From positions 1-46,152 of IMG/VR virus record IMGVR_UViG_3300028844_003231: a stretch of DNA of 46,152 nucleotides, one strand, 5' to 3'. Position 1 is the stretch's first letter. Each line of letters begins with the position of its first letter. The notes under the pieces were generated by a model, which made no database searches, was not told the origin of the DNA, and saw only the letters and a program-made list of their open reading frames with translations. Below, piece after piece: positions 1 to 46,152 of this stretch. The position numbers and the translations under genes are program-made. Source of the stretch: a virus.

Positions 1-1
1 C

Positions 2-523
2 AAAGCTTGGGAAAGGTGTGTTGAATTAAATGAACCTGTCATAATCATGGAAGATGATGCAATCATCAATCATCACTGGGATGAATTAAGGTATAAGGAG
101 CTTATAAAAGAATATCCTTTTGTTTATTTGCAACGCAACGAAAACGAGCCTGACCAAGTTACCCCAATAAATGACTACATAGAAAGACCAAGCTATCCCT
201 ACAACATGACTGCGTATTGTTTACACCCCCTTGGTGCAATAAAATTACTTCGCACAGTTAATTACAATGACTTCATACCCGTTGATGAGTTTTTGCCCGA
301 AGTTTTAAAAACCACATCACTGCAAATAGTTGCCTTAAAAGAAGATGCTTGCAATCAAATATCAAGAGATATGCTGCCATCTGATATAGAAAATAATAAA
401 CCCTTTAGACCCTACAAGGTCCATGCAGTAACCTGTGGCACAGATAGAAAAAAATGCACTTATGTAAACACTAGTGCTAGAAAATATGGCATAGATATAG
501 TTAATGTTGGCACAAACTTATGA
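2..523 (+). CDS. GT25-family glycosyltransferase, 5'-truncated by the window edge, with a PLOD-like tail segment
   Basis: The frame is open from base 2, so the N-terminus lies outside the window. The visible part reads LNEPVIIMEDDA, the acidic motif of glycosyltransferase family 25 (LPS and collagen galactosyltransferases), followed by an IPVDEFLPEVL segment matching the family's conserved PVDE region. The last 38 or so residues (YKVHAVTCGTDRKKC onward) look different: they resemble the first strand and helix of the glucosyltransferase domain of lysyl hydroxylases, which normally continues into the next gene. The stop overlaps the next start as ATGA. The gene may be the front half of a former GT25-PLOD fusion. 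Donor and acceptor sugars are unknown; the likely target is a virion or host surface structure. Confidence 0.8.
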   Translation, partial: KAWERCVELNEPVIIMEDDAIINHHWDELRYKELIKEYPFVYLQRNENEPDQVTPINDYIERPSYPYNMTAYCLHPLGAIKLLRTVNYNDFIPVDEFLPEVLKTTSLQIVALKEDACNQISRDMLPSDIENNKPFRPYKVHAVTCGTDRKKCTYVNTSARKYGIDIVNVGTNL

Positions 524-1578
524 AAGATTATGTAGAACATTTGCATGATGATGATATAGTTTTATTTACAGATGGCTATGATACTTTTTACGCTGACGAT
601 CTTGAGACAATCACAGAAAGATTTTTAGAATTTAATAAAGAAATAGTTTTTAGTGGCGAGCTATATTGTTATCCACATGCTCAGCTGGCAAATGAATTTC
701 CTAACGCAATCACCAGATTTAAATACATAAATAGCGGAACCTATATAGGCAGGGTCAAAGAGCTTAAAAAATTATATAACCATGAAAAAATAGAACATTG
801 GGATGATGATCAACTGTATGTGCATAAATGTTTTCTCTATGGAGATTTTGATATAGCAATAGATTATGAATGCTATATATTTCAAACGCACTTTGAGGGC
901 ACCATAAAGCTTGGTGATCAATTAAACAACCCTGAGACTAGGTGCTGTTCATGTATTTATCATGGCAATGGCGGGGAAAACACCAAAGCCAAGTTTCTAG
1001 AGCTGTATAATGAGTTTCACCCAACACCACAAACATATTTTATTCCTCATAACAAAATAGAATATTTATCAGAAGATATGTTGGTTGTAGATTTTATGAC
1101 ACAAGAGCAATGCGAAAGACTAATAGAGTTAGCAGATATGCACGGTAGCTGGGGATCTCTGTCTTATGATAAGTTTCCCGCACAAGAAATACGCATAAAA
1201 GAACTAGGTTTATGGGAAGAGCTGGAAAAAACATGGCAGGATTATATCGTTCCAACGGTAGAAAAATACTGGCAGCCTTTAGAGATGTATGGTTTAAGGG
1301 ACGGGTTTGTGATGCGGTACTCACTTGAGACACAAAAAAACTTAAGCTTACATCATGACGCTAGTTTGGTTACGGGCTCTGTTAAGTTAAATGATGATTA
1401 TGTTGGGGCTGATTTGGTTTACCCACGACAGGGCATAAGCAACAAAGACATACCCGTTGGTAAATGCATTTTATTTCCCGGACAGGTTACTCATGGGCAC
1501 GAATGCTTGCCATTAATACAGGGAGTAAAATATAGTTTAACCATATGGTCAAAAAGGTTCCCTGCTGATACAATCTAA
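520..1578 (+). CDS. PLOD-like lysyl hydroxylase / glucosyltransferase (2OG-Fe(II) dioxygenase)
   Basis: 352 residues. Residues 11-150 match the glucosyltransferase domain of animal PLOD/LH3: DGYD (D18, D21) and YHGNG (H148) correspond to the LH3 manganese ligands D112, D115 and H253. Residues 185-352 are a 2-oxoglutarate/Fe(II) dioxygenase domain with HHD (H278, D280) and the distal H327 in THGHE. The 2OG-binding position ten residues after H327 is K337, not the Arg of LH3; Lys is used in prolyl hydroxylases. The family hydroxylates lysine and adds sugar; a mimivirus homologue (L230) does both. The domain lacks its usual start, including the GGGQK-like segment, which suggests a deletion at the boundary with the upstream gene. 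No collagen-like Gly-X-Y protein is visible in this window as a substrate. Confidence 0.88.
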   Translation: MKDYVEHLHDDDIVLFTDGYDTFYADDLETITERFLEFNKEIVFSGELYCYPHAQLANEFPNAITRFKYINSGTYIGRVKELKKLYNHEKIEHWDDDQLYVHKCFLYGDFDIAIDYECYIFQTHFEGTIKLGDQLNNPETRCCSCIYHGNGGENTKAKFLELYNEFHPTPQTYFIPHNKIEYLSEDMLVVDFMTQEQCERLIELADMHGSWGSLSYDKFPAQEIRIKELGLWEELEKTWQDYIVPTVEKYWQPLEMYGLRDGFVMRYSLETQKNLSLHHDASLVTGSVKLNDDYVGADLVYPRQGISNKDIPVGKCILFPGQVTHGHECLPLIQGVKYSLTIWSKRFPADTI

Positions 1579-1606
1579 CTTTAATATAATTAGAGGACTC
1601 TAAATA

Positions 1607-1897
1607 ATGAGGAATATTACATTTATTTTAATTGGCTTATTTGCAACTTCATGTGCAACTGTTAATTCAGTGATTGAAGGCGGTAAAGAAATTGCTATGA
1701 CTGCAGTTGATACAACTGTAAAAACTGCTGGAGATATCTCAGGAGCAGCATTAAAGGATGTTAGTGATGTCGTTAATACAGTGGCTGAAACTTACGATGG
1801 CGTAATTGATACAGTTGTTGAAAACATTGATGAGCAAACTGACGAGCTTCAAAATGGATCATCAGCCAAAGATAGAGATACATCAGCACCAGAATAA
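1607..1897 (+). CDS. small putative lipoprotein
   Basis: 96 residues with a hydrophobic N-terminal segment (ITFILIGLFATSC) ending in Cys16, a plausible though imperfect lipobox (ATSC). The rest is an amphipathic, Ala/Val/Asp-rich helical stretch with no recognised domain. A ribosome binding site (AGAGGA) precedes the ATG. It opens a cassette of four small membrane-associated genes. An outer-membrane spanin-like lysis role is possible, but I see no proline-rich spanin signature. Function unknown. Confidence 0.7.
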   Translation: MRNITFILIGLFATSCATVNSVIEGGKEIAMTAVDTTVKTAGDISGAALKDVSDVVNTVAETYDGVIDTVVENIDEQTDELQNGSSAKDRDTSAPE

Positions 1898-2108
1898 AAC
1901 TTGGTATAACTTAGCTGAAGGTTTTGATAAATGGCGAGTCTTTCCTAGACTGCTTATTACTTTATATGGTTATGCTTTCTATAAAACCACTGAGTGGTTT
2001 ATGACCTTGCCCGACCCAACCAACGCACAATCAGCATTTGTTTCTGTAATAGTTGGTGCGGGTGCGGCTTGGTTTGGTTTGTATGTTGGCGGTTCACCTA
2101 AAAGATAA
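1854..2108 (+). CDS. small two-helix membrane protein
   Basis: 84 residues from the ATG at 1854, overlapping the end of the lipoprotein-like gene by 44 bases in another frame. An earlier in-frame start at 1806 would overlap more and is less likely. Two hydrophobic segments are visible: one around LLITLYGYAFYKTTEWF and one around FVSVIVGAGAAWFGLYVG, followed by a short basic tail. It sits between other membrane proteins and abuts the next start (TAATG), so it is probably part of the lysis cassette. No family assigned with certainty. Confidence 0.7.
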   Translation: MDHQPKIEIHQHQNKTWYNLAEGFDKWRVFPRLLITLYGYAFYKTTEWFMTLPDPTNAQSAFVSVIVGAGAAWFGLYVGGSPKR

Positions 2109-2410
2109 TGACTGAAGCAAAAGTCAATGATAGGACTACCTTTAATATTTCTATTAGTTATCTAATACAAATTATTCTTGCCATTGCTGCTTTTGTTTAT
2201 GGTTATGCTTCCATCAGTGAACACATAGAAAAAAATGATACAGAAATAAAAAATTTAAGAGCTAACCAAAATACATATATTTTTCCTGATATTAGATTGT
2301 TAGAACAAAAAGTAATAGTCTTAGAAAAAGAAGTATTGGTTTTACAAAAAGAAATAGAATTTCATAAAAAAGAAATTCAAGGCATCAAAAAAGGCATTGA
2401 AAATGATTGA
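2108..2410 (+). CDS. membrane-anchored coiled-coil protein, spanin/holin-like
   Basis: 100 residues. One transmembrane helix (about residues 17-37, YLIQIILAIAAFVYGYA) is followed by a long charged coiled coil rich in Glu/Lys with LEQKVIVLEKEVLVLQKE heptads. This is the shape of an inner-membrane spanin or an XhlA-like protein. The start overlaps the preceding stop and the end overlaps the 3TM holin. A lysis role is inferred from position and topology only. Confidence 0.7.
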   Translation: MTEAKVNDRTTFNISISYLIQIILAIAAFVYGYASISEHIEKNDTEIKNLRANQNTYIFPDIRLLEQKVIVLEKEVLVLQKEIEFHKKEIQGIKKGIEND

Positions 2411-2783
2411 TAAATTTATTGCACCAATTACACAAATACTTGACAAATTTGTTGCAGACAAAGATCTAAAAGCAAAATTAGATCAAGAAATAAAAACACA
2501 ATTTCATAAGATTGATCTAGCACAAATAGAAGTCAATAAAATAGAAGCATCACATAGATCTATTTTTGTCGCAGGCTGGAGACCCTGTTGCGGATGGATA
2601 TGTGCTATTGCACTTGGATATCATTTTGTATTACAACCTATCATTCTGTTTATTTTGTCTTTATATAACTTGCAATATCAACTACCAGAGTTTGACATGG
2701 GTGCATTGCTGTATGTCTTGGGTGGTATGTTAGGTCTTGGTGGATTAAGAAGTTATGAAAAGTCCAAGGGTTTAACGAAGTAA
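2403..2783 (+). CDS. holin of the 3TM (GTA_holin_3TM) family
   Basis: 126 residues from the ATG at 2403; a TTG two codons earlier is an alternative start. After an amphipathic N-terminus (DKFVADKDLKAKLDQEI) comes the family signature AGWRPCCGWICA, then hydrophobic segments at about 62-80, 85-95 and 103-118 and a basic tail. Members permeabilise the inner membrane at lysis. The start overlaps the end of the preceding gene. It closes the membrane cassette; 92 bases of non-coding DNA without an obvious terminator follow. Confidence 0.85.
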   Translation: MIDKFIAPITQILDKFVADKDLKAKLDQEIKTQFHKIDLAQIEVNKIEASHRSIFVAGWRPCCGWICAIALGYHFVLQPIILFILSLYNLQYQLPEFDMGALLYVLGGMLGLGGLRSYEKSKGLTK

Positions 2784-2875
2784 GCCATTATAACAACCTT
2801 AGATTTTACGCTTTAGCTGTGGTATCTTTTGATTTTGGGTCGTCTCAATAAAAAGATAATGAAGAGGAATAAAGT

Positions 2876-4489
2876 GTGGCAGGTTTTAAATTACAAACAT
2901 TTACAGGTCTTAATGAAAAATTAAGTCCAAGGCTTTTGCCAGAAGATGTTGCACAAGAAGCAGAAAATGCTTTTTTAGATAGGGGAAGATTAGAGGCTAT
3001 TCCTCAAGACGTTAATGATGATTCGGAGACCGGTCCCTCTCACCCAGCATCTCACATAGATTCAACAACAAAAACAATATATAAAGCAATTGACAGTGCT
3101 TGGTTCACTTTTACAGATGATGTAGATGTTATAAAAAGCCCAATTAAAGAAGATTCTTTTAGTAGGTTTTATTTTACAGGGGTCAGTGGATCTTCTGGTT
3201 TTCCAAGAATGGTGGATGCATCTAACGGTATATCTGGCTCTGGACCTTATCCCGTAACCTCTTATAGGCTTGGCTTACCTACCCCGCCAGCTTTTTCATC
3301 AGCACCAAGCATAAACAATGCCACAGCCGATGAGGGAGCAACAGAAAGTTCAAGGGCATATGTATATACAGAAATAACTGCTTTTGGAGAAGAAGGACCA
3401 CCAAGCACAGTTGCCCCAAGCGATATTGTAGACGCAGCAAACGGAGCAACCGTAACCTTGTCCTTGCCCGCAGCAACAAGCGGAACATATAATATTTCTA
3501 AAAGAAGAATTTACAGAACAGACCTCAATGGTATATTTAGGTTTGTTAAGGACGTTTCTGGAACATCGGCAGGGACAACAACCGAAGCCGTTCTGGACGC
3601 CTCTCTCGGGGAAGAAATAGAATCAGTCGACAATCTAGCACCACCAGATGACACCTCTGCATTACACCCAGATGGACCCATGTTTGGTATTACAGCAATG
3701 CCCAATGGAATTACAGCAGGCTTCAGTGGTAACACATTGTTATTTAGTGAGGCTTTCTTGCCACACTCATACCCACTTTCAAACCAAATAACAACCAAGG
3801 ATGACATAGTTGGAATAGCATCTATGGCTATGGTTGAGATAGACGCAAACCTACCCAGTGCAAATAAAAGATCGCTAGTAGACATGGGAGAATATGCTAT
3901 TTACTCCTCTCCAGATGGACTGGTGTTAGCCACAAATTCGGGAATAAATCTTGCAACTGAACAAATTTTTACAAGAGATCAATGGCAAGATTATTATCCT
4001 TCAAACATAGAGGGCTATGAATACGAAGGAAAATATATTGGCTTTACTTGGGATGGATCAAACTCAAATACAAAAAAAGGATTTATCTTTGATCCGAGGG
4101 GTGGAAAAAACGCTTTTGTTAATTTAGATTTTTATGCTCACGCTGGATTTAATGACAGGGAAAACGATGAGTTATATTTAGTTATAGGTGGAACTTTAAA
4201 AAAATTTGCTAGATCTTCAAGCAAAAGAACCTATCTATGGAAATCAAAAGAGTTTTATACAAACCGACCAATATCGCCGGGCGTAGCGAAAGTAAGTGCT
4301 GACTCCTATAATAGTCTTACCTTTAAACTTTATGCTGACGGATCTTTAAAACATACACAGAATGTTGCTAATAATAATATCTTTAGATTACCCGGAGGCT
4401 ATCAAGCAAAAGCCTTTCATATAACCCTTGAGGGCACAGACCCAGTAAATGAGGTTTGCATATATGAAAGTCCACAGGAGATTACCTAA
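2876..4489 (+). CDS. tail-associated structural protein (podovirus stabilisation/hub type)
   Basis: 537 residues from a GTG start with GAAGAGG upstream. The N-terminus (FTGLNEKLSPRLLPEDVAQ then ENAFLDRGRLEAI) is typical of marine podovirus virion proteins annotated as tail or packaged-DNA stabilisation proteins. The middle has Ig/FN3-like beta sequence (about residues 140-255, with YVYTEITAFGEEGPPS), and the rest is Gly/aromatic-rich beta sequence as in beta-propeller tail hub proteins. Its stop overlaps the start of the fibre gene. The exact position in the particle is not deducible from sequence alone. Confidence 0.7.
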   Translation: MAGFKLQTFTGLNEKLSPRLLPEDVAQEAENAFLDRGRLEAIPQDVNDDSETGPSHPASHIDSTTKTIYKAIDSAWFTFTDDVDVIKSPIKEDSFSRFYFTGVSGSSGFPRMVDASNGISGSGPYPVTSYRLGLPTPPAFSSAPSINNATADEGATESSRAYVYTEITAFGEEGPPSTVAPSDIVDAANGATVTLSLPAATSGTYNISKRRIYRTDLNGIFRFVKDVSGTSAGTTTEAVLDASLGEEIESVDNLAPPDDTSALHPDGPMFGITAMPNGITAGFSGNTLLFSEAFLPHSYPLSNQITTKDDIVGIASMAMVEIDANLPSANKRSLVDMGEYAIYSSPDGLVLATNSGINLATEQIFTRDQWQDYYPSNIEGYEYEGKYIGFTWDGSNSNTKKGFIFDPRGGKNAFVNLDFYAHAGFNDRENDELYLVIGGTLKKFARSSSKRTYLWKSKEFYTNRPISPGVAKVSADSYNSLTFKLYADGSLKHTQNVANNNIFRLPGGYQAKAFHITLEGTDPVNEVCIYESPQEIT

Positions 4490-7173
4490 TGGCAAAAACC
4501 AAGGGTACTTTTGTTGTTCCAAGAAACTTTGATCATGAGGGCAAAAGATTTGCCACCAAAGTTAATGAGTCTATAGCCCAACTAAAGGGAGAGCTTGGCG
4601 ATCCGCTAGATGGTGCTGTTACATTTAGAGATCTTATTGATGCCGGGTTAGCCAAGAGAGATATACGCATTGGGTCTAATGGACGGATTGTTGGGACCAA
4701 TTCAGACGATATTACTTTTGGTGATGAAAATGTTCTTGCTACTCCACCAGCACCAACGGGCGTAAGTGCAGACGGTGCTTTTCAAAATATAATTATTGAA
4801 TGGGATGTTCCAACATTCTTTGGTTTCTCTCATGCAGAGGTATGGGCGGCAACTACAGATACGTTTGCTGATAGGGTTTTTATAGGTCAAACAACAGCAG
4901 CGGTATTTTCTCATCAGGTTGGTAACGATCAAACAAGATACTATTGGATTAGGTTTGTTAATATACAAGACACTGTAGGACCTTTTAACTCTACAACGGG
5001 TACAGAGGCATCTACAGCTCCAGATATAGCCGCACTAATGGCTGAACTTTCTGAAGACTTGTCTAATTTGCCGGGATATCAAACATTAATAGCTGACGAG
5101 TTTAGCGATATAGCCTCAGACCTAACCACCTTAGACTCTGCCGTAACCTCAATTAATTCTAGTGTGGCTTCACTTAATACAGCTGTAACCAGTTTATCAA
5201 CAGAAACAACCAGAGTAATAAAATCTACTTCTGCTCCCACCCAGAGAGATGACGCTTCAAGCTTGCAAGGCAGCGATGTTTGGATTGATACAGATGACAA
5301 TAATCAGGTTTATGTGAGAAATGCTGGTAACACCGGATGGGTAAAATCAAGAGATTCCAGTTTAGTATCGCTTGTTGGAATTTCTAGTTTTACAGGAAGT
5401 GATTTATCTTCCGCCATGGCTTCTGCTCAGTCTGACATTATTACAGCAACAAGTACAAACGCCTCGCAAGCAACGGCAATTACAAATTTACAAAGTGATC
5501 TTAGTACAGCGGAAGGCGATATTACTACTAACGCTTCAGCTGTATCAAGTTTAGGTACTAGGGTTACAACCGCCGAGGGAAATATCACAAGTATAACCTC
5601 AGATGTTACAGCATTACAAAGTGATCTTAGTACAGCGGAGGGTGACATTAGTACTAACGCTTCAGCTATATCAGGACTGCAAACTCAGATAACAGCAAAC
5701 GATGGGGATATAACAACCATTACTGCTGACGTTACAGCGTTAGAATCTACTTTGACTGGGTATAGCTCTAGTTCTACAGTAGCCTCTGCGATCTCTGGAT
5801 TGCAAACCCAGATAACAGCAAACGACGGTGATATCTCATCAATAAGCAGTTCTGTCACTTCTTTGCAAACAGATCTTTCTAGTGCTGAAAGCGACATAAC
5901 AACCAATGCAAGTGCAATTACTTCTCTGCAAAGCCAAGTAACTTCAAACGATGGAGACATTACTACAATCAATGCAGATATTACAGCATTAGAATCTACC
6001 TTAACTGGTTATAGTTCTACTTCCACAGTAGCCTCAGCAATCTCTGGATTACAAACTCAGATAACGGCAAACGACGGAGACATAACATCAATAAGCAGCT
6101 CTGTAACAAGCCTAACAAGTGGTTTGTCTACAGCTGAGGGAGACATAACTAGTAATGCTACTGCGATATCTTCCTTAGAAACAACGGTATCATCTCACGG
6201 CACCGACATTGCCTCAAACGCTACTGCAATCAGCTCATTACAAAGCGACACGGGAGATAACAGTGCAAGTATTACTACATTACAAACAGCAACTACGAAC
6301 TTACAGAACGACGCCAACGCTGCTTATGTATTAAAAGTAGAGGCAAATGGATCTGTTTCTGGGATGGTTTTAGAGGCAGACGCCTCGGGAGCGGGTTCAG
6401 GATCAGCGGTTCAGTTTACCTCAGATAAGTTTGCCATTTGGAATGGGTCTTCTGGTACCGCCCCCTTTATTGTAAGCGGAGGCACTGTTTTTATGGCAGA
6501 CGCTATGATCCAAAACGGAGCTATAACAAATGCAAAGATTGGTAACCTAGCAGTCGATACTGCAAAGATTGATACCGCAGCAATCACCGAAGCAAAGATT
6601 GATAACGCAGCAATTAGTAGAGCAAAAATAAAAAATGCAGCAATAGACACTGCACAGATTAATGACGCCGCTATTACAAATGCAAAAATAAATGATTTAA
6701 ATGCAGAAAAAATAAACGCAGGCACTATTTCTGCCGATAGGATTGGTGCAAACACTATTACTGCTGACAAAATTAACACAGCTAATTTAGTTTTGCCTGC
6801 ATCTGGTGTAGCATTAACAACAGTAGGACCTTGGGCTACGAATACTTTTTCATATCAATTAGTTGGCAGTGTAGGTTCAGGGGCAGGGTTTTATCACGGT
6901 TATGTAAGACTAGTAGGCAGCACCAACCATGTAAAAACAGTGAGTTTAGTTTATTTTGATGCACAAACCTCTGCAATAATTTACAACAGTGGCACAACAG
7001 ATAAGCTGCCGGGACAGGTAGATAGATTTTTCTCAAGCTCTGATTCTGCCAATATTCCACAAGCCTTTGTATACTCAGGAAGCAACACTATAAATTTATT
7101 TATTCTTGCACAAGGGGATTCTTATCCTGACTATTTACAAGCAGAAGCAAGATTTTATAAATATAGCGTCTAA
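4489..7173 (+). CDS. tail fibre / host-specificity protein with J-like C-terminal region
   Basis: 894 residues. Residues about 85-180 look like an FN3 domain (APTGVSADGAFQNIIIEWD). Residues about 195-620 are Ser/Thr/Asp/Ala-rich repeats of about 14 residues that would form a trimeric coiled-coil shaft. Residues about 640-670 (VQFTSDKFAIWNG... GTVFMADAMIQNG) and the following 10-residue AAIT-AKI repeats match the C-terminal region of lambda gpJ-type proteins (DUF1983). The final 120 residues form an unrelated beta tip, likely the receptor-binding part. Such a region is more often seen in siphoviruses, so it may be a modular acquisition. Confidence 0.82.
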   Translation: MAKTKGTFVVPRNFDHEGKRFATKVNESIAQLKGELGDPLDGAVTFRDLIDAGLAKRDIRIGSNGRIVGTNSDDITFGDENVLATPPAPTGVSADGAFQNIIIEWDVPTFFGFSHAEVWAATTDTFADRVFIGQTTAAVFSHQVGNDQTRYYWIRFVNIQDTVGPFNSTTGTEASTAPDIAALMAELSEDLSNLPGYQTLIADEFSDIASDLTTLDSAVTSINSSVASLNTAVTSLSTETTRVIKSTSAPTQRDDASSLQGSDVWIDTDDNNQVYVRNAGNTGWVKSRDSSLVSLVGISSFTGSDLSSAMASAQSDIITATSTNASQATAITNLQSDLSTAEGDITTNASAVSSLGTRVTTAEGNITSITSDVTALQSDLSTAEGDISTNASAISGLQTQITANDGDITTITADVTALESTLTGYSSSSTVASAISGLQTQITANDGDISSISSSVTSLQTDLSSAESDITTNASAITSLQSQVTSNDGDITTINADITALESTLTGYSSTSTVASAISGLQTQITANDGDITSISSSVTSLTSGLSTAEGDITSNATAISSLETTVSSHGTDIASNATAISSLQSDTGDNSASITTLQTATTNLQNDANAAYVLKVEANGSVSGMVLEADASGAGSGSAVQFTSDKFAIWNGSSGTAPFIVSGGTVFMADAMIQNGAITNAKIGNLAVDTAKIDTAAITEAKIDNAAISRAKIKNAAIDTAQINDAAITNAKINDLNAEKINAGTISADRIGANTITADKINTANLVLPASGVALTTVGPWATNTFSYQLVGSVGSGAGFYHGYVRLVGSTNHVKTVSLVYFDAQTSAIIYNSGTTDKLPGQVDRFFSSSDSANIPQAFVYSGSNTINLFILAQGDSYPDYLQAEARFYKYSV
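5487..6250 (+). repeat. internal coding repeats of the fibre shaft
   Basis: Near-identical nucleotide blocks recur inside the fibre gene. The segment starting acaaagtgatcttagtac appears at about 5487 and again at about 5619. The segment around tctggattgcaaac...cagataacagcaaacga recurs at about 5670, 5800 and 6045, each followed by related Ser/Thr-rich coding sequence. Encoded repeats are about 14 residues (two heptads). High nucleotide identity suggests recent duplication or recombination and allows shaft-length variation. Confidence 0.8.
6529..6690 (+). repeat. 30-bp coding repeats (10-residue AAIT-AKI units)
   Basis: A run of about five 30-bp units, each containing gcaaagatt or gcaaaaata followed by a GAT/AAT-rich stretch, encodes IDTAAITEAK, IDNAAISRAK, IKNAAIDTAQ and INDAAITNAK. 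This ladder is typical of the segment just before the tip of J-like fibres. Confidence 0.75.
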
Positions 7174-7185
7174 TGGAGGACAAGA

Positions 7186-7575
7186 ATGAGTGAATGGGTA
7201 ATGCGAGATTATACTTACACATATGACCTTATATCATATAAAGTAGAGCAAGAAGGGGACTTAGATGACATAATTACTGAGGTACATTTTAATGTTACTG
7301 CTACAGACACTTCTTCAAATTCCGTTACTTTTCCGTGGGCTTTTACATTTTGTAAATTTACAACATCTGGTACTTGCCCTTTAACAGGCAAAACTATTAA
7401 CTTTACACCACTTGAAGAGCTTACAGACGCAAAAATTATTGGGTGGATTAAATCAGCCTTTGCTTATCAAGATAGAGACATAATGCTGAACCATTATGCG
7501 GCACAATTATTAGAAGGCAGAACTCCTGATAACCCAGAACCGCTGCCCGATAATTTAGAACCACCGTCTGAATAG
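7186..7575 (+). CDS. conserved phage protein, virion-associated by context
   Basis: 129 residues, with GGAGG eight bases before the ATG. The N-terminal half is beta-rich (YTYTYDLISYKVEQEG, EVHFNVTATDT), with a Trp-Ala-Phe core, and the C-terminus is Pro/Glu-rich. This resembles a small protein often found next to fibre genes in marine podoviruses. No catalytic motif is visible. Function unknown. Confidence 0.65.
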   Translation: MSEWVMRDYTYTYDLISYKVEQEGDLDDIITEVHFNVTATDTSSNSVTFPWAFTFCKFTTSGTCPLTGKTINFTPLEELTDAKIIGWIKSAFAYQDRDIMLNHYAAQLLEGRTPDNPEPLPDNLEPPSE

Positions 7576-7624
7576 TCACAAAGGGCTACATTAATGGTAA
7601 ATTTAGTGATATCTTACGGACAGA

Positions 7625-8029
7625 ATGCTATCTTTAGTTGATGTAAGATTATATTGGGACGACATCCTACCCGGTATTAAAAAGATCAAGGATGAGTCAC
7701 AACCGGAGTGGCGGATTGAGGATGTCTATGCATCACTTGTTTCTGGGATAGCTGAGCTGTATGTTGATCTTGATCAAAGACCAAATACTAGCTTCATTGT
7801 GTTGCAAGAAAAACCCTTGATCTTCAAACCGGGAAAAAGTTTATTGGTCTGGATTGCCCATGACGATAGGGCGGATGCAGCAAAGAAATATATGGACGAG
7901 GTTGAAATGATAGCTGAAACAAAAGGATGTTCTAAGATAGAGTTCTGGACTCCTTGGGATGGTTTAGTCAAGGCACTGAACACCAGAGGTTACAACCTTA
8001 AATATTACATAGTAGAAAAGGAGATCTAA
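7625..8029 (+). CDS. GNAT-fold-like protein, gp13-like position
   Basis: 134 residues. The pattern FIVLQEKPLIFKPGKSLLVWIAHDD, a following helix, CSKIEFWTPWDGLVKALNTRGYNLKYYIVEKEI fits a small acetyltransferase (GNAT) fold, as in the T7 gp13-type proteins that precede internal virion genes. The usual acetyl-CoA loop (Q/RxxGxG/A) is not clearly present, so enzymatic activity is doubtful. Its stop overlaps the next start (TAATG). Confidence 0.6.
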   Translation: MLSLVDVRLYWDDILPGIKKIKDESQPEWRIEDVYASLVSGIAELYVDLDQRPNTSFIVLQEKPLIFKPGKSLLVWIAHDDRADAAKKYMDEVEMIAETKGCSKIEFWTPWDGLVKALNTRGYNLKYYIVEKEI

Positions 8030-8619
8030 TGTCAGGTGGCGGCGGAAGCACAAAAATTAAAGACACCCCAGCACAAAAGTCATTGGCTAAAATTGCTGCA
8101 CAAAGGTTTAATCTTTATCAACAGTATTTTGTACCTTTAGAAAATCAGTTTATCGCTGACGTTCAATCATTAAAAGATCCTTCTAATTTTGAAAATGTTG
8201 CATCTTTTGTAAATACAATACAGCAACCAGAGTTTCAAGAACAAAGAAGACAGCTAGCACAACAAGCATTTCAACAAGGCGTAGATCCAACATCCGGTCA
8301 ATACCGAGGCAGAACACAACAACTATCTCAGGCACAGGCAAGAGGTCTAGGCATAGGAACCGCTGAAGGTATGTCTGGTCAGGTAGATAGATACTACCAA
8401 GGACTACAAAACATTATTGCTTTAGGAGAAGGGCAGGCTGGTCAGGCTATGTCCGGTCTAGGTGATGTCGGAAAAATAGCACAACAAAGAGCACAGGCTG
8501 AAGCAAAAACTAGTTTTGCAAAAGCACAAACGGTACCGGCGGCTATTGGTACAGGTGTTGGTCTTGGGGTGGGATATACTCTTGGTGGTTTTGGAAATAA
8601 CTCTGGTGGTGGCGGTTAA
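8029..8619 (+). CDS. internal virion / DNA-ejection protein A
   Basis: 196 residues. Gly-rich start (MSGGGGSTK), a long Gln/Ala-rich helical middle (RRQLAQQAFQQG, RTQQLSQAQARGLG), then a hydrophobic glycine-rich C-terminus (IGTGVGLGVGYTLGGFG) that could insert into membrane. These are features of gp14-type ejection proteins. It is translationally coupled to both neighbours and looks related to the next gene. Confidence 0.7.
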   Translation: MSGGGGSTKIKDTPAQKSLAKIAAQRFNLYQQYFVPLENQFIADVQSLKDPSNFENVASFVNTIQQPEFQEQRRQLAQQAFQQGVDPTSGQYRGRTQQLSQAQARGLGIGTAEGMSGQVDRYYQGLQNIIALGEGQAGQAMSGLGDVGKIAQQRAQAEAKTSFAKAQTVPAAIGTGVGLGVGYTLGGFGNNSGGGG

Positions 8620-9155
8620 TGGCTGATCCTATGACAAATTTATATCAGGGAGCATCGTTTGGGTTAATGCCACAAACGAGAATGAATTTTGATCTTGGTC
8701 GTGGAGGATATCAGCCTGCAAACCAAGGTCAGTTTTTTGTAGACCCATATAGAACCGGAGATCAAGCTGCACAAGAAACTTTAGCAGATTTATATGAAGC
8801 AGAATATGCTGATTACTTAAACAGATTTTTTCCAGTACAGCAACAGATGATCTCTGAGGTAACAGAACAATTTCCGGGGCTTAGACAGGAAGAAATTTCA
8901 CGGGCTCAACAGTCTGTGGCTAAGGCTTACGCAAATATATCTGGTCAACAAAGAAGAAGAATGGGTGGTTTTGGTTTAAGAGAATCAGAGAGTTTTTACA
9001 AAGACCTTGAAAGATCACAAACATCTGCAACTGTCGCAGCAAGAAATCTAGCAGGACAAAGAGCGGATGAAAGAAGACTGGAATTAATGTCTGGGAATAT
9101 AGGCGGAGCCTTAGGAACCAGAGCAATCGCAACCCAAGGAGGAGTAGGTGGCTAG
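8619..9155 (+). CDS. internal virion / DNA-ejection protein B
   Basis: 178 residues. A helical core (YLNRFFPVQQQMISEVTEQ, AQQSVAKAYANISGQQRRR, FYKDLERSQTSATVAARN) parallels the preceding protein in order and composition: an aromatic Y-x-FP-Q helix, a Gln/Arg-rich helix, a Gly-Arg loop and an Ala-rich helix. A distant duplication is likely. The 3' end overlaps the next gene, which starts with GTG. Confidence 0.65.
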   Translation: MADPMTNLYQGASFGLMPQTRMNFDLGRGGYQPANQGQFFVDPYRTGDQAAQETLADLYEAEYADYLNRFFPVQQQMISEVTEQFPGLRQEEISRAQQSVAKAYANISGQQRRRMGGFGLRESESFYKDLERSQTSATVAARNLAGQRADERRLELMSGNIGGALGTRAIATQGGVGG

Positions 9156-9594
9156 TTTATTAACAACAGGTAGACAGATTAAAGGATCAGCGTTAGCCGG
9201 TCTTACATCTGTTGCTCAACAAGAAGCATCTAAAAATATTGCAGAAGAACAACTCAAGCAGGCAAAAGAAGCTCAATCACAACAACTGATTGGTACAGGT
9301 CTTGGTGTAGCGGGTGCATATGCGGCACCTAAAGTTGCAGCAAGCATGGCTGCAAAAAAAGCAGCAGCAGAGGCTCTAGCAATTAAGACTGGAGAAGCTC
9401 AGGTGGCGGCTGGAGTTGCAAACACAGCTGGAGTTACTACACAAGCATCACAGGCGGCTATAGCTGCTGAAGCAGCAGCAGCAGAGGGTGCAGCAGCAGC
9501 GGGGGCATCAGGAGGTGCAACAGCACTATTAACTAACCCATACACTTATGCGGCTATAGCAGCAGCATTTTTGTTAAAAAAAATATTTGATTAA
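9148..9594 (+). CDS. Ala-rich internal virion protein
   Basis: 148 residues from a GTG preceded by AAGGAGGAGTAG, an excellent ribosome binding site that overlaps the end of the previous gene. About a third of the protein is alanine, with a long central helix, an AAAAEGAAAAGASGGA stretch and a hydrophobic C-terminus (YTYAAIAAAFLLKKIFD) that could span a membrane. Position and composition suggest a membrane-active part of the ejection machinery. Confidence 0.65.
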   Translation: MASLLTTGRQIKGSALAGLTSVAQQEASKNIAEEQLKQAKEAQSQQLIGTGLGVAGAYAAPKVAASMAAKKAAAEALAIKTGEAQVAAGVANTAGVTTQASQAAIAAEAAAAEGAAAAGASGGATALLTNPYTYAAIAAAFLLKKIFD

Positions 9595-9596
9595 TC

Positions 9597-11192
9597 ATGT
9601 CATTTGCAGACGGACTAGAGAGCGGAATTAATTTAAGTCTTAAGATTTCTGCCTTACAATTACAGAAAGAACAAGAAGAAAGGCTTAGAGATAAAGCCAC
9701 ATTAGATGCAATTACTTCACAGTCAACAATTCAAAAAAATCTTTTAGAGGCTGAAAAAACTCAAGCAGAAATCCAAGATTTAAATTATAAAAATACTGCC
9801 CAGTACAGAGCGAGAGAAGAAGCCGTTGTTGAATCAACAATTAATTGGCGTGACACAGTATCGGCTGACATTAAACAAGGCACAGAAGAGGCTGTAAAAA
9901 TTGCACAAAGAAATGACGACATAGAAGACTGGAATCTTACTACTGAGTTTTTATCAAGTGCCATGCGTTGGTCAAAAGACCCGCAGCTCATAGAGCTTAG
10001 GCAGTCTAACGCACCTGAGTGGCAGGCTTGGCAAAACAACTCATTGAAAATTCTTAACAGGCTTCAAGAAAGCGGAAGTGACATACCTGAATATTTTAAT
10101 CCTAGGTATGCACAAGCTCAGGCAAGATTGGCAGAAGTATTAGAGCCAACAAACCCAGATCTTAATTTAGAAACAATAGATCTTGGAGACTATTCAGAAG
10201 ACATTAGTGCAGTATTTAGACCAAAGCTTTCAGCGTATCTTGGTAAACAATATCAAGACGATAAAGGTAACGAGGGAGAAATTACAGACATAAGAATGAC
10301 TGGTGCCTTTGAATCTATAGAGGGTGGCAAGAAGTCATTAATAGGTACTCAATATACTATCTTAACCCCGTCAGGCGAAACCAAAACAGTAGAGGGTTTT
10401 TTACCCGATAGATCACAAAAAGTTATAAGAGGCGATATTGAAAAATCAGACGCAGTAGCCGTGTCAACAGCGGACCTTATTGATCAGGTATCTGCTGGCA
10501 GACATTTGCTTGGCACCGCCTTAGATAACCCAAGCATGATTCAAATTATGCAGGAAATAAATAGCATTAACTCAGCCAAATATTTTCCACCAGATCAAAA
10601 GTTTGAATCCTTAATATTAGAAACCGCAGAAGAACTAAGAGATCAAAGCAACCTTGATATAGAAGACAAAAAAGTAAAGCTCGGAATCGGTAGATTTTCT
10701 AGACTTCCCTTTGACAGCACAGATAAAGCAGATATGGAAACAGTTGATTCTGGTCTTAGATCTTTATCTCAAGGATTTGATGGTTTTGGAGATTATCTAA
10801 ATAAAAAAACCATTGATGGCAAAACATACCTCACTCTTCCTCAAGGCGAAACTATTGATGGAATTATTAATAAAACAAAGCTTACTGTAGAGGAATCATT
10901 AAGACAGGCTAGGTCTGCAACAAGAATACCTTCTGGGAGTGCGGCGTCTGGTGTTAGATCTAAAACATCATATGATTTTACAGTTGGCAACCAACCATTA
11001 GCAATTAACAGAAATGAATCACAGGCAAGTTATTTGCCAAAACTTAAGCAGGCTTATGGCAATGACATTATTGATAACGCAATTACTGACATTCAAAACG
11101 AGCTTTCACAAACTTATTCTGGCGACGTAACAGACAATGACTTTGCCCTATTAAGCGAACTTTATTACTACCTAGGAACAAGGAGAAGATAG
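9597..11192 (+). CDS. large internal virion protein (gp15-like position)
   Basis: 531 residues. Helical N-terminal third with Gln/Glu-rich coiled coil (SALQLQKEQEERLRDK), a mixed alpha/beta middle with a small beta region (EITDIRMTGAFESIEGG, GTQYTILTPSGETKTVEG), and a helical C-terminus. It lies between the Ala-rich protein and the giant polyvalent protein, where podoviruses place gp15-type ejection proteins. No enzymatic motif recognised. Confidence 0.6.
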   Translation: MSFADGLESGINLSLKISALQLQKEQEERLRDKATLDAITSQSTIQKNLLEAEKTQAEIQDLNYKNTAQYRAREEAVVESTINWRDTVSADIKQGTEEAVKIAQRNDDIEDWNLTTEFLSSAMRWSKDPQLIELRQSNAPEWQAWQNNSLKILNRLQESGSDIPEYFNPRYAQAQARLAEVLEPTNPDLNLETIDLGDYSEDISAVFRPKLSAYLGKQYQDDKGNEGEITDIRMTGAFESIEGGKKSLIGTQYTILTPSGETKTVEGFLPDRSQKVIRGDIEKSDAVAVSTADLIDQVSAGRHLLGTALDNPSMIQIMQEINSINSAKYFPPDQKFESLILETAEELRDQSNLDIEDKKVKLGIGRFSRLPFDSTDKADMETVDSGLRSLSQGFDGFGDYLNKKTIDGKTYLTLPQGETIDGIINKTKLTVEESLRQARSATRIPSGSAASGVRSKTSYDFTVGNQPLAINRNESQASYLPKLKQAYGNDIIDNAITDIQNELSQTYSGDVTDNDFALLSELYYYLGTRRR

Positions 11193-11193
11193 T

Positions 11194-14100
11194 GTGGCAA
11201 AGAAACCTATATCTGAATATGAGCCAAGATTTCCAGAGGAAGAGCTAGAAGAAGAACAGCAGCCGATAGAAGAGCCAGAGGTTAGTCTTAAGCCAATATC
11301 TGAATATGTTCCTCGGGAAGAAGAGCTAGAGCCAACCACATCTGATATTGCTTTTGGAACTAAAGCACCAACATTAAACTACAGAACAGGCGAGCTTACT
11401 TTCCAAGACGAGGAAGGGAATGAAAAAACAGATCGTATAGACATTCCCAGGTCCTCTGATTTTATTTTAAGTGTCTATTCTGGCACAAAAGATTTTTTCT
11501 CTGGAATACCAGTTGGTGCAAAAGCAGCCCTTCCCGGTTTCTTACAAGGATTTAACGGAATTAAAAGAAAAGCGGTAGAATCTTATTTTTCTGAACTCAG
11601 GGGTGAGAGACCGGCTTCTTGGGTTACAGATAACCCAATGTTGTTTGCCGACCCAGCAATAACTTTAATGCAACAAACAGGTGAGTTGCAAAAATATAAT
11701 TCAAACCCTCAATATCAACAAGAAATTAAAAATGATTTGCTTACGTTTCTCGGGGAAAATGAAAAAGAATATACAAGGCTACAAAAAAAATTAGATAAAA
11801 TTTATAAAGACGCAGATCTTGGTGATATAGGCACAGCAGCAGCACAGGGATTTCAAAGCTTTATTCAACAGGCACCTGTGCTTTTATATGCTGGAGTTAG
11901 AAAAAACCCATATGTTGCATATTCAATGCTTCCCATGTTTGCAGCACAAGAATCTGGTCGATCCTATCAACAGGCAAGAATAGAGGGATTGTCAATTGAT
12001 GCAGCCAGCTTAAATGCAAATATAAATGGCACGTTAGAATTGATTACAGAGGCAGTGCCAACAAAGAAACTGTCTGATATATTTACACGATCTTATAAAA
12101 AGAACGAGAGCGTTTATAAAAGTTTAGCCAGAGATGGGTTCAATGTAACCCTTAATGAGTTCGGTTGGGAAACTGTAAACGGTGTTGCACAGGAGCTAAA
12201 CAACACAGCCTTTGGTCTACAGACAGAATTAAGAGAGGTCAGAGAGGCATCAAAAGACCCTTTGTACACAGGACCAAGAGAGATAGATGTTTTTAGAGAC
12301 ATTTCTTTTAATTCTTTCTTTGCATCTTTGGCAGGAAGTGGGTCTGCAATTACTGCAAGAGGAGTTTTTGAATTAGCACCAGAAGTAAAACAATCTTTAT
12401 TAGAACTTGATCCAAATAAGGCACGTGTACTTGCTAGAGAATTAGAAACAGCCGTAAAAAATGCGGACTTCCTTGGTCAAGCAATAGATCAAACAACTCT
12501 TGATATATTAAACACAGGCATAGATGGCACAACCCCGCTAGACCCTGAAGACTTTTTAACAAACAACTATTTAAACTATCAGCTTGGTGAGGTCGTACAG
12601 CTACCACCAGAGCCAGAGATAGACGAACTAGATGTCATGAGACAAAGAAAGTCTGCTGAAGAAATAGTAAGACCGCAAGACCTAGAGGCTGCACAAAAGG
12701 TTTTTAGTCCTACAACCACAGAGATAGATGAGGATGTTTCTCCGGAAGTTAGAGAGACCACAGAAGATTTATTAAATGATATAGAAATATCAGAACTTGA
12801 CGGCAAGATAAATCCAATAAGTTTCCAAGAAATAAACCCACAAGAGAAAGATGCTATTAAATCTAACATAGTAAATTCTAGAAGATTTAACATGGATGAC
12901 TTTTTGGTTGAGGGCTTTACCGAACAAGACATGGACGACTACATCTCAAGACTTAGGGACTTTAATGAGGTTGAGTCAGACAACTTATCCACATCTATAG
13001 CGGTTCTTAATCAGGCAGGCATGCCTTTTGAAATAGTAGAGGACATTTCGTTCTTTGGGATGATTGGTAACGACGAGCGTTCAGGAAGAGCAGTTAACAC
13101 ACCGTACGCTGTTTATAACCCAGCTTTTAGAAATGTAGGTTTTACAAAACTTTCAGGCATTTCTTATGATGTTGAAACCGCAAGAAAAACTCTTGTTGGT
13201 TTATCGACCCACAATCTTAATACAACACAAGCCCTTGCTCACGAACTTGGGCACCATATAGATTATGGCTTTTTTGATTACGGAGAATCTGCACACCTTG
13301 ATAGCCCTCTGTTTGAAATTCCAGAATATGAAATAGCAACCTCATTGGCTGACGAAATTGAAAGAGTACCAACCAGATCTAAACAAAGAACATATAACGA
13401 TGCTGGGTTTAGACAAAGAAATCCAGAGCTTGTTATTAAGTCTGGCACCAAAGGTCCAATTATTAGAGAAGCCTTTGCGATTCTAAATAACGAAAATTTA
13501 ACACGCATGAATCTTAAAAAAGAAGATGGTGTTTATTTTGAGGGACGCTTGCTTGAGTACCCAATGAGTTCTTATATTTCTTACATGCATGCGATATCAC
13601 AGGGAGCAGATCCTGTGGCAGCACAAAGACAACTTAGATTTATTAAGGGTGAGATTTTTGCACAAATGCACAACCTGTATTACACTAACAGGAGTCTACT
13701 AGAGCAATATGCACCAGAGACAGTTAAACTTATTGATAGGGTAAACAATGAAATTTCAGTTGACGGATTTGGAAACAAAAGCAGCGGAATACTTCGTGCG
13801 TTTCGGTCACCCCGTGCCCCTAGAAGTGTATCGGTTTCAGCCGAAAGAACAGACACAACAACAGATAGAACTATCCCTTCAGAAGGACCAGCCGGTGGAG
13901 AGCTGGCAGCAGAGGTCCCAACAGAAGGACGGGACGATATACGACCTCCAGTACGAACAAGGGTCGGAACAACAGGTCAATATGTAGGAGCACCCGAGGG
14001 TGTCACAACTCCCCAAGCTCTTGGGGCTTTAAGAAGAAAAATAGCAGGACTTACCAAAGAGGGTGAGGTTGGTAGATTTTGGTATGAACAAAGTGGTCAA

Positions 14101-17100
14101 GCCCTGCTGGACTATACAAGCGGCGATAAAAGAGAAGCAGATATTCTTGCACAAGCAATAGCAATTACATCTCCCAGTACGCCAGTAAGCACAAATATGG
14201 TTTATGCAATACAAGCATACAATCAATATAGGGCTGGTAGACCAATTAACACTGGCAGGTTCCCGCAATCAATGAACAAAAAGCTTGAAGATATTTTTTC
14301 GGGGAAAGATTGGAGCGGCAGAAAAACAAATAATTTTTATGCAAACATAATAGGGTTCATTGATCCAACAAAAGAGCAGGCTGTCACCACAGATCTTTGG
14401 ATGGTCAGAGCATTTGGGTATAAGGCAGAAGTACCGTCTCCAAGACAATATGATTTTGTAGAACAAGAGGTTCAAAAAATAGCAAATGATCTTGGGTGGG
14501 AGCAAAGGCAAGTACAGGCAGCTATATGGGTTGCCAAAAAATCACAGGACGAAGGCACATCACTAGAAGTTTCTAAATACGATTTTAGTGATGCGTTAAA
14601 AGAAAACCTTGCACAAATCAGCTGGGAGTCTAAACCCGGAGATACAACCAACCACATGCCAGAGGTAAAAGATGCAACCTATGAACAACTGCAAGAATAC
14701 CATGTGGCAGTGTCTAAGGCTTTTCTTGATCAAGACGGCAATGACATTATTGCAAAAGAGCTTGGTTTATTAACACCCGGTAACTTTGAAGCACCGGGAT
14801 ATTTTGAGCAAACCGTAAGCCCGGGAACACAAACCGAGGCTGTGCTTGCTAAAAAATATAAAGCACAGAAAGATGAAATCACAGCACTGGATCCAGCCTC
14901 GCAAGATTTAGCAGAGGCATACGCAGCTGTTGTTGGTATTTTATTAAAACAAGATGGTGTTGGATATCATAAACCCTTTTACCAAAAGAACATTGCAAAG
15001 AAAAACTTAAACGGAATAGAGATAGATATAGGTAGACCGCTGTCTGAAATAGAAACAAAAGCTATAGCAGAGGCAATAGCAGCAGAATCGGGCAACACAG
15101 AGTACAATCCAATTGCTTCTCCAAGGGGAGCAAGAATTCTTAATTTTGATTATGTCGGAATTGACAACATCAAGTTTATGTCCATTGTTAAAAGAGCATT
15201 AGATGGTGTACAATTCGATAATAACGAGTCGTATATCGCTGGACAGTTTGCAGCAAACACTGGTTATTTAGGTAACAACTGGGAGGTTGATAAAAATGGC
15301 GAAGGGTACCTTCAAAGTATTGGACGAATTTCACCCGATCTTCAAGGAAGGGTTGAAAGTCTCATCAGGAAAATCCAACCGAGAATTCAAGAAGTTGATC
15401 AAGACTTCTCAGAGCGATATGGATGGACAAGAAATGAATCCATCAACACCAACTACAGACTCAGACCAGAAGACCTAGACGCAGAATCCAGAGCAGCAGT
15501 ATTTGAGGGCAACAGGCTTGTTGAACCAGCCTATGTTGATTTTCCAATGCAGGCAATTAAAAATATTCAACAAAGGTCTTATAAAATTTATCCAACTCTT
15601 TTCCCCAAGGCTTATGACACAGAAGAGGACCTAAAAAAAACAAGAGATTGGATTGATGAAAATAATATAAATCCATATAGGTCTGGCGATGTAGTGTTTG
15701 GAAGCCCGCAAGTAGTAAGTGATTTTATTATTAGAATGCCCATTAACGATTTTCTTAAATTAACAACAACAACAGATGAACAAATTGAAAACATTAAGCT
15801 AAGGGGTCCAGCGTACAGTCTCCGTAGATCAAGAACAGAAGAGGGCGGTGTGTTTAAGGAAGATGTGTCTTTTAGATTTGACCCTGCTGAAATGGATGAA
15901 AACCCATCACGAACAATAGCAACATTTCTTGCTATAGATCCAGATGGTAAGGTGATTGGTCATGAGGGTAGACATAGATCAGCCTTGGCTCTACAAGACG
16001 GAGCACAAACAATTCCAGTAAATATACAAATAGGCTATAACACAGAGAGCAGAGCTGCCTTCGAGTCTATTGCAGAAAAAATGTTCAAAGAAACAGGGGA
16101 TATTCCAAGAACATTGAAAGACTATGGAATTGATATTTTTAAACCTCAGTCTTTTTCAGGGCTTGAAGCAAGAAAAAACTATGAGTTTGATACTAATAAC
16201 TATGAGTCAGCAGCAATCATAGGAGACGGACAAGCAGCCCTTGCTGTTGCTCAAGGACAAGATACCCCGGGTATTATGAAGCCCGAAGATTCGGATATGC
16301 TTATGGAAGTCCCACCAGAGAAAGGAAGTAAACCACCTCCATCTGACCCAAATCAAAACAGACAATTTACTTTGATGGATGAGAACTGGTTTGAAAATCA
16401 ATTTAGAAATTTTAAATTAAATATTGTTAATAACTTTGACCCAGCGTTCACTGTAGAAAATACAATTAAATCTCAGTTCGGACCCGAGGCAATCGAGGGA
16501 AAAAGAATAACTGACGAAACAGACCTATATCACGGCAAAGTAAAAACTGGTGTAGAGAAGTTTGAAAGACAGGCTGAAACTTTAATTAAGTTTATTGTTG
16601 ATAACGGATACACAATAGATCAATACAATAAGTTTATATACAACCTACATGCACCTGAAAGAAATGAATATATCAATAGCCTTAGAGAGCCCGGACAACC
16701 CGGTTCTGTTAAATATAAAGACAGAGGATCTGGAATCAAGACAGAAGATGCTGTTAAGTATTTAAAAAGAAACGGCGTTATATACGAAGACGGAAAAGCA
16801 CGAGCTGTTGCCGCTAAAGGTAAAATATTAATGGAGGCTTACAACAAATACCATAAGCCAATTATAGATAACACAATAAAACTTTATAGAGACAATGGTC
16901 TTGTTGATCAAGAAAACCTTGCAGACTGGAAAGATAGATATGACTATTATGTCCCGCTTGCTGGTTTTGCAGCGGACACACTTAAGAAAGGATCTTCTCC
17001 GTCTAGCAAGGGTAATGGTTCTATATCTCAAGCCTTCTCCGTATCCGGTGCTGAAGTTAAAAGAGCTAAGGGAAGAACATCACAGGCTGACTTTGCACTA

Positions 17101-19302
17101 GAGCAAACTCTAGGCAGGGCATCAGCCGCCGTTATTAGATCAGAAAAAAATAATATTGTTACTAAACTAGCAAACTTAGCAAGAGAATTTCCTAACGCAG
17201 ATGTATGGGAGGTTAAGGGTAAGAATAAATTTATGGCAGCCAAGCCACAATGGGATGGTCAGAAAGCTATATTCTCATTTAAAGAAGATGGTAAAGAAAA
17301 GGTTGTTATTATTAGAAACGAGAGACTTGCTAAAGGTATGGCTGGATGGGACACAGATACAAGCGGCAGAATAATGAGTACCGTTGCAAGTGTGACCAGA
17401 GGTCTTGCTATGGTAAACACCGTATTAGATCCAGAGTTTATGATTACAAACTTTGCTCGTGACTTTCAAGCTGCCGGTTTAAATTTAGCAGCCGAGCAAG
17501 AGCTTGTTGGTGGAAGAGCTGAAGGTCTTAAAATCCTAGAAGAAAAGTTTGGATTTAGAAGCGTATTTAAAAACATGGGCGTTTTAAAACGTGGAGAAAC
17601 TTTCAAAGAGATGAGTGCGGAAGATCAAAAATATTATGATGCATTTAAAGAGTCTGGAGCCGAGACAGGATATGTGGTGCCACCAACTATTGAAAAGATA
17701 CAGAGTGATCTTAACAACATGGCAGATATGTACAAAGGAACATTTAAAGGCAATGCTAAAAAAGCCTTGCGTTCTGTTTATAAACCGATTGAGATTGCTA
17801 ATACTGTTGTTGAGAATGGAGCAAGGTTTACCGCCTTTAGGTCAGCAATAGAGCTGCAAGGTGGCATTGATAATGTAACCCCGGAACAAATTAAGAAAGC
17901 CGCAATATTGGCAAAGAATTTAACTATTAACTTTAATAGAAAAGGAATACAAGGCAATGGTCTTAATGCAATGTATATGTTCTTTAATGCGTCAGTTCAG
18001 GGCTCTGTTAATTTCTTTAGAGGTTATGGTCCCGGCGGAGTATCACAAAGAAAATTAAAACTTGCAGGCGGTTTAGTCTCTATAGGATTTATTTCAACTC
18101 TTTACAACTTAATGTCTTCACCAGAAGATGAAGATGGAATGTTGATATATCAAAAATATCCAGATTATAAAAAGAAAACAAATTATTTAATTATGTTAGC
18201 AACGCCTGAAATTGATTTTAAAGATGGTGAATTATCTTTTGAAAGAAAAGATTCTACAGAGGTAGTTAACTTTAATGGTAAACCGGTTGCGGTTACTATA
18301 CCTTTGCCCTATGGGTTTAATGTTTTTCATAATCTTGGTCGCACAATGGCTGAGCTTATGTACACAAATTCAGTAGAAGGAAGTAACATAACGTCGCTAG
18401 AGAACGCAGCTGTGGAGCTTGCTGATGTAATGACAGGATCATTCTCACCAATAGGCATTGCAGAAACCAAAGAAAAAGGCTTTGGATCTATTTTTCCTAA
18501 AGCATTAAAAACAGGAACGCCGACTATCGCTAAACCAATAGTAGAACTCTCAATGAATGAAAATTGGTTTGGTGCTCCAATATATCCAGAACAATTCCCG
18601 GGAGATTACACACCAAAATCTAAACTTAGAAAAAGATCTGACAGCGAGTGGATAGCCGCCGTAACAAGTTTTATGAATGATGTTACTGGGGGCAATGACT
18701 ATTATGCCGGTCAGGTAGATCTGTCACCACAAACCATAGGTTACTTAGTTGCATATGGTACGGGCGGTATTGGTAGGACTATTGGTAGATCAAGTCAGCT
18801 GGTTGTAGATGGTGCTAAAGAAATAGCAGAAAGAGGTTTTGGTGAGGGTCAGGGTGCTGTAAGAACAAGAGAACTTAATCAAATACCTTTTGTTAGAAGA
18901 TTGTTAGCCGTCCCTGAAGACCATGTAACAAGCAGATTATTTTACGATGCGGTGGTTGATGTTGAATCTTACTCTCAAAACTATTTAAGAAATGAACAAG
19001 ATCCGAACGTGTCAGTAGAAGACTTAAATAAAATTTATAATGCGAGACCAAACCTTTTTGACTTATCTGACACCATTCCATTGTCAGCCAAGGCTGATCG
19101 TGCAGAAGTTGTTTCTGAAAAAGAAAGCAGTTTAAAAATTATTAAAAATTTACGCAAAGAAATGATGGACAATGAAGAATATAAAAAATCTAATCCAAGG
19201 TTTTATTATAAAGAACAGGAAAGAATTGAAGATGAGATACTCGCAGAAATGAAAGTGTTTATTAAATCTTATAACGCAGCAATAGCAAAAGATAAAAAGT
19301 AA
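11194..19302 (+). CDS. 2702-residue polyvalent virion protein with zincin-like motif, ParB-like and LPD38-like domains
   Basis: GTG start two bases after the previous stop. The N-terminus carries the motif KPISEY-PR twice (from residues 4 and 32). Residues 681-688 read LAHELGHH, an HExxH zinc-protease signature (H683, E684, H687), with REAFA (E759) as a possible third ligand. Around residue 1590, IGHEGRHRSALAL resembles the ParB/Srx-like modules of polyvalent phage proteins. From about 2079, LDPEFMITNFARDFQAA matches the LPD38-type C-terminal region, with a hydrophobic segment near 2293. Such proteins are packaged and injected with DNA (gp16-type ejection) and can carry enzymes that act in the new host. 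Protease activity is a motif-based inference. It is the last gene of the rightward late operon here. Confidence 0.85.
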   Translation: MAKKPISEYEPRFPEEELEEEQQPIEEPEVSLKPISEYVPREEELEPTTSDIAFGTKAPTLNYRTGELTFQDEEGNEKTDRIDIPRSSDFILSVYSGTKDFFSGIPVGAKAALPGFLQGFNGIKRKAVESYFSELRGERPASWVTDNPMLFADPAITLMQQTGELQKYNSNPQYQQEIKNDLLTFLGENEKEYTRLQKKLDKIYKDADLGDIGTAAAQGFQSFIQQAPVLLYAGVRKNPYVAYSMLPMFAAQESGRSYQQARIEGLSIDAASLNANINGTLELITEAVPTKKLSDIFTRSYKKNESVYKSLARDGFNVTLNEFGWETVNGVAQELNNTAFGLQTELREVREASKDPLYTGPREIDVFRDISFNSFFASLAGSGSAITARGVFELAPEVKQSLLELDPNKARVLARELETAVKNADFLGQAIDQTTLDILNTGIDGTTPLDPEDFLTNNYLNYQLGEVVQLPPEPEIDELDVMRQRKSAEEIVRPQDLEAAQKVFSPTTTEIDEDVSPEVRETTEDLLNDIEISELDGKINPISFQEINPQEKDAIKSNIVNSRRFNMDDFLVEGFTEQDMDDYISRLRDFNEVESDNLSTSIAVLNQAGMPFEIVEDISFFGMIGNDERSGRAVNTPYAVYNPAFRNVGFTKLSGISYDVETARKTLVGLSTHNLNTTQALAHELGHHIDYGFFDYGESAHLDSPLFEIPEYEIATSLADEIERVPTRSKQRTYNDAGFRQRNPELVIKSGTKGPIIREAFAILNNENLTRMNLKKEDGVYFEGRLLEYPMSSYISYMHAISQGADPVAAQRQLRFIKGEIFAQMHNLYYTNRSLLEQYAPETVKLIDRVNNEISVDGFGNKSSGILRAFRSPRAPRSVSVSAERTDTTTDRTIPSEGPAGGELAAEVPTEGRDDIRPPVRTRVGTTGQYVGAPEGVTTPQALGALRRKIAGLTKEGEVGRFWYEQSGQALLDYTSGDKREADILAQAIAITSPSTPVSTNMVYAIQAYNQYRAGRPINTGRFPQSMNKKLEDIFSGKDWSGRKTNNFYANIIGFIDPTKEQAVTTDLWMVRAFGYKAEVPSPRQYDFVEQEVQKIANDLGWEQRQVQAAIWVAKKSQDEGTSLEVSKYDFSDALKENLAQISWESKPGDTTNHMPEVKDATYEQLQEYHVAVSKAFLDQDGNDIIAKELGLLTPGNFEAPGYFEQTVSPGTQTEAVLAKKYKAQKDEITALDPASQDLAEAYAAVVGILLKQDGVGYHKPFYQKNIAKKNLNGIEIDIGRPLSEIETKAIAEAIAAESGNTEYNPIASPRGARILNFDYVGIDNIKFMSIVKRALDGVQFDNNESYIAGQFAANTGYLGNNWEVDKNGEGYLQSIGRISPDLQGRVESLIRKIQPRIQEVDQDFSERYGWTRNESINTNYRLRPEDLDAESRAAVFEGNRLVEPAYVDFPMQAIKNIQQRSYKIYPTLFPKAYDTEEDLKKTRDWIDENNINPYRSGDVVFGSPQVVSDFIIRMPINDFLKLTTTTDEQIENIKLRGPAYSLRRSRTEEGGVFKEDVSFRFDPAEMDENPSRTIATFLAIDPDGKVIGHEGRHRSALALQDGAQTIPVNIQIGYNTESRAAFESIAEKMFKETGDIPRTLKDYGIDIFKPQSFSGLEARKNYEFDTNNYESAAIIGDGQAALAVAQGQDTPGIMKPEDSDMLMEVPPEKGSKPPPSDPNQNRQFTLMDENWFENQFRNFKLNIVNNFDPAFTVENTIKSQFGPEAIEGKRITDETDLYHGKVKTGVEKFERQAETLIKFIVDNGYTIDQYNKFIYNLHAPERNEYINSLREPGQPGSVKYKDRGSGIKTEDAVKYLKRNGVIYEDGKARAVAAKGKILMEAYNKYHKPIIDNTIKLYRDNGLVDQENLADWKDRYDYYVPLAGFAADTLKKGSSPSSKGNGSISQAFSVSGAEVKRAKGRTSQADFALEQTLGRASAAVIRSEKNNIVTKLANLAREFPNADVWEVKGKNKFMAAKPQWDGQKAIFSFKEDGKEKVVIIRNERLAKGMAGWDTDTSGRIMSTVASVTRGLAMVNTVLDPEFMITNFARDFQAAGLNLAAEQELVGGRAEGLKILEEKFGFRSVFKNMGVLKRGETFKEMSAEDQKYYDAFKESGAETGYVVPPTIEKIQSDLNNMADMYKGTFKGNAKKALRSVYKPIEIANTVVENGARFTAFRSAIELQGGIDNVTPEQIKKAAILAKNLTINFNRKGIQGNGLNAMYMFFNASVQGSVNFFRGYGPGGVSQRKLKLAGGLVSIGFISTLYNLMSSPEDEDGMLIYQKYPDYKKKTNYLIMLATPEIDFKDGELSFERKDSTEVVNFNGKPVAVTIPLPYGFNVFHNLGRTMAELMYTNSVEGSNITSLENAAVELADVMTGSFSPIGIAETKEKGFGSIFPKALKTGTPTIAKPIVELSMNENWFGAPIYPEQFPGDYTPKSKLRKRSDSEWIAAVTSFMNDVTGGNDYYAGQVDLSPQTIGYLVAYGTGGIGRTIGRSSQLVVDGAKEIAERGFGEGQGAVRTRELNQIPFVRRLLAVPEDHVTSRLFYDAVVDVESYSQNYLRNEQDPNVSVEDLNKIYNARPNLFDLSDTIPLSAKADRAEVVSEKESSLKIIKNLRKEMMDNEEYKKSNPRFYYKEQERIEDEILAEMKVFIKSYNAAIAKDKK

Positions 19303-19379
19303 AAAGCGAAGCCGCCAAACATACAGTAAAAAGGGGGGTTATATGATTAACTGGCAGCCCCGCAAGAAGGTATCAAACC
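19303..19379. other. convergent junction between late operon and integrase
   Basis: The rightward polyvalent gene and the leftward integrase face each other here. I see no hairpin terminator. An 18-codon reading frame (19343-19399, starting MINWQPRKK) follows AAGGGGGGTTAT and overlaps the integrase 3' end; it may be spurious. Phage attachment sites often lie beside the integrase, so attP could be in or near this stretch, but I cannot identify a core. Confidence 0.4.
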
Positions 19380-20180
19380 TCAAGATATCAAAGATATAGT
19401 ATTCTCACAAGCCTCATTAAGATAATCTTTCGACAGGTGAGCATACCTATTTACAATATTAAAGTCGGACCACCCACCAAGATGTTGCAGAGTATGTAAG
19501 GGAGTACCATTCTGCACATGATGAGTAGCCCATGTATGTCTAATGTCGTGCCACCTGAAGCCCTCTAAGCCACACTTTTTAAGTGCCTTATACCATCCAG
19601 TGTTTGACGTTCTTGTAAGCTTCCTACCAGCGTATGTGAAGACGTAGGGACCAATTTGTTTTATGTTGTTCAACAACTCTTGTGCATCTTTGTTTAAAGG
19701 CACCGCAAGAGATCTCCCGTTCTTGGTCTCGTCTGCATGAATGGATACCCATCCATCCTGTATATCTTCCCACTTCAGGTTTAGGCAGTTGGACATCCTG
19801 ACACCAGTCATAAGGGAGAAAACAAACACAGGTTTGAGGTGCTCAGGCAAAGCCTCATGCAACCTAGCACACTCTTCAAGCGTAAAGAACTTCACCCTCT
19901 TGGATGACTCTTTTACTCTTTTAAGAGTTGGCTTTGTGTCCAACCAGCCTAAATCTTCGTAGCAGTAATTAAGAACTGCTCTTAAAAAGTTTATGTATCT
20001 ATTGACAGTGCCGGGAGATTTTTTTATCCCCGCCCTAGCGTTTGCTAGATCTTCTTTAGATAACTTATTAATATTCTTTTTACCAAAACACTTAGTAAAA
20101 TATTTAATGTAAGTGGGATCGTTTTTCCCGGGATTCTTAACTTCATAATATCTTTGTACGGCTTCATTAAAATCTTTCAT
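19380..20180 (-). CDS. int: tyrosine recombinase / integrase
   Basis: 266 residues. The N-terminal SAM-like core-binding domain (residues about 1-90) is followed by the catalytic domain with all expected residues: R128 (TGVRMS), K153 (TKNGR), H211 and R214 (HDIRHTW), W237 (LGGWSD) in the His/Trp position, and Y246 (NRYAHL). It integrates or excises phage DNA by site-specific recombination. The start overlaps the upstream 46-residue gene (ATGA). It lies at the end of a three-gene leftward unit with its own promoter at 20595-20622. Confidence 0.95.
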   Translation of the reverse strand: MKDFNEAVQRYYEVKNPGKNDPTYIKYFTKCFGKKNINKLSKEDLANARAGIKKSPGTVNRYINFLRAVLNYCYEDLGWLDTKPTLKRVKESSKRVKFFTLEECARLHEALPEHLKPVFVFSLMTGVRMSNCLNLKWEDIQDGWVSIHADETKNGRSLAVPLNKDAQELLNNIKQIGPYVFTYAGRKLTRTSNTGWYKALKKCGLEGFRWHDIRHTWATHHVQNGTPLHTLQHLGGWSDFNIVNRYAHLSKDYLNEACENTISLIS

Positions 20181-20317
20181 TTACCTTGCCCCCTATATTT
20201 TTTAAAGTTAGCTTTTTTCTTTTTGTTCATACCCGAACCATAACTAAGTCTTGAATTACCTATAGAGGTTTTTTTCTTAACCGGGGTAATTGATTGTACT
20301 GTTTTTGCTTTAGCCAT
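20177..20317 (-). CDS. small basic protein (46 aa) upstream of integrase
   Basis: 46 residues, 13 of them lysine, including KKKTSIG and MNKKKKANFKKYRG. It overlaps the integrase start by four bases and the upstream gene's stop, so it is translationally coupled on both sides. Charge and position suggest a DNA-binding accessory such as an excisionase-like or histone-like factor. No helix-turn-helix is evident, so this remains a guess. Confidence 0.65.
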   Translation of the reverse strand: MAKAKTVQSITPVKKKTSIGNSRLSYGSGMNKKKKANFKKYRGQGK

Positions 20318-20565
20318 TATGAAACCCTCCAAACTCTCCAGCCACCATCGACAGTTCTTATAGCAAAGTTTCTATCAAAGTCCCTTAAAGTATTTTTATA
20401 GTTATGAGCCCTACCACGAAATCTAACAGCTTCCTGATAGTCATGAAAGAAAACAGAGTCATCTACCTCCATGGCATATAAAACCTCTTTGATTTCGTCG
20501 TGCTTTCTTGTTGAGTGTTTCTGCCAGTTGGGTGGCATCGGTATATTTTTTTCAATCTTTAACAT
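20317..20565 (-). CDS. small conserved phage protein (82 aa)
   Basis: 82 residues with GGGAG before the ATG. The pattern IPMPPNWQKHSTRKHDEIKE, then a compact domain with VDDSVFFHDYQEAVRF and a C-terminal FAIRTVDGGWRVWRVS, is seen in many small phage proteins of unknown function. The motif suggests a nucleic-acid-binding beta hairpin. It is first in the integrase unit and is transcribed from the promoter directly upstream. Confidence 0.7.
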   Translation of the reverse strand: MLKIEKNIPMPPNWQKHSTRKHDEIKEVLYAMEVDDSVFFHDYQEAVRFRGRAHNYKNTLRDFDRNFAIRTVDGGWRVWRVS

Positions 20566-20594
20566 ATAAACTCCCTTTTAATGTTTAAGTTAAG

Positions 20595-20622
20595 ATTATA
20601 AAGACTTTGTATACTTAGTCAA
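20595..20622 (-). promoter_or_regulatory. leftward promoter of the integrase unit with a GTATAC palindrome
   Basis: On the minus strand, TTGACT (20622-20617) and a perfect TATAAT (20600-20595) are separated by 16 bases. The spacer contains GTATAC (20614-20609). The -35 box overlaps the stop region of the upstream nuclease gene. The same palindrome occurs at the start sites of promoters near 32345 and 34190, so a common regulator is possible. Confidence 0.75.
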
Positions 20623-21074
20623 TCTTTTATTAAATACTCTTTAAATAAATTTATGGGAACTAAGCAGGCTCTTTTTAATTCCTCATCACCCTCACCAAGA
20701 ATGTCTATTGATTTAATATTGTTAATCATAATACATTCCATAATTAATCTTGGCGTGGTCCACATTGTTTCCTTGCCAGTGTAAAAGACCCAGTAATCAG
20801 CTTCGGTAGATAACAAAGCAGAAGGTTTATTAAACATTTTTAATTCAATTAATATATTGTTTGTTTCTAAGCTTTTGTAATCTGCCTTGACTTCAACCTT
20901 GTCTCCGGTCTCAGGAATAAATATGTCATAGGGTTTAAACTTCCCGGGAATTAAAACAGCGGACGGATATTTTTTTTGAATAGATTTCAGAACTTTGACT
21001 TCAAGCTGCTGACCAACCTGAAGATCTCTTTCAAAAGCTTTACTCGAATTTAGATTTGATTGTTTGATAGTCAT
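20619..21074 (-). CDS. PD-(D/E)XK nuclease-like protein
   Basis: 151 residues from the ATG at 21074; an earlier in-frame ATG would add 32 residues lying within the upstream gene and is unlikely. The motif KPYDIFIPETGDKVEVKADY contains the D...ExK active site of PD-(D/E)XK nucleases, preceded by a helical start (LEVKVLKSIQKKYPSAVLI) and followed by beta strands (ILIELKMF, DYWVFYTG). Likely a small resolvase or repair-type endonuclease within the recombination cluster. Confidence 0.75.
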   Translation of the reverse strand: MTIKQSNLNSSKAFERDLQVGQQLEVKVLKSIQKKYPSAVLIPGKFKPYDIFIPETGDKVEVKADYKSLETNNILIELKMFNKPSALLSTEADYWVFYTGKETMWTTPRLIMECIMINNIKSIDILGEGDEELKRACLVPINLFKEYLIKD

Positions 21075-21525
21075 CTTCTGAAAGAATAGACTGAAGCGAT
21101 ATGTCATTAAACTTATGATCTGAAGTAATGATCTTTGTAAGTATAGCAATACACTTATGGTCTTGATCAAACATTTCGCCTTGACTGGTAGCTACAGAGA
21201 TAACTCTTTTTATGGCGTCTCTGATTGTAAGGTTGTCTATAGTTTTCAATTTTTGATACTCCGCCCAACGATCGTCTTGCGATTCTAGCTGTCGAATTTT
21301 AAATCCAGCAGCAGCATTTTTTATGTTAATAAGTTTCTTTTGATGAGAAGACAAAGTGTTCCAGCTAGTGATCTCTGTTTGAGTTCTGCCACAGGTATGA
21401 CAGTGAAGATCGCCGTATGTCGTGGAGCACACTCCCCTACAAGGGCTGCCGTCTAATCTAGCCTCCCCTTGGAGTGAAGCAAGCCTCTCATTAGATGAAA
21501 GGCTCTTTGTTTCTATTAGAGTCAT
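21040..21525 (-). CDS. DUF1289-domain protein
   Basis: 161 residues. Residues 27-65 match DUF1289: SPCRGVCSTTYGDLHCHTCGRT then EITSWNTLSSHQKK, with four cysteines likely to bind zinc. The remaining 90 residues are helical and unrecognised. It lies between the DUF6447-like protein and the nuclease and overlaps the latter by 35 bases. Function of the family is unknown. Confidence 0.8.
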   Translation of the reverse strand: MTLIETKSLSSNERLASLQGEARLDGSPCRGVCSTTYGDLHCHTCGRTQTEITSWNTLSSHQKKLINIKNAAAGFKIRQLESQDDRWAEYQKLKTIDNLTIRDAIKRVISVATSQGEMFDQDHKCIAILTKIITSDHKFNDISLQSILSEDDYQTIKSKFE

Positions 21526-21534
21526 TTCAAATAT

Positions 21535-21822
21535 TTACGAATCTTTTGTTGTCTCGCTTGTATTTGATTCTACTTCATCTGTTTTACTTTGTACAACCTT
21601 AAAGCCATCACTGGGTAGCAATGGTATAAGCTCTCCTTGTAAAACCCTTAAACCCATTTGCATTAAAGCAAGCTCGCTTGAGCGTGTATTAATCAAAGTG
21701 TTTGATATATTAAGATCTCGCACTTTGTTTTGAGCTGCCTCAGAGAAAGCACTGCTATTGTACTCCCTCTGTTCGCCCTCAACAAAAACAACAATTTTAT
21801 TATTGTTAGTTGAATCACTCAT
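21535..21822 (-). CDS. DUF6447-like small phage protein
   Basis: 95 residues. The arrangement of an N-terminal beta hairpin (IVVFVEGEQREYNSSAFSEAAQ), a helix with NKVRDLNISNTLINTRSSELALMQMGLRVLQGEL, and a disordered acidic tail resembles the DUF6447 family of phage proteins. The start overlaps the stop of the SSB-like gene. Function unknown; the neighbourhood is recombination and ssDNA handling. Confidence 0.65.
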   Translation of the reverse strand: MSDSTNNNKIVVFVEGEQREYNSSAFSEAAQNKVRDLNISNTLINTRSSELALMQMGLRVLQGELIPLLPSDGFKVVQSKTDEVESNTSETTKDS

Positions 21823-22064
21823 TAGAAAGGCAGATCGTCTTCTGTTACTTGTGCCGCTGGTGCTGGTGTTGGTCTAACCCCCGCATTGTTTGGCTCAACA
21901 AAACTTAAATTAAGAGCTGGTGCTCTGTCATTTTCGGTTTCATTTTTATATGCAAATACAAGCATCTCTTTACCGTCAACTTTTACCTTGCCGTTTAAGA
22001 TATATTTCTTAGAAGAGTCCCCTGTTTTCCAAAGAGCTCCCTTGTTATTATCATCATATTCCAT
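21822..22064 (-). CDS. small SSB-like protein with acidic C-terminal tip
   Basis: 80 residues. The N-terminus (DNNKGALWKTGDSS, ILNGKVKVDGKEMLVFAYKNE) resembles DUF736-type beta proteins. After a Pro/Ala linker the chain ends in TEDDLPF, very like the DDDIPF tip by which bacterial SSB recruits partner enzymes. It sits beside ERF and YqaJ genes. I infer a single-strand-binding or SSB-mimic role. It is shorter than a normal OB-fold SSB (about 110 residues for the core), so the fold is uncertain. Confidence 0.65.
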   Translation of the reverse strand: MEYDDNNKGALWKTGDSSKKYILNGKVKVDGKEMLVFAYKNETENDRAPALNLSFVEPNNAGVRPTPAPAAQVTEDDLPF

Positions 22065-22233
22065 TGGCTTCTACCTCCTTTTGGTACCAATCTTCTAAAA
22101 TTTTAGCAACCTTGTAAGACATACCTCTGTCATAGAATCTATGTCCTTCTTGATTACTAACCCTTTCAAGATAATCATGAACGTCATGATTAACTCTCGA
22201 ACTCACTGATTTTTTTGGATTTAAATCATCCAT
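22054..22233 (-). CDS. ribbon-helix-helix-like DNA-binding protein
   Basis: 59 residues from the ATG at 22233, chosen because GGAGG sits seven bases upstream. The pattern KSVSSRVNHDVHDYLERVSNQEG, then a second helix MSYKVAKILEDWYQKE, fits a short Arc/MetJ-type ribbon-helix-helix protein. It overlaps the YqaJ stop and the SSB-like start. It is one of few candidates for a transcriptional regulator in this genome. Confidence 0.6.
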   Translation of the reverse strand: MDDLNPKKSVSSRVNHDVHDYLERVSNQEGHRFYDRGMSYKVAKILEDWYQKEVEANGI

Positions 22234-23191
22234 TTTTGTCCTCCACAATTCTTGTGTAAATTCTAGTATCGCCCTCTGATCTATACCCTTCGACCTCATG
22301 CACCGGAATATCCTTGTCTTCGATTAATCTTTTATAATCAATCCTCCCGGTAGCTTGAGTTAAATGACACTTCACAGATGGGGTTCTAAAAGCTCCGTTG
22401 TTATCACTAATCAACCTTGCTGATATTTCTTTTTTATCAGCATCAAGCTCTTTAATTTTTTGTTGTAATATTTTAATTTCTAACATAACGCTTACTAATT
22501 TTTTAGTGTCTTCGTTATCGTCTACATCTTTATAAGGAACGCCGGGTTCTTTATATTCAACAGACCAACGTGCAATATTCTCAGGATCTTTTTTAGCGGT
22601 GCTATACCAGTCAATAAAGTCTTTTGCTTTTGGTAAATATATTTTTGCCCAGTCGGGGTCTCTATCAACCCACTCGGAAACATGATCCCCAGTTTCATAC
22701 CACTGAAAGAAAAGCATTTCATCTATATCCATGCACTCCATGCCAAGCTGCATCTGATGCCAATAATTTCTTTTTTGTTTTTTAACATCCTTAACAGGTT
22801 TTGTTTGTGGACATTTAATTTCAACAGCGGCTGGTCCGCCTTTTCTACCCCTCAAAAGGATTCCGTCCGGGCTCATTCCAAGCCAATCATAGTCGGGATG
22901 TTTTACAAATGGTGAGTCTTGTATAACGTAACCAAGATCTGATAGTGTCTTGATTGCTTTAGGCTCATTTTCTTTTCCCCTTGTAATGGCAAACAATGCT
23001 CGGGAATCAAAAGGGCGTTGTGGTAGGTTGTGCTCTTCTCTGAACATATCAATAGCTAAGTCATTCCATTGATCTCCTTTAGCCCATATGTCTTCCTTAA
23101 CAGCACGTTGTATTCTTGTGCCAGTAATTTTTCCCATCCTCAAGGCAAACCATTCTTTGGTTCCTTGAACTACTTTTGCTGACTCTGTCAT
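22226..23191 (-). CDS. YqaJ-family recombination exonuclease
   Basis: 321 residues. GTKEWFALRMGKITGTR at the start, then GMSPDGI and AAVEIKCPQTK, form the D...ExK active site of the YqaJ / lambda Exo family, followed by YWHQMQLGMECMDIDEMLFFQWYETG typical of the family. The C-terminal third is a coiled coil and a small tail domain. With the neighbouring ERF protein it forms a two-component single-strand annealing recombination system: the exonuclease resects ends and ERF anneals. The start overlaps the ERF stop. Confidence 0.92.
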   Translation of the reverse strand: MTESAKVVQGTKEWFALRMGKITGTRIQRAVKEDIWAKGDQWNDLAIDMFREEHNLPQRPFDSRALFAITRGKENEPKAIKTLSDLGYVIQDSPFVKHPDYDWLGMSPDGILLRGRKGGPAAVEIKCPQTKPVKDVKKQKRNYWHQMQLGMECMDIDEMLFFQWYETGDHVSEWVDRDPDWAKIYLPKAKDFIDWYSTAKKDPENIARWSVEYKEPGVPYKDVDDNEDTKKLVSVMLEIKILQQKIKELDADKKEISARLISDNNGAFRTPSVKCHLTQATGRIDYKRLIEDKDIPVHEVEGYRSEGDTRIYTRIVEDKNG

Positions 23192-23796
23192 TTAGCACCC
23201 GCCATTTTTGTGTAATGTAGGTTAATTTTTTCTCTTGCCTCTTTGTCGCCAGCAAGTGTTGCCACTTTGTCGTAGTTCTTAAATATTTTTTCTTGTTGTG
23301 ATTTGTCTTTGCTCGCTGACATCTCGCTTACAAACATGTCAAATATTTTTTCCTCTTCCGGCTCACCTTCATCGCCAACCATTTCCGGTTCTACTGTTTG
23401 CTCAAATGGTACGCAGAAGAATTGGATTAGTGCATCACGATATGCAAAAGATTTTGCGGCTTCTAGATCTCTGCCTTGAGTTGATTTACTTTGTCCAACA
23501 TATGCTGTGTCAACAAAGGACCCATCTTCTAAAGATAAAAATCTTAAGGTTCCTTTCAATAAAGAGTATGACGTTTTACCATCCTCGGACAGTCTTGTTC
23601 TTACCTTTAGATCGGGCAAGAAGTTTGTGGTTACCTTGTTCATCGCCAAGGGTTTAGCGAGCGACGCATAGACATCGTCTATACCTCTATAGTTATATTT
23701 TGAGAAGCTATTGTATTTAGATTTCTCGATTGGGTTTTCTAATAAGTACTCTTGTATGTTCGCAAGAGCATTAAATATTTTACTATTTTCTGACAT
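23188..23796 (-). CDS. erf: ERF-family single-strand annealing protein
   Basis: 202 residues. The ERF signature is clear: a helical start, then FSKYNYRGIDDVYASLAKPL, a beta region, and DLEAAKSFAYRDALIQFFCVPF. The C-terminal region is charged and helical. The protein anneals complementary single strands in phage recombination. It is first in the leftward recombination operon, with ACGGAGGTATCA before the ATG and the overlapping promoter pair at 23833-23870 upstream. Confidence 0.92.
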   Translation of the reverse strand: MSENSKIFNALANIQEYLLENPIEKSKYNSFSKYNYRGIDDVYASLAKPLAMNKVTTNFLPDLKVRTRLSEDGKTSYSLLKGTLRFLSLEDGSFVDTAYVGQSKSTQGRDLEAAKSFAYRDALIQFFCVPFEQTVEPEMVGDEGEPEEEKIFDMFVSEMSASKDKSQQEKIFKNYDKVATLAGDKEAREKINLHYTKMAGAK

Positions 23797-23832
23797 TGAT
23801 ACCTCCGTTTCTTAAGATACATTGTAAATTAA

Positions 23833-23870
23833 TTGACAAAAGAATACAACAGAATTATTCTACTCGTCAA
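23833..23870. promoter_or_regulatory. overlapping divergent promoters sharing 38 bp
   Basis: Rightward: TTGACA (23833-23838), 17 bases, TATTCT (23856-23861). Leftward on the minus strand: TTGACG (23870-23865), 18 bases, TATTCT (23846-23841). Both -35 and -10 boxes interdigitate, making an imperfect inverted repeat, so two polymerases cannot bind at once. One direction drives ERF/YqaJ/recombination, the other the replication genes. The rightward transcript would have a leader of only about 13 bases carrying AAAGGAGG. Confidence 0.8.
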
Positions 23871-23880
23871 AGGAGGTTAT

Positions 23881-24528
23881 ATGTCATTACAACACATCAC
23901 ATCGGTTGTCAGTTTAGAGGGGATCACACCAACACAAAAATTAATTTTATTCATACTTGCAAATTACTCAGATGAGTTTGGTCAGTCATACCCGTCACAC
24001 GGCAGAATTATGAAAATAAGTTGCCTTAGTAGAAATGCTGTCATATCAAATTTAAATATTCTTAGGGACCAAGGTTACATTGATTGGGAGAACCGGGACA
24101 ACTTCTCAAATCTCTATAAATTACATGTTAATCAAGGGGGTACTCCTGAAGTACAGGGGGGTACTCCAAAAGTACACAATACTAAAGATAAAACTAAACA
24201 AGTATATATATTAGATTACGAGAAAATTTATGAGATATATAAATCTAAGTGCGATAAAAAATATTTTACACACTCTGCCAACTCATATCTTATTAGAAAC
24301 AGGTGGAATGAATTAAAACAACTTGCAAGAAAAGGATTGGTCTCACCCAAGACGGGGAAAAAATTAGATCTAACAACAGAAGAGTTTTGGGAATCGTATT
24401 TTGAAATAGCAAACAGCTCAAAGTATTACAGAAATAGGCTAGATGGTCTTCTAAAAAACAAGCCAGATTGCAGGACCCTATTATCACCAACACAATTTAA
24501 TTCAATCATAGAGAGGAAACATGGATAA
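23881..24528 (+). CDS. helix-turn-helix replication protein (O-like)
   Basis: 215 residues from the ATG at 23881, chosen for AAAGGAGG just upstream; an in-frame TTG at 23833 lies inside the promoter -35 box and cannot be the start. Residues about 12-68 form a winged helix (ITPTQKLILFILANY, SYPSHGRIMKISCLSRNAVISNLNILRDQGYI). A linker with GGTPEVQGGTPKV, common in phage replication HTH proteins, leads to a helical C-terminal domain. It probably binds the origin and helps load the DnaB helicase encoded next, whose start it overlaps. Confidence 0.8.
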   Translation: MSLQHITSVVSLEGITPTQKLILFILANYSDEFGQSYPSHGRIMKISCLSRNAVISNLNILRDQGYIDWENRDNFSNLYKLHVNQGGTPEVQGGTPKVHNTKDKTKQVYILDYEKIYEIYKSKCDKKYFTHSANSYLIRNRWNELKQLARKGLVSPKTGKKLDLTTEEFWESYFEIANSSKYYRNRLDGLLKNKPDCRTLLSPTQFNSIIERKHG

Positions 24529-25846
24529 GAAAATTTTTGATAAAGAACTAGAGGGCAACATAATAGCTGCCATGATTATGGAAAGATGGTGTTTTGAATC
24601 AGCACAAGAAAAAGGCATAGCACCGGATGACTTTGTGCATCCAGCATTCAATAAAGCTTACAGCATTATGTTTACAAACAATGTAAATGATTATGTAAGC
24701 ATATCTTCTGCTATGGACAATGAAATGCAGGCACAAGAAATTAAAGAAGAGGTTCTTGGTTTCATATCATCAGCTTCTTTTAAGCACTGGCTCACCCTCT
24801 TATTGATTAAATCAGCACATAGGAAATTAAATAATCTTGGAGACGAGATACCAAAGATTGTGCATGAAGACGGAAGCATTGAAGAGAAGATAGATAGGGT
24901 AAATGCCAAGCTTATGGAAAACAAGATTACGAAAAACTTTGGCATCCCCAAGCTAGCTAAAGATATATCTGTCAATATTATGGATGAGCTGTCTCAATCG
25001 GGGGAAAGTAAAACAACAATCAAGACAGGCTTCACCAACGTAGATGACAAGATCCATGGATTTAAGCCCGGGGATCTTATTGTTATAGCCGGAAGACCTG
25101 CTATGGGTAAAACCACCTTCGCAATGAATGTTGCAACCAACAACGCACTGGCTGGCAAGAATGTACTTGTATTTAGTTTAGAGATGACCAACGAGCAGCT
25201 TCTTAAAAAAATAATAAGCTCAATCTCAGAGGTTCCTATGGATAATGTTTTAAAAAATAATATGGATCAAAATCAAACTAAAAAGTTTGTTGATGCGATG
25301 AAGATGATTAATGAAACCAGTCTTTATCTTTTTGACAACGCACCAGTGACCATCGAAACACTTATTAACAAAACTAACTCACTAGCTGTATCTAAAAAAA
25401 TAGATCTGATAGTGGTGGATTATTTACAACTGCTTATGACATCGTCTAAGGCTCCAACAAATAGCGACTCAAGAGCCGCATCCATGACTTACATTTCCAA
25501 TCTTCTGAAGGGGCTGGCGAAACAAGTTTCGTGCCCAATAATTGCTTTGTCTCAATTAAACCGTGGTGTTGAGGGTAGAACCGATAAACGTCCGGTCCTT
25601 TCGGATCTAAGAGACTCGGGATCTATTGAACAAGACGCCGATATGGTAGCAATGCTTTACCGGGATGGTTACTACACGGACAACCCAAGCGACACATCAT
25701 CAGAAATTATATTTAGAAAAAATAGACTAGGAGATATTGGTACCTTTGGTTTATCATTCCAAGGCGAGATCTCAAAGTTCTCTTCTACGTTAGATGAGAT
25801 ATTTGGGGGCAGTAATAAAGTTAAAGACCTATACGAGCAAATATGA
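24521..25846 (+). CDS. dnaB: DnaB-like replicative helicase
   Basis: 441 residues. The N-terminal domain (about 1-110) is followed by a RecA-fold ATPase with GRPAMGKTT (Walker A, near residue 195), NVLVFSLEM, DLIVVDYLQLL (Walker B), ALSQLNRGVEGR and DLRDSGSIEQDADMVAMLYRD, in the standard order of DnaB. It unwinds DNA at the fork as a hexamer. It overlaps the upstream HTH protein by eight bases and the next gene by four. No DNA polymerase gene is visible, so the host replisome is probably recruited. Confidence 0.95.
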   Translation: MDKKIFDKELEGNIIAAMIMERWCFESAQEKGIAPDDFVHPAFNKAYSIMFTNNVNDYVSISSAMDNEMQAQEIKEEVLGFISSASFKHWLTLLLIKSAHRKLNNLGDEIPKIVHEDGSIEEKIDRVNAKLMENKITKNFGIPKLAKDISVNIMDELSQSGESKTTIKTGFTNVDDKIHGFKPGDLIVIAGRPAMGKTTFAMNVATNNALAGKNVLVFSLEMTNEQLLKKIISSISEVPMDNVLKNNMDQNQTKKFVDAMKMINETSLYLFDNAPVTIETLINKTNSLAVSKKIDLIVVDYLQLLMTSSKAPTNSDSRAASMTYISNLLKGLAKQVSCPIIALSQLNRGVEGRTDKRPVLSDLRDSGSIEQDADMVAMLYRDGYYTDNPSDTSSEIIFRKNRLGDIGTFGLSFQGEISKFSSTLDEIFGGSNKVKDLYEQI

Positions 25847-26178
25847 ATCAAGAAGAAAACTTTCATCAAATGCTTAGGGACATCATTCCTAAGATCCAAG
25901 AAACAAGAATCAACGTACTTAAAGCAGAAGCCAATCTTAAAAAAGTTTTTTGGATTCAGTTATGCATAGCCAAGGACGACGGGGAAAGAAGTTACAACGC
26001 ACAGAAATCTAAAGCCGAAGCCTCAGAGGATTACTACACAGCATCAATGGGAGTAGCAACAGCCAAGGCTAGTCTTGATGCATTGCAGACAGAGAAGGCT
26101 GCGGTTGATATGCAGTTCGAGGAATGGCGTACAAAGATGGCTAACCTAAGAATGGAGAGATCTAGGTATGGTGCTTAA
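25843..26178 (+). CDS. small coiled-coil protein
   Basis: 111 residues, almost entirely helical with heptads (MLRDIIPKIQETRINVLKAEANLKK; VATAKASLDALQTEKAAVDMQFEEW). Similar small helical proteins sit after the helicase in other marine phages. The start overlaps the dnaB stop. No motif suggests a specific function. Confidence 0.7.
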   Translation: MNQEENFHQMLRDIIPKIQETRINVLKAEANLKKVFWIQLCIAKDDGERSYNAQKSKAEASEDYYTASMGVATAKASLDALQTEKAAVDMQFEEWRTKMANLRMERSRYGA

Positions 26179-26467
26179 AGGTAAGGCACCAAACAAAGAA
26201 GAGAGAGACTGGATGGATGCAATTGCAAACATGGGTTGCATAGTTTGCTGGGATCAGTTTGATACTTTTAGCCCAGCTGAAGTACATCACATTGATGGCA
26301 AAACAAAACCCGGAGCACATTTAAACACAATACCCTTATGTTTTAGACATCATAGGGAGGGAGTAAACAGTGATATGTACGTCTCCCGTCACCCATACTT
26401 ACATGAGTTTGAAAAAAGATATGGAAGCCAAGAAAGTTTATTAAAAAAAACCAAGGAGCGTTTATGA
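26168..26467 (+). CDS. Ref-like RecA-dependent / HNH-type nuclease
   Basis: 99 residues. The pattern MGCIVCWD, then AEVHHIDGKTKPGAH, then TIPLCFRHHREG is that of the P1 Ref family (beta-beta-alpha-metal HNH fold, cysteine and histidine ligands). Ref cleaves DNA at RecA-made displacement loops. Here it would cooperate with recombination or repair. It overlaps the previous gene by 11 bases and the next start by four. Confidence 0.8.
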   Translation: MVLKGKAPNKEERDWMDAIANMGCIVCWDQFDTFSPAEVHHIDGKTKPGAHLNTIPLCFRHHREGVNSDMYVSRHPYLHEFEKRYGSQESLLKKTKERL

Positions 26468-26619
26468 AATGTTATCACTGTAATACAGAATTAATTTGGG
26501 GCGGGGATCATGATATTGAGGAAAGAGAAAATGATTTTTCTATGGTCTCAAATTTAAGTTGCCCAAGTTGTGAAAGTTTTATTGAGGTTTATTATAAAAA
26601 AAACAAGGAGAAAGAATGA
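26464..26619 (+). CDS. zinc-ribbon mini-protein (51 aa)
   Basis: 51 residues with two CxxC knuckles (CYHC at residues 3-6 and CPSC at 33-36), a minimal zinc ribbon. It overlaps the genes on both sides by four bases. Function unknown; zinc-ribbon mini-proteins are frequent in phage early regions. Confidence 0.7.
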   Translation: MKCYHCNTELIWGGDHDIEERENDFSMVSNLSCPSCESFIEVYYKKNKEKE

Positions 26620-26879
26620 GCTATTTAGCAATGCATGACGAGCACACAACTAAAATTAAAAAGAATCAAAAGGACAATATAAACCCCAGTCATTATCGTA
26701 CAGGGGACATAGAATGCATTGATGCAATCGAAGCCAGCATGACAAAAGAAGCCTTCAGGGGATACTGTAAGGGGAACATACTGAAATATGTTTGGAGATA
26801 CGAAAACAAAAATTTAGAAGAGGACCTTAAAAAATCCCAGTGGTATACAGCAAGACTTATTAAGAGTTATGAAACATAG
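26616..26879 (+). CDS. DUF3310 protein (T7 gp1.7-like)
   Basis: 87 residues. NPSHYRTGDIECIDAIEAS, then FRGYCKGNILKYVWRYENK and DLKKSQWYTARL, is the DUF3310 signature. In T7 the related gp1.7 is a nucleotide kinase; this stand-alone domain is common in phages and may act in nucleotide metabolism. It overlaps both neighbours. Confidence 0.88.
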   Translation: MSYLAMHDEHTTKIKKNQKDNINPSHYRTGDIECIDAIEASMTKEAFRGYCKGNILKYVWRYENKNLEEDLKKSQWYTARLIKSYET

Positions 26880-27150
26880 AAATGATATGGGGCACATTGA
26901 TGTTGCTGGATACGCCAATGCAATTGGCAAACTGAAAACACATAACGAAAGAATCAATTATATGTCTGACCTAACTTTAGGTTTTCAACAATTATGTTAT
27001 CTTTTATCTATGCAGATGTCTTTGCCCGAGACTATTGCTAACCTGCCGTCCCGGGAGGAAAGACAAAAGGCTTGGGAAGAGTTGCCCGAGAACTCAATGA
27101 AGGACATGGTTAAGCATAGAGTGATAACTATATTTAAAAAAGCGAGGTGA
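26869..27150 (+). CDS. hypothetical helical protein (93 aa)
   Basis: 93 residues, mostly helical (YANAIGKLKTHNERINYMSDLTLGF, FQQLCYLLSMQMSLPETIANL). No family recognised. It overlaps the DUF3310 gene by 11 bases and is followed by a strong GCGAGGTGA ribosome binding site for the 21-residue peptide. Confidence 0.65.
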   Translation: MKHRNDMGHIDVAGYANAIGKLKTHNERINYMSDLTLGFQQLCYLLSMQMSLPETIANLPSREERQKAWEELPENSMKDMVKHRVITIFKKAR

Positions 27151-27155
27151 TCTAA

Positions 27156-27221
27156 ATGCCGGGAATGAGAGGAAAAGGAAAAAAGAAAAAGAAAGGTGGA
27201 AAGAAAAAATCAAGAGGTTGA
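27156..27221 (+). CDS. 21-residue polybasic peptide
   Basis: Starts MPGMRGKGKKKKK and ends KKKSRG: 11 of 21 residues are lysine or arginine. GCGAGG precedes the ATG by about eight bases. Similar lysine-rich mini-genes occur in marine phages. It overlaps the next gene by 26 bases. It may bind nucleic acid; whether it is translated is uncertain. Confidence 0.5.
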   Translation: MPGMRGKGKKKKKGGKKKSRG

Positions 27222-27570
27222 TTGGACTGACTACTTCAATTCTATAAAGACCGTATGTCCGCATAGCATTGAGTCCTTTGAAGGGAACAGGGTAAAACTT
27301 GTTCCTTTTTTTAATTTACTTAACGAGCCTACGTGGATTAACTATGTATACAAATTTGATGCATTGCTTTTTATAGGCGATAATAAAGTATCACTAGGTT
27401 TATTAAAAAACCTTGTAGATTATTTGGACAATGTTTATAAAGATCTAGAATTTTTTTATTCATATCCATATGAGGGTAAATACTCAACCCCAGTGCCGTG
27501 TTTAATTGTGCAAAACAAAAACACATTAGACGCAGCACGAAGAGAGTATAAAAAAAAACTAACGGAGTGA
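27196..27570 (+). CDS. hypothetical protein (124 aa)
   Basis: 124 residues from a GTG inside the polybasic peptide gene. Compact alpha/beta sequence (WTDYFNSIKTVCPHSIESFEG, YVYKFDALLFIGDNKVSLGLLKNLVDYLDNVYKDLEFFY). No family recognised. The start is uncertain because the GTG has only a weak AAAGAAAG ribosome binding site. Confidence 0.6.
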   Translation: MERKNQEVDWTDYFNSIKTVCPHSIESFEGNRVKLVPFFNLLNEPTWINYVYKFDALLFIGDNKVSLGLLKNLVDYLDNVYKDLEFFYSYPYEGKYSTPVPCLIVQNKNTLDAARREYKKKLTE

Positions 27571-27573
27571 ACC

Positions 27574-27672
27574 ATGGAATGTTTAGCATTAATATTATTG
27601 ACCGTAGCGGTTGGTTGGATTATCAAAACACACAAGCCGAACTGGTGGAATAAATTATTATTTTGGAAATAA
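27574..27672 (+). CDS. 32-residue single-pass membrane peptide
   Basis: A good ribosome binding site (ACGGAG) precedes the ATG. Residues 3-17 are hydrophobic (CLALILLTVAVGWII), followed by a basic aromatic tail (KTHKPNWWNKLLFWK). It abuts the next start. Likely a membrane peptide that modifies host membrane functions; this is inference only. Confidence 0.6.
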   Translation: MECLALILLTVAVGWIIKTHKPNWWNKLLFWK

Positions 27673-27894
27673 ATGGTAAAGAAGACCACAAAGAGAAAAT
27701 TCTCTAAGGTCCGCAAGACCAAGAGTGGCGTTCCACTAAAATATTTAGCCGGTTTAACCGGGGAAAAAAGAAAACAGCGAGAGAGAGAAATACTCAAAGC
27801 TAAGAGGCAGTATAAATCGGGAAGCCTCTCAAAATCCTCAATGAACCGCCTAGCCAAATCAAGGGCAAAAGATGGCAGCAAAAAGAAAAAGTAG
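27673..27894 (+). CDS. basic DUF5872-like phage protein
   Basis: 73 residues, strongly basic. The core KSGVPLKYLAGLTGEKRKQREREI matches the YLxGL-GxKRxxRxxEI motif of a widespread cyanophage/pelagiphage protein (DUF5872-like). It overlaps the DUF5824-like gene by 23 bases. Function unknown; a structural or DNA-binding role has been suggested for relatives. Confidence 0.75.
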   Translation: MVKKTTKRKFSKVRKTKSGVPLKYLAGLTGEKRKQREREILKAKRQYKSGSLSKSSMNRLAKSRAKDGSKKKK

Positions 27895-28123
27895 TACTGA
27901 TACAACTCTTAAGAACATGTCAAAAAAATACAACGTACCCGTTGGCATTTTAAAACAGGTTGTTAAAAGAGGCAGGGGTGCTTTTTATTCTAGCGGATCT
28001 AGACCCGGACAGACCCCAACATCTTGGGGCGTTGCAAGAGCTAGATCTTTTGCATCCGGTAAGGGTGGAGCAAGGAAAGCTGACGCAGATCTTTGGAAAA
28101 AAGTTAAAGCAAGGAGAAAGTAA
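27872..28123 (+). CDS. DUF5824-like protein
   Basis: 83 residues. KKYNVPVGILKQVVKRGRGAF, then SRPGQTPTSWGVARARSF and ADADLWKK, fits DUF5824, found mainly in marine phages. Small and basic; function unknown. It is coupled to both neighbours by overlap (TAATG at the 3' end). Confidence 0.8.
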   Translation: MAAKRKSSTDTTLKNMSKKYNVPVGILKQVVKRGRGAFYSSGSRPGQTPTSWGVARARSFASGKGGARKADADLWKKVKARRK

Positions 28124-28467
28124 TGGCTACTGTTAAAGACGCTAAAAGAGTTTCGGGTGGAGTAGAGTACAGGGGTAAGAAGTATCCCGGATTTAATAAG
28201 CCAATGCAGTACCGTGGTTCCGGCAATTACAAACAAACCGTCCTTGCAAAGAAGGGCGACAAGATTAAGGTAGTGAATTTTGGACATAAGGGTTATGGTC
28301 ATAATTATAGTTCTGAGGCTAGGAAATCCTATCTTGCACGATCTGCTGGAATTAGAAACAAAAGTGGCGGGCTTACCAAGGACGATAAATTCTCGGCAAA
28401 CCACTGGGCAAGAAAAGTTCTATGGGCTGGAAAAGGAAAGACCAAAAAATCTCCACCTAAAAAATGA
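28123..28467 (+). CDS. DUF6321-like basic protein
   Basis: 114 residues. The C-terminal half contains FGHKGYGHNYSSEARKSYLAR then NHWARKVLWAG, matching the FG-x(n)-RRKSFRARH...W-C/R-xxW pattern of the DUF6321-like cyanophage protein. With the two preceding genes it forms a trio commonly found together. Basic charge suggests nucleic-acid binding. Confidence 0.78.
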   Translation: MATVKDAKRVSGGVEYRGKKYPGFNKPMQYRGSGNYKQTVLAKKGDKIKVVNFGHKGYGHNYSSEARKSYLARSAGIRNKSGGLTKDDKFSANHWARKVLWAGKGKTKKSPPKK

Positions 28468-28634
28468 TCTTATATACTGAGAAGCAACTCAGAGACGCTT
28501 ATCACAATCACAAAATACTTTTAAAAAAAAATAAAATTGATGTACCAACATTAGAAGAGTTTAGATTAATTTTTGAAGACCACTACAAAGATTATTATGG
28601 AGAGCAAGGTGAGCAAAAAAAATATATTAATTGA
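28464..28634 (+). CDS. hypothetical protein (56 aa)
   Basis: Starts with an ATGA overlap on the previous gene. It begins MILYTEKQLRDAYHNHK and contains PTLEEFRLIFEDHYKDYY, a helical pattern common in tiny phage proteins that follow the DUF6321 gene. No function assigned. Confidence 0.6.
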   Translation: MILYTEKQLRDAYHNHKILLKKNKIDVPTLEEFRLIFEDHYKDYYGEQGEQKKYIN

Positions 28635-28815
28635 AGAGCTGAGGGGTGCTGGAATGTCAGACCCTGTTGTCAAATGGATTCCAAGAAATCCTATGGGTAG
28701 AAAAACTGGAAAGGTTACTGGATGGGTTTATCGTGAGTATGAGGAAAAGCTTTGGAGAAAACTTGGCGATAACTTCGAGGAAGCCAAGACTGCAACCAAG
28801 GATGTTGCATCGTGA
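28609..28815 (+). CDS. hypothetical protein (68 aa)
   Basis: The GTG at 28609 is preceded by GGAGAGC and gives 68 residues (VSKKNILIEELRGAG...). An ATG at 28597 and a TTG at 28573 are alternatives. Basic centre (WIPRNPMGRKTGKVTGW) and helical tail. It overlaps the previous gene by 26 bases and the next by four. Unknown function. Confidence 0.6.
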   Translation: MSKKNILIEELRGAGMSDPVVKWIPRNPMGRKTGKVTGWVYREYEEKLWRKLGDNFEEAKTATKDVAS

Positions 28816-28994
28816 AAATATTTGCTACTGAATTTGAGCATGACGGCAAGAGCTATGCTGGTCCCAACATCATTGCACGGGACTTTGAGCAGGCTGAATC
28901 TATTGCTGAATTGAAAGGTATTACAGTTGTTGGTGAATTGACTGACTATGTCTATCTAGAAGACGACCAGCCCAGCACGAGGACTCTTCACTAA
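28812..28994 (+). CDS. hypothetical protein (60 aa)
   Basis: 60 residues from GTG, overlapping the previous stop. It reads as a small alpha/beta unit: KIFATEFEHDGKSYAGPNII, ARDFEQAESIAELKG, ITVVGELTDYV. This pattern of two strands around a helix is frequent in short phage proteins that modify host enzymes, but no family is recognised. Confidence 0.65.
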   Translation: MKIFATEFEHDGKSYAGPNIIARDFEQAESIAELKGITVVGELTDYVYLEDDQPSTRTLH

Positions 28995-29245
28995 TGGGTG
29001 ATTTAGTTTATATACATAGATCCAAGGAGAAGTGGATCGATATAAAAGAAGAGCCCTTGCCGAATGAGGAATTTTGTTTATTGTTTGCAAGAGGTACGGC
29101 TGACGCACCTATCATGGAATTGTTATCACCCGACACTGATAAGCAAATAACCATGACTTTTTTATCTTCGCTTGGTATTAGACCGCTGTATTGGATGAGG
29201 GTTCCCGAGCCGCCTATGCGGGGGAAAAAAGAAAAGAGTACCTAA
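28994..29245 (+). CDS. hypothetical protein (83 aa), last gene of the rightward early operon
   Basis: 83 residues. A beta-rich start (VYIHRSKEKWIDIKEEPLP) and aromatic core (YWMRVPEPP), ending in a basic tail. The stop of the previous gene overlaps its start. It meets the leftward genes tail to tail, with three bases between it and the converging 58-residue gene. Unknown function. Confidence 0.65.
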   Translation: MGDLVYIHRSKEKWIDIKEEPLPNEEFCLLFARGTADAPIMELLSPDTDKQITMTFLSSLGIRPLYWMRVPEPPMRGKKEKST

Positions 29246-29248
29246 GCC

Positions 29249-29425
29249 CTATCTTATTTTTAATATAACGTCAGAGACAATCTCCATAGCTCTTAACGCT
29301 AATCTTATATCTTGTTCAGATAAGTCTGCTGGAAGGTTATCTATAAGCCTCGTAAAAGAATGATCTATCGTCTCGTCTTCTTTTAAGTGTCTTGCGACTT
29401 CGGTAATGGCTTCTTTTAATAACAT
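29249..29425 (-). CDS. small helical protein (58 aa)
   Basis: 58 residues, fully helical: MLLKEAITEVARHLKED, HSFTRLIDNLPADLSE, DIRLALRAMEIVSDVILKIR. The ribosome binding site (AGGTTCCT...) is weak. A strong leftward terminator sits 20 bases upstream, so it needs readthrough or another promoter. No family recognised. Confidence 0.6.
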   Translation of the reverse strand: MLLKEAITEVARHLKEDETIDHSFTRLIDNLPADLSEQDIRLALRAMEIVSDVILKIR

Positions 29426-29444
29426 AGGAACCTTCTAGGATATC

Positions 29445-29478
29445 AAAAAAAAAGCAAGCCACAATATGCAGCTTGCTT
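29445..29478 (-). terminator. intrinsic terminator for leftward transcription
   Basis: A perfect 8-bp stem (AAGCAAGC / GCTTGCTT) with an 11-base loop is followed, reading leftward, by an uninterrupted run of nine T. It closes the leftward operon that starts near 34190. Rightward, the trailing sequence is mixed A/T and less convincing. Confidence 0.88.
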
Positions 29479-29489
29479 AAAAAGTTATT

Positions 29490-29678
29490 TTATTTATCTA
29501 AAAACGATTGACTTACAGAATCTTTGGCATGGTAGTAAAGTTGAGCGGCTGTTTTTTGCTCAACCTCATAACCAAGATTACCTAGTTCTGCGTGGAGCCC
29601 GTTTAGACTTAGGTCCGGGTTTCGTTCTACGATTCTTATTGACAGTTCTGTTATTTTTTCTGCTTGTTTTTTTAACAT
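29490..29678 (-). CDS. hypothetical protein overlapping a membrane protein gene
   Basis: 62 residues from the ATG at 29678 (an in-frame start at 29705 is possible). Helical: MLKKQAEKITELSIRIVER, LSLNGLHAELGNLGYEVEQ, KTAAQLYYHAKDSV. About 101 bases overlap, in another frame, the end of the membrane protein gene. The terminator lies directly downstream. Confidence 0.55.
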   Translation of the reverse strand: MLKKQAEKITELSIRIVERNPDLSLNGLHAELGNLGYEVEQKTAAQLYYHAKDSVSQSFLDK

Positions 29679-29799
29679 GCTTAACAACCTTTGGGCTGAG
29701 CCCAATTAAATTTTGAATTTCCTCTCTAGTCATAACAGCCCAGTAAGCTGCGATGTTCCAAAGAACAAACAAAAATAAAACTATATAAAAAGTTTCCAT
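29578..29799 (-). CDS. membrane-anchored basic protein (73 aa)
   Basis: Preceded by GAGGAGG. Residues 3-22 are a transmembrane helix (TFYIVLFLFVLWNIAAYWAV), then a short helix and a very basic disordered tail (KNNRTVNKNRRTKPGPK and RRTR). The tail-coding part overlaps the neighbouring gene, which may explain its low complexity. Function unknown. Confidence 0.6.
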   Translation of the reverse strand: METFYIVLFLFVLWNIAAYWAVMTREEIQNLIGLSPKVVKHVKKTSRKNNRTVNKNRRTKPGPKSKRAPRRTR

Positions 29800-29834
29800 A
29801 ATTATTTCCTCCTCAGAACATCATACATGAGAGC

Positions 29835-30098
29835 CTATCTAGACAAGAACTTATTAACAAAGTCCCAGCGTCTTAGTGCTGGATCTCCTGTTTCTGTCTT
29901 TGGTTTCTTACGCCCATCAAAGAACTCTGTCTCTGACCTGCCGCTATGATAATCAACCCTAAAGAAATCACTGTGTTCCGGATCTCTTTTGTTGACGTGG
30001 ATATACAGCTGACGAACTGACTGGTCCATCAGTTGATCTATCTTTTCTTGATCAAGCTCTTGCTTGGCTTTGTCGGTGACATCTTTATATTGAGTCAT
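29835..30098 (-). CDS. hypothetical protein (87 aa)
   Basis: 87 residues: a charged helical N-terminus (YKDVTDKAKQELDQEKIDQLMDQ) then a beta segment (QLYIHVNKRDPEHSDFFRVDYHSG). Start and stop overlap with the upstream gene (ATGA). No family recognised. Confidence 0.6.
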   Translation of the reverse strand: MTQYKDVTDKAKQELDQEKIDQLMDQSVRQLYIHVNKRDPEHSDFFRVDYHSGRSETEFFDGRKKPKTETGDPALRRWDFVNKFLSR

Positions 30099-30316
30099 CT
30101 TAGACGCTCCGCTTTTTGTTTGGCAACCTCTGCAATCTCAGCAAAAAAATTTGCATCTTTAGCATGGTGTTCAGATACCTTTTCAAGAACCTCTGCATGC
30201 AATGGTCCTAAAGAACATTCATCTGCTGTAAAAAATGAGACACTTTCGCCGTCTATATTTACTGCTTCTACCATAATTTTGACATCTACAATGTCGTTGC
30301 TTTTTTTATAAATCAT
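30095..30316 (-). CDS. hypothetical protein (73 aa)
   Basis: 73 residues with AGGAGG before the ATG. Beta start (DVKIMVEAVNIDGESVSFFTADE) and helical end (HAEVLEKVSEHHAKDANFFAEIAEVAKQK). It begins a new sub-unit after a 93-base gap. Unknown function. Confidence 0.6.
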   Translation of the reverse strand: MIYKKSNDIVDVKIMVEAVNIDGESVSFFTADECSLGPLHAEVLEKVSEHHAKDANFFAEIAEVAKQKAERLR

Positions 30317-30409
30317 AATACCTCCTAAAGTTTTGATTTAAATTAAAGTTTACATTAACAATTTTTAATACGACTTTCAAAAAAGTGCTACGTGCAAAAA
30401 GTGCGTCGG
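30317..30409 (-). promoter_or_regulatory. intergenic gap with direct repeats and a weak leftward promoter
   Basis: AAAAAGTGC (plus strand) occurs at 30380-30388 and 30396-30404, 16 bases apart, about one and a half helical turns. On the minus strand TTGAAA, 17 bases and TAATGT make a weak promoter candidate. Unlike the gaps upstream of it in this operon, it contains no hammerhead core. Confidence 0.35.
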
Positions 30410-30790
30410 TTATGCCACCTCCCTTTGTTTGGCTCTACGTTGTTTTGCTGCATTGTTATTTGCAACTCTTATCTCTTCATTGTGTTGTGCAAACCACTTT
30501 TGATGTAAGGCTTTTTTAACCTCAGCATTACTAAAGGGCGTATCGTTGCTTATGAGCTCCATATCACCGATCTTAATAATTTTACTGGTATGTTTATGCC
30601 ATAGCTCATCTTTGAATTTAAAGCTGGTATTGCGGTTATAAAAAATAAAGCACATCCCATGACCCCAAATCTTCTGCGGGTCTTTGTGCTCACTAGACCA
30701 ACCTCCGGAGTGCCCAGCACTCCCAAGGTCGTTCTCTTCGCTAAGATTGAAATACTCTTCGATGGTCTCTTCTTTAGTTCTCATCGACAT
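30410..30790 (-). CDS. hypothetical protein (126 aa)
   Basis: 126 residues (124 if the second ATG is used). Contains GSAGHSGGWSSEHKDPQKIWGHGMCFIFYNR and a basic C-terminus (NNNAAKQRRAKQREVA). The start overlaps the previous stop. No family recognised. Confidence 0.6.
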   Translation of the reverse strand: MSMRTKEETIEEYFNLSEENDLGSAGHSGGWSSEHKDPQKIWGHGMCFIFYNRNTSFKFKDELWHKHTSKIIKIGDMELISNDTPFSNAEVKKALHQKWFAQHNEEIRVANNNAAKQRRAKQREVA

Positions 30791-30968
30791 ACTCCCAATC
30801 AGTTACATCTTCAAAAAATACAGAAGGCAAACGATTCACGGTGACAAAGTCATCGCTGTTAATCTTGTGATCATTTGAATTAATAGTAAGGTTACCCTCA
30901 AAATATTTTTTAGATAAGATCTGAGATCTGTTTGCATTCCATACCACCACATTAGTTATTGTTTCCAT
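30774..30968 (-). CDS. hypothetical protein (64 aa)
   Basis: The ATG at 30968 is chosen because GGGAGG lies seven bases upstream; a longer form would have no such site. METITNVVVWNANRSQILSK, then charged beta sequence. It overlaps both neighbours by about 17 bases. No family recognised. Confidence 0.6.
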   Translation of the reverse strand: METITNVVVWNANRSQILSKKYFEGNLTINSNDHKINSDDFVTVNRLPSVFFEDVTDWEYVDEN

Positions 30969-31152
30969 TTGTACCTCCCTGTTTAACAATACCCGATTCA
31001 ATTAACTGAGCAGCGGTTCTACCGAACCAGCCTTGAAGCTGCCAAGCCAAGCCAGTGTCAACTAAATGTTGCCATGCCTCTATGACCTGCTCTTCGTTAG
31101 CTGGCTTTTCAAAGCCCTCTGCTATTCCTACCGCAAGATAATTATCCATCAT
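30952..31152 (-). CDS. conserved small phage protein (66 aa)
   Basis: The start at 31152 (or the adjacent ATG at 31149) is preceded by GGGAGG. The sequence NEEQVIEAWQHLVDTGLAWQLQGWFGRTAAQLIESG is typical of a small family common in marine phages, with the WFGRTA motif. No function is known. It overlaps the upstream gene by four bases. Confidence 0.7.
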   Translation of the reverse strand: MMDNYLAVGIAEGFEKPANEEQVIEAWQHLVDTGLAWQLQGWFGRTAAQLIESGIVKQGGTNGNNN

Positions 31153-31604
31153 GCTGCCTCCCATGTTTCTGATTTTAACAAATCTGCATAAATTTCATTA
31201 AGCAGGTTTTGAGTTATCCAGTAAGCATCTGAGTCAACCCAGTCATCGTGTTCACAAGATTGATATCTGTAACACTTGATGTAGCCAATCATCTCAATTG
31301 GCTTATCAGTAGGTGGCGTCATTGCATATGCGGTTGCTTCTGCAATATAGGCTTGGATTTTTTCTTTGATTGTTTCTTTGTCCTCTGCCTCATCGGGGGA
31401 AAAGAAAAAAGAGAACCAACTATCCGGATACCTTTCCTGCAAGCTTTTAATGTTCTCCTTAACTAGAAGATCAACAACCTGCTCTGTGTCGTAACGCATT
31501 ATCTGACGAGCAACTTGGTTATACCCAAGCTGCCCACCGCCTACACTGTTACGGTACTTTACGATTTTACCTATCTGCTTAGGTGATACTAAGAATGCAC
31601 TCAT
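31149..31604 (-). CDS. hypothetical protein (151 aa)
   Basis: 151 residues. N-terminal SAFLVSPKQIGKIVKYRNSVG, a helical centre with DTEQVVDLLVKENIKSLQERYPDSW, and a C-terminal aromatic region (CYRYQSCEHDDWVDSDAYW). This layout is shared by proteins of marine phages that follow antirestriction-like or accessory genes. Overlaps both neighbours. Function unknown. Confidence 0.65.
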   Translation of the reverse strand: MSAFLVSPKQIGKIVKYRNSVGGGQLGYNQVARQIMRYDTEQVVDLLVKENIKSLQERYPDSWFSFFFSPDEAEDKETIKEKIQAYIAEATAYAMTPPTDKPIEMIGYIKCYRYQSCEHDDWVDSDAYWITQNLLNEIYADLLKSETWEAA

Positions 31605-31831
31605 GATTTATCCTCAAGATCCATAGCAGCTTTGTTTACTATATCTTTTATTATCCTTCTTCCAGCAAGCTCTGTTGGAGAGTTTTGTAGAATAAAGTCA
31701 ATAAAAAAATATAACCCCTGAGCGACAACATGAGCCATACCCAAAGGCGGTTCAGCTCTTACCATCGCATCGTATAGTTCGTCATAAAATTCTTGATGAA
31801 CTTTTTTTAATTTACGTTCTGATTTTGTCAT
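31601..31831 (-). CDS. hypothetical protein (76 aa), first gene after hammerhead A
   Basis: 76 residues, helical (SERKLKKVHQEFYDELYDAMVRAE, MAHVVAQGLYFFIDFILQNSP). CATAGGAGTAAATT precedes the ATG, the same leader as found after the other ribozymes. Cleavage by hammerhead A would leave a 5' leader of 28 bases. It starts the last coupled gene group of this operon. Function unknown. Confidence 0.65.
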   Translation of the reverse strand: MTKSERKLKKVHQEFYDELYDAMVRAEPPLGMAHVVAQGLYFFIDFILQNSPTELAGRRIIKDIVNKAAMDLEDKS

Positions 31832-31853
31832 AATTTACTCCTATGTTTAATTT

Positions 31854-31903
31854 GACTAAGACGCCTCACGGCGTTTCGATCATTAAGATCTCATCAGTTA
31901 GTC
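31854..31903 (-). ncRNA. hammerhead ribozyme A, type I
   Basis: Minus strand, 5' to 3': stem I GACTAA (31903-31898); core CTGATGA (31897-31891); stem II GATC-TTAAT-GATC; core GAAA (31877-31874); stem III CGCC-GTGA-GGCG; U16.1 and C17; then stem I TTAGTC (31859-31854). The predicted cut is between 31860 and 31859 after GUC. All conserved core bases are present and A15.1-U16.1 pairs. It lies between the stop at 31906 and the ATG at 31831, whose ribosome binding site follows stem I. Confidence 0.94.
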
Positions 31904-31905
31904 TG

Positions 31906-32247
31906 TTAGCTAAAGACCTTTTGTAACGCTGTCCCCAGCTTCATGTTGGCTGCTTGCTTCTTTGAGATAGACCGATCCATTAGATCAAAGTAAAGCTCAT
32001 CAAGGTCCCACATTGCCACGTCAAGATCTGCGGCGGTAAGGTCCTTAATTTTTTTATTCATAACATCGTTAAAAATTTTACCCTCAGCCTTGTTAAAGAT
32101 CTCAAGAATCATTGAGTAATAATTTTCATCTACAAGCGTGGCATGCTCATTACAATGATTTTGTAATGCCTCAAGATGATCTGCTGTGGCATATCCGTTG
32201 TCTAAGATCTGCTTTTCAACGTGATCAATTTTTTGTGTTAAGTCCAT
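31906..32247 (-). CDS. hypothetical protein (113 aa), between hammerheads A and B
   Basis: 113 residues, fully helical: DLTQKIDHVEKQILDNG, ADHLEALQNHCNEHATLVDENYYSMI, DLDVAMWDLDELYFDLMDR. ATATAGGAGAAAATT precedes the ATG. Its stop sits three bases from the hammerhead A core. No family recognised. Confidence 0.65.
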   Translation of the reverse strand: MDLTQKIDHVEKQILDNGYATADHLEALQNHCNEHATLVDENYYSMILEIFNKAEGKIFNDVMNKKIKDLTAADLDVAMWDLDELYFDLMDRSISKKQAANMKLGTALQKVFS

Positions 32248-32268
32248 AATTTTCTCCTATATTAATTT

Positions 32269-32322
32269 GACTAAGACTCCCATTGCTGGGAGTTTCGACC
32301 ATCTAGGTCTCATCAGTTAGTC
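32269..32322 (-). ncRNA. hammerhead ribozyme B, type I
   Basis: Minus strand: stem I GACTAA (32322-32317); CTGATGA (32316-32310); stem II GACC-TAGAT-GGTC; GAAA (32296-32293); stem III CTCCCA-GCAA-TGGGAG with a GNRA loop; U, C17; stem I TTAGTC (32274-32269). Cut predicted between 32275 and 32274. It lies about 20 bases after the start site of the internal promoter at 32341-32375, so it would be almost the first thing transcribed. Leader after the cut: 27 bases to the ATG at 32247. Confidence 0.95.
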
Positions 32323-32340
32323 TGTATGCTTTGTCTCATG

Positions 32341-32375
32341 TGTATACATAATATATCAATGAACCCAGCTGTCAA
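32341..32375 (-). promoter_or_regulatory. internal leftward promoter B
   Basis: TTGACA (32375-32370) begins right after the stop of the upstream gene; TATTAT (32353-32348) follows 16 bases on. TGTATACA overlaps the expected start site, followed by ATGAGACAA. The layout and about 70% of bases match promoter A near 34200. It drives hammerhead B and the downstream genes. Confidence 0.78.
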
Positions 32376-32594
32376 TTATCTTGAGCTAGCCATGGCATCT
32401 GCTCGACCCATTAAAAATAATTTATATACGTTCTCTCTATCTAAACTATCTCCACCGCCCCAAAGATTGGGGAAGTTGTTTTTATATATTTTTGTATACT
32501 TACAAGCCTCTAATGGCTGCATGTTATTTTCATCATGACCATAAAAATCTAGTAAGTAACAAACAAATTTAGAATTTTCATTGTGTAAACTCAT
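32376..32594 (-). CDS. hypothetical protein (72 aa)
   Basis: 72 residues: SKFVCYLLDFYGHDENNMQPLEACKYTKIYKNN then RENVYKLFLMGRADAMASSR. Overlaps the upstream gene by four bases. The -35 box of promoter B follows its stop directly. No family recognised. Confidence 0.6.
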   Translation of the reverse strand: MSLHNENSKFVCYLLDFYGHDENNMQPLEACKYTKIYKNNFPNLWGGGDSLDRENVYKLFLMGRADAMASSR

Positions 32595-33016
32595 ACTGAT
32601 ACCTCTTTTTTAGTTAACTCATACTCAAAGTCAGTTAGATAAGAATAAGAATTTAGAAATTCCTCTTTGGTCATATTTTTAAAATCTTCCATTTTTTCCT
32701 CATCGTCTTTGAAATGAGTAAGCCATTCTTCAGCAACGCTGTCCCACACCCAGCCCATCAACCCAAGCAAGACCTCAAGATTCTCACTGTCTAATCCACA
32801 AACCCAGTAATAAGGTTCTCGATTAAGCAGGTTAGACTTCTCCCTGATATAGCTATCAGCGATCCAGTCATCTCCATCAAGCTTGTAGAAATAATCTACA
32901 AAGGCTTCTGTTGATTCGTACTGTTGCATAAGCTTGTTGAGCTCATTAACAATGTACCCCTCGTCAAAAGAATAATTTTTAAAAACGATTCCTTTGGTTT
33001 TTTGTGCAATATTCAT
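32591..33016 (-). CDS. hypothetical protein (141 aa), first gene after hammerhead C
   Basis: 141 residues, acidic and helical, with FVDYFYKLDGDDWIADSYI and LLGLMGWVWDSVAEEWLTHF. ATATAGGAGAAAAATT precedes the ATG. No family recognised. Stop overlaps the next start. Confidence 0.65.
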   Translation of the reverse strand: MNIAQKTKGIVFKNYSFDEGYIVNELNKLMQQYESTEAFVDYFYKLDGDDWIADSYIREKSNLLNREPYYWVCGLDSENLEVLLGLMGWVWDSVAEEWLTHFKDDEEKMEDFKNMTKEEFLNSYSYLTDFEYELTKKEVSV

Positions 33017-33039
33017 AATTTTTCTCCTATATTGAATTT

Positions 33040-33104
33040 GACTAAGACCTCCTTTCTCGGGGGAAGAAAGAAGGTTTCGCTCAATCAGAGCTCATCAGTT
33101 AGCC
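33040..33104 (-). ncRNA. hammerhead ribozyme C, type I, long stem III
   Basis: Minus strand: stem I GGCTAA (33104-33099); CTGATGA (33098-33092); stem II GCTC-TGATT-GAGC; GAAA (33078-33075); stem III CCTTCTTTC paired to the 3' arm ending GAAAGGAGG (nine pairs, one G-U); U, C17; stem I TTAGTC (33045-33040, one G-U pair). Cut predicted between 33046 and 33045. The 5' end touches the stop of the upstream gene at 33105. Confidence 0.92.
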
Positions 33105-33479
33105 TTACCTGTAGTAGCTATCTCTAGCAGGTGATAAGAAGTAAGGAGTATTAAGTCTCTCCATGTACTTGTTACCGCCCATCAAGTTAGTACGCTCAAC
33201 CATTGGCTCGTTCTCGTAGAAGTAATCGTAAGTAACAACCTCTGATTCACACAAAGCCCTATAAACTTTAAGGTCAATGTTGTGCTCTTCCATGCTCTCA
33301 CGATAACAGTCATGCTCTTTTGCCCAAGCCACATCTTTTTCAAACAACTTGAAGTGTTTATTCTTAAGCCTAGTCAAAGCAGCCTTAGCAGCTCGCTCTG
33401 TGTTCCACTCTTTGTAACTGCCATACTCCATGCCGTATCTCTTACCAGTAGCCTTATTAAATATTACAAATCTATCCAT
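33105..33479 (-). CDS. hypothetical protein (124 aa), between hammerheads C and D
   Basis: 124 residues, basic and aromatic: MDRFVIFNKATGKRYG, YKEWNTERAAKAALTRLKNKH, YDYFYENEPMVERTNLMGG. The opening resembles small phage proteins with a beta hairpin and a helix that read a nucleotide or nucleic acid, but no family is certain. CACATAGGAGAAAAATT precedes the ATG. Confidence 0.62.
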   Translation of the reverse strand: MDRFVIFNKATGKRYGMEYGSYKEWNTERAAKAALTRLKNKHFKLFEKDVAWAKEHDCYRESMEEHNIDLKVYRALCESEVVTYDYFYENEPMVERTNLMGGNKYMERLNTPYFLSPARDSYYR

Positions 33480-33522
33480 AATTTTTCTCCTATGTGTTTA
33501 TGAATGTTTGGGGACCATCCCC

Positions 33523-33576
33523 GCACTAGACTCCCATTGCTGGGAGTTTCGACTCATTAAGTCTCGTCAGTAGTGC
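33523..33576 (-). ncRNA. hammerhead ribozyme D, type I, overlapping a coding end
   Basis: Minus strand: stem I GCACTA (33576-33571); core CTGACGA (33570-33564, N7 is C, which the CUGANGA consensus allows); stem II GACT-TAATG-AGTC; GAAA (33550-33547); stem III CTCCCA-GCAA-TGGGAG; U, C17; stem I TAGTGC (33528-33523). Cut predicted between 33529 and 33528. The first 20 bases are the last codons and stop of the upstream gene. A second hairpin (GGGGA-TGG-TCCCC) follows the cut. Confidence 0.9.
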
Positions 33577-33772
33577 TAGCAAGTTTGCGGTCAACCCTCT
33601 TTTTGAGTTCTTTAGGGCTGGTTGCAAAAATAGCCATTTCAGGAACCTCGTAGTAAGACTGCACCACATAGTCTGCGTTGAAGCTATAGGTTCTGCTGAC
33701 CTTAACTTTAACGCCCCTGTATAGGTAGTCTTTGAAGCCGCCCTGTTTGTCTTTGCTTAATGGATAATTCAT
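33557..33772 (-). CDS. hypothetical protein (71 aa) whose 3' end doubles as ribozyme
   Basis: 71 residues from the ATG at 33772, preceded by GGGAGGAAGC; a longer in-frame form is unlikely. MNYPLSKDKQGGFKDYLYRGVKVKVSR, beta-rich, then IFATSPKELKKRVDRKL. The final residues STTDET are encoded by the stem I, core and stem II of hammerhead D. No family recognised. Confidence 0.65.
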   Translation of the reverse strand: MNYPLSKDKQGGFKDYLYRGVKVKVSRTYSFNADYVVQSYYEVPEMAIFATSPKELKKRVDRKLASTTDET

Positions 33773-33909
33773 GCTTCCTCCCACTTAAGTGCATTGTTTG
33801 AATGTTCTAAAAGTTTGTCTAAAACATCGTCATGAGTGTAGCCCTTGTTGATTGCGTCATCGCCGAAAGCTATCTCATATACATCTTCTATAAATTGTTT
33901 GTCGAACAT
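33769..33909 (-). CDS. small helical protein (46 aa), first gene of the operon
   Basis: 46 residues: MFDKQFIEDVYEIAFGDDAI, then GYTHDDVLDKLLEHSNNALKWEEA. AATAGGAGAAAACTT precedes the ATG and hammerhead E lies just upstream. The stop overlaps the next start (ATGA). No family recognised. Confidence 0.6.
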   Translation of the reverse strand: MFDKQFIEDVYEIAFGDDAINKGYTHDDVLDKLLEHSNNALKWEEA

Positions 33910-33931
33910 AAGTTTTCTCCTATTTAATTAA

Positions 33932-33987
33932 TTAACTGTTTCATCCTTTTGGAATCATCAGAGGGACCACCCAGTCCCTTACAGTTA
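33932..33987 (-). ncRNA. hammerhead ribozyme E, type III
   Basis: Minus strand: stem III TAACTG (33987-33982) and U16.1; A17; cut predicted between 33980 and 33979; stem I AGGGAC-TGGGTG-GTCCCT (33979-33962); CTGATGA (33961-33955); stem II TTCC-AAAA-GGAT; GAAA (33942-33939); stem III CAGTTA (33938-33933). The strand order is that of type III, unlike the other four. The first pair of stem II is U-U, a weak point, and the cleavage triplet is GUA, which the NUH rule allows. The ribozyme would remain on the downstream mRNA after cutting. Confidence 0.78.
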
Positions 33988-34186
33988 CCACTCTGATTTT
34001 GGATTCGCCTCGCCGCTTTGGAATTCTGCGGGTCATTAGGTCCCTTCCTTAGTTAATTCAAAATACCTGCTAAGGTTCAGTTCCTTGTCTTGAGTTAGAG
34101 ACTGCCAAGGTTCAGTCCCATGGGGTTTTAAGATTAGATATATGTGTTGTGCCCGCCCCCCTGTGTGTGTTTACGTTGTCTCATAT
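33988..34186 (-). other. operon leader with tandem repeats and extensive predicted pairing
   Basis: No gene. It lies between promoter A and hammerhead E. Plus strand CTGC(C/T)AAGGTTCAGT(C/T)CC occurs at 34067-34084 and 34102-34119, period 35. In RNA sense the copies fold as small hairpins (GACTG...CAGTC). CCTTAG also pairs with CTAAGG across 18 bases. GGGACC near 34040 can pair with the GGTCCC of hammerhead E. An AGGGGGGCGGG tract (34162-34152) lies near the 5' end. Confidence 0.55.
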
Positions 34187-34220
34187 GTATACACATTATA
34201 CTAATGGATAGAGCTGTCAA
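34187..34220 (-). promoter_or_regulatory. main leftward promoter A of the ribozyme operon
   Basis: TTGACA (34220-34215) is followed by TATAAT (34200-34195, 14-base spacer) and TAATGT (34198-34193, 16-base spacer). TGTATACA and ATGAGACAA follow. Promoter B has the same order of elements at the same distances, with TTGACAGCT, CATT, TATA and TGTATACA shared. The exact -10 box is therefore uncertain but the promoter itself is well supported. Confidence 0.75.
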
Positions 34221-34313
34221 TACTTTTTGCAAAAATAATTTAATTAATTTTTTGGGGGGTGTAATCGGGGAAAGAGAAAAAGACAACCAATCTACTTGAA
34301 TCATTAGCCTCTA

Positions 34314-34333
34314 TATAATACCTTTACTTAATC
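34314..34333 (+). promoter_or_regulatory. candidate rightward promoter with short leader
   Basis: TATATAATA (perfect TATAAT at 34314-34319) stands 15 bases before the ATG at 34334. No good -35 box lies at the right distance, and there is no Shine-Dalgarno motif before the ATG. If active it would give a nearly leaderless message for the late genes. Confidence 0.4.
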
Positions 34334-34597
34334 ATGGAGATAACACAACTAGATATGAGGCTAACCAACTTAGAGAACTCGGTTAAGGAAATTATTGAGA
34401 TGGTTTCCATACTCCCAAGGCTCGAGGAAAGAATGATCTCACAGAGAACTAACCTTGAGGATCATGAGGCAAGACTAAGGAACCTAGAGAAAAACCAAAG
34501 CAGGAACAACATGTTCTCTTCTTGGATCGAAAGGATAGTAATAGTAGCCATCACTCTAACACTAGCAGGTGGATTTAAGATTCTAACTGGAGCCTAG
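34334..34597 (+). CDS. coiled-coil protein with C-terminal membrane helix (XhlA-like)
   Basis: 87 residues. Heptad-rich start (LDMRLTNLENSVKEIIEMVSILPRLEERM; HEARLRNLEKNQ) and a C-terminal transmembrane helix (WIERIVIVAITLTLAGGFKIL). The architecture matches XhlA / haemolysin-like holin partners. It begins the rightward terminase-capsid block and lies just before the DUF5675 gene. Confidence 0.72.
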   Translation: MEITQLDMRLTNLENSVKEIIEMVSILPRLEERMISQRTNLEDHEARLRNLEKNQSRNNMFSSWIERIVIVAITLTLAGGFKILTGA

Positions 34598-34662
34598 TTA
34601 TCTTTTTCAAAAAGAAAGTCGAAGCGACACTTGATCGCTTTGCATATCACCCAAGCGGAACC

Positions 34663-35025
34663 ATGGGACTATTGTCTATAAAGGGAGAGACCTTTTGGAC
34701 AGCCGAGCGTCCATGGATGAACAACCAAAGATCAATAAGCTGTATCCCGTCCGGAACCTATAAATGTAAAAGATACTCATCTAAAAGATTCGGCGAGACC
34801 TATGAGATAACAGACGTACCCAACAGAACTTATATTCTTTTCCATGCTGGTAACTATCCAATAAAACATTCAGAGGGCTGCGTGTTAATCGGGGAAGAAA
34901 AAATGGGGGACACAATTGCAGTATCAAATTCACATAAGGCAGTTAATAGATTTAGGGAACTACTAAAGGACACCGATGAGTTCACAATTACAGTCAGAGA
35001 ATCAACTCCTCACGACTGGTCGTAA
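34663..35025 (+). CDS. DUF5675 protein (start unclear)
   Basis: 120 residues from the first ATG. FWTAERPWMNNQRSISCIPSGTYKCK, RFGETYEITDVPNRTYILFHAGN and HSEGCVLIG are the DUF5675 signature; His and Cys in the HAGN and SEGC motifs recall an L,D-transpeptidase-like active site. The family's opening strand is encoded upstream of the ATG (from about 34600: KKKVEATLDRFAYHPSGT) in the same open frame, which has no ATG, GTG or TTG. A rare start (ATC at 34600 after GGAG) or frameshifting from the preceding gene may be used. Confidence 0.75.
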   Translation: MGLLSIKGETFWTAERPWMNNQRSISCIPSGTYKCKRYSSKRFGETYEITDVPNRTYILFHAGNYPIKHSEGCVLIGEEKMGDTIAVSNSHKAVNRFRELLKDTDEFTITVRESTPHDWS

Positions 35026-35482
35026 TAAGACCTGCGTAGGCTGCGAAGAGACCAAGGACGAGTCACGGTTTGAATTGTCAAGGGGATATAGAATTAATCT
35101 TTGTCGACGGTGCCGTTCGGCGGGGAAAAGAAAAAAGATCAGCCGCAGTCCATATTCTTATATAGCACACCTCTACTCTCATATATGCAGTAAGAGAAAA
35201 GACACCCATGGTTTTAACCTAGACAGGGAAGACCTATATAGGATCTACGAGAAACAAAAGGGACTCTGTGCTATTACTAACATGAAGATGACTCACATAA
35301 AGGACGGTAAAGGAAAGCGTCAGGAAACCATGGCTAACATCTCTATAGACAGGATAGACAACTATGGACCTTATGCTCCGGAAAACATCCAGCTTGTGTG
35401 TTTCGCTGTGAACATCATGAAGCACACTCATAGCATGAATGAGTTCCTTAAATGGTGTAAACTTGTAGCTATAAACAACTAG
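34976..35482 (+). CDS. HNH homing-type endonuclease with zinc-ribbon
   Basis: 168 residues. A CxxC...CxxC zinc ribbon (TCVGCEETKDESRFE, NLCRRC) is followed by an HNH-like core (GLCAITNMKMTHI, SIDRIDNYGPYAPENIQLVCFAVNIMKH). AAAGGA lies before the ATG. It overlaps the DUF5675 gene by 50 bases. Position just before the small terminase fits both packaging-associated HNH proteins and selfish homing genes. Confidence 0.82.
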   Translation: MSSQLQSENQLLTTGRNKTCVGCEETKDESRFELSRGYRINLCRRCRSAGKRKKISRSPYSYIAHLYSHICSKRKDTHGFNLDREDLYRIYEKQKGLCAITNMKMTHIKDGKGKRQETMANISIDRIDNYGPYAPENIQLVCFAVNIMKHTHSMNEFLKWCKLVAINN

Positions 35483-35489
35483 GTGAATT

Positions 35490-35915
35490 ATGACTATTAA
35501 AGACAAGAAACTAATGCAAAGGAAGCTCGAGTTCGTTGAGCATTTCTTGGTGACAAAGAACGCAACTGAGTCCGCAAAACGATGTGGGTATTCAGAGAAG
35601 TCTGCATACAATCAAGGCTATCGATTGATGAAGGACGATGATGTGCAAAAAATGCTTGCATGTGAGCTAGAAAAGAGCAGAGAACGCAATCTAGCAGACT
35701 CTGACGAGATCATAGAGAGGCTTAAAGAGGAAGCCCTAGGTGATATCCATGGAGCAACAGCAGGATCCCGTGTGAAGGCTCTAGAGCTACTGATGAGGCA
35801 CTTTAATATGCTGGATTCCAGTCAGAAGGTCGAGCTCTCAATGAAAGATTCTTGGTTCGACAATTTAGATCTTGCCAGCTCTGATTCCTCTGATAAAAAG
35901 AATCACCTTAATTAG
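35490..35915 (+). CDS. terS: terminase small subunit
   Basis: 141 residues. The N-terminal helix-turn-helix (KLEFVEHFLVTKNATESAKRCGYSEKSAYNQGYRLMKDDDV) is typical of the small terminase DNA-recognition domain, followed by a helical oligomerisation region and an acidic tail. It recognises the packaging site and feeds DNA to the large subunit encoded next. Confidence 0.88.
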   Translation: MTIKDKKLMQRKLEFVEHFLVTKNATESAKRCGYSEKSAYNQGYRLMKDDDVQKMLACELEKSRERNLADSDEIIERLKEEALGDIHGATAGSRVKALELLMRHFNMLDSSQKVELSMKDSWFDNLDLASSDSSDKKNHLN

Positions 35916-36099
35916 GCGATGCTCCGTCAAATGCTCAATAAAGTAAGTGCTCACTATCGCCACAGCCCACTCAATAGGGGGCGGGGGTGCTGGACAGGGT
36001 ACCTCATATACATACACACACTATCCTCTCCCTTGTCTTTCCCCCATATAGATATTTCAGGGGGGGAGTAGTTCCTAGGGGGGCGGGGTTTCTTAAAAT
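35916..36099. other. G-rich gap between terminase genes, candidate packaging site
   Basis: No gene. AGGGGGCGGGG occurs at 35976-35987 and, with one extra G, at 36077-36088; a further seven-G run lies near 36060. The same AGGGGGGCGGG motif lies on the minus strand at 34162-34152. cos or pac sites often lie next to the small terminase gene. The G runs could form quadruplexes. Confidence 0.45.
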
Positions 36100-37677
36100 A
36101 TGGAAATTGAAAAAAATAAATTTCAAAAAATTATAAAAACCTTCAAAGCGAATCTCAGCATTTACGCTAAGAACTGTCTTAATATTATTGACAAGAATGG
36201 TAAGTCCATACCGCTTGAATTTAATCCAGCTCAGCTTGAGCTTGACAGAATGATTAACGAGCAATGGTCTCATCATGGCAGGGTGAGAATGCTCATCTTA
36301 AAGTCCAGACAGACGGGTATTTCGACCTACTGTCAGGCACGTGGTTTTTGGAAGACAGTATCGGCTCAAAATCAGAACGCCGTAGTGGTATCTCACCTTA
36401 ATGAATCCACCAAAGCTATCTTCGGAATGGTCAGATACTTCTATGATAATTTGCCACATCCGTTAGTTAAACCAGAGCTTAAAGAATCCACCACCAGTTC
36501 GCTCCAGTTCACCCATGGATCTAGGTGGCGTATTGCGACGGCGAGAACCAGCGAGGTCGGGCGTGGTTGGACCACCAATTATTTGCACGGATCTGAGGTA
36601 GCCTTCTATCCAAACTCGGATATTATCCCGGGGTTATTACAAACAGTGCCCGAGGATAACTCAGAGATACTTTTAGAATCTACCGCCAATGGAGCGGGGG
36701 GTTGGTTCTATGATGCATGCATGAGAGCCCTAAGGGGCGAAGGGGAGTGGCAGGTATGCTTCATTCCTTGGAGTATGATGCCCGAATACCGCCGCAAGGT
36801 TAATGAATACTTTGAGCGTACACCCGAGGAGGAGGTGTTAGCTAATATGTATAACCTAGACAACGAGCAATTAAACTTCAGGCGAGGCAAGATACAAGAC
36901 CTCGGAGGCGAGGATCTATTTAGGCAGGAGTATCCTATAACCCCGCAAGAGGCGTTCCTTACAACAGGGCGTGTCTTTGTAGAACCCAAGTGGATTGATG
37001 CCGCATACAACGAGTGTTATTCCCCGACTTGGCAGGGCATAGTTAGAGGCAATGAGTTCATAGAAAATAACAATGGTCCCCTAAAAATTTTCGAGCATCC
37101 AAAAGCAGATTTTAGGTATTGTATTGGGGTGGATGTTTCCGAGGGGCTTGAGCACGGCGACTATTCCTGCGTTCAGGTTCTGGACCACATGGGATATCAG
37201 GTGGCGACATGGCACGGGCACATAGACCCGTTTGACTTCGCCGAGGTGATTGCCGCCATAGCGACCCACTACAACAAAGCTTGGACCTTGGTTGAAAGAA
37301 ACAACCACGGACTTACAACCATCAGGAAGTTACAGGACATGGGTTACCCTAACCAGTATGTTGAACAATCCGTTGATGATGCCTACGTGGATCGTTTAAC
37401 AAGGCGAGCGGGTTTCTTAACCACCAGTAAAACCAAGCCGTTGATCATAGATAACCTCACACATTTATTGCGTCAGGGCGAGTCAGGAGTAGCTTGTGTT
37501 GATTTAATTGACGAGATGCGTACATATGTAATTGATGCACGAGGTATTACAAATGCACAGCAAGGGTGTTATGATGATAGAATCATGGCATATGCTATAG
37601 CACTGTTTGGTTTAAACTCCATGCCAAGGAAACAGAGAATACAAATAACCAACAGACACAAAAGAGATTTTATTTAA
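36100..37677 (+). CDS. terL: terminase large subunit
   Basis: 525 residues. The ATPase has LKSRQTGIST (deviant Walker A, residues 68-76) and YLHGSEVAFY (Walker B, around 161-170, with Glu167). The nuclease domain starts CIGVDVSEGLEHGD (D345, D354) and ends with CYDDRIMAYAIALFG. It drives DNA packaging and cuts the concatemer. The ribosome binding site is weak. The portal gene follows with no gap. Confidence 0.95.
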   Translation: MEIEKNKFQKIIKTFKANLSIYAKNCLNIIDKNGKSIPLEFNPAQLELDRMINEQWSHHGRVRMLILKSRQTGISTYCQARGFWKTVSAQNQNAVVVSHLNESTKAIFGMVRYFYDNLPHPLVKPELKESTTSSLQFTHGSRWRIATARTSEVGRGWTTNYLHGSEVAFYPNSDIIPGLLQTVPEDNSEILLESTANGAGGWFYDACMRALRGEGEWQVCFIPWSMMPEYRRKVNEYFERTPEEEVLANMYNLDNEQLNFRRGKIQDLGGEDLFRQEYPITPQEAFLTTGRVFVEPKWIDAAYNECYSPTWQGIVRGNEFIENNNGPLKIFEHPKADFRYCIGVDVSEGLEHGDYSCVQVLDHMGYQVATWHGHIDPFDFAEVIAAIATHYNKAWTLVERNNHGLTTIRKLQDMGYPNQYVEQSVDDAYVDRLTRRAGFLTTSKTKPLIIDNLTHLLRQGESGVACVDLIDEMRTYVIDARGITNAQQGCYDDRIMAYAIALFGLNSMPRKQRIQITNRHKRDFI

Positions 37678-39693
37678 ATGAGCGAACTAGATAAAAAAGA
37701 AGTAGCCCCAGAGGGCATAGCGATGGCTGGCGACAGCGTCGAGATGGATGACCCGATTATCAGCCTTGGGGGAGAATTAAAATCAAAGTACTATGAGTTC
37801 AGGGATGCAAGGTCCGACATAGAGGACGACTGGGTAGAAGACCTTAGAGCATTCATGGGTCAGTACGACAATGATACCCTAGCGAAGATCAGGGAGAAGG
37901 GAGACAGATCACAGGTCTATGTGGGTCTTACCCGAACCAAAGTGCTAGCCGCCTATTCAAGAATCACAGATTTATTATTTCAACCCGGTCAAAGATTTTA
38001 TTCAATTGAGTCTACCCCCGTTACTAAACAGCCAACCGTAGAAAGAGAGCTCACAGAGAGAGCAGCCCTAGAGATCATGGAGGCGGCTCAGGTAATCGAT
38101 CCTATGATGGTCGATGATTTAATTCAGGCTAGATACAAGGAGCTTGTAAAGGAGCTGGACGAAGAAACAGACATCCGTGTTGGCAAGATGCTTGAGGTTA
38201 TTAATGATCAAACATTAGAAAATAATCTTGAAGGCAGTATGAAAGATGCTATTATGGAACAAGTGATATTCGGAACAGGTGCCATGAAAGCAGGCACATT
38301 GAGAATAGAAAGAAATCACAAATGGATTAATTCCGAAGAGGGATACAATCTAATATACGAAGAAGAACCTATGCCGGAGATGGAGGCAGTTTCTATTTTC
38401 GATCTATACCCCGATCCATACGCAACCTCCATTGACGACATGAGGTCTATCTTTAGAAGGCACATACTCTCACGTGTGGACTTCCAACAACTAAAAGACT
38501 CTCCCGGATTTAACAGCGACCTTATTGAAGAGTGCATTCATATGAATCCAGAGGGTAACCATGACGAAGAGCAGCACGAGAGAGACCGCAGAGATATAGC
38601 TAATGTTAATGAGTACGAAGCAGACTCAGGTAAATTTGAGGTATTAGAGTTCTGGGGTAGTGTTAATGGGTTTGAGTTAGAAGAACACGGAATTGAGTTC
38701 GCAGAAACAGATGACCTATCACAAGAATACCAATGCAATATCTGGATGACAGATGACAAGATTATTAAAGCACAATTGAATCCTCTCCCGGGAGGCGTCA
38801 TTCCTTACTTTATCTTCCCATATGAAAAGAACCCACACGTGTTCTGGGGAACAGGCGTACCCAAGATGATGCGTGATTCACAACAAACCATGAACGCCGC
38901 TACAAGGATTTATTTAGACAACGTGGCTTTATCTTCAGGACCTATGGTTGAGGTTAATACCGACATCATGGCTTCCGGCGAAGACCCAACAGATTTATAT
39001 CCTTGGCGTGTATTCCTTAGAGAGGGTGGTGATGGCAACCAGCCCATGGTTAGGTTCTATCAACCGCAGTCCAACTCACCGGCTCTTGTTTCAGTGATTG
39101 AACTATTTAGAAGGTTTGCCGATGAAACCACGGCTCTTCCGTCCTACACACACGGACAAACACAGAGCTCTTTAAACAGAACAGCAACAGGTATTTCAAT
39201 TCTAATGTCCAATGCGAACATTGTCTTGAAGTCTGTTATTAAGAACATAGATGATTATTTAACCAAACCCCTTGTACGATCTTTGTATGACTGGAACATG
39301 ACTTGGAACCCCAATTCAGATATTAAGTCAGACATGAGAATCGTTGCTAGAGGTTCAACAACGATGGTACAAAAAGAAGTTCAGTCTCAAAGATTGCTAC
39401 AGTTCTTATCGTTACTTAATAATCCACAGGATCAGCAAATGGTTAAGAGGGACAAACTTCTTAAGGATGTTGCCAAGTCATTAGACATAGATCCGGATGA
39501 TGTACTTAAATCTGAAAAGGAGTTAATGGATGAGCAACAACAACTACAACAAGCTATCGCCGGAATGCAGCAAGGCGGTCAAATTGATCAAGTCCCAAAT
39601 GGGGACGGAGTGGTCGGTCCTGATGCAAGAAATGGAACACCTTCGCCAGAGGGAGCGGGACCAGTTGGAAATAACGGAGGACTACCGCTTTAG
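37678..39693 (+). CDS. portal protein (podovirus head-tail connector)
   Basis: 671 residues. Elements such as RSQVYVGLTRTKVLAAYSRITDLLF, DPYATSIDDMRSIFRRH, WGTGVPKMMRDSQQTMNAATRIYLDN and SYTHGQTQSSLNRTATGISILMS match podovirus portal proteins. The dodecameric ring forms the DNA channel and tail attachment. The last 50 residues are Gln/Gly/Pro-rich and are overprinted by another gene. Confidence 0.92.
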   Translation: MSELDKKEVAPEGIAMAGDSVEMDDPIISLGGELKSKYYEFRDARSDIEDDWVEDLRAFMGQYDNDTLAKIREKGDRSQVYVGLTRTKVLAAYSRITDLLFQPGQRFYSIESTPVTKQPTVERELTERAALEIMEAAQVIDPMMVDDLIQARYKELVKELDEETDIRVGKMLEVINDQTLENNLEGSMKDAIMEQVIFGTGAMKAGTLRIERNHKWINSEEGYNLIYEEEPMPEMEAVSIFDLYPDPYATSIDDMRSIFRRHILSRVDFQQLKDSPGFNSDLIEECIHMNPEGNHDEEQHERDRRDIANVNEYEADSGKFEVLEFWGSVNGFELEEHGIEFAETDDLSQEYQCNIWMTDDKIIKAQLNPLPGGVIPYFIFPYEKNPHVFWGTGVPKMMRDSQQTMNAATRIYLDNVALSSGPMVEVNTDIMASGEDPTDLYPWRVFLREGGDGNQPMVRFYQPQSNSPALVSVIELFRRFADETTALPSYTHGQTQSSLNRTATGISILMSNANIVLKSVIKNIDDYLTKPLVRSLYDWNMTWNPNSDIKSDMRIVARGSTTMVQKEVQSQRLLQFLSLLNNPQDQQMVKRDKLLKDVAKSLDIDPDDVLKSEKELMDEQQQLQQAIAGMQQGGQIDQVPNGDGVVGPDARNGTPSPEGAGPVGNNGGLPL

Positions 39694-39802
39694 TCAAGGA
39701 CGTTGCGACATACTAAAGTTTGTTGTATCTTTAGATCAAATTGCAGACAAAGTTTTAAACTCGTTGGGAACCCGCAAGGAAACTCCCAACATATATAAAT
39801 AA
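39530..39802 (+). CDS. small helical protein overlapping the portal gene
   Basis: 90 residues. A regular helical pattern (SPECSKAVKLIKSQMGTEWSVLMQEMEHLRQRERDQL then YRFSQGRCDILKFVVSLDQI) is shared by small proteins found after portal genes in podoviruses. 164 bases overlap the portal 3' end in another frame. A later ATG would shorten the overlap but cut the helix. Probably a virion assembly factor. Confidence 0.7.
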   Translation: MSNNNYNKLSPECSKAVKLIKSQMGTEWSVLMQEMEHLRQRERDQLEITEDYRFSQGRCDILKFVVSLDQIADKVLNSLGTRKETPNIYK

Positions 39803-39837
39803 TCGACACCCTTAATATAAGGACCGAGGATAAAAAA

Positions 39838-40824
39838 ATGACTGAAGAAGTTAAAACCAGAGGCGAGATGATCGCCGAAAGGCTTGAAAAAGAAGCTGAC
39901 GAGATGTTAAAACAGATGGAAACTTCTCAGAAGGAATCCGAACCAGAAGGACAGGGGCTTGCAAACCTTGATTCAGAAGTAGAGGACACCCCAGAAGAGA
40001 AAGAAGAAACTGTTGAGACTTCACCCCCTGAATCTCAGGATACTGAAGAATCAAGTCAAGCGGATGAAGAGATTCAAACCGAAGTAGAGAATGAACAAGT
40101 GGAGGATGATCAGGAGACTGTGTCATCTAAACAGTGGGAGGAACGGTACAAGAACGCTCAGGCGAGAATGACCAAAGCCACCCAACATGAGAAAGAGCTT
40201 GAGAAAAAGATCTCTGAGTTAACCGATAAGGTTAAGGCAATGGAATCACTGAAGAGTGAGACCAGAGTTGAGAAGCAGATGGAAGAAGTAGGCGTCGACC
40301 TCTCTGAAATAATGAAAGATTATCCAGAGTTAGTGAAGCCCCTTCAGAGTTATGTCGATACAGCTTTTGCCAAACTGAATCAGAAGTTTGAAAAAACTAC
40401 TCAGGAATTAACGAAAGTTCAACAGGACGACTTGGTCCGTGAGCACAAAGCTAAGTTAGCTAAAGCCCACCCAGACTATGTCCAGATAGCCAACTCAGAG
40501 GATTTTAATCTGTGGCTAGAAAGACAAAGCCCGGTATGGCAGCAGGTAGCAGAAAGCGGCGGGGCTGACGACACCATCGAACTGCTCTCACGTTATAAAA
40601 ACGCACTTGGTATCACTACTACTCCGGAGGTTTCTAAAGCAGACTTGGTTGAAAAAGCAAAGCAAAACGCTGAGCCGAATCTACCAAAAGCTAGGAAACA
40701 AAATATTGGGAGTAGTAAAAAGATTTGGACTGCTGCTGAGATTGGTAAGTTGAACGATAAACAGTTCCGTAAATACGAAGCTGATATCGACCTAGCTCAC
40801 CGGGAAGGCAGAGTAAGACCATAA
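39838..40824 (+). CDS. scaffolding protein
   Basis: 328 residues. Very acidic, disordered N-terminal 100 residues (runs of Glu, Asp and Ser), a coiled coil (HEKELEKKISELTDKVKAMESL) and a basic C-terminus (KARKQNIGSSKKIWTAAEIGKLNDKQFRKYEAD). This layout and the place before the capsid gene are diagnostic of podovirus scaffolds. It directs procapsid assembly. Confidence 0.88.
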   Translation: MTEEVKTRGEMIAERLEKEADEMLKQMETSQKESEPEGQGLANLDSEVEDTPEEKEETVETSPPESQDTEESSQADEEIQTEVENEQVEDDQETVSSKQWEERYKNAQARMTKATQHEKELEKKISELTDKVKAMESLKSETRVEKQMEEVGVDLSEIMKDYPELVKPLQSYVDTAFAKLNQKFEKTTQELTKVQQDDLVREHKAKLAKAHPDYVQIANSEDFNLWLERQSPVWQQVAESGGADDTIELLSRYKNALGITTTPEVSKADLVEKAKQNAEPNLPKARKQNIGSSKKIWTAAEIGKLNDKQFRKYEADIDLAHREGRVRP

Positions 40825-40874
40825 GTTTTTACTACAAATTTTTGAAATTGACATTAAAAAATTAGGAGTAAATA

Positions 40875-41741
40875 ATGGCATATTCATCAAGTAGTGGAAG
40901 TTTTTCTTTCGCAGCTGGAGAACAGCATTTCATTCCAGAAGTCTTTTCTAAAAAATTACAAGCTAAGTTTTACGCACAGACAGTTTTATCTGAGGTAACA
41001 ACTAACGAGTATGAAGGAGAAATTTCTGGGTTAGGTAACAAAGTAAACATAAGAACAGTACCAGCAGTAACAGTTGCTGACTACACAGGTTCTTTGTCTT
41101 ACGCTGATGTAACATCTAGCACTATTGAGTTGGACATCAACAAAGCTAAAAGCTACGCTTTTAAAGTTGACGATATCTTAAGAATGCAAGCTGATATTGA
41201 TTTCATGAACGAGGCAGCAGGTGATGCAGCTCAGAACATGAAGATCGCTATTGAGCAAGATGTGTTCGCAAACGTAGCGGCTGGTTCGTCTTTAACAGAC
41301 ATCAACTCTACACCTGCTGACATCACATCAAGCACTGTGCTTGGTCACATTCTTTCTGCTGGAGAGCAGTTGGACGACAACAACATTCCTGAAGAAGGAA
41401 GATTTATGATTGTCAACCCAGCGGTTGCTACTCTAATTAAGCAGTCAGAGCTAAGACAAGCTTACTTAACTGGTGATAGCGTTTCACCTTTAAGAAATGG
41501 CTTCATTGGAAAAATTGATAGATTCAACATGTATGTATCTAACAATCTGTCTACAACATCAGGTGTAACATCTGGTCTTTATGGACATCCAAAAGCTATT
41601 GCTTATGCATCTCAAATGACTAACACTGAAACTGTAAGACTTGAGTCTTCATTCGGTGATGGCGTTAGAGGTTTATCTGTATACGGATACAAAGTTATCC
41701 TGCCTACAGCTATCGGTGAATTCAAGCTACAAGTTGCTTAA
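40875..41741 (+). CDS. major capsid protein
   Basis: 288 residues with AGGAG before the ATG. Contains FIPEVFSKKLQAKFYAQTVLSE, GNKVNIRTVPAVTVADY, a helix AGDAAQNMKIAIEQDVFANV, and GRFMIVNPAVATLIKQSELRQAYLTGD, which are typical of marine podovirus HK97-fold capsid proteins. Codon use is more even and GC slightly higher than its neighbours, as for highly expressed genes. A strong terminator follows. Confidence 0.93.
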   Translation: MAYSSSSGSFSFAAGEQHFIPEVFSKKLQAKFYAQTVLSEVTTNEYEGEISGLGNKVNIRTVPAVTVADYTGSLSYADVTSSTIELDINKAKSYAFKVDDILRMQADIDFMNEAAGDAAQNMKIAIEQDVFANVAAGSSLTDINSTPADITSSTVLGHILSAGEQLDDNNIPEEGRFMIVNPAVATLIKQSELRQAYLTGDSVSPLRNGFIGKIDRFNMYVSNNLSTTSGVTSGLYGHPKAIAYASQMTNTETVRLESSFGDGVRGLSVYGYKVILPTAIGEFKLQVA

Positions 41742-41751
41742 TTAACCACCC

Positions 41752-41777
41752 GGGGAGCTTCGGCTCCCCACTTTTTT
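41752..41777 (+). terminator. intrinsic terminator after the capsid gene
   Basis: GGGGAGC-TTCG-GCTCCCC, a 7-bp GC-rich stem with a UUCG tetraloop, followed by AC and six T. It probably limits readthrough so the capsid gene has the highest message level. Confidence 0.95.
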
Positions 41778-41813
41778 GTGATACCTTATTCATACTAACA
41801 ACAGGAGCTTACT

Positions 41814-42095
41814 ATGAACAAAGACGAATTAGTTGAACACGCCAAAGAAGAATTTGGTGTAGACCTTAATAAAAAAACGAAACTTGCCGATCTAGAGGCT
41901 CAGGTAGAAGATCTTAAAAAGAAAAAGCCACAGCCAAAATCAGAACCAAAAACAGGCAGCAATGATCCCATTGCTTCCAAAGGCGAGCATGGAAAGGTTG
42001 TACCTTGGAACCCTGCACACAGAGCAGAGTACTGGCAATTCATCTATGATGAAAGATCTCTTTCAGAAGAAGAGAAAAAATTACTAGGACTATAA
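41814..42095 (+). CDS. small protein with HeH/SAP-like N-terminus
   Basis: 93 residues with ACAGGAG before the ATG. The N-terminal 35 residues (KDELVEHAKEEFGVDLNKKTKLADLEAQVEDL) resemble a HeH/LEM-like helix-loop-helix. A Lys/Pro linker leads to PWNPAHRAEYWQFIYDERSLSEEEKKLLGL. It sits between capsid and adaptor genes; a head-associated role is likely. Confidence 0.7.
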   Translation: MNKDELVEHAKEEFGVDLNKKTKLADLEAQVEDLKKKKPQPKSEPKTGSNDPIASKGEHGKVVPWNPAHRAEYWQFIYDERSLSEEEKKLLGL

Positions 42096-42761
42096 ATGGC
42101 AACCGTTAAAGTAATAGATTTAATTGATAGAGCTGAGGAGATTTTACAGGACACTACGAATGTAAGATGGTCCCAACAAACCTTATTGAACTATCTAAAC
42201 GATGCTCAGAGAGAGGTCGTTTTATTTAGACCAGATGCGAATCCAGTTAATGAAACATTTACTCTAACAGCAAACAGTGCAAAACAAACATTACCAAGTT
42301 CTGCATTAAGGTTGATATCAATTTATAAGAATACGAACCCAACAACAAAACCAATTACTAATATTGAAAGAAGGGTGCTGGATGATCAAATAGAAGATTG
42401 GCATGGAACCACAGGATCTAATGTTGAGCACTATGCTTACGACCCATTAGACCCAAAAGTATTTTATGTTTATCCCGGAACAACAGCATCAGACGCAACA
42501 ATAGATCTTGTTTACAGCTCATCGCCATCAGACATAACGATATCAGACTTTGCAACAACAACAACAACTATATCCTTGGACGATGTTTATGCTAACTCTA
42601 TATTAGACTTTATGTTATATAGAGCGTACCAAAAAGATACTGAGTATGCTGGAGACATGCAAAGAGCAGGTGTTTATATGCAGTCATTTCAACAGTCTTT
42701 AGGAATTAAAAACCAAGTTGATGCAGTGTCTGCTCCCAAGCCATCAACACCAACACAATAG
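42096..42761 (+). CDS. head-tail adaptor / tail tubular protein A-like
   Basis: 221 residues. DLIDRAEEILQDTTNVRWSQQTLLNYLNDAQREVVLFRPDAN followed by a beta domain and a C-terminal helical pair (ILDFMLYRAYQKDTEYAGDMQRAGVY) matches podovirus adaptors (DUF6682-type, gp11-like). It forms the ring between portal and tail. The ATG abuts the previous stop. Confidence 0.82.
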   Translation: MATVKVIDLIDRAEEILQDTTNVRWSQQTLLNYLNDAQREVVLFRPDANPVNETFTLTANSAKQTLPSSALRLISIYKNTNPTTKPITNIERRVLDDQIEDWHGTTGSNVEHYAYDPLDPKVFYVYPGTTASDATIDLVYSSSPSDITISDFATTTTTISLDDVYANSILDFMLYRAYQKDTEYAGDMQRAGVYMQSFQQSLGIKNQVDAVSAPKPSTPTQ

Positions 42762-42767
42762 TGATTT

Positions 42768-43448
42768 ATGGCAGTAGCAAAAAAATTAGAGTCTTTAGTA
42801 CCTAAAGTAAAAAGAGAAGCCCCGAACTGCCCATCATTTATTATTTTAGATGAAATAAGAAACACACTTATTGATTTTTGTATTAACACAGATATATATA
42901 TGCAAGATCTCACACCATTTGTGGTCGCTTCAAATATTAATCAGTATGACGCAAGCGATTTAGATATACCGGGCGGAACAGAGCTTAATCACATTATTGA
43001 TATCTTTAGAACTAACTCTGATTCAAGCACATCTCAGGCATCACAAAAAAAATTAGTTCCTTTAAAGGCTAGAGCACAAATTGGATCTCAGTCTATTTTT
43101 AGTGTTTATGGAAAAGGTAGGGTTGAATATTATGCTCAAAAAGACCACGAAACAATTCTTGTTGCCCCAACGCCAGAAACAACAGAAACCCTTTATGCTC
43201 TATATAGTTTAAAACCAACACAAACAGCAACAAGCGTACCAAACATTATTGCCAACGAATACCAAGAAGTAATTGTGCATGGAGCACTTTATAGATTACA
43301 AATGATGAAAGATTCGCCTTGGTCTGATCTTCAGGCTGCCGATTTAAATAAAAGAATGTATGATAAAGGAGAAGCCTTAGCAGTCAGAAAAACAAAATAC
43401 GGAGGCGTTGGAGCACCGTTGACTGTTAAGTATCAGGAGTTTATATAA
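42768..43448 (+). CDS. second adaptor-type tail protein
   Basis: 226 residues. Helical start (PNCPSFIILDEIRNTLIDFCINTDIYMQDL), beta centre (GRVEYYAQKDHETILVAPTPETTETLYALYSLKPT) and helical end (NEYQEVIVHGALYRLQMMK). The organisation parallels the preceding adaptor, suggesting a paralogous ring protein of the tail. Stop overlaps the next start. Confidence 0.75.
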   Translation: MAVAKKLESLVPKVKREAPNCPSFIILDEIRNTLIDFCINTDIYMQDLTPFVVASNINQYDASDLDIPGGTELNHIIDIFRTNSDSSTSQASQKKLVPLKARAQIGSQSIFSVYGKGRVEYYAQKDHETILVAPTPETTETLYALYSLKPTQTATSVPNIIANEYQEVIVHGALYRLQMMKDSPWSDLQAADLNKRMYDKGEALAVRKTKYGGVGAPLTVKYQEFI

Positions 43449-43822
43449 TGGCTTATTCAGAAACAATAAAATTAGTAAAGGGAGACACCCTGCCAGAACT
43501 AACGATTACTTTAAAAGATAGTAATACCGCAGCCCCCGGCAAAACATTAGATGCAGAAGACCCAACAACTTTTGCACCTATAGATGTTACTGGTGGAACT
43601 GTAAGGGTTAGGATTAGACAAATTGGATCAACAACAATATTAAAAACCGTAGTTACAACAATAACCTCTGCTGAAGATGGAAAGGTAAGCATGTTATTCC
43701 CGGCAGACACATTTGATGAGGCTGGCTTTTTTGAGGCTGAGGTAGAATTCACAACCTCTGGCGGAAACATACAGACCGTAAACGACTTAATAAAATTGAG
43801 CGTGAGAGATGATTTTGACTAA
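43448..43822 (+). CDS. BppU-N-like tail/baseplate protein
   Basis: 124 residues. KGDTLPELTITLKDSNTAA, DVTGGTVRVRIRQIGSTT, and DEAGFFEAEVEFTTSGGNIQTV form the beta-sandwich signature of the BppU N-terminal domain, used to attach fibres or accessory proteins to tails. Start and stop both overlap neighbours. Confidence 0.78.
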   Translation: MAYSETIKLVKGDTLPELTITLKDSNTAAPGKTLDAEDPTTFAPIDVTGGTVRVRIRQIGSTTILKTVVTTITSAEDGKVSMLFPADTFDEAGFFEAEVEFTTSGGNIQTVNDLIKLSVRDDFD

Positions 43823-44919
43823 TGGCTATAAAGTTAATAGTAGAATATTCATCTCTACATCTTACAACAACAAAACAGAAACTAGCATCACTATCACTAT
43901 CTAGCGAAACTTCTGCTCTCTTACAGTTTGTAAATTTAAACACTTCTTTAAATTACACAGACCTTGAAACTGTTTTATTTTTAGATTCAGACCCAAAAAA
44001 TTTATATTTTTCCGAACAATATAATTCTCCACATGCACTATCTCTAAACCTTTCTGAAGATTTATTATTTAACTTAGAAAGACCCATATCTGATTCTTTG
44101 ACAATTACAGAATCTTTGTCAAAATCAACAACATCAGGACTGTTTGATTCTTTACCAATAATAGATTCGCCAGAAATTTTGACAAACAAGACTAGGTCAG
44201 ACTCTCTGTCGATAACAGAAGCTTCGGTATTAAGCACAAATACAAACAAGCAAGAGGTCGTGCTAATGTCTGAGTCTGAGGAAAAAGATGTTGCCTTGGC
44301 AAAAGAAGACTCTATGTCTGTTACAGAAGCCACCGAACTTAATTCACAGCCAAACAAACAAGACTCATTATCTCTATCTGAATCTTTGTCTAGGGTTGTT
44401 AATTTTATTAGAGAGTTTACAGACGCTTTTACCCTAGATGATCTTGCCAGCGTAGACGACCCCCTACAGACTGATGTTGGCTTAGACAAAACAAACATTA
44501 CAACCCTAACGGAAGAACATATTTATTTTCTTTCAAAGGTTCTATCAGACTCTTATACAATTACAGAAAACGCAGAGCTGTTGTTTACCAAGCCAGCCTC
44601 AGACTCCCTGACCCTATCAGAGGCTTCTTCTCTACTGGTGGCTTTAAGTAAAACAGACAGCGTTACCATATCTGAAACCCTTGCTTACTTGCTTAGCAGC
44701 ATTTTTACAGACTCGGTGTCTTTTCTAGACTCCGATGCAAAATCATTTATTACAGCAAGGAGTGATACCGCTTCACTATCAGACCAAGAAGTGATATCTT
44801 TTTCACAAAGCTTGACAGATACAACCTCTGTTGCTGAGTCATTGGCATTAGCGTTTGATCCAGCCCCAAGGGGTCTTGTGTTAAACACTCGGGCTTTAAA
44901 CACTGGTGTATTAAATTAG
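43822..44919 (+). CDS. Ser/Asp-rich repeat virion protein
   Basis: 365 residues, of which about 270 consist of units of roughly 18-19 residues with the core DS(L/V/Y)(T/S)(I/L/V)(S/T)E, for example SDSLTLSEASSLLVALSKT and DSVTISETLAYLLSSIFT. The pattern of short strands suggests a beta-solenoid or fibre. It ends with RGLVLNTRALNTGVLN, a motif often seen at the C-terminus of such phage proteins. It lies between baseplate-type and fibre-type genes, so a virion surface role is likely. Confidence 0.7.
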   Translation: MAIKLIVEYSSLHLTTTKQKLASLSLSSETSALLQFVNLNTSLNYTDLETVLFLDSDPKNLYFSEQYNSPHALSLNLSEDLLFNLERPISDSLTITESLSKSTTSGLFDSLPIIDSPEILTNKTRSDSLSITEASVLSTNTNKQEVVLMSESEEKDVALAKEDSMSVTEATELNSQPNKQDSLSLSESLSRVVNFIREFTDAFTLDDLASVDDPLQTDVGLDKTNITTLTEEHIYFLSKVLSDSYTITENAELLFTKPASDSLTLSEASSLLVALSKTDSVTISETLAYLLSSIFTDSVSFLDSDAKSFITARSDTASLSDQEVISFSQSLTDTTSVAESLALAFDPAPRGLVLNTRALNTGVLN

Positions 44920-44929
44920 GAGACTATAA

Positions 44930-45355
44930 ATGTTAAAAGATGGATTAAAACTTACGGGTAAGTTAAAGATCGCTATAAATGGAAATACTGTACAGGAGAT
45001 TCCCAACCTAGTTGTGACCGACGGCAAAGACTATGTTGCATCAAGAATGAAAGATGCTACTGCCACCGCCATGTCGCACATGGCTATTGGAACAGGGTCT
45101 ACTGCTGCGGCTGCTGGCGATTCCGCATTAGGAAATGAGGCGGGTCGAGTAGCACTAACTTCTACCACCGTTACCGACAACGAAGTCGCATATGTTGCAA
45201 CTTTTGGTGCTGGTACTGGTACTGGAGCCATTACTGAAGCGGGTATTTTGAATGCTGCTTCTAGTGGAACTCTTCTTTGTAGAACAGTTTTTTCGGTTGT
45301 AAACAAAGGATCAGCGGACTCAATGACAATTACTTGGACTGTAACGGTTTCTTAA
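44930..45355 (+). CDS. tail protein of the collar/fibre-connector type
   Basis: 141 residues with AGGAGAC before the ATG. Regular beta sequence: KLKIAINGNTVQEIPNLVVTDGKDYVASRM, MSHMAIGTGSTAAAAGD, NEVAYVATFGAGTGTGAITEAGIL, MTITWTVTVS. The AIGTGSTAAAAGDS.LGNE and ITEAGIL motifs occur in many phage tail proteins. Probably joins fibre and tail tube. Confidence 0.78.
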   Translation: MLKDGLKLTGKLKIAINGNTVQEIPNLVVTDGKDYVASRMKDATATAMSHMAIGTGSTAAAAGDSALGNEAGRVALTSTTVTDNEVAYVATFGAGTGTGAITEAGILNAASSGTLLCRTVFSVVNKGSADSMTITWTVTVS

Positions 45356-45372
45356 TTAAATAGGAGGAACCC

Positions 45373-46152
45373 GTGGCAGTTGTTTTTAAAAACAATGCAA
45401 ATACTGTCCTTGCATCTGATATTACGTCGTCTCAGACGAGTATTACTGTTGATGACGGATCTGTCTTTGCGAGCCTAGGTGCTGGAGAGCACTTCTTTTG
45501 TACGCTTGATGACGGCACCAACAACGAGATTGTCAAGGTTACCGCTATTAGCGGCAACACTCTTACCATAGTAAGGGGTCAGGAAAGCACAACCGCCCGA
45601 GCGTTTTTAACTAACCACATTATAGAATCCCGAGTAACAGCCGGGATCATGGAGTTATTCCCCCAACTAGACGGCGGAGAAATTACAGCCGATGAATTTA
45701 TCGGTGACTTCAGAGGGTCGGTATTATTTAAAGCCCAAGCGGGCGAAGCCCTAAGCAAAGGTGATGCGGTTTATATTTCTGGTATATCAGGAAACACAAC
45801 CGTTGTATCAAAGGCTGACGCAGACGATGCTGCTAAAATGCCAGCATTCGGCATTGCTTCAGACGCCGCATCTATAAACACCCCAGTAGATGTATATACT
45901 ACCGGGATATTAAGCAACATTAATACATCTTCCTACTCTGTAGGAGACGAGCTTTTTGTATCCACAACCGCAGGAACCCTATCAGACACCGCTCCCACAG
46001 GAGAATCATCCAGCATACAAAAAATAGCAAAAGTTACAAGATCAGACGCAAGTGCTGGATCAATATTTATTACAGGTGCAGGAAGATCTAATGCTGTATC
46101 AAACCTTAATGACGGAAAAATATTCTTAGGTAATGGTTCTAATCAAGCAGTT
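45373..46152 (+). CDS. tail fibre-like protein, 3'-truncated by the window edge
   Basis: GTG start with TAGGAGG seven bases upstream; 260 codons are visible and the frame is still open at the last base. AVVFKNNANTVLASDITSSQTSITVDDG, then LSKGDAVYISGISGN and YSVGDELFVSTTAGTLS, are typical of marine phage fibre proteins. The last residues (NDGKIFLGNGSNQAV) usually precede long beta or collagen-like repeats, which may lie outside this window. Confidence 0.8.
   Translation, partial: MAVVFKNNANTVLASDITSSQTSITVDDGSVFASLGAGEHFFCTLDDGTNNEIVKVTAISGNTLTIVRGQESTTARAFLTNHIIESRVTAGIMELFPQLDGGEITADEFIGDFRGSVLFKAQAGEALSKGDAVYISGISGNTTVVSKADADDAAKMPAFGIASDAASINTPVDVYTTGILSNINTSSYSVGDELFVSTTAGTLSDTAPTGESSSIQKIAKVTRSDASAGSIFITGAGRSNAVSNLNDGKIFLGNGSNQAV

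Follow-up and report, generated by a model that had tools for sequence, protein, structure and literature searches.

Hammerhead ribozymes grouped around phage genes have been described before. Perreault et al. (2011; PMC3088659) reported prophages in which multiple hammerheads flank single genes or short blocks of genes, with transcript processing proposed as the role; tandem arrangements from three bacteria cleave in vitro, and the one from A. tumefaciens also cleaves in E. coli. The same paper describes HHphage of haloviruses HF1 and HF2, a hammerhead located 13 nt upstream of an early-gene start codon, and the 5' end of an HF2 transcript maps within 3 nt of the hammerhead site (PMC3088659). 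In T7, five RNase III cuts divide early mRNA into mono- and dicistronic mRNAs, one of which is the RNA polymerase mRNA (PMC4858673). The role of bacterial and phage hammerheads has been open since 2011, and the layout reported here suggests an answer by itself: ahead of many genes, and on one strand, a compact ribozyme is squeezed in between stop and start codons.

We analyzed a 46,152-nt stretch of DNA from a marine-type phage (IMG/VR record IMGVR_UViG_3300028844_003231; “the window”). On its minus strand, positions 31854-33987 hold four type I hammerheads (A to D) and one type III hammerhead (E), which share one orientation and each have a Shine-Dalgarno sequence and start codon shortly 3' of them. 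An earlier, sequence-only reading of this DNA had placed five such motifs, four of type I and one of type III, in a single operon; all of them were located, and the identification holds. The stem I and stem II sequences that it gave also stand, with the exception of stem I of copy C, which is GGCTAA/TTAGTC with one G-U pair and not GACTAA. The features are given below in the order in which the minus strand would be transcribed; genes 1 to 7 have no assigned function.

33933-33987, minus strand: ribozyme E, type III; open stem III AACTG/CAGTT, stem I hairpin AGGGAC-TGGGTG-GTCCCT, CTGATGA, GAAA, and stem II TTCC-AAAA-GGAT with a U-U mismatch at the outer (first) pair; predicted cut GUA^A, between 33980 and 33979
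33769-33909, minus strand: gene 1, 46 aa, the first gene after E; ribosome-binding site (RBS) AGGAG at 33917-33921; 100% identical in relatives L004 and L033
33557-33772, minus strand: gene 2, about 71 aa from its ATG start (the open reading frame list carries an upstream GTG start); ends within ribozyme D
33523-33576, minus strand: ribozyme D, type I; stem I GCACTA/TAGTGC, stem II GACT/AGTC; overlaps the 3' end of the preceding gene, stop codon included; predicted cut between 33529 and 33528
33105-33479, minus strand: gene 3, 124 aa, after D; RBS at 33487-33491; stop codon directly adjoins ribozyme C
33040-33104, minus strand: ribozyme C, type I; long stem III, stem II GCTC/GAGC; predicted cut between 33046 and 33045
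32591-33016, minus strand: gene 4, 141 aa; RBS at 33024-33028; ATG 29 nt 3' of the predicted C cut
32376-32594, minus strand: gene 5, 72 aa, phrog_7799
32348-32375, minus strand: sigma-70-like promoter TTGACA-16-TATTAT, between gene 5 and ribozyme B
32269-32322, minus strand: ribozyme B, type I; stem I GACTAA/TTAGTC, stem II GACC/GGTC; predicted cut between 32275 and 32274
31906-32247, minus strand: gene 6, 113 aa; RBS at 32254-32258; ATG 27 nt 3' of the predicted B cut, stop 2 nt ahead of A
31854-31903, minus strand: ribozyme A, type I; stem I GACTAA/TTAGTC, stem II GATC/GATC; predicted cut between 31860 and 31859
31601-31831, minus strand: gene 7, 76 aa; RBS at 31838-31842; ATG 28 nt 3' of the predicted A cut

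Copies A to D contain the core CUGANGA ... GAAA, with U16.1 and H17 at the predicted cut site, and three stems around it; stem I is open, stems II and III are closed by loops, and compensatory changes keep the pairing. E likewise has the core, an open stem III, closed stems I and II, and compensatory changes. The minimum free energy fold was the hammerhead for A, B, D, and E; for C, a competing alternative fold was the minimum, an in silico preference that speaks against processing. The pattern CTGANGA-N(8-20)-GAAA occurred 9 times in the window (the five array copies included), compared with 1.8 +/- 1.4 times in shuffles. The promoter-like site matched the consensus at 11 of 12 positions and was the best of the region, where the total number of such sites was not above that in shuffles. 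Since it lies between gene 5 and B, B would sit in the 5' leader of the resulting transcript and, for that transcript, would trim the leader rather than separate two genes, a point against processing. A search for intrinsic terminators (GC hairpin plus U run, sense strand) found none on the minus strand between 31000 and 34600.

At gathering thresholds, an Rfam search gave no match in the window. E scored 39.2 bits (E=5e-6) with Hammerhead_3 (RF00008; gathering cut-off, 48.5); B, D, and A scored 27.4, 25.9, and 21.7 bits, respectively, with Hammerhead_1 (RF00163; cut-off, 34), and the Rfam search with E-values listed no RF00163 match for C. The RAGATH-1 hammerhead model (RF03152), with its upstream hairpin and short stem II, did not fit either (best score, 30.2 bits; cut-off, 56.3). 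Because A to E all fall under the gathering cut-offs, standard annotation overlooks them. Such a cut-off is a curation threshold and not a defining biochemical feature. Our type I model, R1, was built from 57 diverse copies, nearly all from other phages and with A as the sole window copy, and in the window it found exactly A to D and nothing else, with E-values from 7e-15 to 5e-10 (A, 69.0 bits, E=7e-15; B, 63.5 bits, E=1.6e-13; C, 58.8 bits, E=2.5e-12; D, 49.5 bits, E=5.2e-10). The type III model, R2, the training set of which includes E, found E at E=3.7e-22. When Rfam was applied to the compact type I sub-form described below, 1 of several dozen copies from 14 loci passed, and none passed in 8 further loci; as a test of presence, the gathering thresholds are too strict for this sub-form. 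The sequence-only reading had named Rfam scores below threshold for most copies as grounds for giving up the array, and all five scores are indeed below threshold. Since Rfam misses nearly all members of the sub-form and the sub-form model gives strong E-values, we judge this threshold to be the wrong test.

That structure is kept while sequence changes, as had been proposed from the window, was borne out by covariation. In the alignment of 57 type I copies, 15 of 15 pairs were kept in 100% of cells, with double changes at 13 of the 15, and the covariation score was 0.725, compared with 0.142 for shuffled and <0.1 for slid controls; type III copies likewise covary. In relatives L004 and L033, stem II of copy A is GACC/GGTC, and stem III of E changes among relatives from AACTG/CAGTT to AACTA/TAGTT, which is compensatory. 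Since selection of copies by patterns (GACTAA, GGTT, CAA) biases conservation figures, we repeated these figures on 109 copies that fit none of the patterns and on 58 from relatives selected by their terminase, and they were unchanged. In 2.17 Mb of related contigs, a strict full-motif scanner returned 419 matches with the true core and 0 with scrambled core words. The terminase-selected relatives were also searched for the same array: 28 of 31 had hammerheads at the syntenic place, always on the array strand, and in the other three (L269, L281, and L312) none of the hammerheads was seen. The array is a feature of the clade. The low Rfam scores of A to E might be taken to mean that these are functionless hammerhead-like hairpins produced by chance or decay, but we give that reading almost no credence, given the covariation, the synteny and strand bias, and the scrambled-core controls, which rule out a chance origin at the sequence level.

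Array content differs among close relatives: L033 lacks B, and one close relative has eight hammerheads. Because arrays vary in this way, no single copy is essential, which also speaks against processing. Genes vary as well; L012 and L017 have an unrelated 180-aa gene in place of gene 4 behind an identical ribozyme C, and a 112-aa gene instead of gene 7. Exchange of genes between ribozymes that remain identical is what would be seen if the ribozymes were mainly homologous recombination joints or mobile cassettes for early-gene exchange, with catalysis a leftover. We consider this very unlikely, since selection on the folded RNA is required to account for compensatory changes this pervasive, an invariant core, and fixed lengths of the stems.

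The same gene-by-gene arrangement was found in dozens of phages, related and unrelated, with up to 14 type I copies. The T7-like carrier G015 has 14, with ribozymes directly before and after its RNA polymerase gene, and another phage genome has 10 copies of the compact form. Single compact copies occur in cultured pelagiphages and Flavobacterium phages. Cultured carriers (Pelagibacter phages HTVC019P, HTVC022P, HTVC131P, HTVC304P, and Jormungand and the Flavobacterium elemo phages) are available, so that function is directly testable in infected cells. In HTVC019P, a type III copy was read by eye near L248:985, where R2 gave no match. Carriers are mostly viral contigs, with 3 matches in 84,980 species genomes, and blastn of the array region against named phages gave no match. 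A type III copy stands at the head of the array in the window and its close relatives, in G028 to G030, and in the elemo phages; G012 and G015 contradict the idea that this is always so.

The compact type I form resembles RF00163 in its core, three stems, open stem I, and predicted cut after NUH. It differs in having a stem I of exactly 6 bp with A and AA flanks, a 5-nt loop II (UNANU), and scores that for nearly all copies lie under the cut-off, and in lacking stem Ib. This outer stem I region usually makes a loop contact, and its absence, which bears on the rate at cellular magnesium, speaks against processing; the conserved A/AA flanks and UNANU loop are candidates for a tertiary contact. 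Most of the stem III loops are tetraloops of minimal size (GNRA, UUCG). Like RF00008, E and its relatives are laid out as type III hammerheads, and they have UGNGUR as loop I and a loop II rich in A; E departs from that family in its mismatched first stem II pair and its score under the cut-off.

The usual order is stop codon, ribozyme, about 24 nt, and ATG. The distance from predicted cut to ATG has a median of 24 nt (quartiles, 21 to 29), and for 400 of 419 copies the cut lies within 150 nt of an ATG, compared with 45% for random points. The upstream stop codon lies at a median of +6 nt relative to the ribozyme start and overlaps the ribozyme in 239 of 361 cases, and all 100 loci with at least two copies have them on a single strand. 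The 400 downstream genes form 263 unrelated clusters, which argues that the element serves the layout of the transcript and not one gene. Cut sites fixed 20 to 30 nt ahead of the ATG, the stop codons within ribozymes, and the place of B just 3' of a promoter-like site would also suit a role more in regulating expression than in processing. The cut, whether constitutive or responsive to ions, temperature, or translation, would then determine how stable or how well translated the message of each downstream gene is, for example, through removal of a 5' triphosphate leader or through ribosomes on the upstream gene that prevent ribozyme folding. We regard this as unlikely, because minimal stem III tetraloops leave no room for a ligand domain and the downstream genes are unrelated.

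We think it likely that the array consists of co-transcriptionally self-cleaving hammerheads that divide a polycistronic early transcript of the phage into mRNAs of one or two genes. A type I copy, placed between one gene's stop codon and the next gene's Shine-Dalgarno sequence, would cut at GUC^, so that the compact stem II/stem III part would stay as a structured 3' end, with a 2',3'-cyclic phosphate, on the upstream mRNA, and the downstream mRNA would begin with a 5'-OH and a short leader of uniform kind, UUAGUCAAAUU...AGGAG...AUG. Copy E, being of type III, would cut upstream of itself and remain as the structured 5' end of the first mRNA. The RNA itself would in this way do what host RNase III does at T7 intergenic sites. 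The sequences show the motif, its covariation, the constant geometry, the confinement of each array to a single strand, the persistence of the array among relatives, and the bracketing of the RNA polymerase gene in G015, and the published cases of hammerhead cleavage and of T7 processing serve as precedent. Cleavage, the end chemistry in vivo, and an effect on stability or translation are what we infer, and the gene-by-gene arrangement suggests that these phages cut long transcripts into single-gene messages without a host enzyme.

The 5'-OH and 2',3'-cyclic phosphate ends that type I cleavage yields could also be rejoined. Successive cuts would free single-gene RNAs to be re-ligated into circles, either through the next ribozyme, whose stem I is able to pair with the 5' end of the same RNA, or through a host ligase, for example, RtcB. 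Stem I strands are swappable in 61% of adjacent pairs, compared with 24% between arrays, which favors circles, but neighbors also resemble each other more in stems II and III, as local duplication predicts. Moreover, about 40% of neighbors do not fit each other (D to C in the window is one such case, as are most pairs in arrays such as L083, L054, and L157), and Perreault et al. sought spliced or circular products and found none (PMC3088659). Circles as the outcome thus seem highly improbable; they are possible for some pairs, and neighbor incompatibility rules them out as a general function.

If the hammerheads cleave as processing would have it, they would supply very short ribozymes of natural origin, ready for use in dividing polycistronic transcripts into mRNAs with equal leaders. 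It is also conceivable, although we lean slightly against it, that in several tailed-phage lineages, T7-like phages included, gene-by-gene hammerheads have taken over from host RNase III as the general means by which early transcripts are cut. Such phages would make a full set of mRNAs, each for a single gene, with uniform leaders that start in a 5'-OH and with 3' ends capped by a ribozyme, and would do so with no host processing enzyme.

The array shares intergenic placement with the T7 RNase III sites, and the ribozymes of G015 bracket the RNA polymerase gene as those sites do; unlike them, it is predicted to cleave itself and not to be cut by a host protein enzyme. RNase III cuts leave 5'-phosphate ends, in contrast with the 5'-OH ends left by hammerheads. 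The parallel lies in function and place and is not one of homology. HHphage of HF1 and HF2 differs from the window array in that it occurs singly, has a variant core, and belongs to archaeal viruses. Also close are the prophage clusters of Perreault et al., where, as in the window, several hammerheads lie close together flanking phage genes, with integrase and anti-restriction genes nearby; the suggestion that tandem phage hammerheads might be undescribed was therefore mistaken. The largest arrangement described in the text of that paper is a triple; here the window has 5 hammerheads, a close relative has 8, and a genome can have as many as 14 type I copies. Unlike the clusters described there, nearly every copy here lies at a fixed distance before a start codon in one compact type I form, type III is mixed in, and the carriers are mostly viral contigs. 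What is new relative to Perreault et al. (2011) is the copy number and scale, the fixed geometry before start codons, the compact form, the type III mix, the spread, and the RNase III-like placement.

The five hammerheads claimed at 31854-33987 by the sequence-only reading are present, all on the minus strand, where they punctuate a series of small genes whose function is unknown. In transcript order, the array reads as follows.

33933-33987, minus strand: type III hammerhead E, followed by genes 1 and 2
33523-33576, minus strand: type I hammerhead D, followed by gene 3
33040-33104, minus strand: type I hammerhead C, followed by genes 4 and 5 and a promoter-like site
32269-32322, minus strand: type I hammerhead B, followed by gene 6
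31854-31903, minus strand: type I hammerhead A, followed by gene 7

The window encodes an internal virion protein, a head-tail adaptor, a major head protein, and a terminase, all of podovirus type, together with an integrase and RecE/Erf-like recombination genes; IMG/VR records, this one of 46,152 bases among them, may be fragments. It also carries a 2OG-Fe(II) oxygenase-like gene at its start (47-523, plus strand) and a 2702-aa open reading frame (11194-19302, plus strand) that takes up ~18% of the record. The predicted cuts of C, B, and A lie 29, 27, and 28 nt upstream of the ATG, respectively, that of D lies ~49 nt upstream of the gene start with a small GGGGATGGTCCCC hairpin between, and that of E lies ~70 nt upstream of the gene start. 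The hairpin (33510-33522, minus strand), directly 3' of D, is kept in the close relatives L004, L017, and L033 and would be positioned near the 5' end of the mRNA left by predicted D cleavage. The E leader (34050-34130, minus strand) contains a repeated element (copies GGGACTGAACCTTGGCAG and GGAACTGAACCTTAGCAG), placed between the ribozyme and a TTGACA/TATAAT-like site near 34220. Promoter-like regions upstream of B (32330-32375) and E (34180-34225), both on the minus strand, have TTGACA in common at equal spacing to TATACANATGAGACAA, an arrangement that suggests a shared phage regulatory site.

The Rfam covariance search proposed for the array gave a divided answer: no match in the window at gathering thresholds, but at the E-value level copy E matched Hammerhead_3, and copies B and D matched Hammerhead_1, as did copy A in a one-genome search. 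A strict type I scanner, which required the core and minimum lengths of 5, 3, and 4 bp for stems I, II, and III, found 419 matches in 2.17 Mb of related viral loci versus 0 with five scrambled cores, and a type III scanner found 16 versus 0 in the control. E-values from our home-made models are rough; the sequences used to build the type I model included copy A, and those used for the type III model included copy E.

Nearly all type I copies share a compact geometry, with stem I of exactly 6 bp flanked by A (5') and AA (3') and a 4-bp stem II closed by a 5-nt loop, U-N-A-N-U. Stem III is variable and mostly tetraloop closed, and the predicted cut follows UC (or UA). Among 109 unique copies outside all search patterns, stem I was exactly 6 bp in 101 and A lay upstream in 96; the corresponding counts for 58 copies from terminase-selected relatives were 55 and 58. 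Stems I and II fell within the minimum-energy structure in 319 of 351 copies. The earlier inference that structure is kept while sequence changes was borne out: across 57 diverse sequences, pairing held in every cell, with double changes in 13 of 15 pairs, and orthologous copies in close relatives carry compensated changes in stem II of A (GATC/GATC to GACC/GGTC) and stem III of E (AACTG/CAGTT to AACTA/TAGTT). In natural type I hammerheads, contact between the stem I region and loop II accelerates cleavage (PMC6155905); here, a reduced version of this contact may be made by the conserved A and AA flanks together with loop II, in place of the absent outer stem.

Among 31 relatives picked by terminase similarity alone, hammerheads occurred at a similar upstream distance in 25 (strict scanner) or 28 (models). 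In every case they lay on the array strand, and the opposite strand had none. Copy number and hammerhead type turn over fast: L264 (terminase identity, 91%) has seven type I copies and one type III, L291 has three type III plus type I, and L308 has five type I. At the same syntenic place, L325 (367-4549, minus strand; terminase identity, 59%) has seven type I copies, the seventh only at E = 0.02, and at least six of them belong to a different sub-form with a 5-bp stem I (UCUAG/CUAGA), a longer stem II, and an identical GUCCUAGAUAACC tail. In close relatives, unrelated genes are exchanged behind an identical ribozyme.

Pattern scans gave at least 120 matches in viral contigs and only three loci, all apparently Bacteroidota, across 84,980 species genomes from bacteria and archaea. 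Whole viral records carry up to 14 type I copies (G015, a T7-like phage, 14; G002, 10; G023, 8; G004 and G037, 7 each). The cultured Pelagibacter phages HTVC019P, HTVC131P, HTVC022P, HTVC304P, and Jormungand have one type I copy each, upstream of a marR-integrase-RNA polymerase block. In Flavobacterium elemo phages, a single type I copy is joined by a single type III copy. Inspection by eye also suggests, ahead of one early gene of HTVC019P (L248:955-1050), a type III hammerhead whose loop II is long; repeated AATCAACAATCAAC motifs precede several early genes of this phage. In elemoC, the annotated antisense open reading frame phanotate42, probably a spurious call, overlaps the type I hammerhead (L249:7962-8069).

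Hammerheads clustered around single phage genes, which cut in vitro and in E. coli, were described by Perreault et al. in 2011, who already proposed transcript processing (PMC3088659); the suggestion that a tandem set might be undescribed therefore does not stand. Neither long gene-by-gene arrays nor the compact sub-form was found in the open-access library searched, which covers only a minority of subscription papers and preprints, and we thus regard the array as a novel variation of a known kind.

The upstream gene's stop codon lies a median of 6 nt into the ribozyme (within it in 239 of 361 cases), and the next ATG lies a median of 24 nt downstream of the predicted cut. A ribozyme directly precedes RNA polymerase in four loci; in G015, this gene has a ribozyme directly on either side, and a further ribozyme lies between thymidylate synthase and MazG. 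From known chemistry, type I cleavage would leave an upstream mRNA with a ribozyme-capped 3' end, type III cleavage at E would leave a structured 5' end, and products downstream of the cut would carry a 5'-OH; with stem I short and AU-rich, the downstream mRNA should depart after cleavage. In T7, host RNase III cuts early mRNA at five sites, yielding mono- and dicistronic mRNAs (PMC4858673), whereas here the cutting is proposed to be done by the hammerheads themselves; the best reading is that they would do in cis what RNase III does for T7 early mRNA.
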